Below the pieces are notes generated by a model. It searched no databases. It was given only the letters and a program-made list of their open reading frames with translations, and was not told the origin of the DNA. Below, in pieces: positions 1 through 39,180 of a DNA stretch of 39,180 nucleotides. The DNA lies in contig JADGAB010000005.1 in NCBI GenBank assembly GCA_015232245.1, forward strand, positions 1 through 39,180. The letters run 5' to 3'. Within the stretch, counting starts at the first letter, position 1. Each line of letters opens with the position of its first letter. Origin of the DNA: Magnetococcales bacterium (GTDB lineage Bacteria; Pseudomonadota; Magnetococcia; Magnetococcales; Magnetaquicoccaceae). Made by a program: the position numbers and the translations under genes.

Positions 1-2781
1 CTCATCGTCCACCGCTTCTTTGAGCTTGCCCCGGTGCAGCACCAGGGCCTCGTGATATTTTCCCAGCTGCAGGTCGGCGGCCCCGATGGCGTCCACGAAA
101 CCCTTCCTGGCGGCGGCGGTGGGGCCGGAGATGGCGATGGAGAACTGTTTGAAGGTGTCGCTGAGTGTATTCACCTTCCCGGAAGTGGATGCCGCCGCTT
201 CGGTCATGCCACGAAAAAGGGTGAGAACCTGCGCTTTCGTGGCAGAATCGGCGTGGATGCCATCTATGGCCCGGCCCAGATCCTCCACCGACATTCCGGC
301 TTTTTTGGCCTCCGCCATGGTCTTGTTGATGGCGGCAGCCACCTCGTCGTGGGTGCGACGCAATTCGCTGCCCAGCACCTTGTTCTTCTCCAGGGTGCCG
401 TTCAGGCGATCCATCTGCTGCCAGTTCTTCTGGGAGGGGGTCTGCGTTTCACCCGTGGCCCCATAGCGCTTTTTCATGGTTTCCAGATAGGCGTCCAACT
501 CTTTCCTCGTGGCCCGGATCGCCTGGGCCTGCGTCTCCATCTGCGACGCCAGGTCAAAGGCGTCCTTGGCTTTCAGTTGGCTCAAGAATTTGTCCAGCTT
601 TCCGGCGTTGCCTTCGGCAGCATCGCCCACCTTGGCCATGATGCGCCCCTGGGCGTCCAGGGAGAGATTGGCTTCCGGCAGCAGACTTGCCAGTTTCTCT
701 TCCGCCTCGATATGCTCTTTGGTGCCCTCCTTGGTGGAGGCCAGGGTGGTTTTCAACTCCTGCAGGGTCTTGATTTTTTCCGCAGTCGCCTCCCTGGTTT
801 TGTTCATGGCGGACAGGCTCTCCAACAACGGCGGCACGCTGGATGCCGTGGCTCTGGAAAAGGCATAGGCCGCGACACTGGCGGCAGTCAGCACGGCACC
901 TACCGGGGTGAAAACCAACCTGCTGGCCGCCAGCGCGAGCGAACCCAGTTCTACAGTCAAGGCCACCACCCCGGCCCGCATCACGCTCCACGCCAACCGC
1001 AGCGCGGCGAAACCGGCCAGGGCGGTCACGACCGAAACGGCTCCAGCCGACAAAACCGGGAAACGGTCAGCCAGATCAGCGGCCCCGTGCGCCATGGCGG
1101 CAATCCCATGGGAGGCGGCCACGATGGCTGGCAAAAAGATGGTACCCAGGTTCACGCCCGCCTCGGAGAGCGCGTTGTTCGCCAGTTGCATCTGGGCGGC
1201 GGTGGTTTTCACCCGCTCGTTGAACTGGAACTGCATGGTGCCCGCGTAGGTCGTCTCCTTGGAGACCATCTCCAGGATCTCCTTGTACTTGTCCAATCCG
1301 GCCAAGAGAATCGCCAGATCGTCGGCGTATTGCCTGCCAAAAAGGGTCGAGAGGGTCTCGGATTGGGTCTGCTTGTCCAGACTCTTGACCGTTTCCAGAA
1401 AAGTCACCAACGCCTTCTGCGGATTCTTGCCGATGTCGGCGGCCAACTGCTCTGCCGAGAAACCGATCCGCGCCAACGCCTGTTTGAAATCCGCCTCGCG
1501 GGTGGGCGCGGTTTGCAGAATCAGCATCAGGGCGTTGATCGCCGTGGCCGCGATCTCCGGAGGGCGTCCCAAAGAGAGCATCGCCGTGCCCAGGGCGGCG
1601 GTCTGGGTGTTGGCCAGCCCGAACACCTGCGCCATCCCTCCGGTGCGGTTCATCACGTTGAGGATGTCCTTCTCCACCGCGTTGGTGCTTTTGCCCAGGT
1701 AGGAGATGGCATCACCCAGAAGATGGGTCTGGGGCACGGTCAACTTGAAGATGTTCATCATCCGCCCGATGCCTTCTCCGGCCTCGGCGGGCGCGATATT
1801 GAAGGCGGTGGACATTTTGGCCACGACATCCGTGAATCCCTTCATGTCCTGGGCCGCGATGCCCATCTGTCCACCGGCGGTGGCGATGTCAGCCAGGCCC
1901 GTCAGGGAGACCGGGATTTCGCGCGACATGGCCTTGATGTCGTTGGTCATCTCCTTGAAGGCTCCAGGCGTGGGAAACTCCACCACCTTGCGCACGTTGG
2001 ACATGGCGGTTTCAAAGGAGATCGCCTCCCTGGCCGCCAGCCCAATACCCGCCCCCACGATGGCCAGTTGCACCAATTGCTCCCGCACCAGCATCAGGCG
2101 TCCCGCCCAACTGTCGGTGCCGTTGCGCAAGGCGAGGATCCCCTCGGTCATGCGCACATGCGCCCTGGCCAGTTCGACGCCGGTCAGGTTGCCGGTGGCC
2201 CGCAGCCGTTCGTAGGCTGCCTGCAGGCGCAGCACCTCCCGGTCGGTGTTGACGCTGGGGCCAAGGTTGAGGACGTTTCTGGCGTCCTGGGTTCTCTGCA
2301 AGGAGCGGGCTTGGGCCTGATATTTTGCCTCGTTGGCCGCCAGTTCGGCGCGCAGTCTGGCTTGTGTGGCGGCAAGGCCGGTCGTCGATACTCCGACGGC
2401 GGCCATGGAGGTGCGCAGAGCGTTCAAAGCGATGCTCTGCTGGACAAAGGTAGCCTGGGCCTCCGCCGCCGCTTGTTTCGCCCGCTCGAACTCCTGCTTC
2501 AGCCCTTTGACTGGCGGGCCGACGACATTGAACGCGGCACCCAGACGAGTGGCTTCCGCGCTGGTTTTGTTCAACGCATCTCTGGCGTCCGTGACGTTCT
2601 GCTTGAGTTCCCGGAAGGCGGTGATGCTCGCCAGGGCGGACTGGATGCGTTGGCCTTCCTCTTTGGCTGCCTGGGTCATGCCACGCATGCCGTCGGCCAC
2701 GGTTTTCCTGACACTGCCCATGCCACGCCCGATGTCGGCGGTATTCATGAAAAGCGTGAATTCGAGCGAGGCGGTGGGCAT
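1..2781 (-). CDS. Phage tail tape measure protein, TP901 family (C-terminus outside window)
   Basis: This protein sets tail length and is packed inside the tail tube, where it helps DNA delivery. The frame is open from the ATG at 2781 to the window edge (927 codons visible, no stop), so the C-terminus is missing. The N-terminus begins MPTASLEFTLF. A coiled-coil-rich stretch (roughly residues 30-200) is followed by the TP901-type core, with sequences such as FETAMSNVRKV, the glycine-rich IATAGGQMG and IAATAINALM (about 210-400). Hydrophobic segments follow near residues 540-640 (AVSVVTALAGFAALRLA and VGAVLTAASVAAYAF). The gene starts 3 bases after the small 42-aa gene, so it belongs to the tail operon. 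The size and the position after the tail tube and chaperone genes fit the family well. Confidence 0.93.
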   Translation of the reverse strand, partial: MPTASLEFTLFMNTADIGRGMGSVRKTVADGMRGMTQAAKEEGQRIQSALASITAFRELKQNVTDARDALNKTSAEATRLGAAFNVVGPPVKGLKQEFERAKQAAAEAQATFVQQSIALNALRTSMAAVGVSTTGLAATQARLRAELAANEAKYQAQARSLQRTQDARNVLNLGPSVNTDREVLRLQAAYERLRATGNLTGVELARAHVRMTEGILALRNGTDSWAGRLMLVREQLVQLAIVGAGIGLAAREAISFETAMSNVRKVVEFPTPGAFKEMTNDIKAMSREIPVSLTGLADIATAGGQMGIAAQDMKGFTDVVAKMSTAFNIAPAEAGEGIGRMMNIFKLTVPQTHLLGDAISYLGKSTNAVEKDILNVMNRTGGMAQVFGLANTQTAALGTAMLSLGRPPEIAATAINALMLILQTAPTREADFKQALARIGFSAEQLAADIGKNPQKALVTFLETVKSLDKQTQSETLSTLFGRQYADDLAILLAGLDKYKEILEMVSKETTYAGTMQFQFNERVKTTAAQMQLANNALSEAGVNLGTIFLPAIVAASHGIAAMAHGAADLADRFPVLSAGAVSVVTALAGFAALRLAWSVMRAGVVALTVELGSLALAASRLVFTPVGAVLTAASVAAYAFSRATASSVPPLLESLSAMNKTREATAEKIKTLQELKTTLASTKEGTKEHIEAEEKLASLLPEANLSLDAQGRIMAKVGDAAEGNAGKLDKFLSQLKAKDAFDLASQMETQAQAIRATRKELDAYLETMKKRYGATGETQTPSQKNWQQMDRLNGTLEKNKVLGSELRRTHDEVAAAINKTMAEAKKAGMSVEDLGRAIDGIHADSATKAQVLTLFRGMTEAAASTSGKVNTLSDTFKQFSIAISGPTAAARKGFVDAIGAADLQLGKYHEALVLHRGKLKEAVDDE

Positions 2782-2784
2782 GGT

Positions 2785-2913
2785 TTATTTTCTCTTCAAC
2801 GATGCGGTCAACTCTTCGGTCGCAGCCAAGAAAACGGGCCACGGGTAATCCCACACTTGCGTATGGCCAGCCCGCGCCAGGGTGCAGGCCGACCAGACCA
2901 AATTCTTGATCAT
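2785..2913 (-). CDS. Small tail protein (42 aa) between chaperone and tape measure genes
   Basis: A 42-residue protein starts MIKNLVWSAC and contains WDYPWPVFLAATEEL. Its ATG overlaps the stop of the preceding gene (ATGA at 2910-2913), and it ends 3 bases before the tape measure start, so translation is probably coupled. In many siphophages this slot holds the second tail-chaperone product (the T part of lambda GT), often made by a -1 frameshift. This gene does lie in the -1 frame of its upstream neighbour, but I saw no convincing slippery heptamer near the junction. A separate coupled start is the simpler reading. The function is inferred from position only. Confidence 0.6.
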   Translation of the reverse strand: MIKNLVWSACTLARAGHTQVWDYPWPVFLAATEELTASLKRK

Positions 2914-3317
2914 GCTTGGGAAATCGTCTCGGCTGGCCCCGGATTGGCCAGCATCCATTGATCGGAGTTGATCAAGGCTGCATACGCTGAATGGGACTCC
3001 ATCTCCCACATCATCATCCTGCGCCTGCGCACGGTAAAAAAATCCGGGTTCAGCTCCTGGCAGGCATCGATCAACTGTCTGATCTCCGAGGGCACCAGCG
3101 CATCCAGGTCTGCCAGCGACAGATTGCTCATCAAGACCAGATCCGTGAGGGAGGCATCGTTGAACAGGCCGTGGGTCACGAAGTCGATGCTTTCTGTCCT
3201 GTTTTTTTCCAACTCAACGAGCCAGTTGCGCATCTCGGCAACCGTCGGCTCCCGGATGGTGATTGTTCTGGACGGCTCGCCCAATGTGATGGTTTTGCTG
3301 CGGCGCGCGTTCATCAC
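2910..3317 (-). CDS. Putative tail assembly chaperone
   Basis: A 135-residue soluble protein lies between the tail tube and tape measure genes, the standard place for the gpG-type tail assembly chaperone that coats the tape measure protein during tube polymerisation. The N-terminal part is beta-rich (SKTITLGEPSRTITIREPT). The rest is helical, with an acidic LADLDALVPSEIRQLID stretch and a short basic cluster (VRRRRMMMWEME). The start overlaps the tail tube stop (ATGA, 3314-3317) and the stop overlaps the next start (ATGA, 2910-2913). I do not recognise a specific family motif; the call rests on size, composition and synteny. Confidence 0.6.
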   Translation of the reverse strand: MMNARRSKTITLGEPSRTITIREPTVAEMRNWLVELEKNRTESIDFVTHGLFNDASLTDLVLMSNLSLADLDALVPSEIRQLIDACQELNPDFFTVRRRRMMMWEMESHSAYAALINSDQWMLANPGPAETISQA

Positions 3318-4219
3318 GCCACCATCTTGATGTTGCAGTAGGCGCTGATATCCTCGCCGGTTTTGGTGTCGTCATTCAGCACGGTGCCGGTCAGCGTCAG
3401 GGTGGCGAAGTCCTCGCCGATGAAGGCCAGATCCTTGGGGGCGGAGAACTTGACCCGGTACATGTCGACGCTCAATGGCTTGCCGTTGCGGGCGAAGTTC
3501 TTGCCCGCGAACACCACCTGGTACTCCTCTCCGGCCTTGACCAACGCCTCGATGTTGGTCCCCTCGGTGGTGGTGTAGGCCACCTCGACGGCAGTACCCG
3601 CTTCGGTGATTTTGCTGGAGGTGTCCGGGATGAAGATGCCCGCGCTGGTGATTTCGTATTCGCTGGCGGCCAATGCCCGCAACCCCTTGTCCGTCCAAAT
3701 GGCGGTGCCGTCGCTGGTGTCGGTGCCATCCGTTTTCCAGGTGGGGGCGGCGGCCCCGGAGGTGCCAGCCGTTTTGCACTCATAATAATGGGTGCCCGCG
3801 ATGGGTTTGACCAACTGCCCGACGACGTAGGCCGTGGATGCCACCCAGGCGTCCAGTGCCAGGGTCAGCGTCACCGCCGTCGGGCCGACGCCTGCAAGCT
3901 GGATCAATCCGCCAGGGTAGGCGGTGCGCGCCTCGCTGGTGAACGTTTGCGACGCCGAGACCGAATCAACCCCGCGCAAGGCCATGGCGAGGTTCTTCAC
4001 GGAGAGGCTCGCGAAGGTGATCGTGGTCTCCACCTTGGAGATGAAACTGACGCTGTCGGCGATCCCGCCGCCGTTCACATAGTCTTTCAACTCCTTGGTT
4101 TCTTCCGTGAAATCCAGTTTGTACTCCTTGCATTGCCCGACAAAGCGCAATTTCCCATCGGTGCGTAGCCCGATGAAGACTCTTCCGGCACCGATGAGAC
4201 TGACATGACTGCTAGCCAT
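3314..4219 (-). CDS. Major tail tube protein
   Basis: A 301-residue phage tail tube protein that forms the stacked rings of the tail. The N-terminus (VSLIGAGRVFIGLRTDGKLRFVG), followed by YKLDFTEETKELKDY, is typical of tube proteins of long-tailed phages. Around residues 120-180 sits an insertion beginning WVASTAYVVGQLVKP and containing YYECKTAGTSGAAAPTW. This resembles a small carbohydrate-binding-like decoration domain found in other phage structural proteins, and it probably projects from the tube. The ATG at 4219 has a good ribosome site (AAGGGG, 8 bases away). The tube gene follows the tail terminator directly with no sheath gene, which points to a non-contractile tail. Confidence 0.82.
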   Translation of the reverse strand: MASSHVSLIGAGRVFIGLRTDGKLRFVGQCKEYKLDFTEETKELKDYVNGGGIADSVSFISKVETTITFASLSVKNLAMALRGVDSVSASQTFTSEARTAYPGGLIQLAGVGPTAVTLTLALDAWVASTAYVVGQLVKPIAGTHYYECKTAGTSGAAAPTWKTDGTDTSDGTAIWTDKGLRALAASEYEITSAGIFIPDTSSKITEAGTAVEVAYTTTEGTNIEALVKAGEEYQVVFAGKNFARNGKPLSVDMYRVKFSAPKDLAFIGEDFATLTLTGTVLNDDTKTGEDISAYCNIKMVA

Positions 4220-4240
4220 GGTGTGATCCCCTTGAAAAAG

Positions 4241-4657
4241 TCAGACGTTGAATACAAAACTGGTCGCAAACGCCACCGGGAAGTAATAGATGCCGTTGGG
4301 CGAGGTGTCCGGGATAAAACTGGATTTCACTCGCTTGAACGGAGAGAACATCTCCCCTGCGGGCTGCCAGCCATTCAGTGCCTGGATGACCTGGGCGATC
4401 AACGGCCCAGCCTCATTCTCGGCGTCGGCAACCACCACCAGGCAGAGCCATATTTGCTCCACCTTCTGCGTGGCCCCGTCCTCCAACAGTTGAATTTGGC
4501 CGGGCCGGTCATCTTCCAGCAAGATCATGACTGCCGGGGGGAGGTCGAAGGTCTCCTGGATCTTGGGCATGCCCCAGGTGGATTTTATGGTGACGTCATT
4601 GATCTGGTCGTTGAGTCGGGCCACGATCAGGGGTTCAACCGACAGATAGTCATTCAT
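4241..4657 (-). CDS. Gp37-like tail terminator / tail completion protein
   Basis: A 138-residue protein starting MNDYLSVEPLIVARL. The pattern of an N-terminal helix, then QINDV and a hydrophobic AVMILLEDD strand, then QIWLCLVVVADAENE and a C-terminal beta part is typical of the Gp37/DUF1834-type proteins that cap the tail tube at the head end. The frame is open further upstream, but the ATG at 4657 matches the family start and overlaps the end of the preceding small gene by 8 bases. It sits immediately upstream of the tail tube gene, as expected. Confidence 0.65.
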   Translation of the reverse strand: MNDYLSVEPLIVARLNDQINDVTIKSTWGMPKIQETFDLPPAVMILLEDDRPGQIQLLEDGATQKVEQIWLCLVVVADAENEAGPLIAQVIQALNGWQPAGEMFSPFKRVKSSFIPDTSPNGIYYFPVAFATSFVFNV

Positions 4658-4886
4658 CGTGAACGTCTCCCGTGGATGTCTCCAACCTGTCTGGCATGAC
4701 AGGGCGTACCCACCCATCAACCGCCGAGAGTGTCACGACATCATCCTGCTGGCGTGCGGTGTATTTGCCCAACGCGAACGTATCGAAGAAATCGGCGGGC
4801 AATTCGCCTGCATACTCCAGCCCGTCGAAGAACGCGCCATTGCCTGCCGACAGGATGGCACCAGCGGCATTGAATACAATTTTCAT
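4650..4886 (-). CDS. Small phage protein (78 aa), unknown function
   Basis: A 78-residue protein begins MKIVFNAAGAILSAGNGAFF. It has a ribosome site AAGGGG 8 bases before the ATG. It lies between the collagen/propeller gene (16 bases away) and the tail terminator gene (8-base overlap), so it belongs to the same transcript. Acidic residues dominate and there is no membrane segment or known motif. Its position suggests an accessory structural or chaperone role for the adjacent fibre, but nothing in the sequence proves this. Confidence 0.6.
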   Translation of the reverse strand: MKIVFNAAGAILSAGNGAFFDGLEYAGELPADFFDTFALGKYTARQQDDVVTLSAVDGWVRPVMPDRLETSTGDVHDE

Positions 4887-4902
4887 TTTTTAAACCCCTT
4901 GT

Positions 4903-7071
4903 TCAAGTTAATACCGATAGCGTATTGGCCCCCTGAATGGCCACATACATCCGATCCGTGGTGGGGCAATACGCCATTCCGGACGGGGCGAACCCGGCAA
5001 TAATCGTGGCAGCCACCGTGTTGGTGGAGGGTACGATCACCGACACCGTGGATGCGCCATTGTTGGCCACATAGATCCGGTCGTTCGTTGGGCAATAGGC
5101 GACTCCGTAAGGAATGCTGCCGACCGTGATGGTGGCCGTGACGACATTGGTCGCAGGAATGATCACCGAAACCGTGCCGGGGGTACTGTTGGTCACGTAG
5201 ATTCGATCATTGCTTGGACAGTACGCGACCGCGTAGGGAGAGGTTCCGACCGTGACTGTGGCCACGACTGCATTGGTCGATGGATTGATCACCGACACCG
5301 AACCGGAACTCCGGTTGGTCACATAGATGCGGTCGTTGCTGGGACAATAGGCGACACCATTCGCGGAGTTGCCGACGGTGATGGTCGAGACGACGGTATT
5401 CGTAGCCGGGTTGATCACCGATATCGAACCAGGCGTCCCAAGGTTTGCCACATACAGCCGGTCGTTGGTGGGACAATAGGCGATGCCGGTTGGCGCATTG
5501 ACCACAGAGATGGTCGTGATGATGGCGTTGCTCGCCGGATTGACGACAGTGACGGTATTGGCACTTGCCGTGACCACATAAATTCTATCGTTGGTGGGGC
5601 AATAGGCGATTCCGGTGGGATTGTTGCTCCCGATAGCGATGGTGTCCGTCACACTGTTGGTCTCCGGACTGACCACAGACACGGTATTTGTATAATTATT
5701 GGATACATACAGGCGATCATTGGTCGGACAGTAGGCAAGCCATAAAGGAGCGGATCCCACACCGACCGAGCCTGTGTTGATCACCACGCCCATCCAATCG
5801 AGCAGACCGAAGTAGCCCTTGATATGCGCCAACGGTGTTCCTGGCAAGACTGGTCCTGGGATGCCCTGAATACCTTGTGGTCCTGTTGGGCCGGTGGCGC
5901 CTGTCAGGCCAATGGGGCCAGTCGCCCCAGTGGCTCCCGTCAGACCAATCGGGCCGGTGGCTCCTGCTGGGCCGGTCAGACCAATCGGCCCTGTTGAGCC
6001 AGCAGGGCCGGTGGCACCCGTGGCTCCCGTCAGACCAATCGGGCCAGTCGTCCCAGTGGTCCCCGTCAGACCAGTCGGTCCAGTTGCACCAGCCGGACCG
6101 GTCAGACCAATCGGCCCTGTTGATCCAGCAGGGCCGGTGGCACCCGTGGCACCCGTGGCACCCGTCAAACCAATCGGTCCAGTTGTACCAGCCGGACCGC
6201 TCAGACCAATGGGGCCGGTGGCACCAACTGCTCCAGTCAGGCCTTGAATGCCCTGGAGACCCTGGGCACCCGTCGGACCGGTGGCTCCCGTGAGACCAAT
6301 GGAGCCAGTCGCACCTGCTGAACCTGTGAGACCAATGGGGCCAGTCGCGCCAACGGCACCAGTCAGACCTTGAATGCCCTGGAGACCCTGGGCACCCGTC
6401 GGACCGGCGGCCCCCGTGAGACCAATGGGGCCAGTGGCACCTGCTGGGCCTGTGAGGCCAATCGGGCCAGTCGCGCCAACTGCACCAGTCAGACCTTGAA
6501 TGCCCTGGAGACCCTGGGTACCCGTCGGACCTGTCGGACCAGTGGCACCCGTGAGGCCAATCGGCCCGGTCGCACCTACTGGACCGGTGAGGCCAATCGG
6601 TCCGGTAGCACCCGCAGGACCAATGTCACCCTGTAGACCCATCGGGCCAACAGGGCCAATAATCCCCTGCAGACCTTGCGGGCCAACGAGGCCAACTTCA
6701 CCCTGGATCCCCTGTGGACCCATCGGGCCAATCGATCCTTCAGGACCAACATGGCCAGCGTCACCCTGTGGACCCATCGGGCCAACGGAGCCAACTTCAC
6801 CTTGAAGACCATGTGGACCCATCGGGCCAGGGTCACCAATCGGTCCAACGAGGCCCACCCCGCGTTTGAGTACGCCAACGACAACCCACGACTCACCACG
6901 GTATTCAGACACCGACCACGTTTCCGAGTGCAAATACAGGTCGCCTTCGCCTGGCATCGGACTGGTTGGTTCCGAAGTGCCAACTGTCAGCGTCGGGATA
7001 TGCTCCCCTGGGATGTCATCCACCAAGACAAATGCGTTTGTGGTTGGATTGAACTCCAAATGCTTCGACAT
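4903..7071 (-). CDS. Collagen-like fibre protein with C-terminal seven-bladed YVTN beta-propeller
   Basis: A 722-residue, probably virion-attached fibre. Residues 1-70 form a globular N-terminus ([14 protein letters not shown], then [20 protein letters not shown]) like the particle-binding domains that precede phage collagen stalks. Residues about 72-403 are near-continuous Gly-X-Y triplets ([19 protein letters not shown] type), a trimeric collagen stalk. Residues about 420-722 carry seven repeats of about 42 residues with the core [11 protein letters not shown], then a TVSV.NP.TN strand. The first strand ([18 protein letters not shown]) matches the missing last strand of repeat seven, so the ring can close by strand exchange as a complete seven-bladed propeller. 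The ATG has GGAG 8 bases upstream. Receptor or surface binding is inferred. Confidence 0.85.
5868..6855 (-). repeat. DNA repeats encoding Gly-X-Y collagen stalk
   Basis: About 1 kb of imperfect direct repeats in multiples of 9 and 18 bases encodes the collagen triplets of the fibre gene. A longer unit of about 120 bases, containing the sequence for [17 protein letters not shown], is repeated three to four times between about 6190 and 6530. Such repeats can expand or contract by recombination, changing stalk length while keeping frame. Confidence 0.85.
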
Positions 7072-7129
7072 GTTTGATTCTCCACTTGGAAAATTGAAAA
7101 GTTGTTTTTCCCATTGCTGCAGGCACGCT

Positions 7130-7468
7130 TCATTCGTTGTCGCAGTGCGTTTCCACGGACATGGTTTGAATCAACCTCAGCACGGACGCCTCTGTGGAGA
7201 TTGCCTGGATGGCCCTGATCACCTGCAACCATGGACAGACTGGCCGTGATGTTCTGTTGGCCGACCGTTGTCCGTCCTTCATCCATGCGGATGCCGCCAA
7301 ACCAATGCGTTTCCATGTCGTACCATCTGTCTGGAAGTACGCCGATCCCACCGGGAAAGAGGAGGTATCGATGATCCGGGGGTCTTCATCCCCGGAAAAA
7401 ACGCCGACGCTGCCATCGAGCGACAAGCTGCTGACGCGAAATGCGGAGTTGAAATCAGGTGTCGCCAT
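7130..7468 (-). CDS. Small phage structural-region protein (112 aa), unknown function
   Basis: A 112-residue protein starts [19 protein letters not shown] and contains [19 protein letters not shown], a short beta-rich pattern seen in phage fibre-associated proteins. The frame is open upstream, but that part lies inside the terminator at 7481-7516. The ATG at 7468 has AAAGGGA upstream and is the better start. The last 40 residues ([22 protein letters not shown]) look helical. It precedes the collagen fibre gene by 58 bases. A role as fibre adaptor or chaperone is only a guess. Confidence 0.55.
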
Positions 7469-7480
7469 CGAAATCCCTTT

Positions 7481-7516
7481 AAAAAAAGCGGGAGGCTTGT
7501 GAGTGCCTCCCGCTTT
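7481..7516 (-). terminator. Intrinsic terminator after the 695-aa structural gene
   Basis: A perfect 12-bp stem (7485-7496 with 7505-7516) around an 8-base loop is followed on the minus strand by a run of T (seven A on the plus strand at 7481-7487). It separates the 695-aa gene from the fibre genes, so some late transcripts should stop here. Confidence 0.9.
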
Positions 7517-7554
7517 GTCAAATGCCACTGGAATGCGCCACCAGGGCGCGAGGA

Positions 7555-9642
7555 CTACGCCACCCGGCGCAGCACCGCGCGGTTCATGGTCACGTCCACA
7601 GGCACGGCGGACGCCATGCGCAACCGCATGGTGCGCACGTTCAACGCCCCGGAGACCTCCACGTCCATGGTGATCTCAAACCCGTTGATCGGTTTGCCCA
7701 ACTCGATGATCGCCGACTCGTTGAAGGTCGCCGCCGTCGCCGCCACGCCGATGGAGGCATTGTGAGCGGCTACGACGCGGGTGACGTAGACATTGCCCGG
7801 ATGTGCCACCTCCCGCGCGTGAATGATCCACTCCGCCGCCAACTCCTGCTCCATGAGGATGGAGTCGGCGGTAACCTGGCTGGTGACGGCGGTGGCGCTG
7901 CTCTCGCGACTGACCAGGCCCAGACGGTCATCCAAAGCGCTGATGGCGGTTTCCAGGCTGGTGCCCTGGCCAACGATCTTGGTGGTCAGATAGGCCGGGG
8001 CCTCGTTCCCCACGCCCTTGCCGATGAAGGAGAGCAGGTAGCCGACCTCCCGGTCCAACTGGCTGATGCCGTCATTGAGGCTCGCACCCTGGGTGACGGC
8101 CACCGGATCGGCATAAAGCGGCATCTCCTCGCCGATGGCTTTGCCCATGAACGCCAGGGCATCCCCGGTCGCCGCGTCCAACTGGCCGATGGCGGTTTCC
8201 AGATTGGCGGCCTGGGTGACCACATCGGTGCTGGAGTAGGTCGGCAACTCCGAGCCATCGCCGGATTTGCCGATGAAGGTCTGGATGAAGCCGGACTCCA
8301 GGGTGCTGGACTGGCCCTGTTTCACCCACACGCCGTCGTCATTGAAGACGTAGACCGAGCCTTTCTCGAAGCCGTCGGCCACATAGACGGTATCGCCCAC
8401 ATGATTCTGCCGGGTCACTCCCTTGACCGTCCGCAGGGCAACCCGCTCGAAGCCCCAGGAGGCCGCGATACCTTGGGTGCCCGTCTCGTTGCACTCTTCC
8501 GTGATCAGAACGTCATCGGCGTCGGATTGGGCAGGATCCGAGTCAAACGCCAGCAAGGGGCCGGAATAGGCCTGGCCGTAGAACGTGCTGAACGTGGGTG
8601 CGCTCACGGCATTGATCACATCACCAACGGTCGCGGTAATGGCGGTGCCGTTGTTGGCCAAGTGGATGGTGAAGGTCTTGGCCACTTCGTCCACGACCAG
8701 GGAGGTGGTGCCCACCCCGTCCATGGCATTCGTGGTGGTCACGATGGAGAAATCATTCCAACGGCCCACGTCCGAGGAAAAGAAGTGCATCAGTCCCTGG
8801 CCCAGCGTACCCAGGGTCCATTCCGTGACGTCCGCAGAGCCGCTGCCATCGGAGCCGCCCGTGAAGGAGATCAACGCCATGGGAGGCATCGGGGTGGTGG
8901 TGTCGATCCCGGAAGAGATCTCCTCGGCGGTGAAATTGGGACAGGTGAAATAGACAATGTTGTTGGTGTCGGTCGCCTCGACGGCCCGGATTACCTCGAT
9001 CATCTTCGCCGTGGAGGCACCGGCGGTGTTTTTCAGATTCACCGCGATGGCGTTGCTGGTGATGGTGCAGGTGGTCTCGGTGGCGTCGGTCGGATTGTTG
9101 GTGGTGGCCACGAAGGTCAGGGCGTTGCCCGCCGTGGTCTCAGCCGTGGTCGGGAGGGACGAGCGCAAGGTATAGACATGACTGCCGGGAGGATTGGCAC
9201 CCTCCGGGTCCATGCGCACACTGGCCTGCGGATAGAAGCCGGTCTCGAAAATGCCCGGAGGAGCGCCGACGGTGTGGGTGTACAAGACCCGCTTCACCGC
9301 GTTGCCGGGCAGTTGCACACCGCCGACAATGCCTTTCTCGTTCATCCAGCTTCGCGCCGCGTTCAGGCTGAGGCTGCGGGTTTCCACGGCATCCACCGGT
9401 TGCAGCCACGTCGGGGCGATCCCGATCAGATCCATGGAGGTGGTCAGCGCGGCCCACTTGTCGGGACCGGCCCCGATGGTGGTCTTGCGATACCACTGGC
9501 CGGAGTCCTGGGCGATGCCCAGAGAACCCACGGACAGACTGTCCGCCATGAAACCGGACGGAGCGGACGGGAACACCTGGAATTGCACCTTGCCATCCAG
9601 ATCCAACCCACCCTTGATGCGAAACGGAGCGACAGTACCCAT
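7555..9642 (-). CDS. Large phage structural protein with three internal repeats (695 aa)
   Basis: A 695-residue protein starting MGTVAPFRIKGGLDLDGKVQF, with GGGAGA upstream of the ATG at 9642; the 20 residues encoded further upstream were left out for this reason. It is mostly beta and rich in Thr, Ser and Ala. Three tandem repeats of about 41 residues lie around residues 470-590, each with a FIGKxxGxExPxYxxxxxVxQxxxLxxxIxxLD pattern; these may form a trimeric coiled or spike segment. A probable jelly-roll-like C-terminus follows (IIELGKPINGFEITMDVEVSG). It lies between the BppU-like gene and the fibre gene and ends at a strong terminator. It is likely a virion spike or tail-adsorption component; no precise family is recognised. 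Confidence 0.6.
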   Translation of the reverse strand: MGTVAPFRIKGGLDLDGKVQFQVFPSAPSGFMADSLSVGSLGIAQDSGQWYRKTTIGAGPDKWAALTTSMDLIGIAPTWLQPVDAVETRSLSLNAARSWMNEKGIVGGVQLPGNAVKRVLYTHTVGAPPGIFETGFYPQASVRMDPEGANPPGSHVYTLRSSLPTTAETTAGNALTFVATTNNPTDATETTCTITSNAIAVNLKNTAGASTAKMIEVIRAVEATDTNNIVYFTCPNFTAEEISSGIDTTTPMPPMALISFTGGSDGSGSADVTEWTLGTLGQGLMHFFSSDVGRWNDFSIVTTTNAMDGVGTTSLVVDEVAKTFTIHLANNGTAITATVGDVINAVSAPTFSTFYGQAYSGPLLAFDSDPAQSDADDVLITEECNETGTQGIAASWGFERVALRTVKGVTRQNHVGDTVYVADGFEKGSVYVFNDDGVWVKQGQSSTLESGFIQTFIGKSGDGSELPTYSSTDVVTQAANLETAIGQLDAATGDALAFMGKAIGEEMPLYADPVAVTQGASLNDGISQLDREVGYLLSFIGKGVGNEAPAYLTTKIVGQGTSLETAISALDDRLGLVSRESSATAVTSQVTADSILMEQELAAEWIIHAREVAHPGNVYVTRVVAAHNASIGVAATAATFNESAIIELGKPINGFEITMDVEVSGALNVRTMRLRMASAVPVDVTMNRAVLRRVA

Positions 9643-9698
9643 GATTCTTTTCTCCCATATGTTGTTGACTACGATTGGCAAAATGCCGAACTGCGACT

Positions 9699-10184
9699 TC
9701 AAGCAAAAACGCCTACTTGCATGATGATCACGTCCAGCAATCCGTCATAAAACGACGTGAACACCATTTGCACTTCATCACCGGCCACCACGAAATCGAT
9801 CTCGTAGGCGACGATGTCCGCATCCCCGGTGACCGCGTATTCCGTAAACTCGATGATTCCACCTTTCGTGAACGCATTGAGTTCGCTGCTGACACCCAGA
9901 CCGTTGGTGGCGTCTGAGACTGTCAGCAGCCACTTGGCTGCCAGGCACTTCCCCGGCATGGCCAGCCGCGCCACAACCGTCGGGACGCCTTGGGCAATGC
10001 CGTTCACATGCGCAGGCGTCCGGCCATCCGAGAAAACGGCTGGCACCACAAAGGTCATGATTTCGTTTCTGACGACGACATGGACGGGTTGCGCGCCGAC
10101 CGTGACATAAATCCTGTTCTCGTTGATCGTGGCGAGTATCGGTTGTTGACCGACGGTGACGTTGATGCGTTTCTGGTCGGCCAT
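9699..10184 (-). CDS. Phage structural-region protein (161 aa), unknown function
   Basis: A 161-residue protein starts MADQKRINVTVGQQPILATI. The N-terminus has two copies of a short beta motif (INVTVGQQPILATIN and IYVTVGAQPVHVVV). The C-terminal half (LLTVSDATNGLGVSSELNAFTKGGIIEFTEY) looks like a beta-sandwich. A GTG three codons upstream overlaps the previous stop (GTGA), but the ATG at 10184 has GGTGA at suitable distance and was preferred. It lies between the BppU-like gene and the large structural gene, so a baseplate or spike accessory role is likely but unproven. Confidence 0.55.
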   Translation of the reverse strand: MADQKRINVTVGQQPILATINENRIYVTVGAQPVHVVVRNEIMTFVVPAVFSDGRTPAHVNGIAQGVPTVVARLAMPGKCLAAKWLLTVSDATNGLGVSSELNAFTKGGIIEFTEYAVTGDADIVAYEIDFVVAGDEVQMVFTSFYDGLLDVIIMQVGVFA

Positions 10185-10189
10185 GACGA

Positions 10190-10561
10190 TCACCAGGCGC
10201 TGCGAGTGATGTCTTCCAGGACGCTGATGCGCCCGCTGGTCAGGGTGTACACCACCGGGGGCGTTTCAGTGATTACCCTTTGGATGTCATAGACGTACAA
10301 CCCTGGGTCGAATGCCCCTGTCTCGACAGAGGTCAATGTGATGATCCCGATCCCGGCCACGGATTGCGCCCCGGATGGGCAAACGAGCCGTTTCTGGATC
10401 ACGGCCTCGCCGTCCAGGTCTTTTGCAGCCCTCTTCATGGTGAACCACAGCACATGGTCTGTGATATCCACCGGCTCTCCAGTTGCAGTGGTGAACACAA
10501 CGCTGAGAGGTTGGGTATCGCCCCGGTAAAACTGGAAATCCTGGGTGGTGATGCGCACCAT
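10190..10561 (-). CDS. BppU-N-like baseplate/tail protein (123 aa)
   Basis: A 123-residue protein starts MVRITTQDFQFYRGDTQPLSVVF and continues with the sequence for VDITDHVLWFTMKR and VYDIQRV. The pattern 'xFxRGDtxPLxxxx...G.PVDIT...vxFTMK' and a C-terminal strand 'YTLTSGRISVLEDIT' is that of the immunoglobulin-like N-terminal domain of phage upper baseplate proteins (BppU_N). Here the domain stands alone. It may seat receptor-binding parts on the tail tip. It follows a terminator, so it is probably the first gene of its own transcript or is read through from the head genes. Confidence 0.6.
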   Translation of the reverse strand: MVRITTQDFQFYRGDTQPLSVVFTTATGEPVDITDHVLWFTMKRAAKDLDGEAVIQKRLVCPSGAQSVAGIGIITLTSVETGAFDPGLYVYDIQRVITETPPVVYTLTSGRISVLEDITRSAW

Positions 10562-10576
10562 GGGCCGCCCCGAAAA

Positions 10577-10599
10577 CAAAAAACGCGCACATGGCGCGT
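10577..10599 (-). terminator. Intrinsic terminator at the end of the head gene block
   Basis: On the minus strand ACGCGC pairs with GCGCGT (10583-10588 with 10594-10599) around a 5-base loop, followed by TTTTTTGTTTT. It lies 32 bases past the stop of the FII-like gene and separates the head genes from the tail-tip genes. Confidence 0.82.
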
Positions 10600-10630
10600 T
10601 GTGAATGAGCTTTGGTGGTTATATGACGTT

Positions 10631-10987
10631 CTAAGGAGCGAGCGGGTCGTATACCTGGTTGAGAACCAACACGGCCAGCCCCTTGCCGTCTGGCTGAACG
10701 TCCAGAATGCGATAGGTCAATCCGGCAACCGCCACATCGTCTCCGGCCATTGGATCAAAACCCAAGTCGGCGATTTTGATCTCAACCACCGAATGGAGGG
10801 TGACAGCCTCCATGCCGCCGCTGCCCCCAACCGACACGATTTCCCGCTTGCCATCGAAAATTCCCACCAGATCGATGGGGGTTCCGCCAAGCATTCGGGC
10901 CAATGCCGGGGTGTATGTCACCGGCACACCAAAGGTGGCAAAACAGGGCCGGTGAACCAGCGCGAGAAGATTGTCCCACCGACTCAC
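10631..10987 (-). CDS. Head-tail joining protein, lambda FII-like
   Basis: A 118-residue protein starting with GTG (SRWDNLL follows); the start overlaps the previous stop as GTGA at 10984-10987. Features are the early VPVTYTP, a central VEIKIADLGFDPMAGD, and a C-terminal YRILDVQPDGKGLAVLVL. Length (about 117) and pattern fit the FII-type attachment proteins that form the tail-docking surface under the head. Synteny supports this: portal, capsid and decoration genes lie just upstream. Confidence 0.75.
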   Translation of the reverse strand: MSRWDNLLALVHRPCFATFGVPVTYTPALARMLGGTPIDLVGIFDGKREIVSVGGSGGMEAVTLHSVVEIKIADLGFDPMAGDDVAVAGLTYRILDVQPDGKGLAVLVLNQVYDPLAP

Positions 10988-11313
10988 GCAGCCACTCCGT
11001 TCAAACGCACCCGGCTGGTGGCATCCCCAACGGCGGCGGCTAGCAGGGCGCAACCGATCAGGGTGTTGGTCCCCACGGTGGTGGTGACGTTTTTGGCGGT
11101 GTTGTCCCAGTAGAGTTTGGCCCCCTGGATGATGGCCACGGCAGCCTTGGGCAGGTCCACCACGCCTTCGGTGATCATCTCCATGGTGTCGCCCGACGCG
11201 GCATCGGAGACGGCCACACCGAACAGCGCTCCGACAAGCACGCATCCGCCACTGCTCACAGCGGCAGGCGCGACCACCGTGACGATGTCGCCAGGCTGGA
11301 TAAAATTTTTCAT
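10984..11313 (-). CDS. DUF2190 family capsid decoration/cement-like protein
   Basis: A 109-residue protein with an N-terminal MKNFIQPGDIVTVVAPAAV, followed by the sequence VGALFGVAVSDAASG and VAIIQGAKLYWDNTAKNVT. These are the hallmarks of DUF2190 proteins, which are encoded beside major capsid genes and act as head decoration or cement proteins (sometimes mis-annotated as recombinases). The ATG has AAAGGA upstream. The stop overlaps the GTG of the next gene. It lies 46 bases after the capsid gene. Confidence 0.82.
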   Translation of the reverse strand: MKNFIQPGDIVTVVAPAAVSSGGCVLVGALFGVAVSDAASGDTMEMITEGVVDLPKAAVAIIQGAKLYWDNTAKNVTTTVGTNTLIGCALLAAAVGDATSRVRLNGVAA

Positions 11314-11359
11314 CGTTCGATTCCTTTTAGAATTTTATGGGGACGAGTGTTGGGGAATG

Positions 11360-13399
11360 TTACGCCCCCGGATTTTTGTACATCCCACGCCAGTCGATGG
11401 CCTTGGCACCGAAGTCCAGGCGGGCCTTGATCTCCACCCCATCCACGTCATAGCCGATGCGGGTTTCGATGTAGACGCCGTTCTGGCCTTCCAGGTAGGC
11501 GTATTCGATGGTGTCGATCTGGCCGGGGTTGGCGGACATGTACCACGCCTTGTCGCCGTTGACGGCGGCGTCCAGACGGGGTTCGGCGATCACCGTCAGG
11601 GTGCGCAGGGACTGAGGCACCACATCGGAGGACTTGGCCGGAATCATGTTGACCGCCAGAAGCTGTTCGGCGGTCACCTCCAGGGCAGCCGGGACGATGA
11701 TGAAGGCAGGCCGCACGTTGAGGGTGGTCAGGCCGTCAATGCCGGTCTGAATGCCCATGGCCCTGCGGGCAGCACCCAACGTGGTGACGGAGATCACGGC
11801 ACCGGCTGCCGCCAGGTTCTTGTGGTTGGCGTGAAACAAGGGCGTGCCGTCGCCCATGTTCGGGTTGGCGGTGATCACACCCCACACCACGTCACTCTCC
11901 AGGTTTGCCGCCGAGACACCGAACAGTTGCGGGATGCGGGTGAAGGCGTTCAGGTCGTCGTTGACCAGCACCTGCCGGGAGATGGCGATGATCTTGCCAT
12001 AGGTCTCCACCCGGTAGGACTCCTTGCCTTCGCCCAACGGCCCCCGCTTGAATTCTCCGCTTTCGTTGACCTTCTCCAGGGCCGGTGCCTCGCCCAACTG
12101 CACGCGGGTCATGGCCTTGAAGTCGCTGGCGCTCACCTGACGGCAGAAGGGTTGGAAGGTGCGCGGGGCGGTGTCATAGGCATTGCGCAGGGTCTTGTTG
12201 GCGACGTTGGCCAGGATGTTCGGGAAATCCGAACCGGTCAGCAACGCGCGGGTGGCTACATCGTAGCGTGTCATCCCCTTGGTGGTGCGGCCACCGTCGG
12301 CTTCCAGAAAGGCGCGCGCCATTTCCACCAGGGTCATGCCGCGCCACTCGCGGGCGGCGTCGGAAAGTTTGTGCGCAGAGGGGTCGAAGCGGTGCAGCAG
12401 GGCATTTTCCAGCGCCGCGTTGCGGGTGGTTTTCTCATCCTGGCCGGTCATGACCACATGATTCTGGATCGCGCCGGAACCACTGGCGCGCCGGGCGGCC
12501 TCGTCGATCAGACTCCGGCGGGCATCGTCCAGGGTGACGCCACCTTGCACCAGTTTGTCGGCGAACGAGCGGTCCACTTTCAATTTCTCCTGGGCGTCGT
12601 AAATATCCGCAGACCGTTTTCGTTCCGCGATTACCGCGCTCCGGGCCATGGTTTCCGCCTCTTCCGGGGTGGTTTTTCTCGCCAATTGGACAGGATCGGT
12701 GGATTTTGCGGGGGTGGCGGATCTGGTCTCGGTGGTTTTTGCCGTTTCCTCCGGGGGTGGGGGTGACGCCTGACGGGTGGCGACATCGGCGACAGGGTCT
12801 GTCGCCGGTTCAACATGGGGTTTTACTTGATCAGGCATTTCAGCTCCTCTGATTTGGATCATTTGACATGGATGGGTGGCAGTCTCTTTCGAACGGAACC
12901 CCGCGCCGGGGTCGGCACCGATCGGCACGGCGGACAACTCCAAAGGCGTCCAATCCACCGCCCGCCAAAGCGGAACTTTTCCGGTTTCCTCGGTCACTTG
13001 GTATTTGCGCACGGTGTAGCCCACGGAGACATTGCGCAGGATTCCGTCCTGGACATCCTTGAAGATGGGGGCCACCTCCTCCCGACTGGAAAACCGCACC
13101 ACGGCGCGGCCAACCCCGCCATCGATCCAGGCCCTTTCCACCACGCCCAGGATGCCCTCCAGGGCCGAGGCGTTGTGGCTGTCCAAGAGCGGCGCCCCGC
13201 CATTGAGGCGGGACAGGTCCACATGGGCCGGGTCCATTGAGAGGGTTTCGTCATAGCTCTGGCCGGACATCCAATCCCGTCTTCGCACGACTGCACCGGT
13301 GGACCAGACCATCTCCACGGTGCGGGCATCGGCGTTCACGGATTCTGGAATAAAGCTCGCAGACCGAATCTGCATCGGCATCTCAACCATTTTTGGCAT
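11360..13399 (-). CDS. Prohead protease / scaffold / major capsid protein fusion
   Basis: A 679-residue fusion. Residues about 9-170 are an HK97-type prohead protease, with the likely catalytic His75 in LLDSHN and Ser125 in RNVSVGY. Residues about 180-310 are a Pro/Glu/Thr-rich then helical linker (PPPPEETAKTTETRS, EKLKVDRSFADKL) that probably acts as scaffold. Residues about 315-679 are a capsid subunit of the Mu gpT-like type (TRNAALENALLHR, PLFHANHKNL, ending with FGAKAIDWRGMYKNP). The ATG at 13399 has GGAG 7 bases upstream and overlaps the portal end by 17 bases. Several in-frame ATGs follow within 24 bases. The head shell must come from self-cleavage at the linker. Confidence 0.88.
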   Translation of the reverse strand: MPKMVEMPMQIRSASFIPESVNADARTVEMVWSTGAVVRRRDWMSGQSYDETLSMDPAHVDLSRLNGGAPLLDSHNASALEGILGVVERAWIDGGVGRAVVRFSSREEVAPIFKDVQDGILRNVSVGYTVRKYQVTEETGKVPLWRAVDWTPLELSAVPIGADPGAGFRSKETATHPCQMIQIRGAEMPDQVKPHVEPATDPVADVATRQASPPPPEETAKTTETRSATPAKSTDPVQLARKTTPEEAETMARSAVIAERKRSADIYDAQEKLKVDRSFADKLVQGGVTLDDARRSLIDEAARRASGSGAIQNHVVMTGQDEKTTRNAALENALLHRFDPSAHKLSDAAREWRGMTLVEMARAFLEADGGRTTKGMTRYDVATRALLTGSDFPNILANVANKTLRNAYDTAPRTFQPFCRQVSASDFKAMTRVQLGEAPALEKVNESGEFKRGPLGEGKESYRVETYGKIIAISRQVLVNDDLNAFTRIPQLFGVSAANLESDVVWGVITANPNMGDGTPLFHANHKNLAAAGAVISVTTLGAARRAMGIQTGIDGLTTLNVRPAFIIVPAALEVTAEQLLAVNMIPAKSSDVVPQSLRTLTVIAEPRLDAAVNGDKAWYMSANPGQIDTIEYAYLEGQNGVYIETRIGYDVDGVEIKARLDFGAKAIDWRGMYKNPGA

Positions 13400-14861
13400 T
13401 CGCGCTCTCCATCTGTTTGGGTTGGCCATTTTTGCTGGTCTGGCGGGCGTCGATGTCCGTGACGATCTTGAACAGATCCCAAATCTTGTACATCTCACTG
13501 AATTCGGCCATGACGACGTCCGGGTCGTATCCTTGGCGCGAGATGGCCGTCTGGGGCGACATCAGCCCGTTTCGCACCGACAGCACTTCCGCCATGATGT
13601 CCTTGACCGGATCGACCGACTCAAACCGGGGTGGTGTCCATTGCAATCGGATGGGCGTGTTGCCGAGCAATCCTGCGGCCTGGGCCGTGGCCAGGAATTG
13701 ATTCCACACCGGCTGGCAAATCTGGGGAATCAGCACATGCTTCTGGGTGGCGTCCACCCGGCGGCGGAACTCCAGCAGCCCGGCGCGAATGGAGGAGTAG
13801 TTGACCTTGGAGAGGTCGCCGGTCATCAGTTCGTAGGTCAGGCCCAGGCCCGCCGCCACGGCGTGATTGTGCAACTGGGCGTATTCGGCGTACCCGGAGG
13901 TCGAGGCCGGTTGGCCGAAACGGATGTCCTCACCGGGCTTGAGGTACTCCACCACCCCAGGCTCCAGCCCTTCAATCGTCCGGCCACTGGCATCCTTGTC
14001 GCCGCCGGTGTCCTCCGGGGCCTCCGCGCCGGTGACGAACGCGGTGAAGCAGGCCTCCATTTTCTTGCGCACCAACTCCGCCACGTCGTAATCGTCCAGG
14101 TCGCGCATTCTGAGCAGCGCCGGGGCGAACCAGGTGACGCCCCGGTTCTGGCCAGGGCGCAAACGGTCATACAGATGCAGCACGTCCGTGGCCGGGACGC
14201 GGATGCTTTTGGCCATGCTGCCCTGTCGCATGGAACCCGGATGGCGCGGGAAAATCCAATACGCCGTCCGACTGCCAAGGGCATTGAACTCGATGCCCTG
14301 CTGGATGAACCCACCTCCGGGCAGACCCCGGTCAGAGGTGCTGTCCAGGTGGTCACACTCCAGCACCCGCAATTGCAGCGGCACCCGCATGCCGAACGAG
14401 GAGGACCGACGCACAATCTGCAAAAGGCACTCGCCGCTCTCCACCATGCTGCGGGCCATGAGATACTGAATGCCATAGAAGGTCGTGCGACCGTCTGCGT
14501 CGCAGTTCTCGGCGAATGCGTCCCACAGATCGGTGATCTGGTCGTCCAGAGCCTGGGTTTCCGCTTTGGGGCGCGGCATGATGCCGGAGCCGATCATGCT
14601 GGAGGCGTGGGTCATCACCGCCTTGGCGGCATAGGGGTTGTTGCGCACCAGATCCCTGGCGCGGTCCCGCAGGCGGAAGGATGCCGTGGCGATTTCGGCA
14701 TTGGCGTCGGTGCCAGCGGTGGTCCAGCCACTGGTCATGCGCCCGGTTTTGGCACCGTCGTAGCCACGACGCAGGGCCTGCAAGGCATTCCTGGTCCGGG
14801 CATGACGCAGCGCCATCCCTGGCGCGATCCATCCCGCCAGGGTGTCAAGCCAATTGCCCAT
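13383..14861 (-). CDS. Phage portal protein, lambda gpB family
   Basis: A 492-residue portal, the dodecameric ring through which DNA enters the head. Typical features are an N-terminal LRDRARDLVRNNPYAAKAV, the SGECLLQIVRR and LQLRVLECDHLD segments, the ADVLHLYDRLRPGQNRGVTWFAP-type central region, and a C-terminal METMRQEW-like part replaced here by PRFESVDPVKDIMAE. The ATG at 14861 has GAGG 8 bases upstream. The gene follows the gpW-like gene and overlaps the capsid fusion gene. Length and order match lambda. Confidence 0.93.
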   Translation of the reverse strand: MGNWLDTLAGWIAPGMALRHARTRNALQALRRGYDGAKTGRMTSGWTTAGTDANAEIATASFRLRDRARDLVRNNPYAAKAVMTHASSMIGSGIMPRPKAETQALDDQITDLWDAFAENCDADGRTTFYGIQYLMARSMVESGECLLQIVRRSSSFGMRVPLQLRVLECDHLDSTSDRGLPGGGFIQQGIEFNALGSRTAYWIFPRHPGSMRQGSMAKSIRVPATDVLHLYDRLRPGQNRGVTWFAPALLRMRDLDDYDVAELVRKKMEACFTAFVTGAEAPEDTGGDKDASGRTIEGLEPGVVEYLKPGEDIRFGQPASTSGYAEYAQLHNHAVAAGLGLTYELMTGDLSKVNYSSIRAGLLEFRRRVDATQKHVLIPQICQPVWNQFLATAQAAGLLGNTPIRLQWTPPRFESVDPVKDIMAEVLSVRNGLMSPQTAISRQGYDPDVVMAEFSEMYKIWDLFKIVTDIDARQTSKNGQPKQMESANAKNG

Positions 14862-14865
14862 CGGT

Positions 14866-15069
14866 TTATCCTCTGGAGAATCCAAGCACTGTGCGATTGG
14901 GGCGGGTGGTGCCGGAACTCCCGGCGATGGCCTGCTCGATCACCCGGATACGGCGCAGCAAATCGGCCTCCGAGCCGTATTCGACAGTTTTACCTTCGTG
15001 GACGATGCGCAGGGCACCGGCGGCGTAGGCCTGCTTGAGTTCGTCCAGTTCCGCTTGTGTGAACGTCAT
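14866..15069 (-). CDS. gpW-like head completion protein
   Basis: A 67-residue protein beginning MTFTQAELDELKQAYAAGA, then the sequence VEYGSEADLLRRIRVIEQAIAG. The helix, short beta hairpin, helix layout and the length are those of lambda gpW (68 aa), which completes the head connector before tail attachment. The ATG overlaps the terminase stop (ATGA, 15066-15069) and has GGAGGGACGGAG upstream. It sits between terminase and portal, as in lambda. Confidence 0.85.
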   Translation of the reverse strand: MTFTQAELDELKQAYAAGALRIVHEGKTVEYGSEADLLRRIRVIEQAIAGSSGTTRPNRTVLGFSRG

Positions 15070-16982
15070 CTCCGTCCCTCCCGCCATCTGTCACGCGCAT
15101 TTCCCAACCACGATTCGCGCTTTTTCCCTGAAACAATCCTGGGCTGTTCTGGCACCACGATTTTTGGTTTTTCAGGCAGGATGATCCTGGGTGCGGGAAT
15201 CTCCAGACCCTCCTTCATGGGGAACGCCTCGCGCCGGTCGGCCTCCTTGTTCAACTGGAGGCCCATGGACATCAGGCCGTGCAGGGCAGCCAACGCATAC
15301 ACCCGGCAGTCCAAGGCCTCGTTGCGGTCGCCGTCTTTTTTGTGCCACTCGCGTACCTGACGGCCCTTGATGTAACGGGTGGCGACCTTCTCCGCCGTCA
15401 ATTGGCGAAACCACTCGGCATCCCTCTCCTTCGGAAAATGGCAGTACCCTGGCCCAGGTTCTTGAATACGCAGCCGGGCGTAGATCGCCTCCTTGGCCGT
15501 ATCCACGCCGATCGCAAACAGAGGGACACGGGCTTTGTTGTTCGTTCGCCCAACTTTTGGCCAGATCAATTTCCCTGGCCCGCCAACCCCCTTGATCGGC
15601 CAGATTCTCCCGGCTTGACGCGCCTTGCAGAACAGGTAAACGCCCTGGGCATGGTGCCCGCCAGAGTCGATTGCAGCGGCACGGATGCGCAAATCAGGCA
15701 ATTGCCGGGCATGCGGGAACGTCCGCTGCAGCAGCACATCAAGATCATTCCAGATTGTCGGGCTGGTCGGGTCGCCATAAAGCACCCGGTAGTCTATTGA
15801 CCAGGACTCCTCATCCCGGCCCCAACCGACAAACTCGATTTCAAAACGGTTGTCCTGTACGTCCACACCGACGGTGATCAATACGACGCCAGCGGGGAGG
15901 GTTGGTCCAAAATCCTCGCGCCGAGCCATCAACCCTTCGCTGTCCAGCTTCTCGGCGGTCTCTTCCCACGATTGCGCCAACACCGTATTGATCCATTCCT
16001 TCAGTTGAAACGGGTCACGGTGCTTCTCCCCATGCTCCACCGCGATATCCCCCCATGAATTCCAGCCGAGCGGGCAATACAGTCCGTTGAGGTGGAATCC
16101 TGCCGCCTTCCTGATGCCCGGAGAACTGGCGATCCACCTCCCATGGAGCAGCATCTTTGTTTTGTGAAATTCCTGGATCTCTGCTTCGCAATGCACGCAC
16201 ACATAATGCGCCAGGTGGCGTTGGCCTTGCGCAAACCGGATCTGCGCCCACTCCAGAATCTGCAATGCGTTGCAGAACGGGCATGGCACCCAGTAGTACC
16301 TCTGGTCGCTTTCCTCAAAGGCCTTTTCGATCCGGGAGAAGCCCTTGATGGTGGGTGTCGAGGTCAACAGGATTTTTTTGCTGTTGCCGAAGGTGTTGGT
16401 ACGCCGCAGCGCCAAGCCAACCGGATCACCCTGGCCATCCACATCGCCTTCAAAACGGTCAATTTCGTCCAAAAAGACAAAGCGCACCGGCATGCTGGAC
16501 AGCGACGCGCTTGAATTCGACCCGACGATGCTTAAAATGCCTCCTCTGAATTCCTTCAACAACATGGTGTTGCCGCTGTCTCTGCTTCTTGAGTCACTGA
16601 CCAGACCTTTCAGAACGGGACTGGTTTCGATCATCGGCGTCAACCGCTGTTTCGAATACTTCTCAGCAGTGCCAAGCGTGGGCTGGACCATCAGGATCGG
16701 GCCGGGCGTCAAGTCGATGATGCTCCCAATCCAGTTCAAGCCAACTTCTGTTTTGCCAAGTTGTGAGGCCATCATCACCACCACCTTCTGGTGGGGTGAC
16801 GATTCAGACAGGCAGTCCATGATCTCCCGCAGGTAGGGGGTCCGGTCGGTGCGCCACAGTCCAGGCTCTTTTGCCGACACCGACGACAACACCCGGTTCC
16901 GGTCCGCCCATTCTGAGACGGTCATTCTTGGCGTTGGCTTGCGACCCGCACGGGCGGACAACAGATGAGACGAAATGACCAT
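15066..16982 (-). CDS. terL: Terminase large subunit, GpA family
   Basis: A 638-residue DNA-packaging motor. The ATPase part has the Walker A-like ASQLGKTE (residues 72-79) and Walker B RFVFLDEID (157-165), then motif III LLTSTPTIKGFSRIEKAF. Two CxxC pairs (CPFC and CVHC, about residues 230-270) form the zinc element of GpA terminases. The nuclease part starts near VGVDVQDNRFEIEFVGWG, with further acidic positions and an AAIDSGGHH segment. The ATG at 16982 has GGAAG upstream; an open stretch further upstream was not used. It directly follows the TerS-like/methyltransferase gene (22 bases). Confidence 0.95.
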   Translation of the reverse strand: MVISSHLLSARAGRKPTPRMTVSEWADRNRVLSSVSAKEPGLWRTDRTPYLREIMDCLSESSPHQKVVVMMASQLGKTEVGLNWIGSIIDLTPGPILMVQPTLGTAEKYSKQRLTPMIETSPVLKGLVSDSRSRDSGNTMLLKEFRGGILSIVGSNSSASLSSMPVRFVFLDEIDRFEGDVDGQGDPVGLALRRTNTFGNSKKILLTSTPTIKGFSRIEKAFEESDQRYYWVPCPFCNALQILEWAQIRFAQGQRHLAHYVCVHCEAEIQEFHKTKMLLHGRWIASSPGIRKAAGFHLNGLYCPLGWNSWGDIAVEHGEKHRDPFQLKEWINTVLAQSWEETAEKLDSEGLMARREDFGPTLPAGVVLITVGVDVQDNRFEIEFVGWGRDEESWSIDYRVLYGDPTSPTIWNDLDVLLQRTFPHARQLPDLRIRAAAIDSGGHHAQGVYLFCKARQAGRIWPIKGVGGPGKLIWPKVGRTNNKARVPLFAIGVDTAKEAIYARLRIQEPGPGYCHFPKERDAEWFRQLTAEKVATRYIKGRQVREWHKKDGDRNEALDCRVYALAALHGLMSMGLQLNKEADRREAFPMKEGLEIPAPRIILPEKPKIVVPEQPRIVSGKKRESWLGNARDRWREGRR

Positions 16983-17004
16983 GAGATTTTCTTCCCGCAC
17001 CTGT

Positions 17005-18345
17005 TTACGATGCGTCGGAGGAATCCAGCGCAACGCCGCGCTCTTTCGCCACTTGCTCAAAAGTCTTGCCGCCAGAACCTTCCAGGTAGGCGATTTTGCC
17101 CGTGGCCTGGATGAACCGCTTCACGCCCACATCAACGTAAATCGGGCTGATTTCCATGGCATACACCCGGCGGTGGGTCAGGTGACCGGCCATGATCTGG
17201 GAACCGGAACCGCTGAATGGCTCATAGCACAGCCCGCCAATCGGGACGTGTTGCCTCATCGGGATGCCAAAGCAGTCCAGGGGCTTGGGCGTCGGGTGAT
17301 CCGGGCGTTCGTCCCCGGCCAGCGACTTCAGATCCCAGACTGTTGACGCTGACTCGGCATCCTCGATCTTGGCTGGCCGGTTGCCCCGGATCCAGCCATA
17401 GAAACAGGGTTCGTGCTTCCACAGGTAATGGGTGCGGGTCAAGACGGAGGCGTTCTTGTTCCAGATGATTTGTTGATGGACAAAAGCCCCCAGTTTTTCC
17501 CAAACTGCCTCCACCATGGCCTGACGCTTGGAAGCGTGCCAGCAATACCATGCCGCGTGAGGGTCGATGGCATGATCGATGGCCGCCCGGATGAATCCCT
17601 CGTAAAGTTCCGGCCCCTGACTGGCGTCATCCCAGGTGACGCCGTAGGTGCCTGACCAGTCCTTGTTGCCGCCCACCCAGCCTTTTTTGCCAACGGCGGC
17701 CACGGCGTCTGGTCCTTCATTTGCGGATTTTGCCTTGTCCCGTTTGTTCGGCGGATGATTTGTTCCATCATAATCCACAAGGTAGGGCGGATCGGTCGCA
17801 AACAGGATGGCCCGTTCGCCATTCATCAGGCGGATGACGTCCTCGGCCTTCGTGCTGTCGCCGCACAGGAGGCGGTGATCCCCCAGCACCCAAAGATCGT
17901 TGGGACGGGTGACCGGGTTGACGGGTGGTTCGGGGATGACGTCCTCGCCGCCGATGCCATCACCATCGCCTTCCTCACCATCTCCCTGTTCAAATCCATC
18001 CAGAAAACCGGCGACATCCTCGTCCGAGAAGCCGATCACATCGGTGTCAACCGGAGGGGCTGCGGCAACCGGAGGGGCTGCGGCAATTGGAGATGCCCCA
18101 GTGACTGGACGTGCCTCGGTTGCTGGAGGTGTCCCGATGACTGGAGGTGCCCCGGTTGCTGGAGTCGGCTGTGGACGATTGCGCTGTTGCGCTGGATCAG
18201 TGTTTGATTCCCATGCTTTGTCGGCCTTGGCCTGATCTATCGATCCGTCAGGATTGCGCTGAATGCGACCACTCTTGATCGCTTTGTCCACCGCCGATGG
18301 TGCAACGCCTCGATGTCTGGCGTATTCACGAACCCCCATGCCCAT
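17005..18345 (-). CDS. Fusion of small-terminase-like HTH domain and DNA methyltransferase
   Basis: A 446-residue protein. Residues 4-30 (VREYARHRGVAPSAVDKAIK), followed by NPDGSIDQAKADKAW and NTDPAQQ, match the HTH start of phage Nu1-like small terminase / 'element of external origin' proteins. Residues about 57-100 are a Pro/Ala linker of short repeats (TGAPPVIGTPPAT), followed by an acidic stretch. Residues 150-420 are a beta-class methyltransferase: WVLGDHRLLCGDS, catalytic DPPY (175-178), a target-recognition region, then the cofactor motif EPFSGSG (365-371) after the catalytic motif. It should methylate adenine N6 or cytosine N4. The position directly upstream of terL is that of terS. 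An in-frame ATG at 18339 is an alternative start. Confidence 0.85.
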   Translation of the reverse strand: MGMGVREYARHRGVAPSAVDKAIKSGRIQRNPDGSIDQAKADKAWESNTDPAQQRNRPQPTPATGAPPVIGTPPATEARPVTGASPIAAAPPVAAAPPVDTDVIGFSDEDVAGFLDGFEQGDGEEGDGDGIGGEDVIPEPPVNPVTRPNDLWVLGDHRLLCGDSTKAEDVIRLMNGERAILFATDPPYLVDYDGTNHPPNKRDKAKSANEGPDAVAAVGKKGWVGGNKDWSGTYGVTWDDASQGPELYEGFIRAAIDHAIDPHAAWYCWHASKRQAMVEAVWEKLGAFVHQQIIWNKNASVLTRTHYLWKHEPCFYGWIRGNRPAKIEDAESASTVWDLKSLAGDERPDHPTPKPLDCFGIPMRQHVPIGGLCYEPFSGSGSQIMAGHLTHRRVYAMEISPIYVDVGVKRFIQATGKIAYLEGSGGKTFEQVAKERGVALDSSDAS

Positions 18346-18366
18346 GATCGATCTCTACCACCCGAC

Positions 18367-18549
18367 TGTTCATTCGACTGTTCGGCAAGTACTTGTTCAC
18401 TGTTCACCCGGAGTGTTCACCGAATGTTCGCTCACTGTTCACCCGGAGTGTTCACCGAGTGTTCACTCGCTGTTCACCCGGATTCGGATTTTTTATGTTA
18501 TTTTTCAAGTGATTGTCTCTCTTGATTTTCAGAAAATTTCAGGGTGTTC
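18367..18549. repeat. Phased TGTTC(ACC) repeat array upstream of the terminase genes
   Basis: TGTTC begins at 18367, 18379, 18394, 18401, 18414, 18425, 18436, 18449, 18460, 18471 and again at 18545. Most copies read TGTTCACC or TGTTCACT. Between 18401 and 18471 the array is a 35-bp unit (offsets 0, 13, 24) repeated exactly twice, so copies are 11-13 bp apart, close to one helix turn. It starts 22 bases upstream of the TerS-like start codon. A terminase-binding (cos/pac) site or iterons are the most likely uses; which one is not shown. Confidence 0.8.
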
Positions 18550-18872
18550 ACCCGGTTTTTGGTCTGACGCTGGGCGGCTTTCGGGGTCGCGCGGACCGCG
18601 CGGCCCTGGAGGCCAGGAAGGAACCATGGATGCCAGTGGCATGGAGCAGCAGCCAGGACGCGACACGGCGCGCCATGTGCGGCCTGTTGGCCATTTTTGA
18701 CCGCCGAATCATCTTTTTGTTTTCGACTCCATGTTGGTTGCCGTTCTCAGGCTGCGAACCATTCTCTTGCCCAAGCGTATCTGGTGCGGCTTCTCCGCAG
18801 CCTGCGGTACCATGGGCACACTTGGCATTCATCATAAAAATCTTCAAAAACATATAATTCATCAAAACAGTG
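18550..18872. other. Intergenic region without a recognisable gene
   Basis: Between the repeat array and the first DUF3489 leader. Open frames here on either strand are short and have low-quality composition. The right third (18830-18870) is AT-rich and contains TATAAT at 18853-18858, which may be a promoter element, but no well-placed -35 partner is visible. Confidence 0.5.
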
Positions 18873-18924
18873 CTTGATAAGGTGGCGCGACCGATGGCTT
18901 CATGTGTCCAACGCAAACAACCAC
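18873..18924 (+). promoter_or_regulatory. Duplicated leader, copy 1, upstream of first DUF3489 gene
   Basis: This 52-base stretch (starts CTTGATAAGGTGGCG and contains CGATGGCTTCAT and CGCAAACAAC) is about 75-80% identical to 19880-19932. Both lie just upstream of a DUF3489 paralogue at the same distance and are preceded by AT-rich DNA. It is probably a shared promoter or operator; exact elements cannot be assigned. Confidence 0.5.
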
Positions 18925-18941
18925 CTTCAGGAGCAAACACC

Positions 18942-19403
18942 ATGAGCGAACTCACCACCACTCAACAGACCGTCCTCCACGCCGCAGCCGCGCGCGAAGA
19001 TGGGTCCATCCACCCTATGCCAAGCAACGTCAAGGGCGGTGCCGCCATGAAGGTGATCGACTCCATGCGTACCAAGGGGCTGATCAAGGCCGATGCAGAC
19101 ACCATCAGCGACGTTGGATACCGCGCCATCGGGTTGGAGGCACCCACAGCCTTGGCCCTGGCAACGACCAAGACCAGTCGCACCAATACCAAAAAGGCCA
19201 AGGTGATCGAATTGATGAAACGCCCCGAAGGGGCCACCGCCGCCCAGATCGCCGAGGTCACCGGGTGGCAAAGTCACACGATTCGGGGCTTTCTCTCCCT
19301 GGCCAAATCGAAAATGGGATTGGCGATCACCACCAACCGCCTGTGGGTGGCGGGTGCGAACCAACTGGGGTCACCGGGTTCCTACACGACCTACTTCGCA
19401 TGA
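18942..19403 (+). CDS. DUF3489 domain protein (short paralogue, 153 aa)
   Basis: The N-terminal domain (residues 1-68: MSELTTTQQTVLHAAA, DGSIHPMP, GYRAIGL) looks like a winged-helix unit. A short linker leads to the C-terminal DUF3489 domain (residues about 83-130: KKAKVIELMKRPEGATAAQI and TGWQSHTIRGFLS), again helix-turn-helix-like. Function is unknown; DNA binding is a reasonable inference. The ATG has AGGAG 8 bases upstream. It is on the plus strand, opposite to the phage operons, and is followed by a hairpin at 19415-19436. The second, longer paralogue is at 19951. Confidence 0.82.
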   Translation: MSELTTTQQTVLHAAAAREDGSIHPMPSNVKGGAAMKVIDSMRTKGLIKADADTISDVGYRAIGLEAPTALALATTKTSRTNTKKAKVIELMKRPEGATAAQIAEVTGWQSHTIRGFLSLAKSKMGLAITTNRLWVAGANQLGSPGSYTTYFA

Positions 19404-19414
19404 CCGGGCCAGAT

Positions 19415-19436
19415 GCCGCCCTGGCAGCAGGGCGGC
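19415..19436 (+). terminator. 3' hairpin after first DUF3489 gene
   Basis: An 8-bp perfect stem (GCCGCCCT with AGGGCGGC) around a 6-base loop, 11 bases past the stop codon. There is no T-run, so termination is uncertain. The same hairpin type recurs at 19783-19810 and 21327-21352. Confidence 0.45.
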
Positions 19437-19473
19437 CAGACCAATCACGACACTGGCAGATAAGGAGAACGCC

Positions 19474-19716
19474 ATGACCACATACACCACATCCCCCTCG
19501 TCCAAGCTCCTGGCCACTGCCAGGCGGAACATCACCGCCGCCCAGGTGAACATCGACACTGCCAGGACGGCGCTCGAAACCGCGCCAGACCGGTTTGGCC
19601 TGGCCGAGGATTACCTGCATGACGCCGAAATCGCCATCACCAATGCCCTGCAAGAGATCGAAGAGTGGATCGCTGATGCCGAGAATGCCTTGGTCCTGGA
19701 TGAGAACCAATCTTGA
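19474..19716 (+). CDS. Small helical protein (80 aa), unknown function
   Basis: An 80-residue protein starts MTTYTTSPSSKLLATARRN. The rest is predicted helical and increasingly acidic (FGLAEDYLHDAEIAITNAL, then EIEEWIADAENALVLDE), with heptad-like spacing that suggests a coiled coil. AAGGAG lies 6 bases before the ATG. It sits between the two DUF3489 paralogues and ends shortly before the second hairpin. No family is recognised. Confidence 0.65.
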   Translation: MTTYTTSPSSKLLATARRNITAAQVNIDTARTALETAPDRFGLAEDYLHDAEIAITNALQEIEEWIADAENALVLDENQS

Positions 19717-19782
19717 ACCTTCTTCCGCCTTGCACTCCTGCATCAGCAGATTCCCCGACGCTCACCCCCTGACGTTCCCATC

Positions 19783-19810
19783 CATGCCGCCCTGACAGCG
19801 GGGCAGCATG
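19783..19810 (+). terminator. 3' hairpin after the 80-aa gene
   Basis: CATGCCGCCC pairs imperfectly with GGGGCAGCATG around TGACAGC. It is closely related in sequence to the hairpin at 19415-19436, and both are followed within about 15 bases by CAGA.CC. No T-run follows, so it may be a stabilising or attenuating structure rather than a terminator. Confidence 0.4.
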
Positions 19811-19879
19811 GGTTGGTCAGAACCGCCTTAAACATTAATGATAAAAAATATCGAAAAAATGAATTTAATTTAAAATTGC

Positions 19880-19932
19880 CTTGATATGGTTGCGTCTTCG
19901 ATGGCTTCATTGTGGCCATCGCAAACAACAAC
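19880..19932 (+). promoter_or_regulatory. Duplicated leader, copy 2, upstream of second DUF3489 gene
   Basis: Matches 18873-18924: CTTGATATGGTTGCG, CGATGGCTTCAT and CGCAAACAAC are conserved in order and spacing. It is preceded by a very AT-rich stretch (19828-19878). The parallel placement argues that both DUF3489 genes are controlled in the same way. Confidence 0.5.
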
Positions 19933-19950
19933 CAAGCAAGAGCAACCACG

Positions 19951-21303
19951 ATGAACGAACTGACCCCCACTCAAAAAACCATCCTTGAAGCCGCCATTGG
20001 TCACCTCAACGGCTCGATCCACCCCCTGCCAGAGAACCTCAAGGGCGAGGCCGCCCGGAAGGTGATCAAGTGCCTGCTCAAGAAAGAACTGATCGAGGAG
20101 GACGGCCATGAAGCCTGGCGCATCACCGAAGCCGGATACCGGGCCATCGGGTTGACCCTGCCCCAGGATGCGGAAGTGCAACACAACGCCATCGATGATT
20201 ACGAAGCGGATGTCGTCACTGCCGAGCAGTCCGTGATGACCGAAACAGCCGATGCCACCACAGACCTTGCAACGGACATCCCCACCACTGTCGGGCAGGC
20301 TGATGGCGAACCCTTCACAACCCTGAATGTGGAAGTCGACGACACCCTCGCGCAGTTGCCGGAGGAGACCTCCTGCCTCAACGTGTCCACGACCGCAGCA
20401 TTGACCCTGGCCGACGCAGAGAAGGCCTACGCTGAAGCCGACGCCGCATACGAAGCGGCGGCCAAGGCGTACCAAGATGCAGACGACGCACTGAACAAAA
20501 CCATCCGCAAGGGGAAGAGCCAGGCCATCATCGAGCAGGCCCGCGAGGAGATGGTTGCCGCCAGGGAAGCCGCCAACCAGACCGCCGAGGCCGCCATGAC
20601 CGCGCAGACCATTCTGAACAGCATCGCGTCACAAGCAACCACGGATGCGGACACCACCGACGAAACGCCCACGGCCCTGCCAACTGCCGACAAGCTGCCA
20701 AAATTCATCACCATCGAGGTTTCGCCGGTCATGCGCATTGCCATCGAAGCGGCCTTGAACACCCCTTTGGCCATGACGATTGACGGCGAACCGGACCCGA
20801 CCATGGAAACCGGAGAGAATTTCGAGGAGGACATTGCCGCCGCCGAACAGTCTCTGGCCGAAACGCAAACCCAGGCATCGACGGAAGCCGACGAGCGTGC
20901 CCTGATCGCCTTGCTTGAAATCATCTCGCGACGCCATCTGAGCATCGAGACGTTGGAAACCCGACTGTCAGACAGCCTGGATTTCCACAACATTGCGGTT
21001 TGGTGCATCAGAAATGCCTTGATCGCCGCCTACGAGGCCGGGTTGCAGGCAGCCAAAAAGCCCACCATCAAAAGGACGCCCAAGGCCTCCGCCGACAAGG
21101 CACCCAGAGACAACAAAAAGTCCATGGTCCTGGCGATGCTCGCCCGGCCTGATGGTGCCACCATCGAACAGATCGCCGATGCAACCAACTGGCAAACCCA
21201 CACGATCAGGAGTTTTCTTTCCATCGCCAAAAAGAAGGGCGCGAACATCGAGATGGCGGGCACCAGCACCGACGGATCCCGCATCTACCACATTGCCGCC
21301 TGA
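19951..21303 (+). CDS. DUF3489 domain protein with long Ala-rich coiled-coil insert (450 aa)
   Basis: The N-terminal 70 residues (MNELTPTQKTILEAAI, NGSIHPLPENLKG, GYRAIGL) are homologous to the short paralogue at 18942. The C-terminal about 70 residues (KKSMVLAMLARPDGATIEQI, TNWQTHTIRSFLS, SRIYHIAA) form the DUF3489 domain. Between them lie about 300 residues rich in Ala, Thr, Asp and Glu, with a clear heptad-like stretch around residues 150-220 (DAEKAYAEADAAYEAAAKAY). It therefore looks like the short gene with a coiled-coil spacer. The ATG at 19951 was chosen by alignment with the paralogue; a GTG at 19912 is possible. Confidence 0.8.
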   Translation: MNELTPTQKTILEAAIGHLNGSIHPLPENLKGEAARKVIKCLLKKELIEEDGHEAWRITEAGYRAIGLTLPQDAEVQHNAIDDYEADVVTAEQSVMTETADATTDLATDIPTTVGQADGEPFTTLNVEVDDTLAQLPEETSCLNVSTTAALTLADAEKAYAEADAAYEAAAKAYQDADDALNKTIRKGKSQAIIEQAREEMVAAREAANQTAEAAMTAQTILNSIASQATTDADTTDETPTALPTADKLPKFITIEVSPVMRIAIEAALNTPLAMTIDGEPDPTMETGENFEEDIAAAEQSLAETQTQASTEADERALIALLEIISRRHLSIETLETRLSDSLDFHNIAVWCIRNALIAAYEAGLQAAKKPTIKRTPKASADKAPRDNKKSMVLAMLARPDGATIEQIADATNWQTHTIRSFLSIAKKKGANIEMAGTSTDGSRIYHIAA

Positions 21304-21326
21304 CGCCACGCACACCTGATCAGCAA

Positions 21327-21352
21327 CCGCCACCCTGGCAACGGGGTGGCGG
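21327..21352. terminator. Hairpin between convergent genes
   Basis: CCGCCACCC pairs with GGGTGGCGG (9 bp) around TGGCAACG, with an outer GCAAC/GTTGC pair. It lies between a plus-strand gene ending at 21303 and a minus-strand gene ending at 21448. It belongs to the same hairpin family as 19415-19436. It lacks a T-run. Confidence 0.45.
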
Positions 21353-21447
21353 CCCGTTGCCACCTTTCATCCCAGCCGCGCCCAACCCCACCACCAACCA
21401 AACCCGCGCCACAAGGGCGCGCGCAGCGCCACCGTACCGCCGCGCCG

Positions 21448-22056
21448 CTACCGCGCCGTGGCCAACGCCTTCTGCAACGCCTCCGCAAACCGTCGGGGGG
21501 CGTTCTCCAAAGCCACCCTGCGCACCGTCTCGTTGAAACCGAAGCGCGGCTTGAGTCGGACCTGATGAGGGAGGACATACATCAGCTTCAACCGCTCCCG
21601 GCGGCCTTTGCCAATGCGTCTCCAGACCGCCTTGACGTTTGCCCCCTTCTTGAGGGGAGCGATGAAATATCCCGGCCTCCGCAACATCGCGCCTGGGAAG
21701 CTGCCGGGCCGGGTCACAGACGTCGGGGAGGAACGCGCCCCAACCGGGACGCCCAGTGCCCTGCCAAAGACGCCCACCTTGGTGCCACCGGTTTCCTGGA
21801 TCGCCATGAACTGGTCCAACACCATCACGGTCGCTTTCAGGTCGCTCTTGCTGGCCGAGCGAATCTGGATGCCTTTCGCCACCCACCCGGTGCGGATGGT
21901 GAACTTTTGCGGCAACAGCCGTCGCACTTCGGCCTGGGCGTCTTTGGCCACATTGGTCAGGGTCAGGGCGGACGCGAACAAAAGCTGTTTGCCAACGTCC
22001 GCCACCGCCCGGTTGAGCGCGGACTCGTTGAACTCAATCCTGAGCAGGCCGCTCAT
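21448..22056 (-). CDS. HK97 gp10-like / minor tail protein Z-like protein
   Basis: A 202-residue protein. The N-terminal half (LFASALTLTNVAKDAQAEVRR, then FTIRTGWVAKGIQIRSASK and MAIQETGGTK) matches the pattern of phage gp10-like / tail Z proteins, which act at the head-tail interface or tail completion. The C-terminal half is basic. These genes normally lie next to the tail terminator. Here it is 17 kb away, behind the early region. Its start overlaps the upstream stop (ATGA, 22053-22056). Confidence 0.65.
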   Translation of the reverse strand: MSGLLRIEFNESALNRAVADVGKQLLFASALTLTNVAKDAQAEVRRLLPQKFTIRTGWVAKGIQIRSASKSDLKATVMVLDQFMAIQETGGTKVGVFGRALGVPVGARSSPTSVTRPGSFPGAMLRRPGYFIAPLKKGANVKAVWRRIGKGRRERLKLMYVLPHQVRLKPRFGFNETVRRVALENAPRRFAEALQKALATAR

Positions 22057-22442
22057 TCGGCTTCCTCGGCTTCGCCTTTGCTCAAATGGAGCGGACGGGA
22101 TGCAACTCGAAAATCAGCCCGCGCCTGCATGGAGGCCAGGCAGTCCTTCCCGCATCGGCCAGCGTGATCATCGAGCCGTTCAAACATCCGCGCGATCAAA
22201 GCCTTGGTCGTGTCGTGACTCTCTTTGATCATTTCCTTGATCTCATCCACGTCCGCTTTCCGAACCTTCTCGTTGGCGTTGGTGATTTGGAATTCATTGA
22301 ACTCTTTGGTAATCGCTTCAAGGTCATGCCTGAGGTCCATGATCGTGATGTGTTGCATCCACATGAGACCGGCCATGATCAGGAACATCACGGTCGGACC
22401 GCCGCTTTGGTTGAGCATGTTCAGAATCGCCACGACGTCCAT
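22053..22442 (-). CDS. Membrane-anchored coiled-coil protein, possible lysis (holin-like) protein
   Basis: A 129-residue protein with one membrane segment (about residues 14-33, GGPTVMFLIMAGLMWMQHI). A helical, charged domain follows (DLRHDLEAITKEFNEFQ, VDEIKEMIKESHDTTKAL), then two Cys (CGKDC) and a charged tail. GGAG lies 8 bases before the ATG, which overlaps the upstream stop as TAATG. Single-span proteins of this size occur as holins, antiholins or spanin-like proteins in phages, but no endolysin is in the window. The lysis role is inferred only. Confidence 0.6.
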   Translation of the reverse strand: MDVVAILNMLNQSGGPTVMFLIMAGLMWMQHITIMDLRHDLEAITKEFNEFQITNANEKVRKADVDEIKEMIKESHDTTKALIARMFERLDDHAGRCGKDCLASMQARADFRVASRPLHLSKGEAEEAE

Positions 22443-22717
22443 TAAAATTTCTCCAGAGAGTTCATCACGTTGATCAGGTAAGTCCGCATGGAGTGCGCAT
22501 GCAGCATGGCGAGCGGGGCTTTGCGAAACGTCACCAGGGCCTTGAACGCCTCGGACACCCGGTGCCAGCGCGACGGGTTTGCCTTCAGCCCGTCAGGGTC
22601 AAAAAACAGCTCCCGGCCCGCATGCGTGAAACGCAGCGCGGTGGGCAGGTGCGGCACCAGGTCGCCAGAGTTGCAGACCCGGGTGTAGGTGTTGGGCAGG
22701 TATCCTCCCCTTGCCAT
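22442..22717 (-). pseudogene. C-terminal remnant of a class 3 lipase-like protein
   Basis: About 91 residues match only the end of class 3 (alpha/beta hydrolase) lipases. NSGDLVPHLP carries the catalytic Asp, FTHAGRELFFD is the following conserved strand, and HSMRTYL carries the catalytic His. The nucleophile segment (GxSxG) and the rest of the fold are absent: upstream DNA runs straight into the inverted repeat at 22747-22860 and the primase remnant. It cannot be an active lipase. An ATG exists at 22717, but the frame stays open through the repeat. Phage lipases can assist host envelope lysis, which would fit the neighbouring membrane protein. Confidence 0.65.
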
Positions 22718-22746
22718 TTGGTTTGATCCCAACTGCGCCAACTGCG

Positions 22747-22860
22747 CCGATGTGCGCCAGTTGCGCCAGTGCGCCACTACTTTTTCCCAAAACCCGATTT
22801 TTCACTTTCCATACCCACCCCTGGCGCACTGGCGCAGTTGGCGCAACTGGCGCACATCGG
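22747..22860. repeat. Large inverted repeat made of TGCGCCA units
   Basis: The left arm (22747-22776, 30 bases) and right arm (22822-22860, 39 bases) are inverted copies; the right arm has one extra 9-base unit (TGGCGCAGT type). The loop is 45 bases. Both arms consist of tandem GCGCCAACT-like units, and additional units precede the left arm. The right arm is also coding, giving the Cys-rich end (CASCANCASAP) of the primase remnant. Confidence 0.85.
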
Positions 22861-23556
22861 GTTGAGTTGGAACATGACGGTACGTTGCCCCCGTTCCACG
22901 GAAACCCTGCGTGCCCAATTGAGGTCAATCATGAAGTCCATGACCGCCTCCGCATCCTTTGGGGCCAGCCTGGGACGCGGCAAAGAACGACCCAGTGTCC
23001 GAATCGAGAACTCCATATTCCCGGACTTCAAAGCCCAGCGCGCCACTCGCAAAGCGGCTGATTCAAGCGCATCCCCCTCGGCCATCCGTTGCACCCGCAC
23101 CGCCTCGGACAGGTGGTATTCCCCAAGCACCTTGGCCCGCTCCCAGGTGGCCAATCCCAGCTCCGATTCCTCTTCCATGAGCAGACCGGGGCGTTCCAGA
23201 AGATGAAGCACCAGGGCCGCCTTGACCGCCGCCGACACCGCCTTGCTGGCGATATCCCGCACGTCCTCCAGGTCACGGCCTTCGGCCATCTGCATTTCCA
23301 CGAGGTTGTGCCATTGCCGCCGGGATTCCCTGGCCTCGGGGGAGAGTTTCACCAGATGGCAAACGGGTTTATCGTCCTTCTCCTGGGGTTTGGTATTCAA
23401 CAGGCCCAGAATGGCTTCTTCGTAGGGCTGCAGAATGAAGTCGTTGAGGCCGAATTCGTTCATCTCCTCCAGTCGAGTGCCAACCAGCGATGGCAGCCAG
23501 ACCGGCCAGATGCGGGCCAGTGCGCCGGAGGCCCGCAGCGAGGGATGGCTTCGCAC
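22777..23556 (-). pseudogene. C-terminal remnant of DUF3987 phage primase/helicase-type protein
   Basis: About 240 residues match the end of DUF3987 proteins: GALARIWPVWLPSLVGTRL (the conserved LAR...WP.S..GTR motif), LVKLSPEARESRRQWHN, a helical ALVLHLLERPGLL, and a winged-helix tail (RTLGRSLPRPRLAPKDAEAVM). Full-length members are several hundred residues longer and carry the ATPase part upstream. Here the upstream DNA is the helicase gene in another frame, and the first possible start (GTG 23556) has no ribosome site. The simplest reading is a deletion joining helicase and primase genes. The last residues come from the repeat arm. Confidence 0.7.
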
Positions 23557-24698
23557 TCAGGGCATTGTTTGGTGGGAGCCTCTCCAGTGCCGTCGCTGCC
23601 ATCCAGGTCCACATCCTGCTCCAACGAGCCGTGCAGCAAGGTGGAAATGCCGAAGTCCAGGACGATGCAATCGGTCTTGATGACGCCGGGGTGTTCGTTG
23701 GGGTCGACCGTGCGCAGCCCCCGACCCACCATCTGGATCAGGGTGGATTTGTAGGAACTGGGGCGCAGCAACACCACGCAGGAGGTGGGAGGATGGTCCC
23801 ATCCCTCGGTGAGAACGGCGACATTGACCACCAGCCGGGCATCACCTGTTTCAAATCGTCGCAACACGGCCCGGCGCTCGCCGTCTGGCAGGTCGCCATG
23901 CACCAGAACCGCGTTGTCCCCGGCGACATTGAAGGCGTCGGTGACATTACGGGCATGGTCCACGGTGGAGCAGAAGACCACGGTTTGGCGTTCCCTGGCT
24001 TTTGCCTGCCAATGGCGGATGACCGCTTCGGTGACCGGAGCCTTGTTCATGATCCGGTCCACCTCGGCCATGTCGAAGTCGTCCGCCGTGCGCTTTACTT
24101 GGCTCAGAGCCTCGCCGGTGCCGACATCGATGACGAAGGTGCGCGGTGGCACCAGGTGACCGGATCGGACCAGTTCCCCCAGACGCACCTGATCGGCCAC
24201 GTTGGAGAAAATAGGACGCAGGGCTTTGCGGTCCCCTCGGTTCGGGGTCGCAGTCACTCCGTAGATGCGGCATTCCGGATTACGCTCCCTGGCCGTGTCG
24301 ATGATCCGGCGATAGCCCGCCGCTGCCGCATGGTGGGCTTCGTCGATCACCAGCAGATCCAGAGGCGGCATGTCGTCCAGATTGCTCTGACGTGACAGGG
24401 TGGGCACCATGGCGAAGGTGGCCCGGCCACGCCATGATTTGGAGTCCGCATCCACGACGGAGATGGAGATGCCGGGATTGACCCGGCTGAATTTGGTCAC
24501 GTTCTGCCGGGTCAACTCGTCCCGATGGGCCAGGACGCAGGCCTTGCCATCCCCTTTGGCCAGCATCCGGCCTACCACGGCGGACAGCGCTATGGTTTTT
24601 CCAAAGCCGGTGCTCGCCACCGCCAGGGTGTTGCCGTGTTCGTGGAGGGCCGTCACCGACCGCTCCACGAACATCTGTTGTCTGGGCCTGAGAATCAT
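23460..24698 (-). CDS. DEAD/DEAH-box (SF2) helicase, C-terminally truncated by a deletion junction
   Basis: A replication or recombination helicase. Visible motifs are ASTGFGKT (Walker A, residues 28-35), VIDEAHH (DEAH 119-122), VTATPNRGD, the C-terminal RecA-like half with VVFCSTVDHAR and HGDLPDGERR, and motif VI QMVGRGLRTVD. The protein then enters a zinc-ribbon start (KQCPECEA) but loses the expected second Cys pair. The last about 28 residues (after CPECEA) are out-of-frame DUF3987 sequence. About 150 C-terminal residues of the usual family length seem to be missing. ATG 24698 has GGGAG 7 bases upstream; a GTG at 24719 overlaps the previous stop (GTGA). Core helicase activity could remain. 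Confidence 0.85.
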   Translation of the reverse strand: MILRPRQQMFVERSVTALHEHGNTLAVASTGFGKTIALSAVVGRMLAKGDGKACVLAHRDELTRQNVTKFSRVNPGISISVVDADSKSWRGRATFAMVPTLSRQSNLDDMPPLDLLVIDEAHHAAAAGYRRIIDTARERNPECRIYGVTATPNRGDRKALRPIFSNVADQVRLGELVRSGHLVPPRTFVIDVGTGEALSQVKRTADDFDMAEVDRIMNKAPVTEAVIRHWQAKARERQTVVFCSTVDHARNVTDAFNVAGDNAVLVHGDLPDGERRAVLRRFETGDARLVVNVAVLTEGWDHPPTSCVVLLRPSSYKSTLIQMVGRGLRTVDPNEHPGVIKTDCIVLDFGISTLLHGSLEQDVDLDGSDGTGEAPTKQCPECEAIPRCGPPAHWPASGRSGCHRWLALDWRR

Positions 24699-24715
24699 TC
24701 CCTGTCTCCCTTTGA

Positions 24716-25411
24716 TCACTGCGCCCAGGTCGGACGGGTGAAGGTGCCGCCACCGTTCTGCCCCTGGGTAGGGGTCGCCTGTTGGGTGGGAGGACGCCAG
24801 CCGTTGGCAGCGGGGACCGACGCAGCAGCGGGCTGGGAAGTGGCAGCCGGTTGGAAGCCGGTGGTCTGCTGGTATCCGGCGTGGGCCACAGGGGCTGCGG
24901 CAGGTTGGAATCCCTGGTACTCCTTCATGTCCGGGGTGACAGCAAACTTGATCACGTTTTTCGGATCTCCGTTGGCATCCTTTTCCACATCGATCTTGGC
25001 CAGAAACTCGATGCCGTCCAGGTCAACGAATCCACGAATGCGACGGGCCTCGATGGCGCGAGGCGAGGTGTCCTTGTCCGACAGACCACGGGCGGAATTG
25101 AGGATGGCCCGAATGAATGCGCGACCCATGTTGCCCCATTCCGGTCCCTTGGGGCTGTGGAGACCGATAAGGCTCCAGACCTTGCGCTTGGTATATTCCC
25201 CCGCCAGGATGACAAACTCACAGCTCAAATAAACCGATTCGCCTTCCTTCGAGAGAGTGGCATAGCCACCGGTCCAGCCCCGGCTGGGATCATCAATGCC
25301 GCCTGGCTTGATGGTCATGCGTACCGGGGCGATGCTCCCCTTGGGGATCAGATCAAAGTTGTTTTGGACGTCGGCGTCGTTATAGTCTTGCCAAGAAGTG
25401 TTCATGTTCAT
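24716..25411 (-). CDS. Phage single-stranded-DNA-binding-like protein (231 aa)
   Basis: Residues 1-160 form a beta-rich domain: SWQDYNDADVQNNFDLIPKG, ARMTIKPGG-like VRMTIKPGG, VYLSCEFVILAGEYTKRKVW and RIRGFVDLDGIEFLAKIDV. This pattern is common in early phage proteins used as SSBs (DUF669-type). The C-terminal about 70 residues are a flexible Pro/Gln/Ala tail (FQPAAAPVAHAGYQQTTGF) ending FTRPTWAQ, like the interaction tails of SSBs. AAGGAG lies 7 bases before ATG 25411. It lies between the helicase and the Sak4-like ATPase gene, which supports a recombination role. Confidence 0.65.
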   Translation of the reverse strand: MNMNTSWQDYNDADVQNNFDLIPKGSIAPVRMTIKPGGIDDPSRGWTGGYATLSKEGESVYLSCEFVILAGEYTKRKVWSLIGLHSPKGPEWGNMGRAFIRAILNSARGLSDKDTSPRAIEARRIRGFVDLDGIEFLAKIDVEKDANGDPKNVIKFAVTPDMKEYQGFQPAAAPVAHAGYQQTTGFQPAATSQPAAASVPAANGWRPPTQQATPTQGQNGGGTFTRPTWAQ

Positions 25412-25433
25412 GGTAAATCTCCTTTTGATTTCG

Positions 25434-26303
25434 TCAGTTGGAAACAGGGGTTGTGGTTTCGGCAGGTGCCGGTTGACCGTACTCAAGGCGTTCAAGGATG
25501 GGACGCACCGGGCCAGAAATTTTGGCCATGAGGCGGCCCAAATGGGGTTCTTCCACCATGGTCAAACGACCAGAGCGGTCCTTGGCTGGATAGCCCCAGG
25601 GGTTGAGGGTGGTGCAGACGAAGGCGCGATAAAGCTGACCGCTTTCGGTCGACAACTCTGTCAGGGTGACGACCTGATCAACAATGCCGGGCAGTTCCAG
25701 GCCGGTCTTTGAACCTTCCAGTTGCAGTGCGAAATAGGGACGGTTGAAGTCGTCCAGTAACTTGTTCAGGATGCCAACGAACCAGATATTTTTGTTTCTG
25801 GTGTGTTGGATGTGGGTCAACCAGCCAATCATTTCCTGACCCAACAGTCCGTAGGCCCCACGCAGATCGGGTTTACCGTTCTTTTCGCTGAATGCCTGTG
25901 GCTGGCCTTTGCACCACTGAAAGCAGAGTCGCGCCGCCACAGTGATCGAGTCGATATAAACCGTTTCATATTTGTCCAGAGCAGCAGGATCGCCGAACTG
26001 GGCCACCACAGCCTGATAATGGGCGGTGCTGTAATACTGATCGTTGCGCAAAGCCGGGTTGGGTCCGCCGATAAAAACGGAAAAATCCCTGATTTCATCC
26101 CAGGTGCGGGGGCGCAAGGTATCGCCGGGCCAGCCTTCGACTGCCAAATCACCCGCTTCCATGTCGACAAATAACGTGGTCTGCGGGTCCAAGGTCCAAA
26201 GCTGGGAGGTCTTGCCGATGCCGACCGGCCCGATGAGAACACCCTTGATGCCGTGCCGCTCGGCCATACGCTGATCGGCGGTGATGATCGGAAGTTTGCC
26301 CAT
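25434..26303 (-). CDS. Sak4-like RecA-fold ATPase (phage recombinase)
   Basis: A 289-residue P-loop protein. Walker A is IGPVGIGKTS (K31), then TTLFVDMEAGDLAVEGW, a Walker B-like VYIDSIT, and GWLTHIQHTRNKNIWFVGI. This is the layout of phage AAA/RecA-like ATPases of the Sak4 group, which work with a phage SSB in single-strand annealing or recombination. AAGGAGGTGG lies just before ATG 26303, which overlaps the previous stop (TAATG). Neighbouring SSB-like and helicase genes fit this role. A purely DNA-metabolism ATPase is the alternative. Confidence 0.75.
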   Translation of the reverse strand: MGKLPIITADQRMAERHGIKGVLIGPVGIGKTSQLWTLDPQTTLFVDMEAGDLAVEGWPGDTLRPRTWDEIRDFSVFIGGPNPALRNDQYYSTAHYQAVVAQFGDPAALDKYETVYIDSITVAARLCFQWCKGQPQAFSEKNGKPDLRGAYGLLGQEMIGWLTHIQHTRNKNIWFVGILNKLLDDFNRPYFALQLEGSKTGLELPGIVDQVVTLTELSTESGQLYRAFVCTTLNPWGYPAKDRSGRLTMVEEPHLGRLMAKISGPVRPILERLEYGQPAPAETTTPVSN

Positions 26304-26896
26304 TACGCCACCTCCTTCCGACCAAACTCTTCGACCATCCATTGGGTCACGACGAATTTGCCGAATGGTCCTTTGCATGCTGGGCGAAAATCACCGAGAC
26401 CGATCCGGGAACCAGCGGCATCCACGATTTCCCGAAACAACTTGGCCGTGATGATCCCGTCATCCAGGAGGACCGTGAACCCAAGCCGCCAATCGTGGAA
26501 ACAGGGACGATGGGAAAGAATACGTCCACCAGTTACGGGAATGCGCACGGCCCTGGTATCCACCATCCAGGCTTCTTTGTGTGCCAGGGGCAATTCAATC
26601 TCCTCAATGGAGACGCAAGCCGGAATCAGGGACGATTTCTGGGTGGTGATGAGAGATCTGCCAGCTTTGAAAAATTTTCCGGCATCAATGATGGCCCGGA
26701 ACAAATTAGGGGCAGGAACCATCGGTTCGCCGTCATGGCCGATGTAAAGCCTGCTTTCCGCGATCTCGCGAGGTGTTCCCTTGTCACCCACAATGCTCGT
26801 GCGGGTGCTGTCGGTGGCGGCCATTTGGGCCGCATCGGTGAATTTGTTGCATAGGAGAGGCGTTGTGCCTTCTATGTTGATTCCGAGTCGTTTCAT
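26303..26896 (-). CDS. Early phage protein (197 aa) with RAMP-like sequence pattern, unknown function
   Basis: A 197-residue protein starts MKRLGINIEGTTPLLCNKF. It then has PMVPAPNLFRAIIDAGKFFK, a long central beta region (VRIPVTGGRILSHRPCFHDWRL), and a glycine-rich end AAGSRIGLGDFRPACKGPFGKF. An N-terminal 'I.G.tPLL', a 'P...L..A...A' helix and a final G-rich loop recall the Cas7/RAMP layout, but similarity this short may be chance. A perfect AAGGAGG lies 7 bases before ATG 26896. The stop overlaps the Sak4-like gene start. Its partner position suggests a nucleic-acid role. Confidence 0.6.
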   Translation of the reverse strand: MKRLGINIEGTTPLLCNKFTDAAQMAATDSTRTSIVGDKGTPREIAESRLYIGHDGEPMVPAPNLFRAIIDAGKFFKAGRSLITTQKSSLIPACVSIEEIELPLAHKEAWMVDTRAVRIPVTGGRILSHRPCFHDWRLGFTVLLDDGIITAKLFREIVDAAGSRIGLGDFRPACKGPFGKFVVTQWMVEEFGRKEVA

Positions 26897-26950
26897 CAGA
26901 ATTCCTCCTTGGTGGTTGATGTCCGAAAGATCAATCAAATTTGTTAAAAT

Positions 26951-27018
26951 CCGTGCCTTACTGCGCCTTGCCGCGCCAAGCCTCGCCCGGCCCAGCCTCG
27001 CATCGCCCAGCCGTGTCG
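26951..27018. repeat. Pentanucleotide RGGCN array
   Basis: On the minus strand the sequence reads as about ten successive 5-base units of the form RGGCN (AGGCT GGGCC GGGCG AGGCT TGGCG CGGCA AGGCG), degenerating at both ends. It fills the gap between two early genes. Although an open frame passes through it (giving RLGRARLGAARR), its strict 5-base period is not codon-like. The function is unknown. Confidence 0.65.
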
Positions 27019-27041
27019 TACCAAACACGTCTGGCGTAGCC

Positions 27042-27530
27042 TTACCGCGCCAAATCAGCCTCCGTCTCGAATCGAAACGTCTGTCGGCCACGATGGACCG
27101 TCCGCGCTTCCCCGAAGGCAGCCTTGATATGGTTCGGCCACGCAGAAAATTTTCTCTCATCAACCGTATGGGTCGTTTTGCTGGTGATGTATTCTCCAGG
27201 GTCTTCGCCGCTTTTCGCGATGTGACCGGCAATGGCCTCCAGCTTTTTTTGATCCCACTTCACCTCCTTTTTCATGTCCGCGATGATCTCCAGTCCGTCC
27301 TCGTGGAACCGGATCACGCCGAACTCCTTGCCGGACTCCTGGCGAATGGCGGTGGACTGCTCGCCGAAGCGACGGGCGAAGACGCCATCGAGCAGGTCGT
27401 TGATGAGCTTGACCCGGCCCATGGCCTCGCTGGTTTCCTGTTGAAGTCGGGCCAGTTCCCGGACCGGCAAGGATGCGATGTCGCCAACGGGCATCTGTCG
27501 CAGTTGATCAAGTGTGATGGGTTGGTTCAT
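27042..27530 (-). CDS. First gene of the replication operon: early phage protein (162 aa), unknown function
   Basis: A 162-residue protein starts MNQPITLDQLRQMPVGDIAS. A helical N-terminal half (LARLQQETSEAMGRVKLINDLLDGVF) is followed by FGVIRFHEDGLEIIADMKKEVKWDQKKLEAI and a basic C-terminal part (HRGRQTFRFE). AAGGAG lies 9 bases before ATG 27530; longer frames upstream lack a ribosome site. It is the first gene after promoter element A (27703-27744), with an untranslated leader of about 170 bases. No family with known function is recognised, but genes of this type often lead phage recombination operons. Confidence 0.7.
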   Translation of the reverse strand: MNQPITLDQLRQMPVGDIASLPVRELARLQQETSEAMGRVKLINDLLDGVFARRFGEQSTAIRQESGKEFGVIRFHEDGLEIIADMKKEVKWDQKKLEAIAGHIAKSGEDPGEYITSKTTHTVDERKFSAWPNHIKAAFGEARTVHRGRQTFRFETEADLAR

Positions 27531-27702
27531 GGTGTCGTTCTCCTTTGTTTCGACTGTTCCTTGATGCCGCCACGCTTGTTGGTAAAAGAAGCCGGGGGTG
27601 GCGCCGCCCAAGGAGTTGCGGTGGGGGTATTTCCCGATTGGGTGTTGTATTGTCCCCAAGCCCCGGCTGGTTTCGTTTCATGCTGAAGTCGTCATGCTTG
27701 GC

Positions 27703-27744
27703 TCCTTACCCCTTACATACCGGCGGGATTCGGAATCTGTCGGA
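27703..27744 (-). promoter_or_regulatory. Promoter-like element A, facing the replication operon
   Basis: On the minus strand TCCGACAGATT (27744-27734), exactly 10 variable bases, then CCGGTATGTAAGGGGTA (27723-27707) and AGGAG. The same two blocks with the same spacing occur on the plus strand at 31673-31710. An A-rich tract lies just upstream, like an UP element. The second block contains the last codons and stop (VCKG-stop) of the sigma-factor gene. Read as a promoter: -35 CCGACA, 18-base spacer, -10 TATGTA. Confidence 0.75.
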
Positions 27745-28320
27745 CTTTATTTTTGCTATTTTTATCTGATTGAATTTGTTTCTTATTTTTTCGACAGCGA
27801 CGTAGAGCATATGGCGCGGGGTGCCAGTCGCGGTGGAAAGTTCGGAGATGGTCTCCTCCATCAACCTCTCGGCAAGCCACCGCAGGGATGGTGGCAACCG
27901 CGCCAACAGACGTGAAACATCCGTTTGCAAATCGATGGATTCGTGCCAAGGCAGGCCATGCGTAAACCAGGGGGATTGGCTGGAGGAGATGGTGTCGATC
28001 AACTCGCTGACCATCCCATCTCCGTCATGCACCGTTTCATGAAGGGAAATCATCTCGATGTCGCCATTGCGAACCTGGCGCAATCCCTCCAGCATGGTGG
28101 CCACATGGTTCACGACCACTCTGGCGATGAAGGTTCTGACGCCAGCTTTCGAGTCATCAAAGCGGGCGAGTCGTCGGTGCATGTCGAGCATCAGTTCCTG
28201 TTCGATGTCCTCGACATCAGCGGGGAGAAAGCCGGGACTCCTGACAAGCCGCCGGGCGTGATGACGAACGGTGCTGACCGCGTAGGGGTGAATGCCGTGG
28301 TAGTGATTGCGTGATTCCAT
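27706..28320 (-). CDS. Phage-encoded sigma-70 family (ECF-like) RNA polymerase sigma factor
   Basis: A 204-residue protein. Region 2 is visible as GFLPADVEDIEQELMLDMHRRL, then FDDSKAGVRTFIARVVVNHV. Region 4 is visible as LLARLPPSLRWLAERLMEE and the HTH-like ISELSTATGTPRHMLYVAVEKI. The linker is short and regions 1 and 3 are absent, as in ECF-type factors. The ATG at 28320 has AAAGG upstream, and a GC-rich hairpin (28346-28359) lies in the leader. Its final codons overlap promoter element A. It would redirect host RNA polymerase to phage promoters; the target elements proposed are A and B. No anti-sigma gene is obvious. Confidence 0.82.
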   Translation of the reverse strand: MESRNHYHGIHPYAVSTVRHHARRLVRSPGFLPADVEDIEQELMLDMHRRLARFDDSKAGVRTFIARVVVNHVATMLEGLRQVRNGDIEMISLHETVHDGDGMVSELIDTISSSQSPWFTHGLPWHESIDLQTDVSRLLARLPPSLRWLAERLMEETISELSTATGTPRHMLYVAVEKIRNKFNQIKIAKIKSDRFRIPPVCKG

Positions 28321-28374
28321 GGATGTCGCCTTTATCCGTAGGTGGCGGGCAAGTGCCCGAATGCCTGGATTGGC

Positions 28375-28385
28375 GACATGTCATC
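28375..28385. promoter_or_regulatory. Minor operator-like site in the sigma-factor leader
   Basis: GACATGTCATC here matches the right-centre part of the 22-bp palindrome at 28497-28518 exactly (11 bases) and includes the palindromic core GACATGTC. It lies 55 bases before the sigma-factor start codon. Confidence 0.5.
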
Positions 28386-28496
28386 GAAGGGGGGTGGCGA
28401 GGCGTGATCAGGAGACGCTCGAATCTACAAAGTTATTCAAAATCAATTTGTTATTTTTTAGATTGCCATCAAAAAAAATTGCAAAAATTTCTCCAG

Positions 28497-28518
28497 CCAG
28501 GATGACATGTCATCCTGG
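28497..28518. promoter_or_regulatory. Perfect 22-bp palindrome (operator) upstream of the sigma-factor gene
   Basis: CCAGGATGACA is followed directly by its reverse complement, a perfect 22-bp dyad. It is followed, toward the sigma gene, by an AT-rich stretch of about 75 bases (28423-28494) that could hold the promoter. This is a classic dimeric-repressor site. The LexA-like repressor or one of the two unknown proteins encoded upstream may bind it. Confidence 0.8.
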
Positions 28519-28570
28519 ACTTCATGACGGGGTATTGGGTCGGGCTGGCTGACCGCCGGAAGCGGACATG

Positions 28571-28593
28571 AAAAAGCCGGGACAATGCCCGGC
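28571..28593 (-). terminator. Intrinsic terminator after the 368-aa gene
   Basis: On the minus strand GCCGGG pairs with CCCGGC (28576-28581 with 28588-28593) around a 6-base loop, followed by TTTTT. It lies 28 bases past the stop of the 28622-29728 gene and separates the repressor-led operon from the sigma-factor gene. Confidence 0.85.
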
Positions 28594-28621
28594 GTTCAAA
28601 CCTGATGGGAATGGGTCGGTT

Positions 28622-29728
28622 TCAGCGTGATGGACGCCTGCCGGGGGAGACCAGCGCGGGCTTGTCGCTCTCCTGGAGGATTTCGAAGGCCGTGCAGTAG
28701 GCTTGTTCGTCGTCCTTCCAGGTGACAGGGCGACCGGCGATGCCGAAAAATCGCTCCAGATCGTCATTCATGCGTCGGACCTGCTGGGGAATCTGGTTGC
28801 TGGCATCCGATGAATGCCAGGAGATTTTTCCGTGGTTCCGGGCGAACGCCCAAAGCAGGGTCCATTGTACGGAAGGTTCCCGGCTTCTCCGGTTCTCCAT
28901 GCCCATGGTGGAAAAGTTGACCGTTTCGGAGACTCCCTGGCAAAAGAGCGTGGCGCGATGGCCGTCGATGAAGGAAATGCGCAGATCCCCCCAGATGGCA
29001 TCGGGAGGGGTGGGAAAACGCACCATCGGTTCTCCGGGGGCGGGTTCCGGCAGGACCATGGCGCGGAAAGCCGCCATCACATCCCTGGAAATGGCGGATG
29101 ACGTCAATTGGTTGTGACCATCGGCGACCAGCAGGTCGGCCAAGGGATGAAAGCTGGCCCGATGCTCCCGGAGCAATTCAAACGCATGCGGGGGAATGGC
29201 GTGCTGGGTGGGCGCAAGCAGAATGAATGGCACAGGGGTGGTGCGGCACAGATGAGCCACGGCATTCATCCTCTGGCCGTCGTCAAAGGCAAGGAGCAGA
29301 TAGACAGGAAACCGCTTCCCGGCAATGGGATGAAAGTCACCGACCCGGAAGGTCTCTCGCACACCGTCCACCGGCGCGAACTCCGGTTTGATGCCCAGGG
29401 CGTTGGCCACCCGAATCGCCAGTCCCTGACGGTGCAGTTCGTAAACGACGAGGTCTTCCGGCTGCAATGACACGTCATCACAATTGCGACCGCCCTCGTC
29501 GCTGCAAACCGCGACGATTCTGTCCCGCCCCAGGTCGACGATCCGCCTTGGACAACCCGTCCCGCCCGGACTGGGACAGGGGTAACTTTCCGCACGGTGG
29601 GCGGTGGGACGCAGAAGCAGCACCCCGATCTCATGATCCTCCCGCAGGAGCTGCCGCCATTCCACAGGAATCGTCGAAAGCCCCGGCACGGTTTCCAGCG
29701 CCGACCACAACCGGTTCAAAATCCGCAT
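28622..29728 (-). CDS. Unknown prophage protein with Cys-rich segment and helical C-terminus (368 aa)
   Basis: A 368-residue protein, not recognised. Around residues 50-85 a four-Cys pattern (YPCPSPGGTGCPRRIV, then AVCSDEGGRNCDD) resembles a zinc site. A central region has FPVYLLLAFDDGQRMNAVAHL and VPFILLAPTQHAIPPHAFELL. The C-terminal about 110 residues (VQWTLLWAFARNHGKISWHSS, QQVRRMNDDLERFFGI) look like a winged-helix unit. GAGG lies 6 bases before ATG 29728. It starts inside the previous gene, overlapping it by 98 bases. It is the third gene after the LexA-like repressor and ends at a terminator. A regulatory role is a guess from context. Confidence 0.7.
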   Translation of the reverse strand: MRILNRLWSALETVPGLSTIPVEWRQLLREDHEIGVLLLRPTAHRAESYPCPSPGGTGCPRRIVDLGRDRIVAVCSDEGGRNCDDVSLQPEDLVVYELHRQGLAIRVANALGIKPEFAPVDGVRETFRVGDFHPIAGKRFPVYLLLAFDDGQRMNAVAHLCRTTPVPFILLAPTQHAIPPHAFELLREHRASFHPLADLLVADGHNQLTSSAISRDVMAAFRAMVLPEPAPGEPMVRFPTPPDAIWGDLRISFIDGHRATLFCQGVSETVNFSTMGMENRRSREPSVQWTLLWAFARNHGKISWHSSDASNQIPQQVRRMNDDLERFFGIAGRPVTWKDDEQAYCTAFEILQESDKPALVSPGRRPSR

Positions 29729-30893
29729 CGTCTTCCTCGCTATCGATTGCCGCAGTCCGAATGAATCCCCGCCGTTTCATCCACTCCTCCAAAAGCAGGC
29801 TGTCATCGTCCCGGGTGTACATGGCCTGATTGGCAGGCCGGATGGTCACGGTTCGTGGATTCCTGGAAGCGGTGAATTTCACCTGGAATTTGGCCAGAAA
29901 CAGGCGGGCTGTCCTTGGCAGGGTGTATCCGCGCCGCTGGAAGGACGCAAACAGATCCTTGGCCCGCTTGATTTCAATTTCGCCATGTTCTCCACCCAAA
30001 TGGATACCGATCTCCAGCAATTTGATCCAAACCACACCATCGATGTCACTGCACACCAGCGAAGCCGCCATATCCGTCCGCAACGGCTCCAGGGTGTATT
30101 TCTCCTCTCCGGGGAAATGCGCCTCGTTGCCGAACAGGTGCTTGCCGATCATGGCGAGGTACATCATCCGTTCGGCCTTGGATCCGGCCTTGATGCACAG
30201 TTCGTTTCGGTCTCGGTCATAAACCAGGACATCGTGGGATTCTGGCCGGAAATAGACGGCTCCGGACTGTCCATCCTGCTCCATGGCTCCCTCGCGCCGG
30301 AAAGGCATGCCGTGCCGCACCACCAAGTTCACTTTTCGACCATGGTCGAGAAGGAACACCCGGCATCCGCGACCGCGTTTCCTCTCTTCGAACCAGTCGT
30401 CCATATCGGACTCAAGGGATCGCAATGCAGCGGTGGCGGGCAGGACAAACTTGCCCCGCCACCCTGGGTTTCCCTGGAAGTACAGAAACGAACGGGCGCG
30501 GTTGATGAACACGTTGGCGTGCTGCCGTTCGATCAGTTCCCGATCCTTGAGAAACACCTGGACAGCGATGTCCGCCGGGCTGGAGTCGGGTGCGAAATCA
30601 ATGCTGAGGCCTTGTCCCTTGGCAGCTTCCAGCAGACGGTCCATGCCGTCCTGGTTCGCCATCTCGTGGACGACGTAGAGGGATTCCAGCAGATCCCTGG
30701 GGGCGTCCTCACCCAGGTTCATCAGAATGGTCGCCAACTGTTCGCAATCCATGCCACAGCCATTGGAGGGGAAGATCACACCGCAGCCCTCCAGAAAATC
30801 CCGGTGAAGCCCCATGAATGCGGCCAATCGTCCCGGCTCGATGGTCTTCAGAGTATCCGGCTGGGCGAAGCGACGGGGATTGAACATGGCCAT
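29631..30893 (-). CDS. Unknown prophage protein (420 aa), second gene of repressor-led operon
   Basis: A 420-residue protein, not recognised. It begins MAMFNPRRFAQPDTLKTIEPG. It has helical segments (LLESLYVVHEMANQDGMDRLL), a basic patch (DDWFEERKRGRGCRVFLLDHG), a central beta-rich part (AVYFRPESHDVLVYDRDRNELC) and a near-C-terminal RTVTIRPANQAMYTRDDDS. No transmembrane or catalytic motif is obvious. AAGGAG lies 8 bases before ATG 30893. It begins 12 bases after the LexA-like gene and overlaps the next gene by 98 bases, so the three are one operon. The pair may form a complex. Confidence 0.7.
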   Translation of the reverse strand: MAMFNPRRFAQPDTLKTIEPGRLAAFMGLHRDFLEGCGVIFPSNGCGMDCEQLATILMNLGEDAPRDLLESLYVVHEMANQDGMDRLLEAAKGQGLSIDFAPDSSPADIAVQVFLKDRELIERQHANVFINRARSFLYFQGNPGWRGKFVLPATAALRSLESDMDDWFEERKRGRGCRVFLLDHGRKVNLVVRHGMPFRREGAMEQDGQSGAVYFRPESHDVLVYDRDRNELCIKAGSKAERMMYLAMIGKHLFGNEAHFPGEEKYTLEPLRTDMAASLVCSDIDGVVWIKLLEIGIHLGGEHGEIEIKRAKDLFASFQRRGYTLPRTARLFLAKFQVKFTASRNPRTVTIRPANQAMYTRDDDSLLLEEWMKRRGFIRTAAIDSEEDDADFEPVVVGAGNRAGAFDDSCGMAAAPAGGS

Positions 30894-30905
30894 GCGTGGA
30901 TCTCC

Positions 30906-31568
30906 TTATGCGGTGGATGTTGTCTTGCCACGCACCGCCAGGACTTTTCCCAGGATGCGCAAATCGTCTTCCGGCCCCACCACAATGGGTTGGTACGCGG
31001 CATTCGCCGGTCGCAGTTCGATGCGATTCTCGGCGACGTACAATCGTTTGACCGTGGCCTCGTCTCCCACCAGGGCGACGACAATGTCGCCATTCTCCGC
31101 AATGGGTTGACGGCGCACGATCACCAGATCCCCGTCGTTGATGCGGGCATCGATCATGCTGTCGCCCTTCACCTGCAACGCAAAACAACTTCCTCGCGCC
31201 ACATGGGCTTCCACCAGGACTTCACCCACATGGTTCTCTGTGGCCAGAATCGGTACTCCGGCGGTCACTGTGCCAATGATGGGGACGGAGATCAGCTCCA
31301 GGATCGTGGGGGAGGCATGCACGATTTCCAGGGACCGGGCCTTGTGGGGAATGCGACGCAACACCCCTTTTTCGATCAGGGCGGCGACCTGTTCATGCAC
31401 GCTGGGGGCGCGAATGCCGAGAATCGTCCCCAGTTCCTGAACCGTGGGGGACATGCCATGCGTGTCGATAAAGTCGCGGACGGTGTTCATCATCCGTTCC
31501 TGGGCAGGAGTCGGCCCATCCATGGCCTTTGGCCCTCCACGTCCTCTTTTTTGCGGCAATTCCGTCAC
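30906..31568 (-). CDS. LexA-like self-cleaving phage repressor
   Basis: A 220-residue repressor. The N-terminal winged HTH has QERMMNTVRDFIDTHGMSPT, then ELGTILGIRAPSVHEQVAAL. The C-terminal S24 peptidase has the Ala-Gly cleavage site in TVTAGVPI (103-104), Ser137 in GDSMIDARI and Lys174 in ATVKRLY. DNA damage should trigger RecA-assisted self-cleavage and prophage induction. The GTG at 31568 has GGGAG upstream. An ATG at 31523 (MDGPTPAQ) is nearer the usual LexA start and also has GGAGG, so the basic extension (QKRGRGGPKA) may be absent. Its promoter (31612-31647) is divergent from the recombinase cassette. Confidence 0.88.
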   Translation of the reverse strand: MTELPQKRGRGGPKAMDGPTPAQERMMNTVRDFIDTHGMSPTVQELGTILGIRAPSVHEQVAALIEKGVLRRIPHKARSLEIVHASPTILELISVPIIGTVTAGVPILATENHVGEVLVEAHVARGSCFALQVKGDSMIDARINDGDLVIVRRQPIAENGDIVVALVGDEATVKRLYVAENRIELRPANAAYQPIVVGPEDDLRILGKVLAVRGKTTSTA

Positions 31569-31611
31569 GGTTCTTCTCCCGGCAATGGGGCCACACGCTT
31601 CATACAAGACT

Positions 31612-31647
31612 TGCCTGAATAATATTAGGCGATGATGGCAAAATCAA
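31612..31647 (-). promoter_or_regulatory. Sigma-70 promoter of the LexA-like repressor operon
   Basis: On the minus strand -35 TTGATT (31647-31642), a 17-base spacer, and -10 TATTAT (31624-31619). The predicted transcript start is about 44 bases before the GTG. An imperfect dyad GCCT(GA)ATAATATTAGGC (31613-31630) covers the -10 and is a candidate self-operator. Confidence 0.7.
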
Positions 31648-31672
31648 CCCCTTTGTTGGTCGCAAAAAAAAA

Positions 31673-31710
31673 TCCGACAGATTGTCGCGCTGCCCGGTAT
31701 GTAAGGGGTA
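31673..31710 (+). promoter_or_regulatory. Promoter-like element B, facing the recombinase cassette
   Basis: TCCGACAGATT, exactly 10 variable bases, then CCGGTATGTAAGGGGTA, identical in both blocks and in spacing to element A (27703-27744, minus strand). It is preceded by nine A residues. The first gene of the cassette starts 34 bases downstream. It lies 26 bases from the -35 of the divergent repressor promoter. Confidence 0.75.
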
Positions 31711-31743
31711 TGGAGACCATCACTAATTGCTTCGAGGCACCCC

Positions 31744-31923
31744 ATGAACACCACCCATCCTGACCAAATGCCCCCCGACCAACGCCTGCGCGAAGTAGCC
31801 ACCATCCTCGCCACCGGCTTCCTTCGATACATAAAAAAGCAGAAAACAGAGAATATTCATGTTGATAAGTTGCCAGACCAATGGCCTTATGGTCGAAAAT
31901 CAACCAAAGGAGAAAAGACATGA
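31744..31923 (+). CDS. Small conserved leader protein of DUF2924-recombinase cassette (59 aa)
   Basis: A 59-residue protein starts MNTTHPDQMPPDQRLREVA and continues ILATGFLRYIKKQKTENIH. Small genes with a 'DxRLxEvaxILAxGxxR' opening regularly precede DUF2924 and large serine recombinase genes in proteobacterial mobile elements. GAGG lies 6 bases before the ATG. The stop overlaps the DUF2924 start (ATGA, 31920-31923). It is the first gene after promoter element B. Its function is unknown. Confidence 0.75.
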   Translation: MNTTHPDQMPPDQRLREVATILATGFLRYIKKQKTENIHVDKLPDQWPYGRKSTKGEKT

Positions 31924-32363
31924 ATATAGACATCATCAAGCAGGTGGCGGCCTTGTCGGAGATGCCAACCGCTGACCTGAAGAAAAAATGGACGGATTTG
32001 CATCCCAAAACCGAACCGCCTCCCTTCAACCGGACATTCTTGGTGAGACGGCTGGCTCACCGCATTCAGGATCTGGCGCTCGGCGGAGTGGTGGCCAGAA
32101 CAGACAAACAAATGGACCGCCTGGCCAATGAGGAGGGTGCGCCGCAGGAAAGAAAACGTCCGCCGGGGGAACAGCTTTTCCCCGGCACCCAACTGATTCG
32201 GGAATGGAAGGGGGCGGAACATTGCTGCACCGTTCTGGATGACGGCTTTGAGTATCAAGGACGAAAGTTTGGCAGCTTGTCGGCGGTTGCAAACTTTATT
32301 ACCGGAACGAGGTGGAACGGGCGGGTGTTCTGGGGTCTCAAAAAACAAGGAGAAATGGCATGA
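31920..32363 (+). CDS. DUF2924 family protein
   Basis: A 147-residue protein. The N-terminal QVAALSEMPTADLKKKWTDL and FNRTFLVRRLAHRIQDLALGG, followed by GTQLIREWKGAEHCCTVLDDG and the C-terminal FEYQGRKFGSLSAVANFITGTRWNG, FFGL-type ending (VFWGLKK) are the DUF2924 signature. These proteins accompany serine recombinases in mobile elements and may assist DNA binding; activity is not established. AAAGGAG lies upstream. ATGA overlaps link it to both neighbours. Confidence 0.9.
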   Translation: MNIDIIKQVAALSEMPTADLKKKWTDLHPKTEPPPFNRTFLVRRLAHRIQDLALGGVVARTDKQMDRLANEEGAPQERKRPPGEQLFPGTQLIREWKGAEHCCTVLDDGFEYQGRKFGSLSAVANFITGTRWNGRVFWGLKKQGEMA

Positions 32364-33688
32364 ATACCAAGAAACCAATCATACTAAAAATACGTTGCGC
32401 TGTCTACACCCGGAAATCCACTGAGGAGGGGCTGGATATGGAATTCAACAGCCTCGACGCACAGCGGGAGTCGTGCGAGGCCTACATCGCCAGCCAGAAG
32501 GGGGAGGGGTGGTTTCTGGCGCCTGATCGTTATGATGATGGTGGTTTTTCTGGCGGCAACATTGAACGCCCCGCCTTGAAGCGCCTCATGGCCGATATTG
32601 AAGCTGGAAAAATTAACGTGGTGGTTGTTTATAAGATAGATCGTCTGACCCGGTCCTTGATGGACTTTGGCAAGCTGGTGGTGGTCTTCGAGCAGCACGG
32701 GGTGACATTCGTGTCCATCACCCAGAGTTTCAATACTACAACGTCTATGGGTCGATTGACGTTGAATATACTGTTATCGTTTTCTCAATTCGAAAGAGAA
32801 CTTTCGGCAGAGAGAATCCGGGACAAGTTCGCGGCGTCCAAACGCAAGGGGATGTGGATGGGGGGACATCCGCCCCTGGGATATGTTGTGAAGGATCGGA
32901 AGCTCGTGGTGGAAGCCGCCGAGGCGGAAACGGTGAGGAATCTCTTTCTCCGGTTCGCGGAGAGCGGTTCCGTCACCCTGAGGGTCAAGGAGATGGGAGA
33001 GGCGGGGGTGGTCGGCAAATACGGCAGACCCCTGGACAAGGGTGCGATCTATCGCATCCTCGACCACCACGTCTACATCGGCGAGATCGCCTACCACGGC
33101 GAGATCTACGCCGGGGAACACCAGGGGATCATCGACCGGGAACTATGGGACAAGGTCCATGCCATTCTGGCAAGCAACAACCGCCAGCATTCCGGGCCGA
33201 CACGGGTGCAGACCCCCGCGCCGTTGAAGGGGATCATTCGGTGCCGCCACTGCGACCGGGCCATGAAACCCACGTTCACTCGCAAGGAGGGGCGACTGTA
33301 CCGGTATTACACCTGCCAGGCGGCGGACAAAAACGGCTCCAATGCCTCCTGCCCACTGCGCACCGTCGTCGCCGGTGAGATCGAGGCGGTGGTGATGCAA
33401 CATGTGCGCACCATGTTGAAGTCTCCAGAGATGATTGTCCAGACTTGGCAGGTCGGCAACGAAGAAGATAGCGGGGTCAAGGAGCGGGACGTGGCTGATG
33501 CCCTGCGTCGGATTGATCCGATCTGGGAGGAGCTTTTCCCGGTGGAGCAGCAACGTTTGGTGCAACTTCTCATCGGCAAGGTGGAGGTGGACAAGAGGGA
33601 TGTGCAGGTGCATTTGAGGACTGAGGGACTCGACACCCTGGCCCGCGAACTGATGGACATTGGCAATCGGAAGGAGGTGGTGGCATGA
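32360..33688 (+). CDS. Large serine recombinase (putative prophage integrase)
   Basis: A 442-residue recombinase. The resolvase domain has catalytic Ser20 in RCAVYTRKS, then FNSLDAQRESCEAYI, VYKIDRLTRSL, and FVSITQSFNTTTSMGRLTLNIL with FERELSAERI. The recombinase domain follows (GHPPLGYVVKD, HHVYIGEIAYHG), then a zinc-ribbon (CRHCDRAM, CQAADKN...C) and a C-terminal helical part. It should cut and rejoin DNA at att sites. Stop and start overlap neighbours as ATGA at both ends. Its promoter element is shared with the phage early operon, and no tyrosine integrase is seen, so it is probably the prophage integrase. Confidence 0.92.
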   Translation: MNTKKPIILKIRCAVYTRKSTEEGLDMEFNSLDAQRESCEAYIASQKGEGWFLAPDRYDDGGFSGGNIERPALKRLMADIEAGKINVVVVYKIDRLTRSLMDFGKLVVVFEQHGVTFVSITQSFNTTTSMGRLTLNILLSFSQFERELSAERIRDKFAASKRKGMWMGGHPPLGYVVKDRKLVVEAAEAETVRNLFLRFAESGSVTLRVKEMGEAGVVGKYGRPLDKGAIYRILDHHVYIGEIAYHGEIYAGEHQGIIDRELWDKVHAILASNNRQHSGPTRVQTPAPLKGIIRCRHCDRAMKPTFTRKEGRLYRYYTCQAADKNGSNASCPLRTVVAGEIEAVVMQHVRTMLKSPEMIVQTWQVGNEEDSGVKERDVADALRRIDPIWEELFPVEQQRLVQLLIGKVEVDKRDVQVHLRTEGLDTLARELMDIGNRKEVVA

Positions 33689-34086
33689 AGGCAGAAATGA
33701 GCAAGGACGGCAAGATGATCGTGGTCACCATTCCCATGGTGGTGAAGAAAAGGGGTGGGCGAAAGCTGATCATCGCTCCACCTGGGATGGAGATGGCACC
33801 GCCGCGAGATGAGACGCTCGCGAGGTCGGTGGCAAAAGCCCACAAGTGGTTGAAGATGCTGGAGAGCGGGCAATTTCCATCCATCCGGGCACTTGCCGAG
33901 CAAGAGAAGGTGGGCGAGTCCTATATGGCCAAGGTGCTGCGATTGACGCTGCTGGCGCCGGATATCGTGACCGCCATCATCGATGGGCGTCAACCGGATG
34001 TGTTGACCTGGCGGGAATTGATGAAGCCGTTCCCGATGCTCTGGCACGAGCAGCGTGAGCGTTGGGGCATTCCAGAGCCGGTGTGA
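33685..34086 (+). CDS. Cassette HTH protein (133 aa), DNA-binding accessory of the recombinase
   Basis: A 133-residue protein. An N-terminal beta part (MIVVTIPMVVKKRGGRKLI) is followed by a helical domain: SVAKAHKWLKMLESGQFPSIR, the HTH-like ALAEQEKVGESYMAKVLRLTLLAPDI and TWRELMKPFPMLWHEQ. This pattern is typical of the fourth gene in smORF-DUF2924-recombinase cassettes and probably binds DNA (ParB/KorB-like HTH). It overlaps the recombinase stop (ATGA, 33685-33688). It may act as excision or regulation factor; this is inference. Confidence 0.82.
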   Translation: MKAEMSKDGKMIVVTIPMVVKKRGGRKLIIAPPGMEMAPPRDETLARSVAKAHKWLKMLESGQFPSIRALAEQEKVGESYMAKVLRLTLLAPDIVTAIIDGRQPDVLTWRELMKPFPMLWHEQRERWGIPEPV

Positions 34087-34300
34087 CTCGAAACGGGGGC
34101 CGGACGCGCAGTCTCCTCGCGTCCAATCCCGGTTCTGCCACCCCTTGTAATTGTTTTCCCGTACTTTTTCGTTTTCCCGCTTTTCATTCCTTCGTTGCTG
34201 CATTATCATTCTCTCGTTTCCTCACGCTGAAAGGTGCGGCTCGCTTGGTTTCCGGGAAGGCTCCCGGCGAGTCGCTCCTGCCTCCACCAAATCAAACCCG
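34087..34300. other. Probable prophage right boundary region
   Basis: No gene. Around 34108-34141 the sequence TCCAATCCCGGTTCTGCCACC resembles a tRNA 3' end in part, but T-stem pairing fails and no 5' half is present. It may be an attachment-site relic. AT-rich, T-rich DNA follows up to ihfA. The switch from phage to chromosome-like genes occurs here. Confidence 0.4.
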
Positions 34301-34606
34301 ATGGACGATATGGCCACAACGACCAAAGCCGATCTTGTTGAAGCGGTGCACCATCACAGCGAACTGTCGATACCACGTTCAACCACCCTCGTTGCACAGG
34401 TCTTCGAGACCATCACCCAACGGTTGGAGAAGGGAGAAACCGTGAAGCTGTCAGGGTTTGGGGTGTTTTCAGTCCGCAAAAAACGGGCGCGGCCAGGACG
34501 GAATCCGAAAACCGGGGAGCCTATTGAGATCACGGCGCGCAAGGTGGTGACGTTTCGAGCCAGCCCACAGGTGCTGGAGAAGAACGAGAATAGCCCGCCA
34601 TCCTGA
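34301..34606 (+). CDS. ihfA: Integration host factor alpha subunit (IHF/HU family)
   Basis: A 101-residue protein (98 from the second ATG at 34310). It matches IHF-alpha: TKADLVEAVHHHSELS, then a basic beta arm with ETVKLSGFGVFSVRKKRARPGRNPKTGEP (the GRNPKTGEP turn inserts into the DNA minor groove) and IEITARKVVTFRAS. IHF bends DNA for integration, replication and transcription. It is the kind of host gene often found next to an integrated element. The usual upstream pheT is absent and no clear ribosome site is visible, consistent with integration immediately upstream, but a phage-borne copy cannot be ruled out. Confidence 0.88.
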   Translation: MDDMATTTKADLVEAVHHHSELSIPRSTTLVAQVFETITQRLEKGETVKLSGFGVFSVRKKRARPGRNPKTGEPIEITARKVVTFRASPQVLEKNENSPPS

Positions 34607-34623
34607 AATACCCTTGGGGGTCC

Positions 34624-35028
34624 ATGCTGATGCCGCGCCAAAAATCAGCCAAAAAAATCAGATCGCAAACCAGGGCCGCGCGGAAAAGAACAGCGAGAGG
34701 CCGCGCCCATCCTCGAAAAAACAGCCGCCCAACCGACCAACCAGACTCGGTGGCAAAACTGGATGCGGCACTCGCACGACTGGTGGATGCATCGCCGATT
34801 TCCCAGCGAGAGATTACGGATGAAGAGGAAGAAGTCTTTCTGCGCCAAGTGCTGGATGTGAACGCCAAAGCAGTCGCCCAGCACAGTGGCGTGAAGGAAA
34901 GGGATGCACGTGTGGTGCTGGAGGCGTTGGTTCAGGCCGGGACTTTGACGTTGCGGGATGATCTGCATCTGGTGCCGATCAAGCCCCTGCAACAGAAGGA
35001 GGATCAAGGCGTCGCGGAAGAGTCGTGA
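34624..35028 (+). CDS. Basic-N-terminus protein (134 aa), unknown function
   Basis: A 134-residue protein. Residues 1-40 are very basic (KSAKKIRSQTRAARKRTARGR), probably disordered and nucleic-acid-binding. Residues 45-120 are acidic and helical (LDAALARLVDASPISQREI, then EEEEVFLRQVLDVNAKAVAQHSG and RVVLEALVQAG), with a possible winged-helix fold. The start at 34624 is followed by a second ATG at 34630. It lies 17 bases after ihfA, so it may be co-transcribed. It is not the MerR-type gene often found next to ihfA. Confidence 0.6.
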   Translation: MLMPRQKSAKKIRSQTRAARKRTARGRAHPRKNSRPTDQPDSVAKLDAALARLVDASPISQREITDEEEEVFLRQVLDVNAKAVAQHSGVKERDARVVLEALVQAGTLTLRDDLHLVPIKPLQQKEDQGVAEES

Positions 35029-35531
35029 GGATCTGGACCCTGGCCGCACCAGTCGCGCCGTGTCGCGTTTTCTTTCTGACGGGCAAGGCGTGTTGGCGGG
35101 TACCTGTGAAACGCGACAGTGCGGCGTAAGGGCGCTCAAGCACGTAGCCGGTCTGCCAGTCCATTTTTCGTAGGTGGATGCTAACCATTAAATTCCAATT
35201 ATCAAATTTTAGGCGGCACTCACAACAACAATGGTTAAAAATTCTCATTCCTGACATTCAATCGGAATCGAGTTTAACTCCTTCTCTGCATTTTCGCCGA
35301 CCAAGTGTTCCATCGAACGAGTCATACTTTAGAAAACACTGTTAAACTTTGAAATTTCAATGAATTTAGTGAGTCCGACTGAGTCGGAATCACTGGTGGT
35401 GAGTCCGAAGCTTTTGGAGAATATCGGCGGAGAGAGAAGAAAAATCTCGTTTTCAACTCCCGTGAATCCGACTCTGCACCAAGTGTAATTTCGAACTGTT
35501 CCTGCCAACTATTTGAAACATTGGACTTTTT
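35029..35531. other. AT-rich intergenic region, no gene seen
   Basis: About 500 bases without a supported gene. It contains short repeats of GAGTCCGA at about 35370 and 35400 and a small dyad TCCGAC-TGA-GTCGGA near 35373. Frames on the minus strand across it read through the tmRNA end and are not credible genes. Confidence 0.5.
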
Positions 35532-35556
35532 TGGAACAAAAAAACCGCCCTGGGGC
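35532..35556 (-). terminator. Intrinsic terminator downstream of tmRNA end
   Basis: AAACCGCCC (35532-35540) pairs with GGGCGGTTT (35548-35556) around a 7-base loop; on the minus strand a run of seven T follows. It lies 38 bases past the tmRNA CCA end and is most likely its natural terminator. Confidence 0.9.
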
Positions 35557-35593
35557 GGGGCGGTTTCAATGAGAAAAATCTTACAACTTAAAA

Positions 35594-35645
35594 TGGTGGA
35601 GGTGGCGGGAGTTGAACCCGCGTCCAACTTTTAACTTCTTCCCGT
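35594..35645 (-). ncRNA. ssrA: 3' end of tmRNA (ssrA), fragment at an integration scar
   Basis: On the minus strand the segment reads GGACGCGGGTTCAACTCCC, then GCCACCTCCACCA. It forms the T arm (GCGGG-TTCAACT-CCCGC), the 3' strand of the acceptor stem (CACCTCC), discriminator A and encoded CCA, the hallmark of tmRNA. No matching 5' acceptor strand (GGAGGTG), tag reading frame or pseudoknots are found within 400 bases upstream, so this is only the 3' end. The retained terminator suggests this is the chromosomal side of an element that integrated at ssrA. Confidence 0.85.
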
Positions 35646-36062
35646 ATAACAGTTTGATATTAAAATACTTTCATGTGCTGGAACCCTGTCGAACGGATCA
35701 CAGAAACGGATCATTTTTCAGTGAACACAATAGGTAATTTGTGGTCGTATATCAACTGAAATGTGAGATTAATCAGATATTTTGAATTGTGGTTATTGCG
35801 CGATCCGACCATTCGTGACGCATTGTCTTCAAGGCCAAGTTCGGTTTGAATGTTCACGAGGGGTTCGCCAAAAGTCGCCCATTGTGCGTTCGTGGGCGCG
35901 TTATCCGCCCTGAGTGGCCCACAGGCGCGTTCCGTTTCTTGCCCACGAAACCCGTGGCCGACAACGAATACGCCGCGACACGGGGCGTTCTGTGGCAATT
36001 TCTTCAGAGGGATACAACAAATTCTCATCACAGTATCAATGTACGCCAACCACAGACTACCC
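35646..36062. other. Intergenic region with small repeats, no gene supported
   Basis: This follows the tmRNA end. AACGGATCA is directly repeated at about 35693 and 35705, a possible integrase arm site. Inverted GC-rich motifs (GGCCCACAGG, CCCACGAAACCCGTGG) lie between 35905 and 35960. A 120-codon frame on the minus strand has no ribosome site and an uneven composition, and was not called. Confidence 0.45.
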
Positions 36063-36092
36063 TTGACAATCATGCCATATTTGGCATAGATT
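36063..36092 (+). promoter_or_regulatory. Promoter and operator of the toxin-antitoxin pair (leaderless)
   Basis: -35 TTGACA (36063-36068), an 18-base spacer, and -10 TAGATT (36087-36092). The spacer holds the dyad ATGCCA-TATT-TGGCAT (36072-36087), a likely antitoxin operator. The toxin ATG (36099) lies 7 bases after the -10, where transcription should start, so the mRNA may have no leader; no ribosome site is present. Confidence 0.72.
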
Positions 36093-36098
36093 TCTGGT

Positions 36099-36464
36099 AT
36101 GAGTGATTATTTCAAACCCCTTGTCTGGATTGGCAATTCCAAAGAATGTCTGCGGGACTTCCCGGAACCGATCCAGCAAACAGTGGGCTACGCCTTATTC
36201 CGTGCTCAGGAGGGGAAAAAACATCCAGACGCCAAACCTCTAAAGGGATTCATGGGGGCGGGCGTCTTGGAAATTGTTGATGACCATGACGGCGACACCT
36301 ATCGCGCCGTGTACACCGTGAGACTGGAGGGTGTGGTGTATGTTCTGCATGCCTTCCAGAAAAAATCCAAACGGGGGATTGCAACCCCGAAACAAGAAAT
36401 TGACTTGGTAAAGAGTAGGCTGCAGCTTGCCCAGCAGATTCATGAAAAAAGGAACGCACCATGA
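36099..36464 (+). CDS. HigB-like toxin (Gp49/RelE family)
   Basis: A 121-residue protein. KPLVWIGNSKECLRDFPEPIQQTVGYALFRAQEG is followed by KPLKGFMGAGVLEIVDDHDGDTYRAVYTVRLEG and VVYVLHAFQKKSKRGIATP. These are the strands and conserved basic residues of phage Gp49-like HigB toxins, ribosome-dependent mRNA nucleases. The ATGA overlap with the antitoxin (36461-36464) and toxin-first order fit higBA. Expression should be repressed by the antitoxin at 36072-36087. Confidence 0.88.
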   Translation: MSDYFKPLVWIGNSKECLRDFPEPIQQTVGYALFRAQEGKKHPDAKPLKGFMGAGVLEIVDDHDGDTYRAVYTVRLEGVVYVLHAFQKKSKRGIATPKQEIDLVKSRLQLAQQIHEKRNAP

Positions 36465-36817
36465 GCGGTAAAACCGATTTTCAAGAAAGTAGCGGTAACG
36501 TTTTCGCGGATCTTGGACTGCCTAACCCGGATGAACACTTTGCCAAGGCCCAGCTTGCCAGTCGGATCAATGACATCATTGATGAACTGGGTCTCACTCA
36601 GGGCGAAGCCGCCAAACTGCTTGGCGTGGATCAGCCCAAAGTGTCGGCCCTTGTGCGTGGTCGGCTTGCTGGATTTTCTTTGGACAGACTGTTCGGATTC
36701 TTGAACGCCTTGCATTGTGACGTGCAGATCGTCATCAAACGCAAGCCACACTCCCAGCCAGCCCATACCTTTGTGGCACCGGAAAAAAAACGCAAGGCCA
36801 TGGCGTTGCCTGCCTGA
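36461..36817 (+). CDS. HigA-like XRE-family antitoxin
   Basis: A 118-residue protein. The HTH (LASRINDIIDELGLTQGEAAKLLGVDQPKVSALVRGRLAGFSLDRLFGFLNAL) is of the HTH_37 type found with Gp49-like toxins. The N-terminal about 30 residues (SGNVFADLGLPNPDEHFAKA) are the usual antitoxin extension. It should neutralise the toxin by binding it and repress the operon. The stop is followed by gene-free DNA. Confidence 0.88.
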   Translation: MSGKTDFQESSGNVFADLGLPNPDEHFAKAQLASRINDIIDELGLTQGEAAKLLGVDQPKVSALVRGRLAGFSLDRLFGFLNALHCDVQIVIKRKPHSQPAHTFVAPEKKRKAMALPA

Positions 36818-37424
36818 CGTTTCCACGCCGGGATGCGAAGCCAGACCAATGGATGCACGGCTATCATTGCCAGTGCAATTATTGCATCCGCACAACATCT
36901 GATGACTGTCTACGACCCAACGCCCAACCATCCCACCTGCCCCAAAAACAGGAGCAGTGGTACTCTCACCAGATAACAATACTTACAAAGTTATCAAAGA
37001 CTTAAAATGCGATTGGCGGATGGGGTGGGACCATCGGCCACAAGCTTGTAACATTTGAATTCTAAAGAGAATTTTAAAGAGCCATCAAAAATTGGGGTAA
37101 CAGTCAGGGGGGCCTTGATCATCGTTTGGGCCAAGTCGGTCAGGCAAACAGGAGAGATTCAAAAACTTCTGAACCTTTACAACCGGATGCGTCGCATGAT
37201 GGGCAAAAACACCCACCCGGTGGCCGAAACGATGATCAAGGCCGTCAGGGGTAACAGTGGGGTAACACTTTTCCGCCCAGAATCCCAGTTCGAATCCCGG
37301 CCTTGGATTCGAACCCACGGCCAAAAGGTATGGGCATGTCTTGAAAATTTTTCCGCACAGGACGCGCTGTGTTGCATTTTTCCTGGCAAGGCAGGCCAGA
37401 ACATCCTGGCGCAACAAAGTCACC
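36818..37424. other. Gene-free region with inverted repeat
   Basis: About 600 bases between the antitoxin and the broken yhcG. No convincing reading frame. Around 37285-37315 tRNA T-arm-like pieces (AGTTCGAATCCCGG and GGATTCGAACCC) occur in opposite orientation without a tRNA. It looks like degraded DNA from earlier insertions. Confidence 0.45.
37111..37243. repeat. Inverted repeat, 23-bp arms
   Basis: GGCCTTGATCATCGTTTGGG.. (37111-37133) and its reverse complement (37221-37243) match over 23 bases with one mismatch, separated by 87 bases. Both are flanked by related GGGGTAACAGT sequences. It may be the ends of a small non-coding mobile element or a structured RNA; function is unknown. Confidence 0.6.
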
Positions 37425-38435
37425 TTACGAAGCGTGTACGCCAAAACCGCTTCCATCCACGCACAGCCAATGCCACCCAGTCAGCCAAGAGTTACCTGTG
37501 CGAGTTGGTCTGCGATCATGACTTTTCATCCAAATCTCCCACATCCCCGCCAATTCCGCTTCAATCTCAGCAATGCTCGGCAAGTTACGCCCCAACATTT
37601 CCGGCAAATTACGCAGCAATTGGTACTCGGCAACGCCGATGGGCTTCTCAATACCGGACAGCGCATATTCCGCCACCAACCGGTTTTGTTGTTTGCACAG
37701 CAGTAGACCGATGGTGGGTTTATCATCTTCGGCCTTGACCTGCGCATCCACGGCGGCAAGATAAAAATTGAGTTGCCCGGCATGTTCTGGCTTGAAAACG
37801 GTGGCTTTGAGTTCAATGACCACGTAGCACTTCAAGCGCGTGTGATAGAAGAGTAGGTCAATGAAAAATTCGTCTCCAGCCACCTCCAGTCTGAACTGCC
37901 GCCCGACAAAGGCAAAACCAGCACCCAGTTCCAGCAAAAAACGGGTGATGTGGCGAATCAGCCCGGATTCGATTTCTCGTTCGTGCGCGTCATCACCCAA
38001 ACCGAGAAAGTCGAACAGATATGGGTCTTTCAGCGTGTCATGGGCCAAGGCCGAATCGGGTGATGGCAAACGCGCCACGAAATTGCTCACTGCCGTCCCT
38101 TGTCGCAGGTGCAGCCGATTCTTGATGTTCAATTCCAGCGTCGTGCGTGACCAGCCATGTTGCACGACCTGTGCTGAGTACCAATCACGATCGGCAGGGT
38201 TATCCAGCTTGGTCAGCAAGATCACGATATGGAACCACGGCAATTGGTCAGCGGGCTGCTGACCAAATTTGCCATCCGGGCAATGCTGAGCAAAAAACCG
38301 CATATACTTGAGGTTACTGGACGACCAACCGCGCATATCCGGGAAGCTATCCTTCAAATCACGCGCCAAACGATCAATCACCTTTGCGCCCCAACCTTGC
38401 ACTTCCTGCCGCAACAGAATATCTGGTACCACCAC
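37425..38435 (-). pseudogene. Broken yhcG-like PDDEXK nuclease gene (DUF1016)
   Basis: Most of a DUF1016/YhcG protein is present: GWSSSNLKYMRFFAQ, DWYSAQVVQHGWSRTTLELN, DPYLFDFLGLGDDAHEREIE, and the PDDEXK core FRLEVAGDEFFIDLLFYHTRLKCYVVIELKATVF. The usual N-terminal about 60 residues are missing: the frame begins at ILLRQEVQGWG, next to the transposase fragment. At the other end the family normally stops near EIEAELAG, but here it runs on about 35 more residues (MWEIWMKSHDRRPTR), so the original stop is lost or fused. Related proteins act in DNA repair or defence; this copy is probably inactive. Confidence 0.75.
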
Positions 38436-38437
38436 AT

Positions 38438-38926
38438 CTAACCGTGGTTGATTAAAGTTTTACATTTTGGGCGCACTTTATAGCTCAGAAGCTCTTTCAT
38501 CGTCCACTGATGATCAGTCAATCCTGCCGCCATGGCAGGAGTTCGTTCAATCCATTTTCTGGATCCGCCAACGGGTGCTGCGATACGCAGTGAATCATGA
38601 GAGTAACAAAAATTATATGTGCAGCCAGCCAAATACATTCCTTGTCCCAACAGTTTGGAGTCCGTATGCGCAATTGCACGCCCCTTACGTACCAGAGTCG
38701 CCAAATGCCCACGGAAGGTGGCGTTCAGCCTTTCTATAAATGATGTGTTGATCTTCACACATCCAGTCTTTTCCAACATCAAAGCGACCGCCTCAGCACT
38801 GCCTCGTACAATCCGACGCACAACATCAACCACTCGACCTTTCGAGTACCCTTTGACGACCTGGACAATCATCAAGCCTGGCACGGTCTCCCGCTTGGGA
38901 CGCCCTCCATGCCCAGTAAAAATCAA
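38438..38926 (-). pseudogene. Transposase fragment (DDE type, C-terminal part)
   Basis: About 162 residues of a transposase C-terminus: GLMIVQVVKGYSKGRVVDVVRR, INTSFIERLNATFRGHLATLVRKGRA, GMYLAGCTYNFCYSHDSLR and RTPAMAAGLTDHQWTMKELL. The ERLN/FCYSHDSLR region is the end of the catalytic domain with its final acidic residue. The first catalytic residues and the HTH are absent; the only start is a weak TTG. It ends within 20 bases of the broken yhcG frame and probably inserted into that gene, then lost its other end. Confidence 0.72.
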
Positions 38927-39180
38927 CCAACTAAAAACAAATTTAAAAACAGATATATGAGTCCCCCGAAAGAACCTCGCGCGCGTCTCAAGCCTGCTGA
39001 CCGTCCGGCGACTCTTTTTGGGCGGATTTTAGCCAAAAGAGCGCGTCATGGACCAAACAGGCCGATTTTTGCCTCCAAACGAAGGTTTTCCCCCTTTTAT
39101 GCCATTATTTCGACCAATTTCGGCTGATTTTCCGTCAATCGGGCGCAACTGTAGCGTACGAAGCGTTTGACGTTGCAGGC
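38927..39180. other. No gene seen at the right window edge
   Basis: About 250 bases of AT-rich then GC-mixed DNA, possibly the missing N-terminal part of the transposon or chromosomal spacer. A 72-codon plus-strand frame (38909-39127) lacks a ribosome site and family resemblance. Confidence 0.4.

Follow-up and report, generated by a model that had tools for sequence, protein, structure and literature searches.

Small terminases (TerS) share a plan in which an N-terminal helix-turn-helix (HTH) reads DNA, a core forms a ring and a C-terminal part recruits TerL (PMC9611059, PMC7617512). The site read in phages with a lambda-type cos comprises cosQ, cosN and cosB with its TerS-binding R sequences, and in lambda, 21 and N15 the recognition helix and the R site together set packaging specificity (PMC4669245, PMC9026076). 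DNA methyltransferases have also been linked to packaging modules. ParB-methyltransferases encoded beside terminase genes constitute the ParB-Tls locus, whose ParB, according to an earlier proposal, guides modification to particular sites while DNA is packaged (Iyer et al. 2013, as cited in PMC6536676), and cleavage at the pac site of P1 is regulated by Dam adenine methylation (Sternberg and Coulby 1990, as cited in PMC4190342). The gene described here draws on both families. It encodes the same methyltransferase domain as the ParB-Tls proteins, with up to 88-90% identity to the Magnetococcia members, and occupies the same place, adjoining the terminase genes, but its head is a TerS HTH and not a ParB. 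With the small terminases of family phrog_57 (from Rhodobacter phages such as RcKemmy, and gp23 of AcaML1) it has in common the HTH, a Pro-rich linker, a position beside cos and terL and matching iterons, whereas a methyltransferase stands where these proteins carry their core and C-terminal part.

The gene lies on the minus strand at 17,005-18,345 of the window, by which we mean the whole 39,180-nucleotide stretch of contig JADGAB010000005.1 that was analysed. It reads as a single 446-aa frame from an ATG at 18,345, and with zero internal stops and both halves matching conserved families over long stretches, the frame is not a product of chance. In PHROG profile searches, residues 2-66 match the small-terminase family phrog_57 (E 1.4e-8) and residues 100-437 the DNA methyltransferase family phrog_498 (E 1e-71), and Pfam N6_N4_Mtase scores above its cut-off. 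The HTH itself (residues 1-56, 18,178-18,345) is Cro-like, is 80% identical to the split TerS proteins of loci L140 and L132, and carries the recognition helix APSAVDKA at 18,280-18,303. It is followed by a Pro/Ala linker (residues 57-99, 18,049-18,177) whose DNA consists of 18-nt tandem repeats (18,048-18,086 with a 100% match, and 18,088-18,164), and the second perfect repeat ends where the first residue alignable with ParB-methyltransferases begins, placing the fusion junction PPV/DTD at 18,040-18,057. The remaining part of about 347 residues (17,008-18,048) is 88% identical to the ParB-methyltransferase homologue of genome G030; its catalytic domain is complete and its ParB domain is absent. 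Both catalytic motifs are intact and stand in the beta-class order, motif IV, DPPY (residues 185-188, 17,782-17,793), preceding the SAM-binding motif I, EPFSGSG (residues 375-381, 17,203-17,223). We take the DPPY motif to suggest methylation at N6 of adenine. The initial annotation, which had described one 446-aa frame holding an HTH, a Pro/Ala linker and a complete beta-class methyltransferase, is thus borne out, the strand being minus.

The same annotation had placed this frame in the terS position, and the fused gene indeed sits between cos and terL. Next comes a GpA-type terL (15,066-16,982, minus strand; GpA ATPase and nuclease, E < 1e-90), which probably starts with the ATG at 16,982, 22 nt past the stop of the fused gene. 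The rest of the contig reads as a siphovirus-like prophage with tail, head decoration, prohead protease/capsid, portal and head-tail adaptor genes, a spanin-like gene, replication genes, a repressor and a serine integrase; the contig end cuts the tape-measure gene, and the visible phage is therefore partial. The prohead protease and major capsid protein are read from a single 712-aa frame (11,360-13,498, minus strand; phrog_4523). A tail-fibre-like protein (4,903-7,071, minus strand) combines long collagen-like GxxGxxG repeats with several subsequent repeats of about 42 aa, YCPTNDRxYV, which are encoded by 126-nt tandem repeats. Two related DUF3489/phrog_10315 genes lie on the plus strand between the lysis genes and cos (18,870-19,403 and 19,912-21,303).

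Upstream of the fused gene, also on the minus strand, a cos-like block GGTTCCTTCCTGGCC...GCGCGGTCCGCGCGACCCCG...CAGCGTCAG occupies 18,561-18,625. Its pattern, GGKTCCTTCC followed by a GC-rich dyad and GCxCAG, is conserved upstream of terS in relatives and is kept even before TerS proteins with different heads. Between this block and the gene lie the iterons of a candidate cosB (18,394-18,551, minus strand), eight exact copies of GTGAACA starting at 18,394, 18,401, 18,414, 18,436, 18,449, 18,460, 18,471 and 18,545 and one variant at 18,425, mostly spaced by 11-13 bp. Closely spaced pairs of GTGAACA occur nowhere else in the 3.7-Mb metagenome-assembled genome (MAG). The order of a cosQ/cosN-like block and then candidate TerS-binding repeats upstream of terS is, as far as sequence can tell, that of a lambda-type cos, cosQ and cosN being assigned by position and conservation. 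GATC is absent from the cos region and GANTC occurs in it once.

Every related phage with iterons has its own 3-nt core within the frame GGTNNNCA, and this core tracks the recognition helix of the TerS. The helix APSAVE is paired with GGA, APSAVD with GAA, HTAV[E/D] with TGC, HTAV[T/N/A] with TTC, EGA[V/I]R with ACG, DTAVH with TTG, [DA/ET]AVR with TCG and HV[A/S]VL with TAC, and the pair found in the window, APSAVD/GTGAACA, is nearest to APSAVE/GTGGACA. Loci with the pairing include, besides 18,394-18,551 of the window, L120, L121, L124, L126, L132, L133, L018, L300, L311 and L321. It is not universal, no iterons being seen upstream at L309, L312-L314 and L324. Across 21 dereplicated loci, which share ancestry and whose iterons were called by a GT-NNN pattern chosen after inspection, with a few weak calls, TerS residues 16, 17 and 20 correlate with the iteron core at a Mantel r of 0.81 (permutation p = 5e-5); the remaining HTH residues give r = 0.18, and no column of the domain ranks above these three. 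The best solved relative of the HTH profile is lambda Cro (E 0.0027), in which the three residues align to Gln27, Ser28 and Asn31, which are base-contacting residues of Cro.

The Cro-like fold led us to consider a Cro-type regulator as the source of the HTH, an assignment that we reject, since the nearest homologues are core-bearing TerS proteins beside cos and terL. These homologues, up to 80% identical, together with the phrog_57 match uphold the earlier reading of a terminase HTH over an origin in some other family, and the pairing with the iterons confirms, at the level of sequence, a TerS-derived cos reader on grounds beyond those of the initial annotation. As in lambda, 21 and N15, residues of the recognition helix are matched to repeats in cosB beside cosQ/cosN; phages of the type found in the window differ in that each cos holds several short iterons (about 3-13) and that helices and cores pair in a wider range of combinations, a range that appears to us to be new relative to what is known from those three phages. 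A readable rule of TerS-cos specificity across phages is a possible reading of these pairings.

That rule also bears on the other TerS genes of the host genome. The earlier claim depended on there being no separate terS elsewhere in the prophage, and the contig, which holds part of that prophage, yielded no second TerS. Nor did the rest of the MAG yield a TerS predicted to read GTGAACA iterons. The other TerS genes found there are C44, with the helix SHVAVL and GGTTACA repeats, and C224, of a different type; because their recognition helices differ, neither would be expected to read GTGAACA.

In relatives, the two halves of the fused protein belong to separate genes, a terS of about 160-230 aa and a ParB-methyltransferase of about 440-500 aa, and many Magnetococcia prophages have the order terS, methyltransferase gene, terL, the second gene immediately following the first. 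In most cases TerS matches from these split relatives stop no later than residues 97-104 of the fused protein, and full-length methyltransferase matches, from separate genes, start at residues 98-101. The split TerS proteins have a Pro-rich linker and then a conserved core, PNYQVSRAVRETYNAKL...ALEEL, so that the Pro/Ala linker, to judge from its sequence, is the counterpart of an ordinary TerS linker and nothing peculiar to the fusion. The core is absent from the fused protein and from the whole contig. Together with the C-terminus it makes up about 90-95 aa in relatives and is present in all full-length split ones, while in the G030 homologue the missing ParB domain, recognised by ParB_N and ParB-type matches, takes up about 148 aa of the frame. 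Set against a TerS, then, the fused protein has the N-terminal HTH, the cos/terL position and the iteron match and lacks the central core and the C-terminal TerL-binding part; set against a ParB-methyltransferase, it has the domain with motifs IV and I and the terminase-side location and lacks the N-terminal ParB domain.

The adjacency of terS and a methyltransferase gene is ordinary; their fusion is not. Among 137 loci picked by TerS alone, the methyltransferase lies directly downstream in 25 and upstream in 61. An HTH and a methyltransferase in one frame were found at no other of 299 loci (157 other distinct TerS upstream regions), and there were no further fusions in 48 Magnetococcia genomes or in 299 genomes of the phylum, in which every other TerS frame is at most 335 aa long; relatives in the collection scans were the best 80 of 143-283. 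The 50,697 phage records hold no fusion, three AcaML1 records covering the query with split genes, none of 72,556 plasmids covers 80% of the query, and the exact junction sequence has no match in viral contigs. The survey of fused versus split homologues that the initial annotation had suggested accordingly returned, within these collections, split forms throughout the relatives and a fusion in the window only. Two loci were considered as further fusions and rejected, AcaML1, where the match spans residues 1-445 yet falls on three separate genes, and L061, which is compact but split and in the opposite gene order. AcaML1 (L006, JX507079; 6001-6534 and 11758-12219) also merits a remark on its annotation, as the 'gpNu1' small terminase gp33 does not look like a TerS, whereas gp23, for which the annotation gives 'hypothetical', is a full-length TerS that has GTTTCCA iterons upstream and adjoins two ParB-methyltransferases. 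A literature search covering mostly journals outside subscription turned up no account of a TerS-methyltransferase fusion.

With the TerS core and C-terminus absent and the fusion seen once, the most economical explanation is that a deletion produced a chimera in what otherwise looks like an intact stretch of a lambda-like cos prophage, carried by an uncultured Magnetococcia bacterium of magnetotactic type, in which the methyltransferase has been kept, its HTH head is now aimed at cos and packaging is probably defective; we give this reading a probability of roughly 0.6. We propose the following course of events. The ancestor would most likely have had the layout cos, terS, ParB-methyltransferase, terL, and a recent in-frame deletion of roughly 0.6-0.9 kb would have fused the TerS head with its own Pro linker (residues 1-99) to the methyltransferase just past its ParB domain; its size and breakpoints are estimates, because the unfused parental allele was not found. 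The product should bind the GTGAACA iterons of cos through its HTH and methylate adenines across the genome, with a preference for sites near cos. As only the HTH of the TerS plan remains, the protein is expected to bind DNA yet not to act as a TerS, being presumably unable to build the TerS ring or to recruit TerL, and the prophage would probably be packaging-defective or dependent on TerS from elsewhere. The methyltransferase, for its part, looks intact: compared with G030 it shows dN 0.065 and dS 0.69, a dN/dS of about 0.09 that indicates purifying selection, and among 223 comparable sites it has four window-specific residue changes, none of them in the catalytic motifs. The dN/dS value speaks for an intact enzyme and not for selection on the fused state, on which it is uninformative because most of the divergence from G030 is older than the fusion.

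Whether the fusion exists in the phage at all has to be asked, since it stands on one contig of a single MAG of 481 contigs (3.7 Mb, 76% complete), has tandem 18-nt repeats at its junction and finds all its relatives split; the metagenome assembly could have bridged a gap between terS and methyltransferase, or combined the two from different variants, of a phage whose genes are in fact split. Against a mis-join, the reading frame is preserved and the joint is clean with respect to domains, and the longest repeated word around the junction is 18 nt, while the best other match of the junction region in the MAG is 20 nt at 95%, which is at chance level. Nor is an orphan TerS core or a matching ParB fragment left over, neither a core nor a second matching ParB copy occurring in the MAG outside other prophages. 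These searches lower the chance of a mis-join but do not remove it, and we give an artefact a low but real probability. Less likely still is that the fusion is a working, bifunctional packaging protein, the phage's own TerS, with methylation near cos regulating the start of packaging as Dam does at the pac site of P1. The HTH and the adjoining iterons fit the TerS/cos pattern, the gene lies between cos and terL, and the contig has yielded no other terS; the parts that are missing, however, are those that build the ring and recruit TerL (PMC7617512, PMC9611059), and the fusion occurs once. To find it licensing packaging would surprise us, also because no lambda-type cos phage is known to need methylation. 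The suggestion in the initial annotation that packaging starts only on DNA methylated by a fused TerS-methyltransferase finds no support in a protein without the TerS core and C-terminus that is seen once. P1 offers a precedent for packaging regulated by methylation (PMC4190342), and adenine methylation, predicted here, is common to both; P1, however, is a pac phage with separate proteins and an experimentally shown link, whereas the fused protein is known from its sequence alone.

The TerS head might instead be a mere passenger on a methyltransferase that acts genome-wide, for anti-restriction or host benefit, the HTH having no targeting role. The methyltransferases of lactococcal packaging modules protect against restriction enzymes and have been judged unlikely regulators of packaging (PMC4190342), and the domain stays strongly conserved in the methyltransferases of phages whose iterons differ. 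Against a passenger stand an HTH and recognition residues that are intact and fit the adjoining iterons, though this fit may reflect the state before the fusion, and we hold such a role to be improbable. The deletion chimera that we favour leaves room for selection on the fusion itself, because both flanking domains are complete and in frame, which would be rare for a random deletion. There is a small chance that the head swap was selected as such, the cos reader of TerS replacing ParB so that the enzyme methylates specifically the phage's own packaging site.

If true, such a selected swap would directly support the view that the methyltransferases of packaging modules are aimed at the DNA being packaged. 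With a packaging-site reader in the place usually taken by a ParB head, the proposal that modification is aimed by the head during packaging becomes testable. Beyond this one gene, the pairing of recognition helix and iteron differs between phages, so that it could serve to predict which TerS packages which genome.
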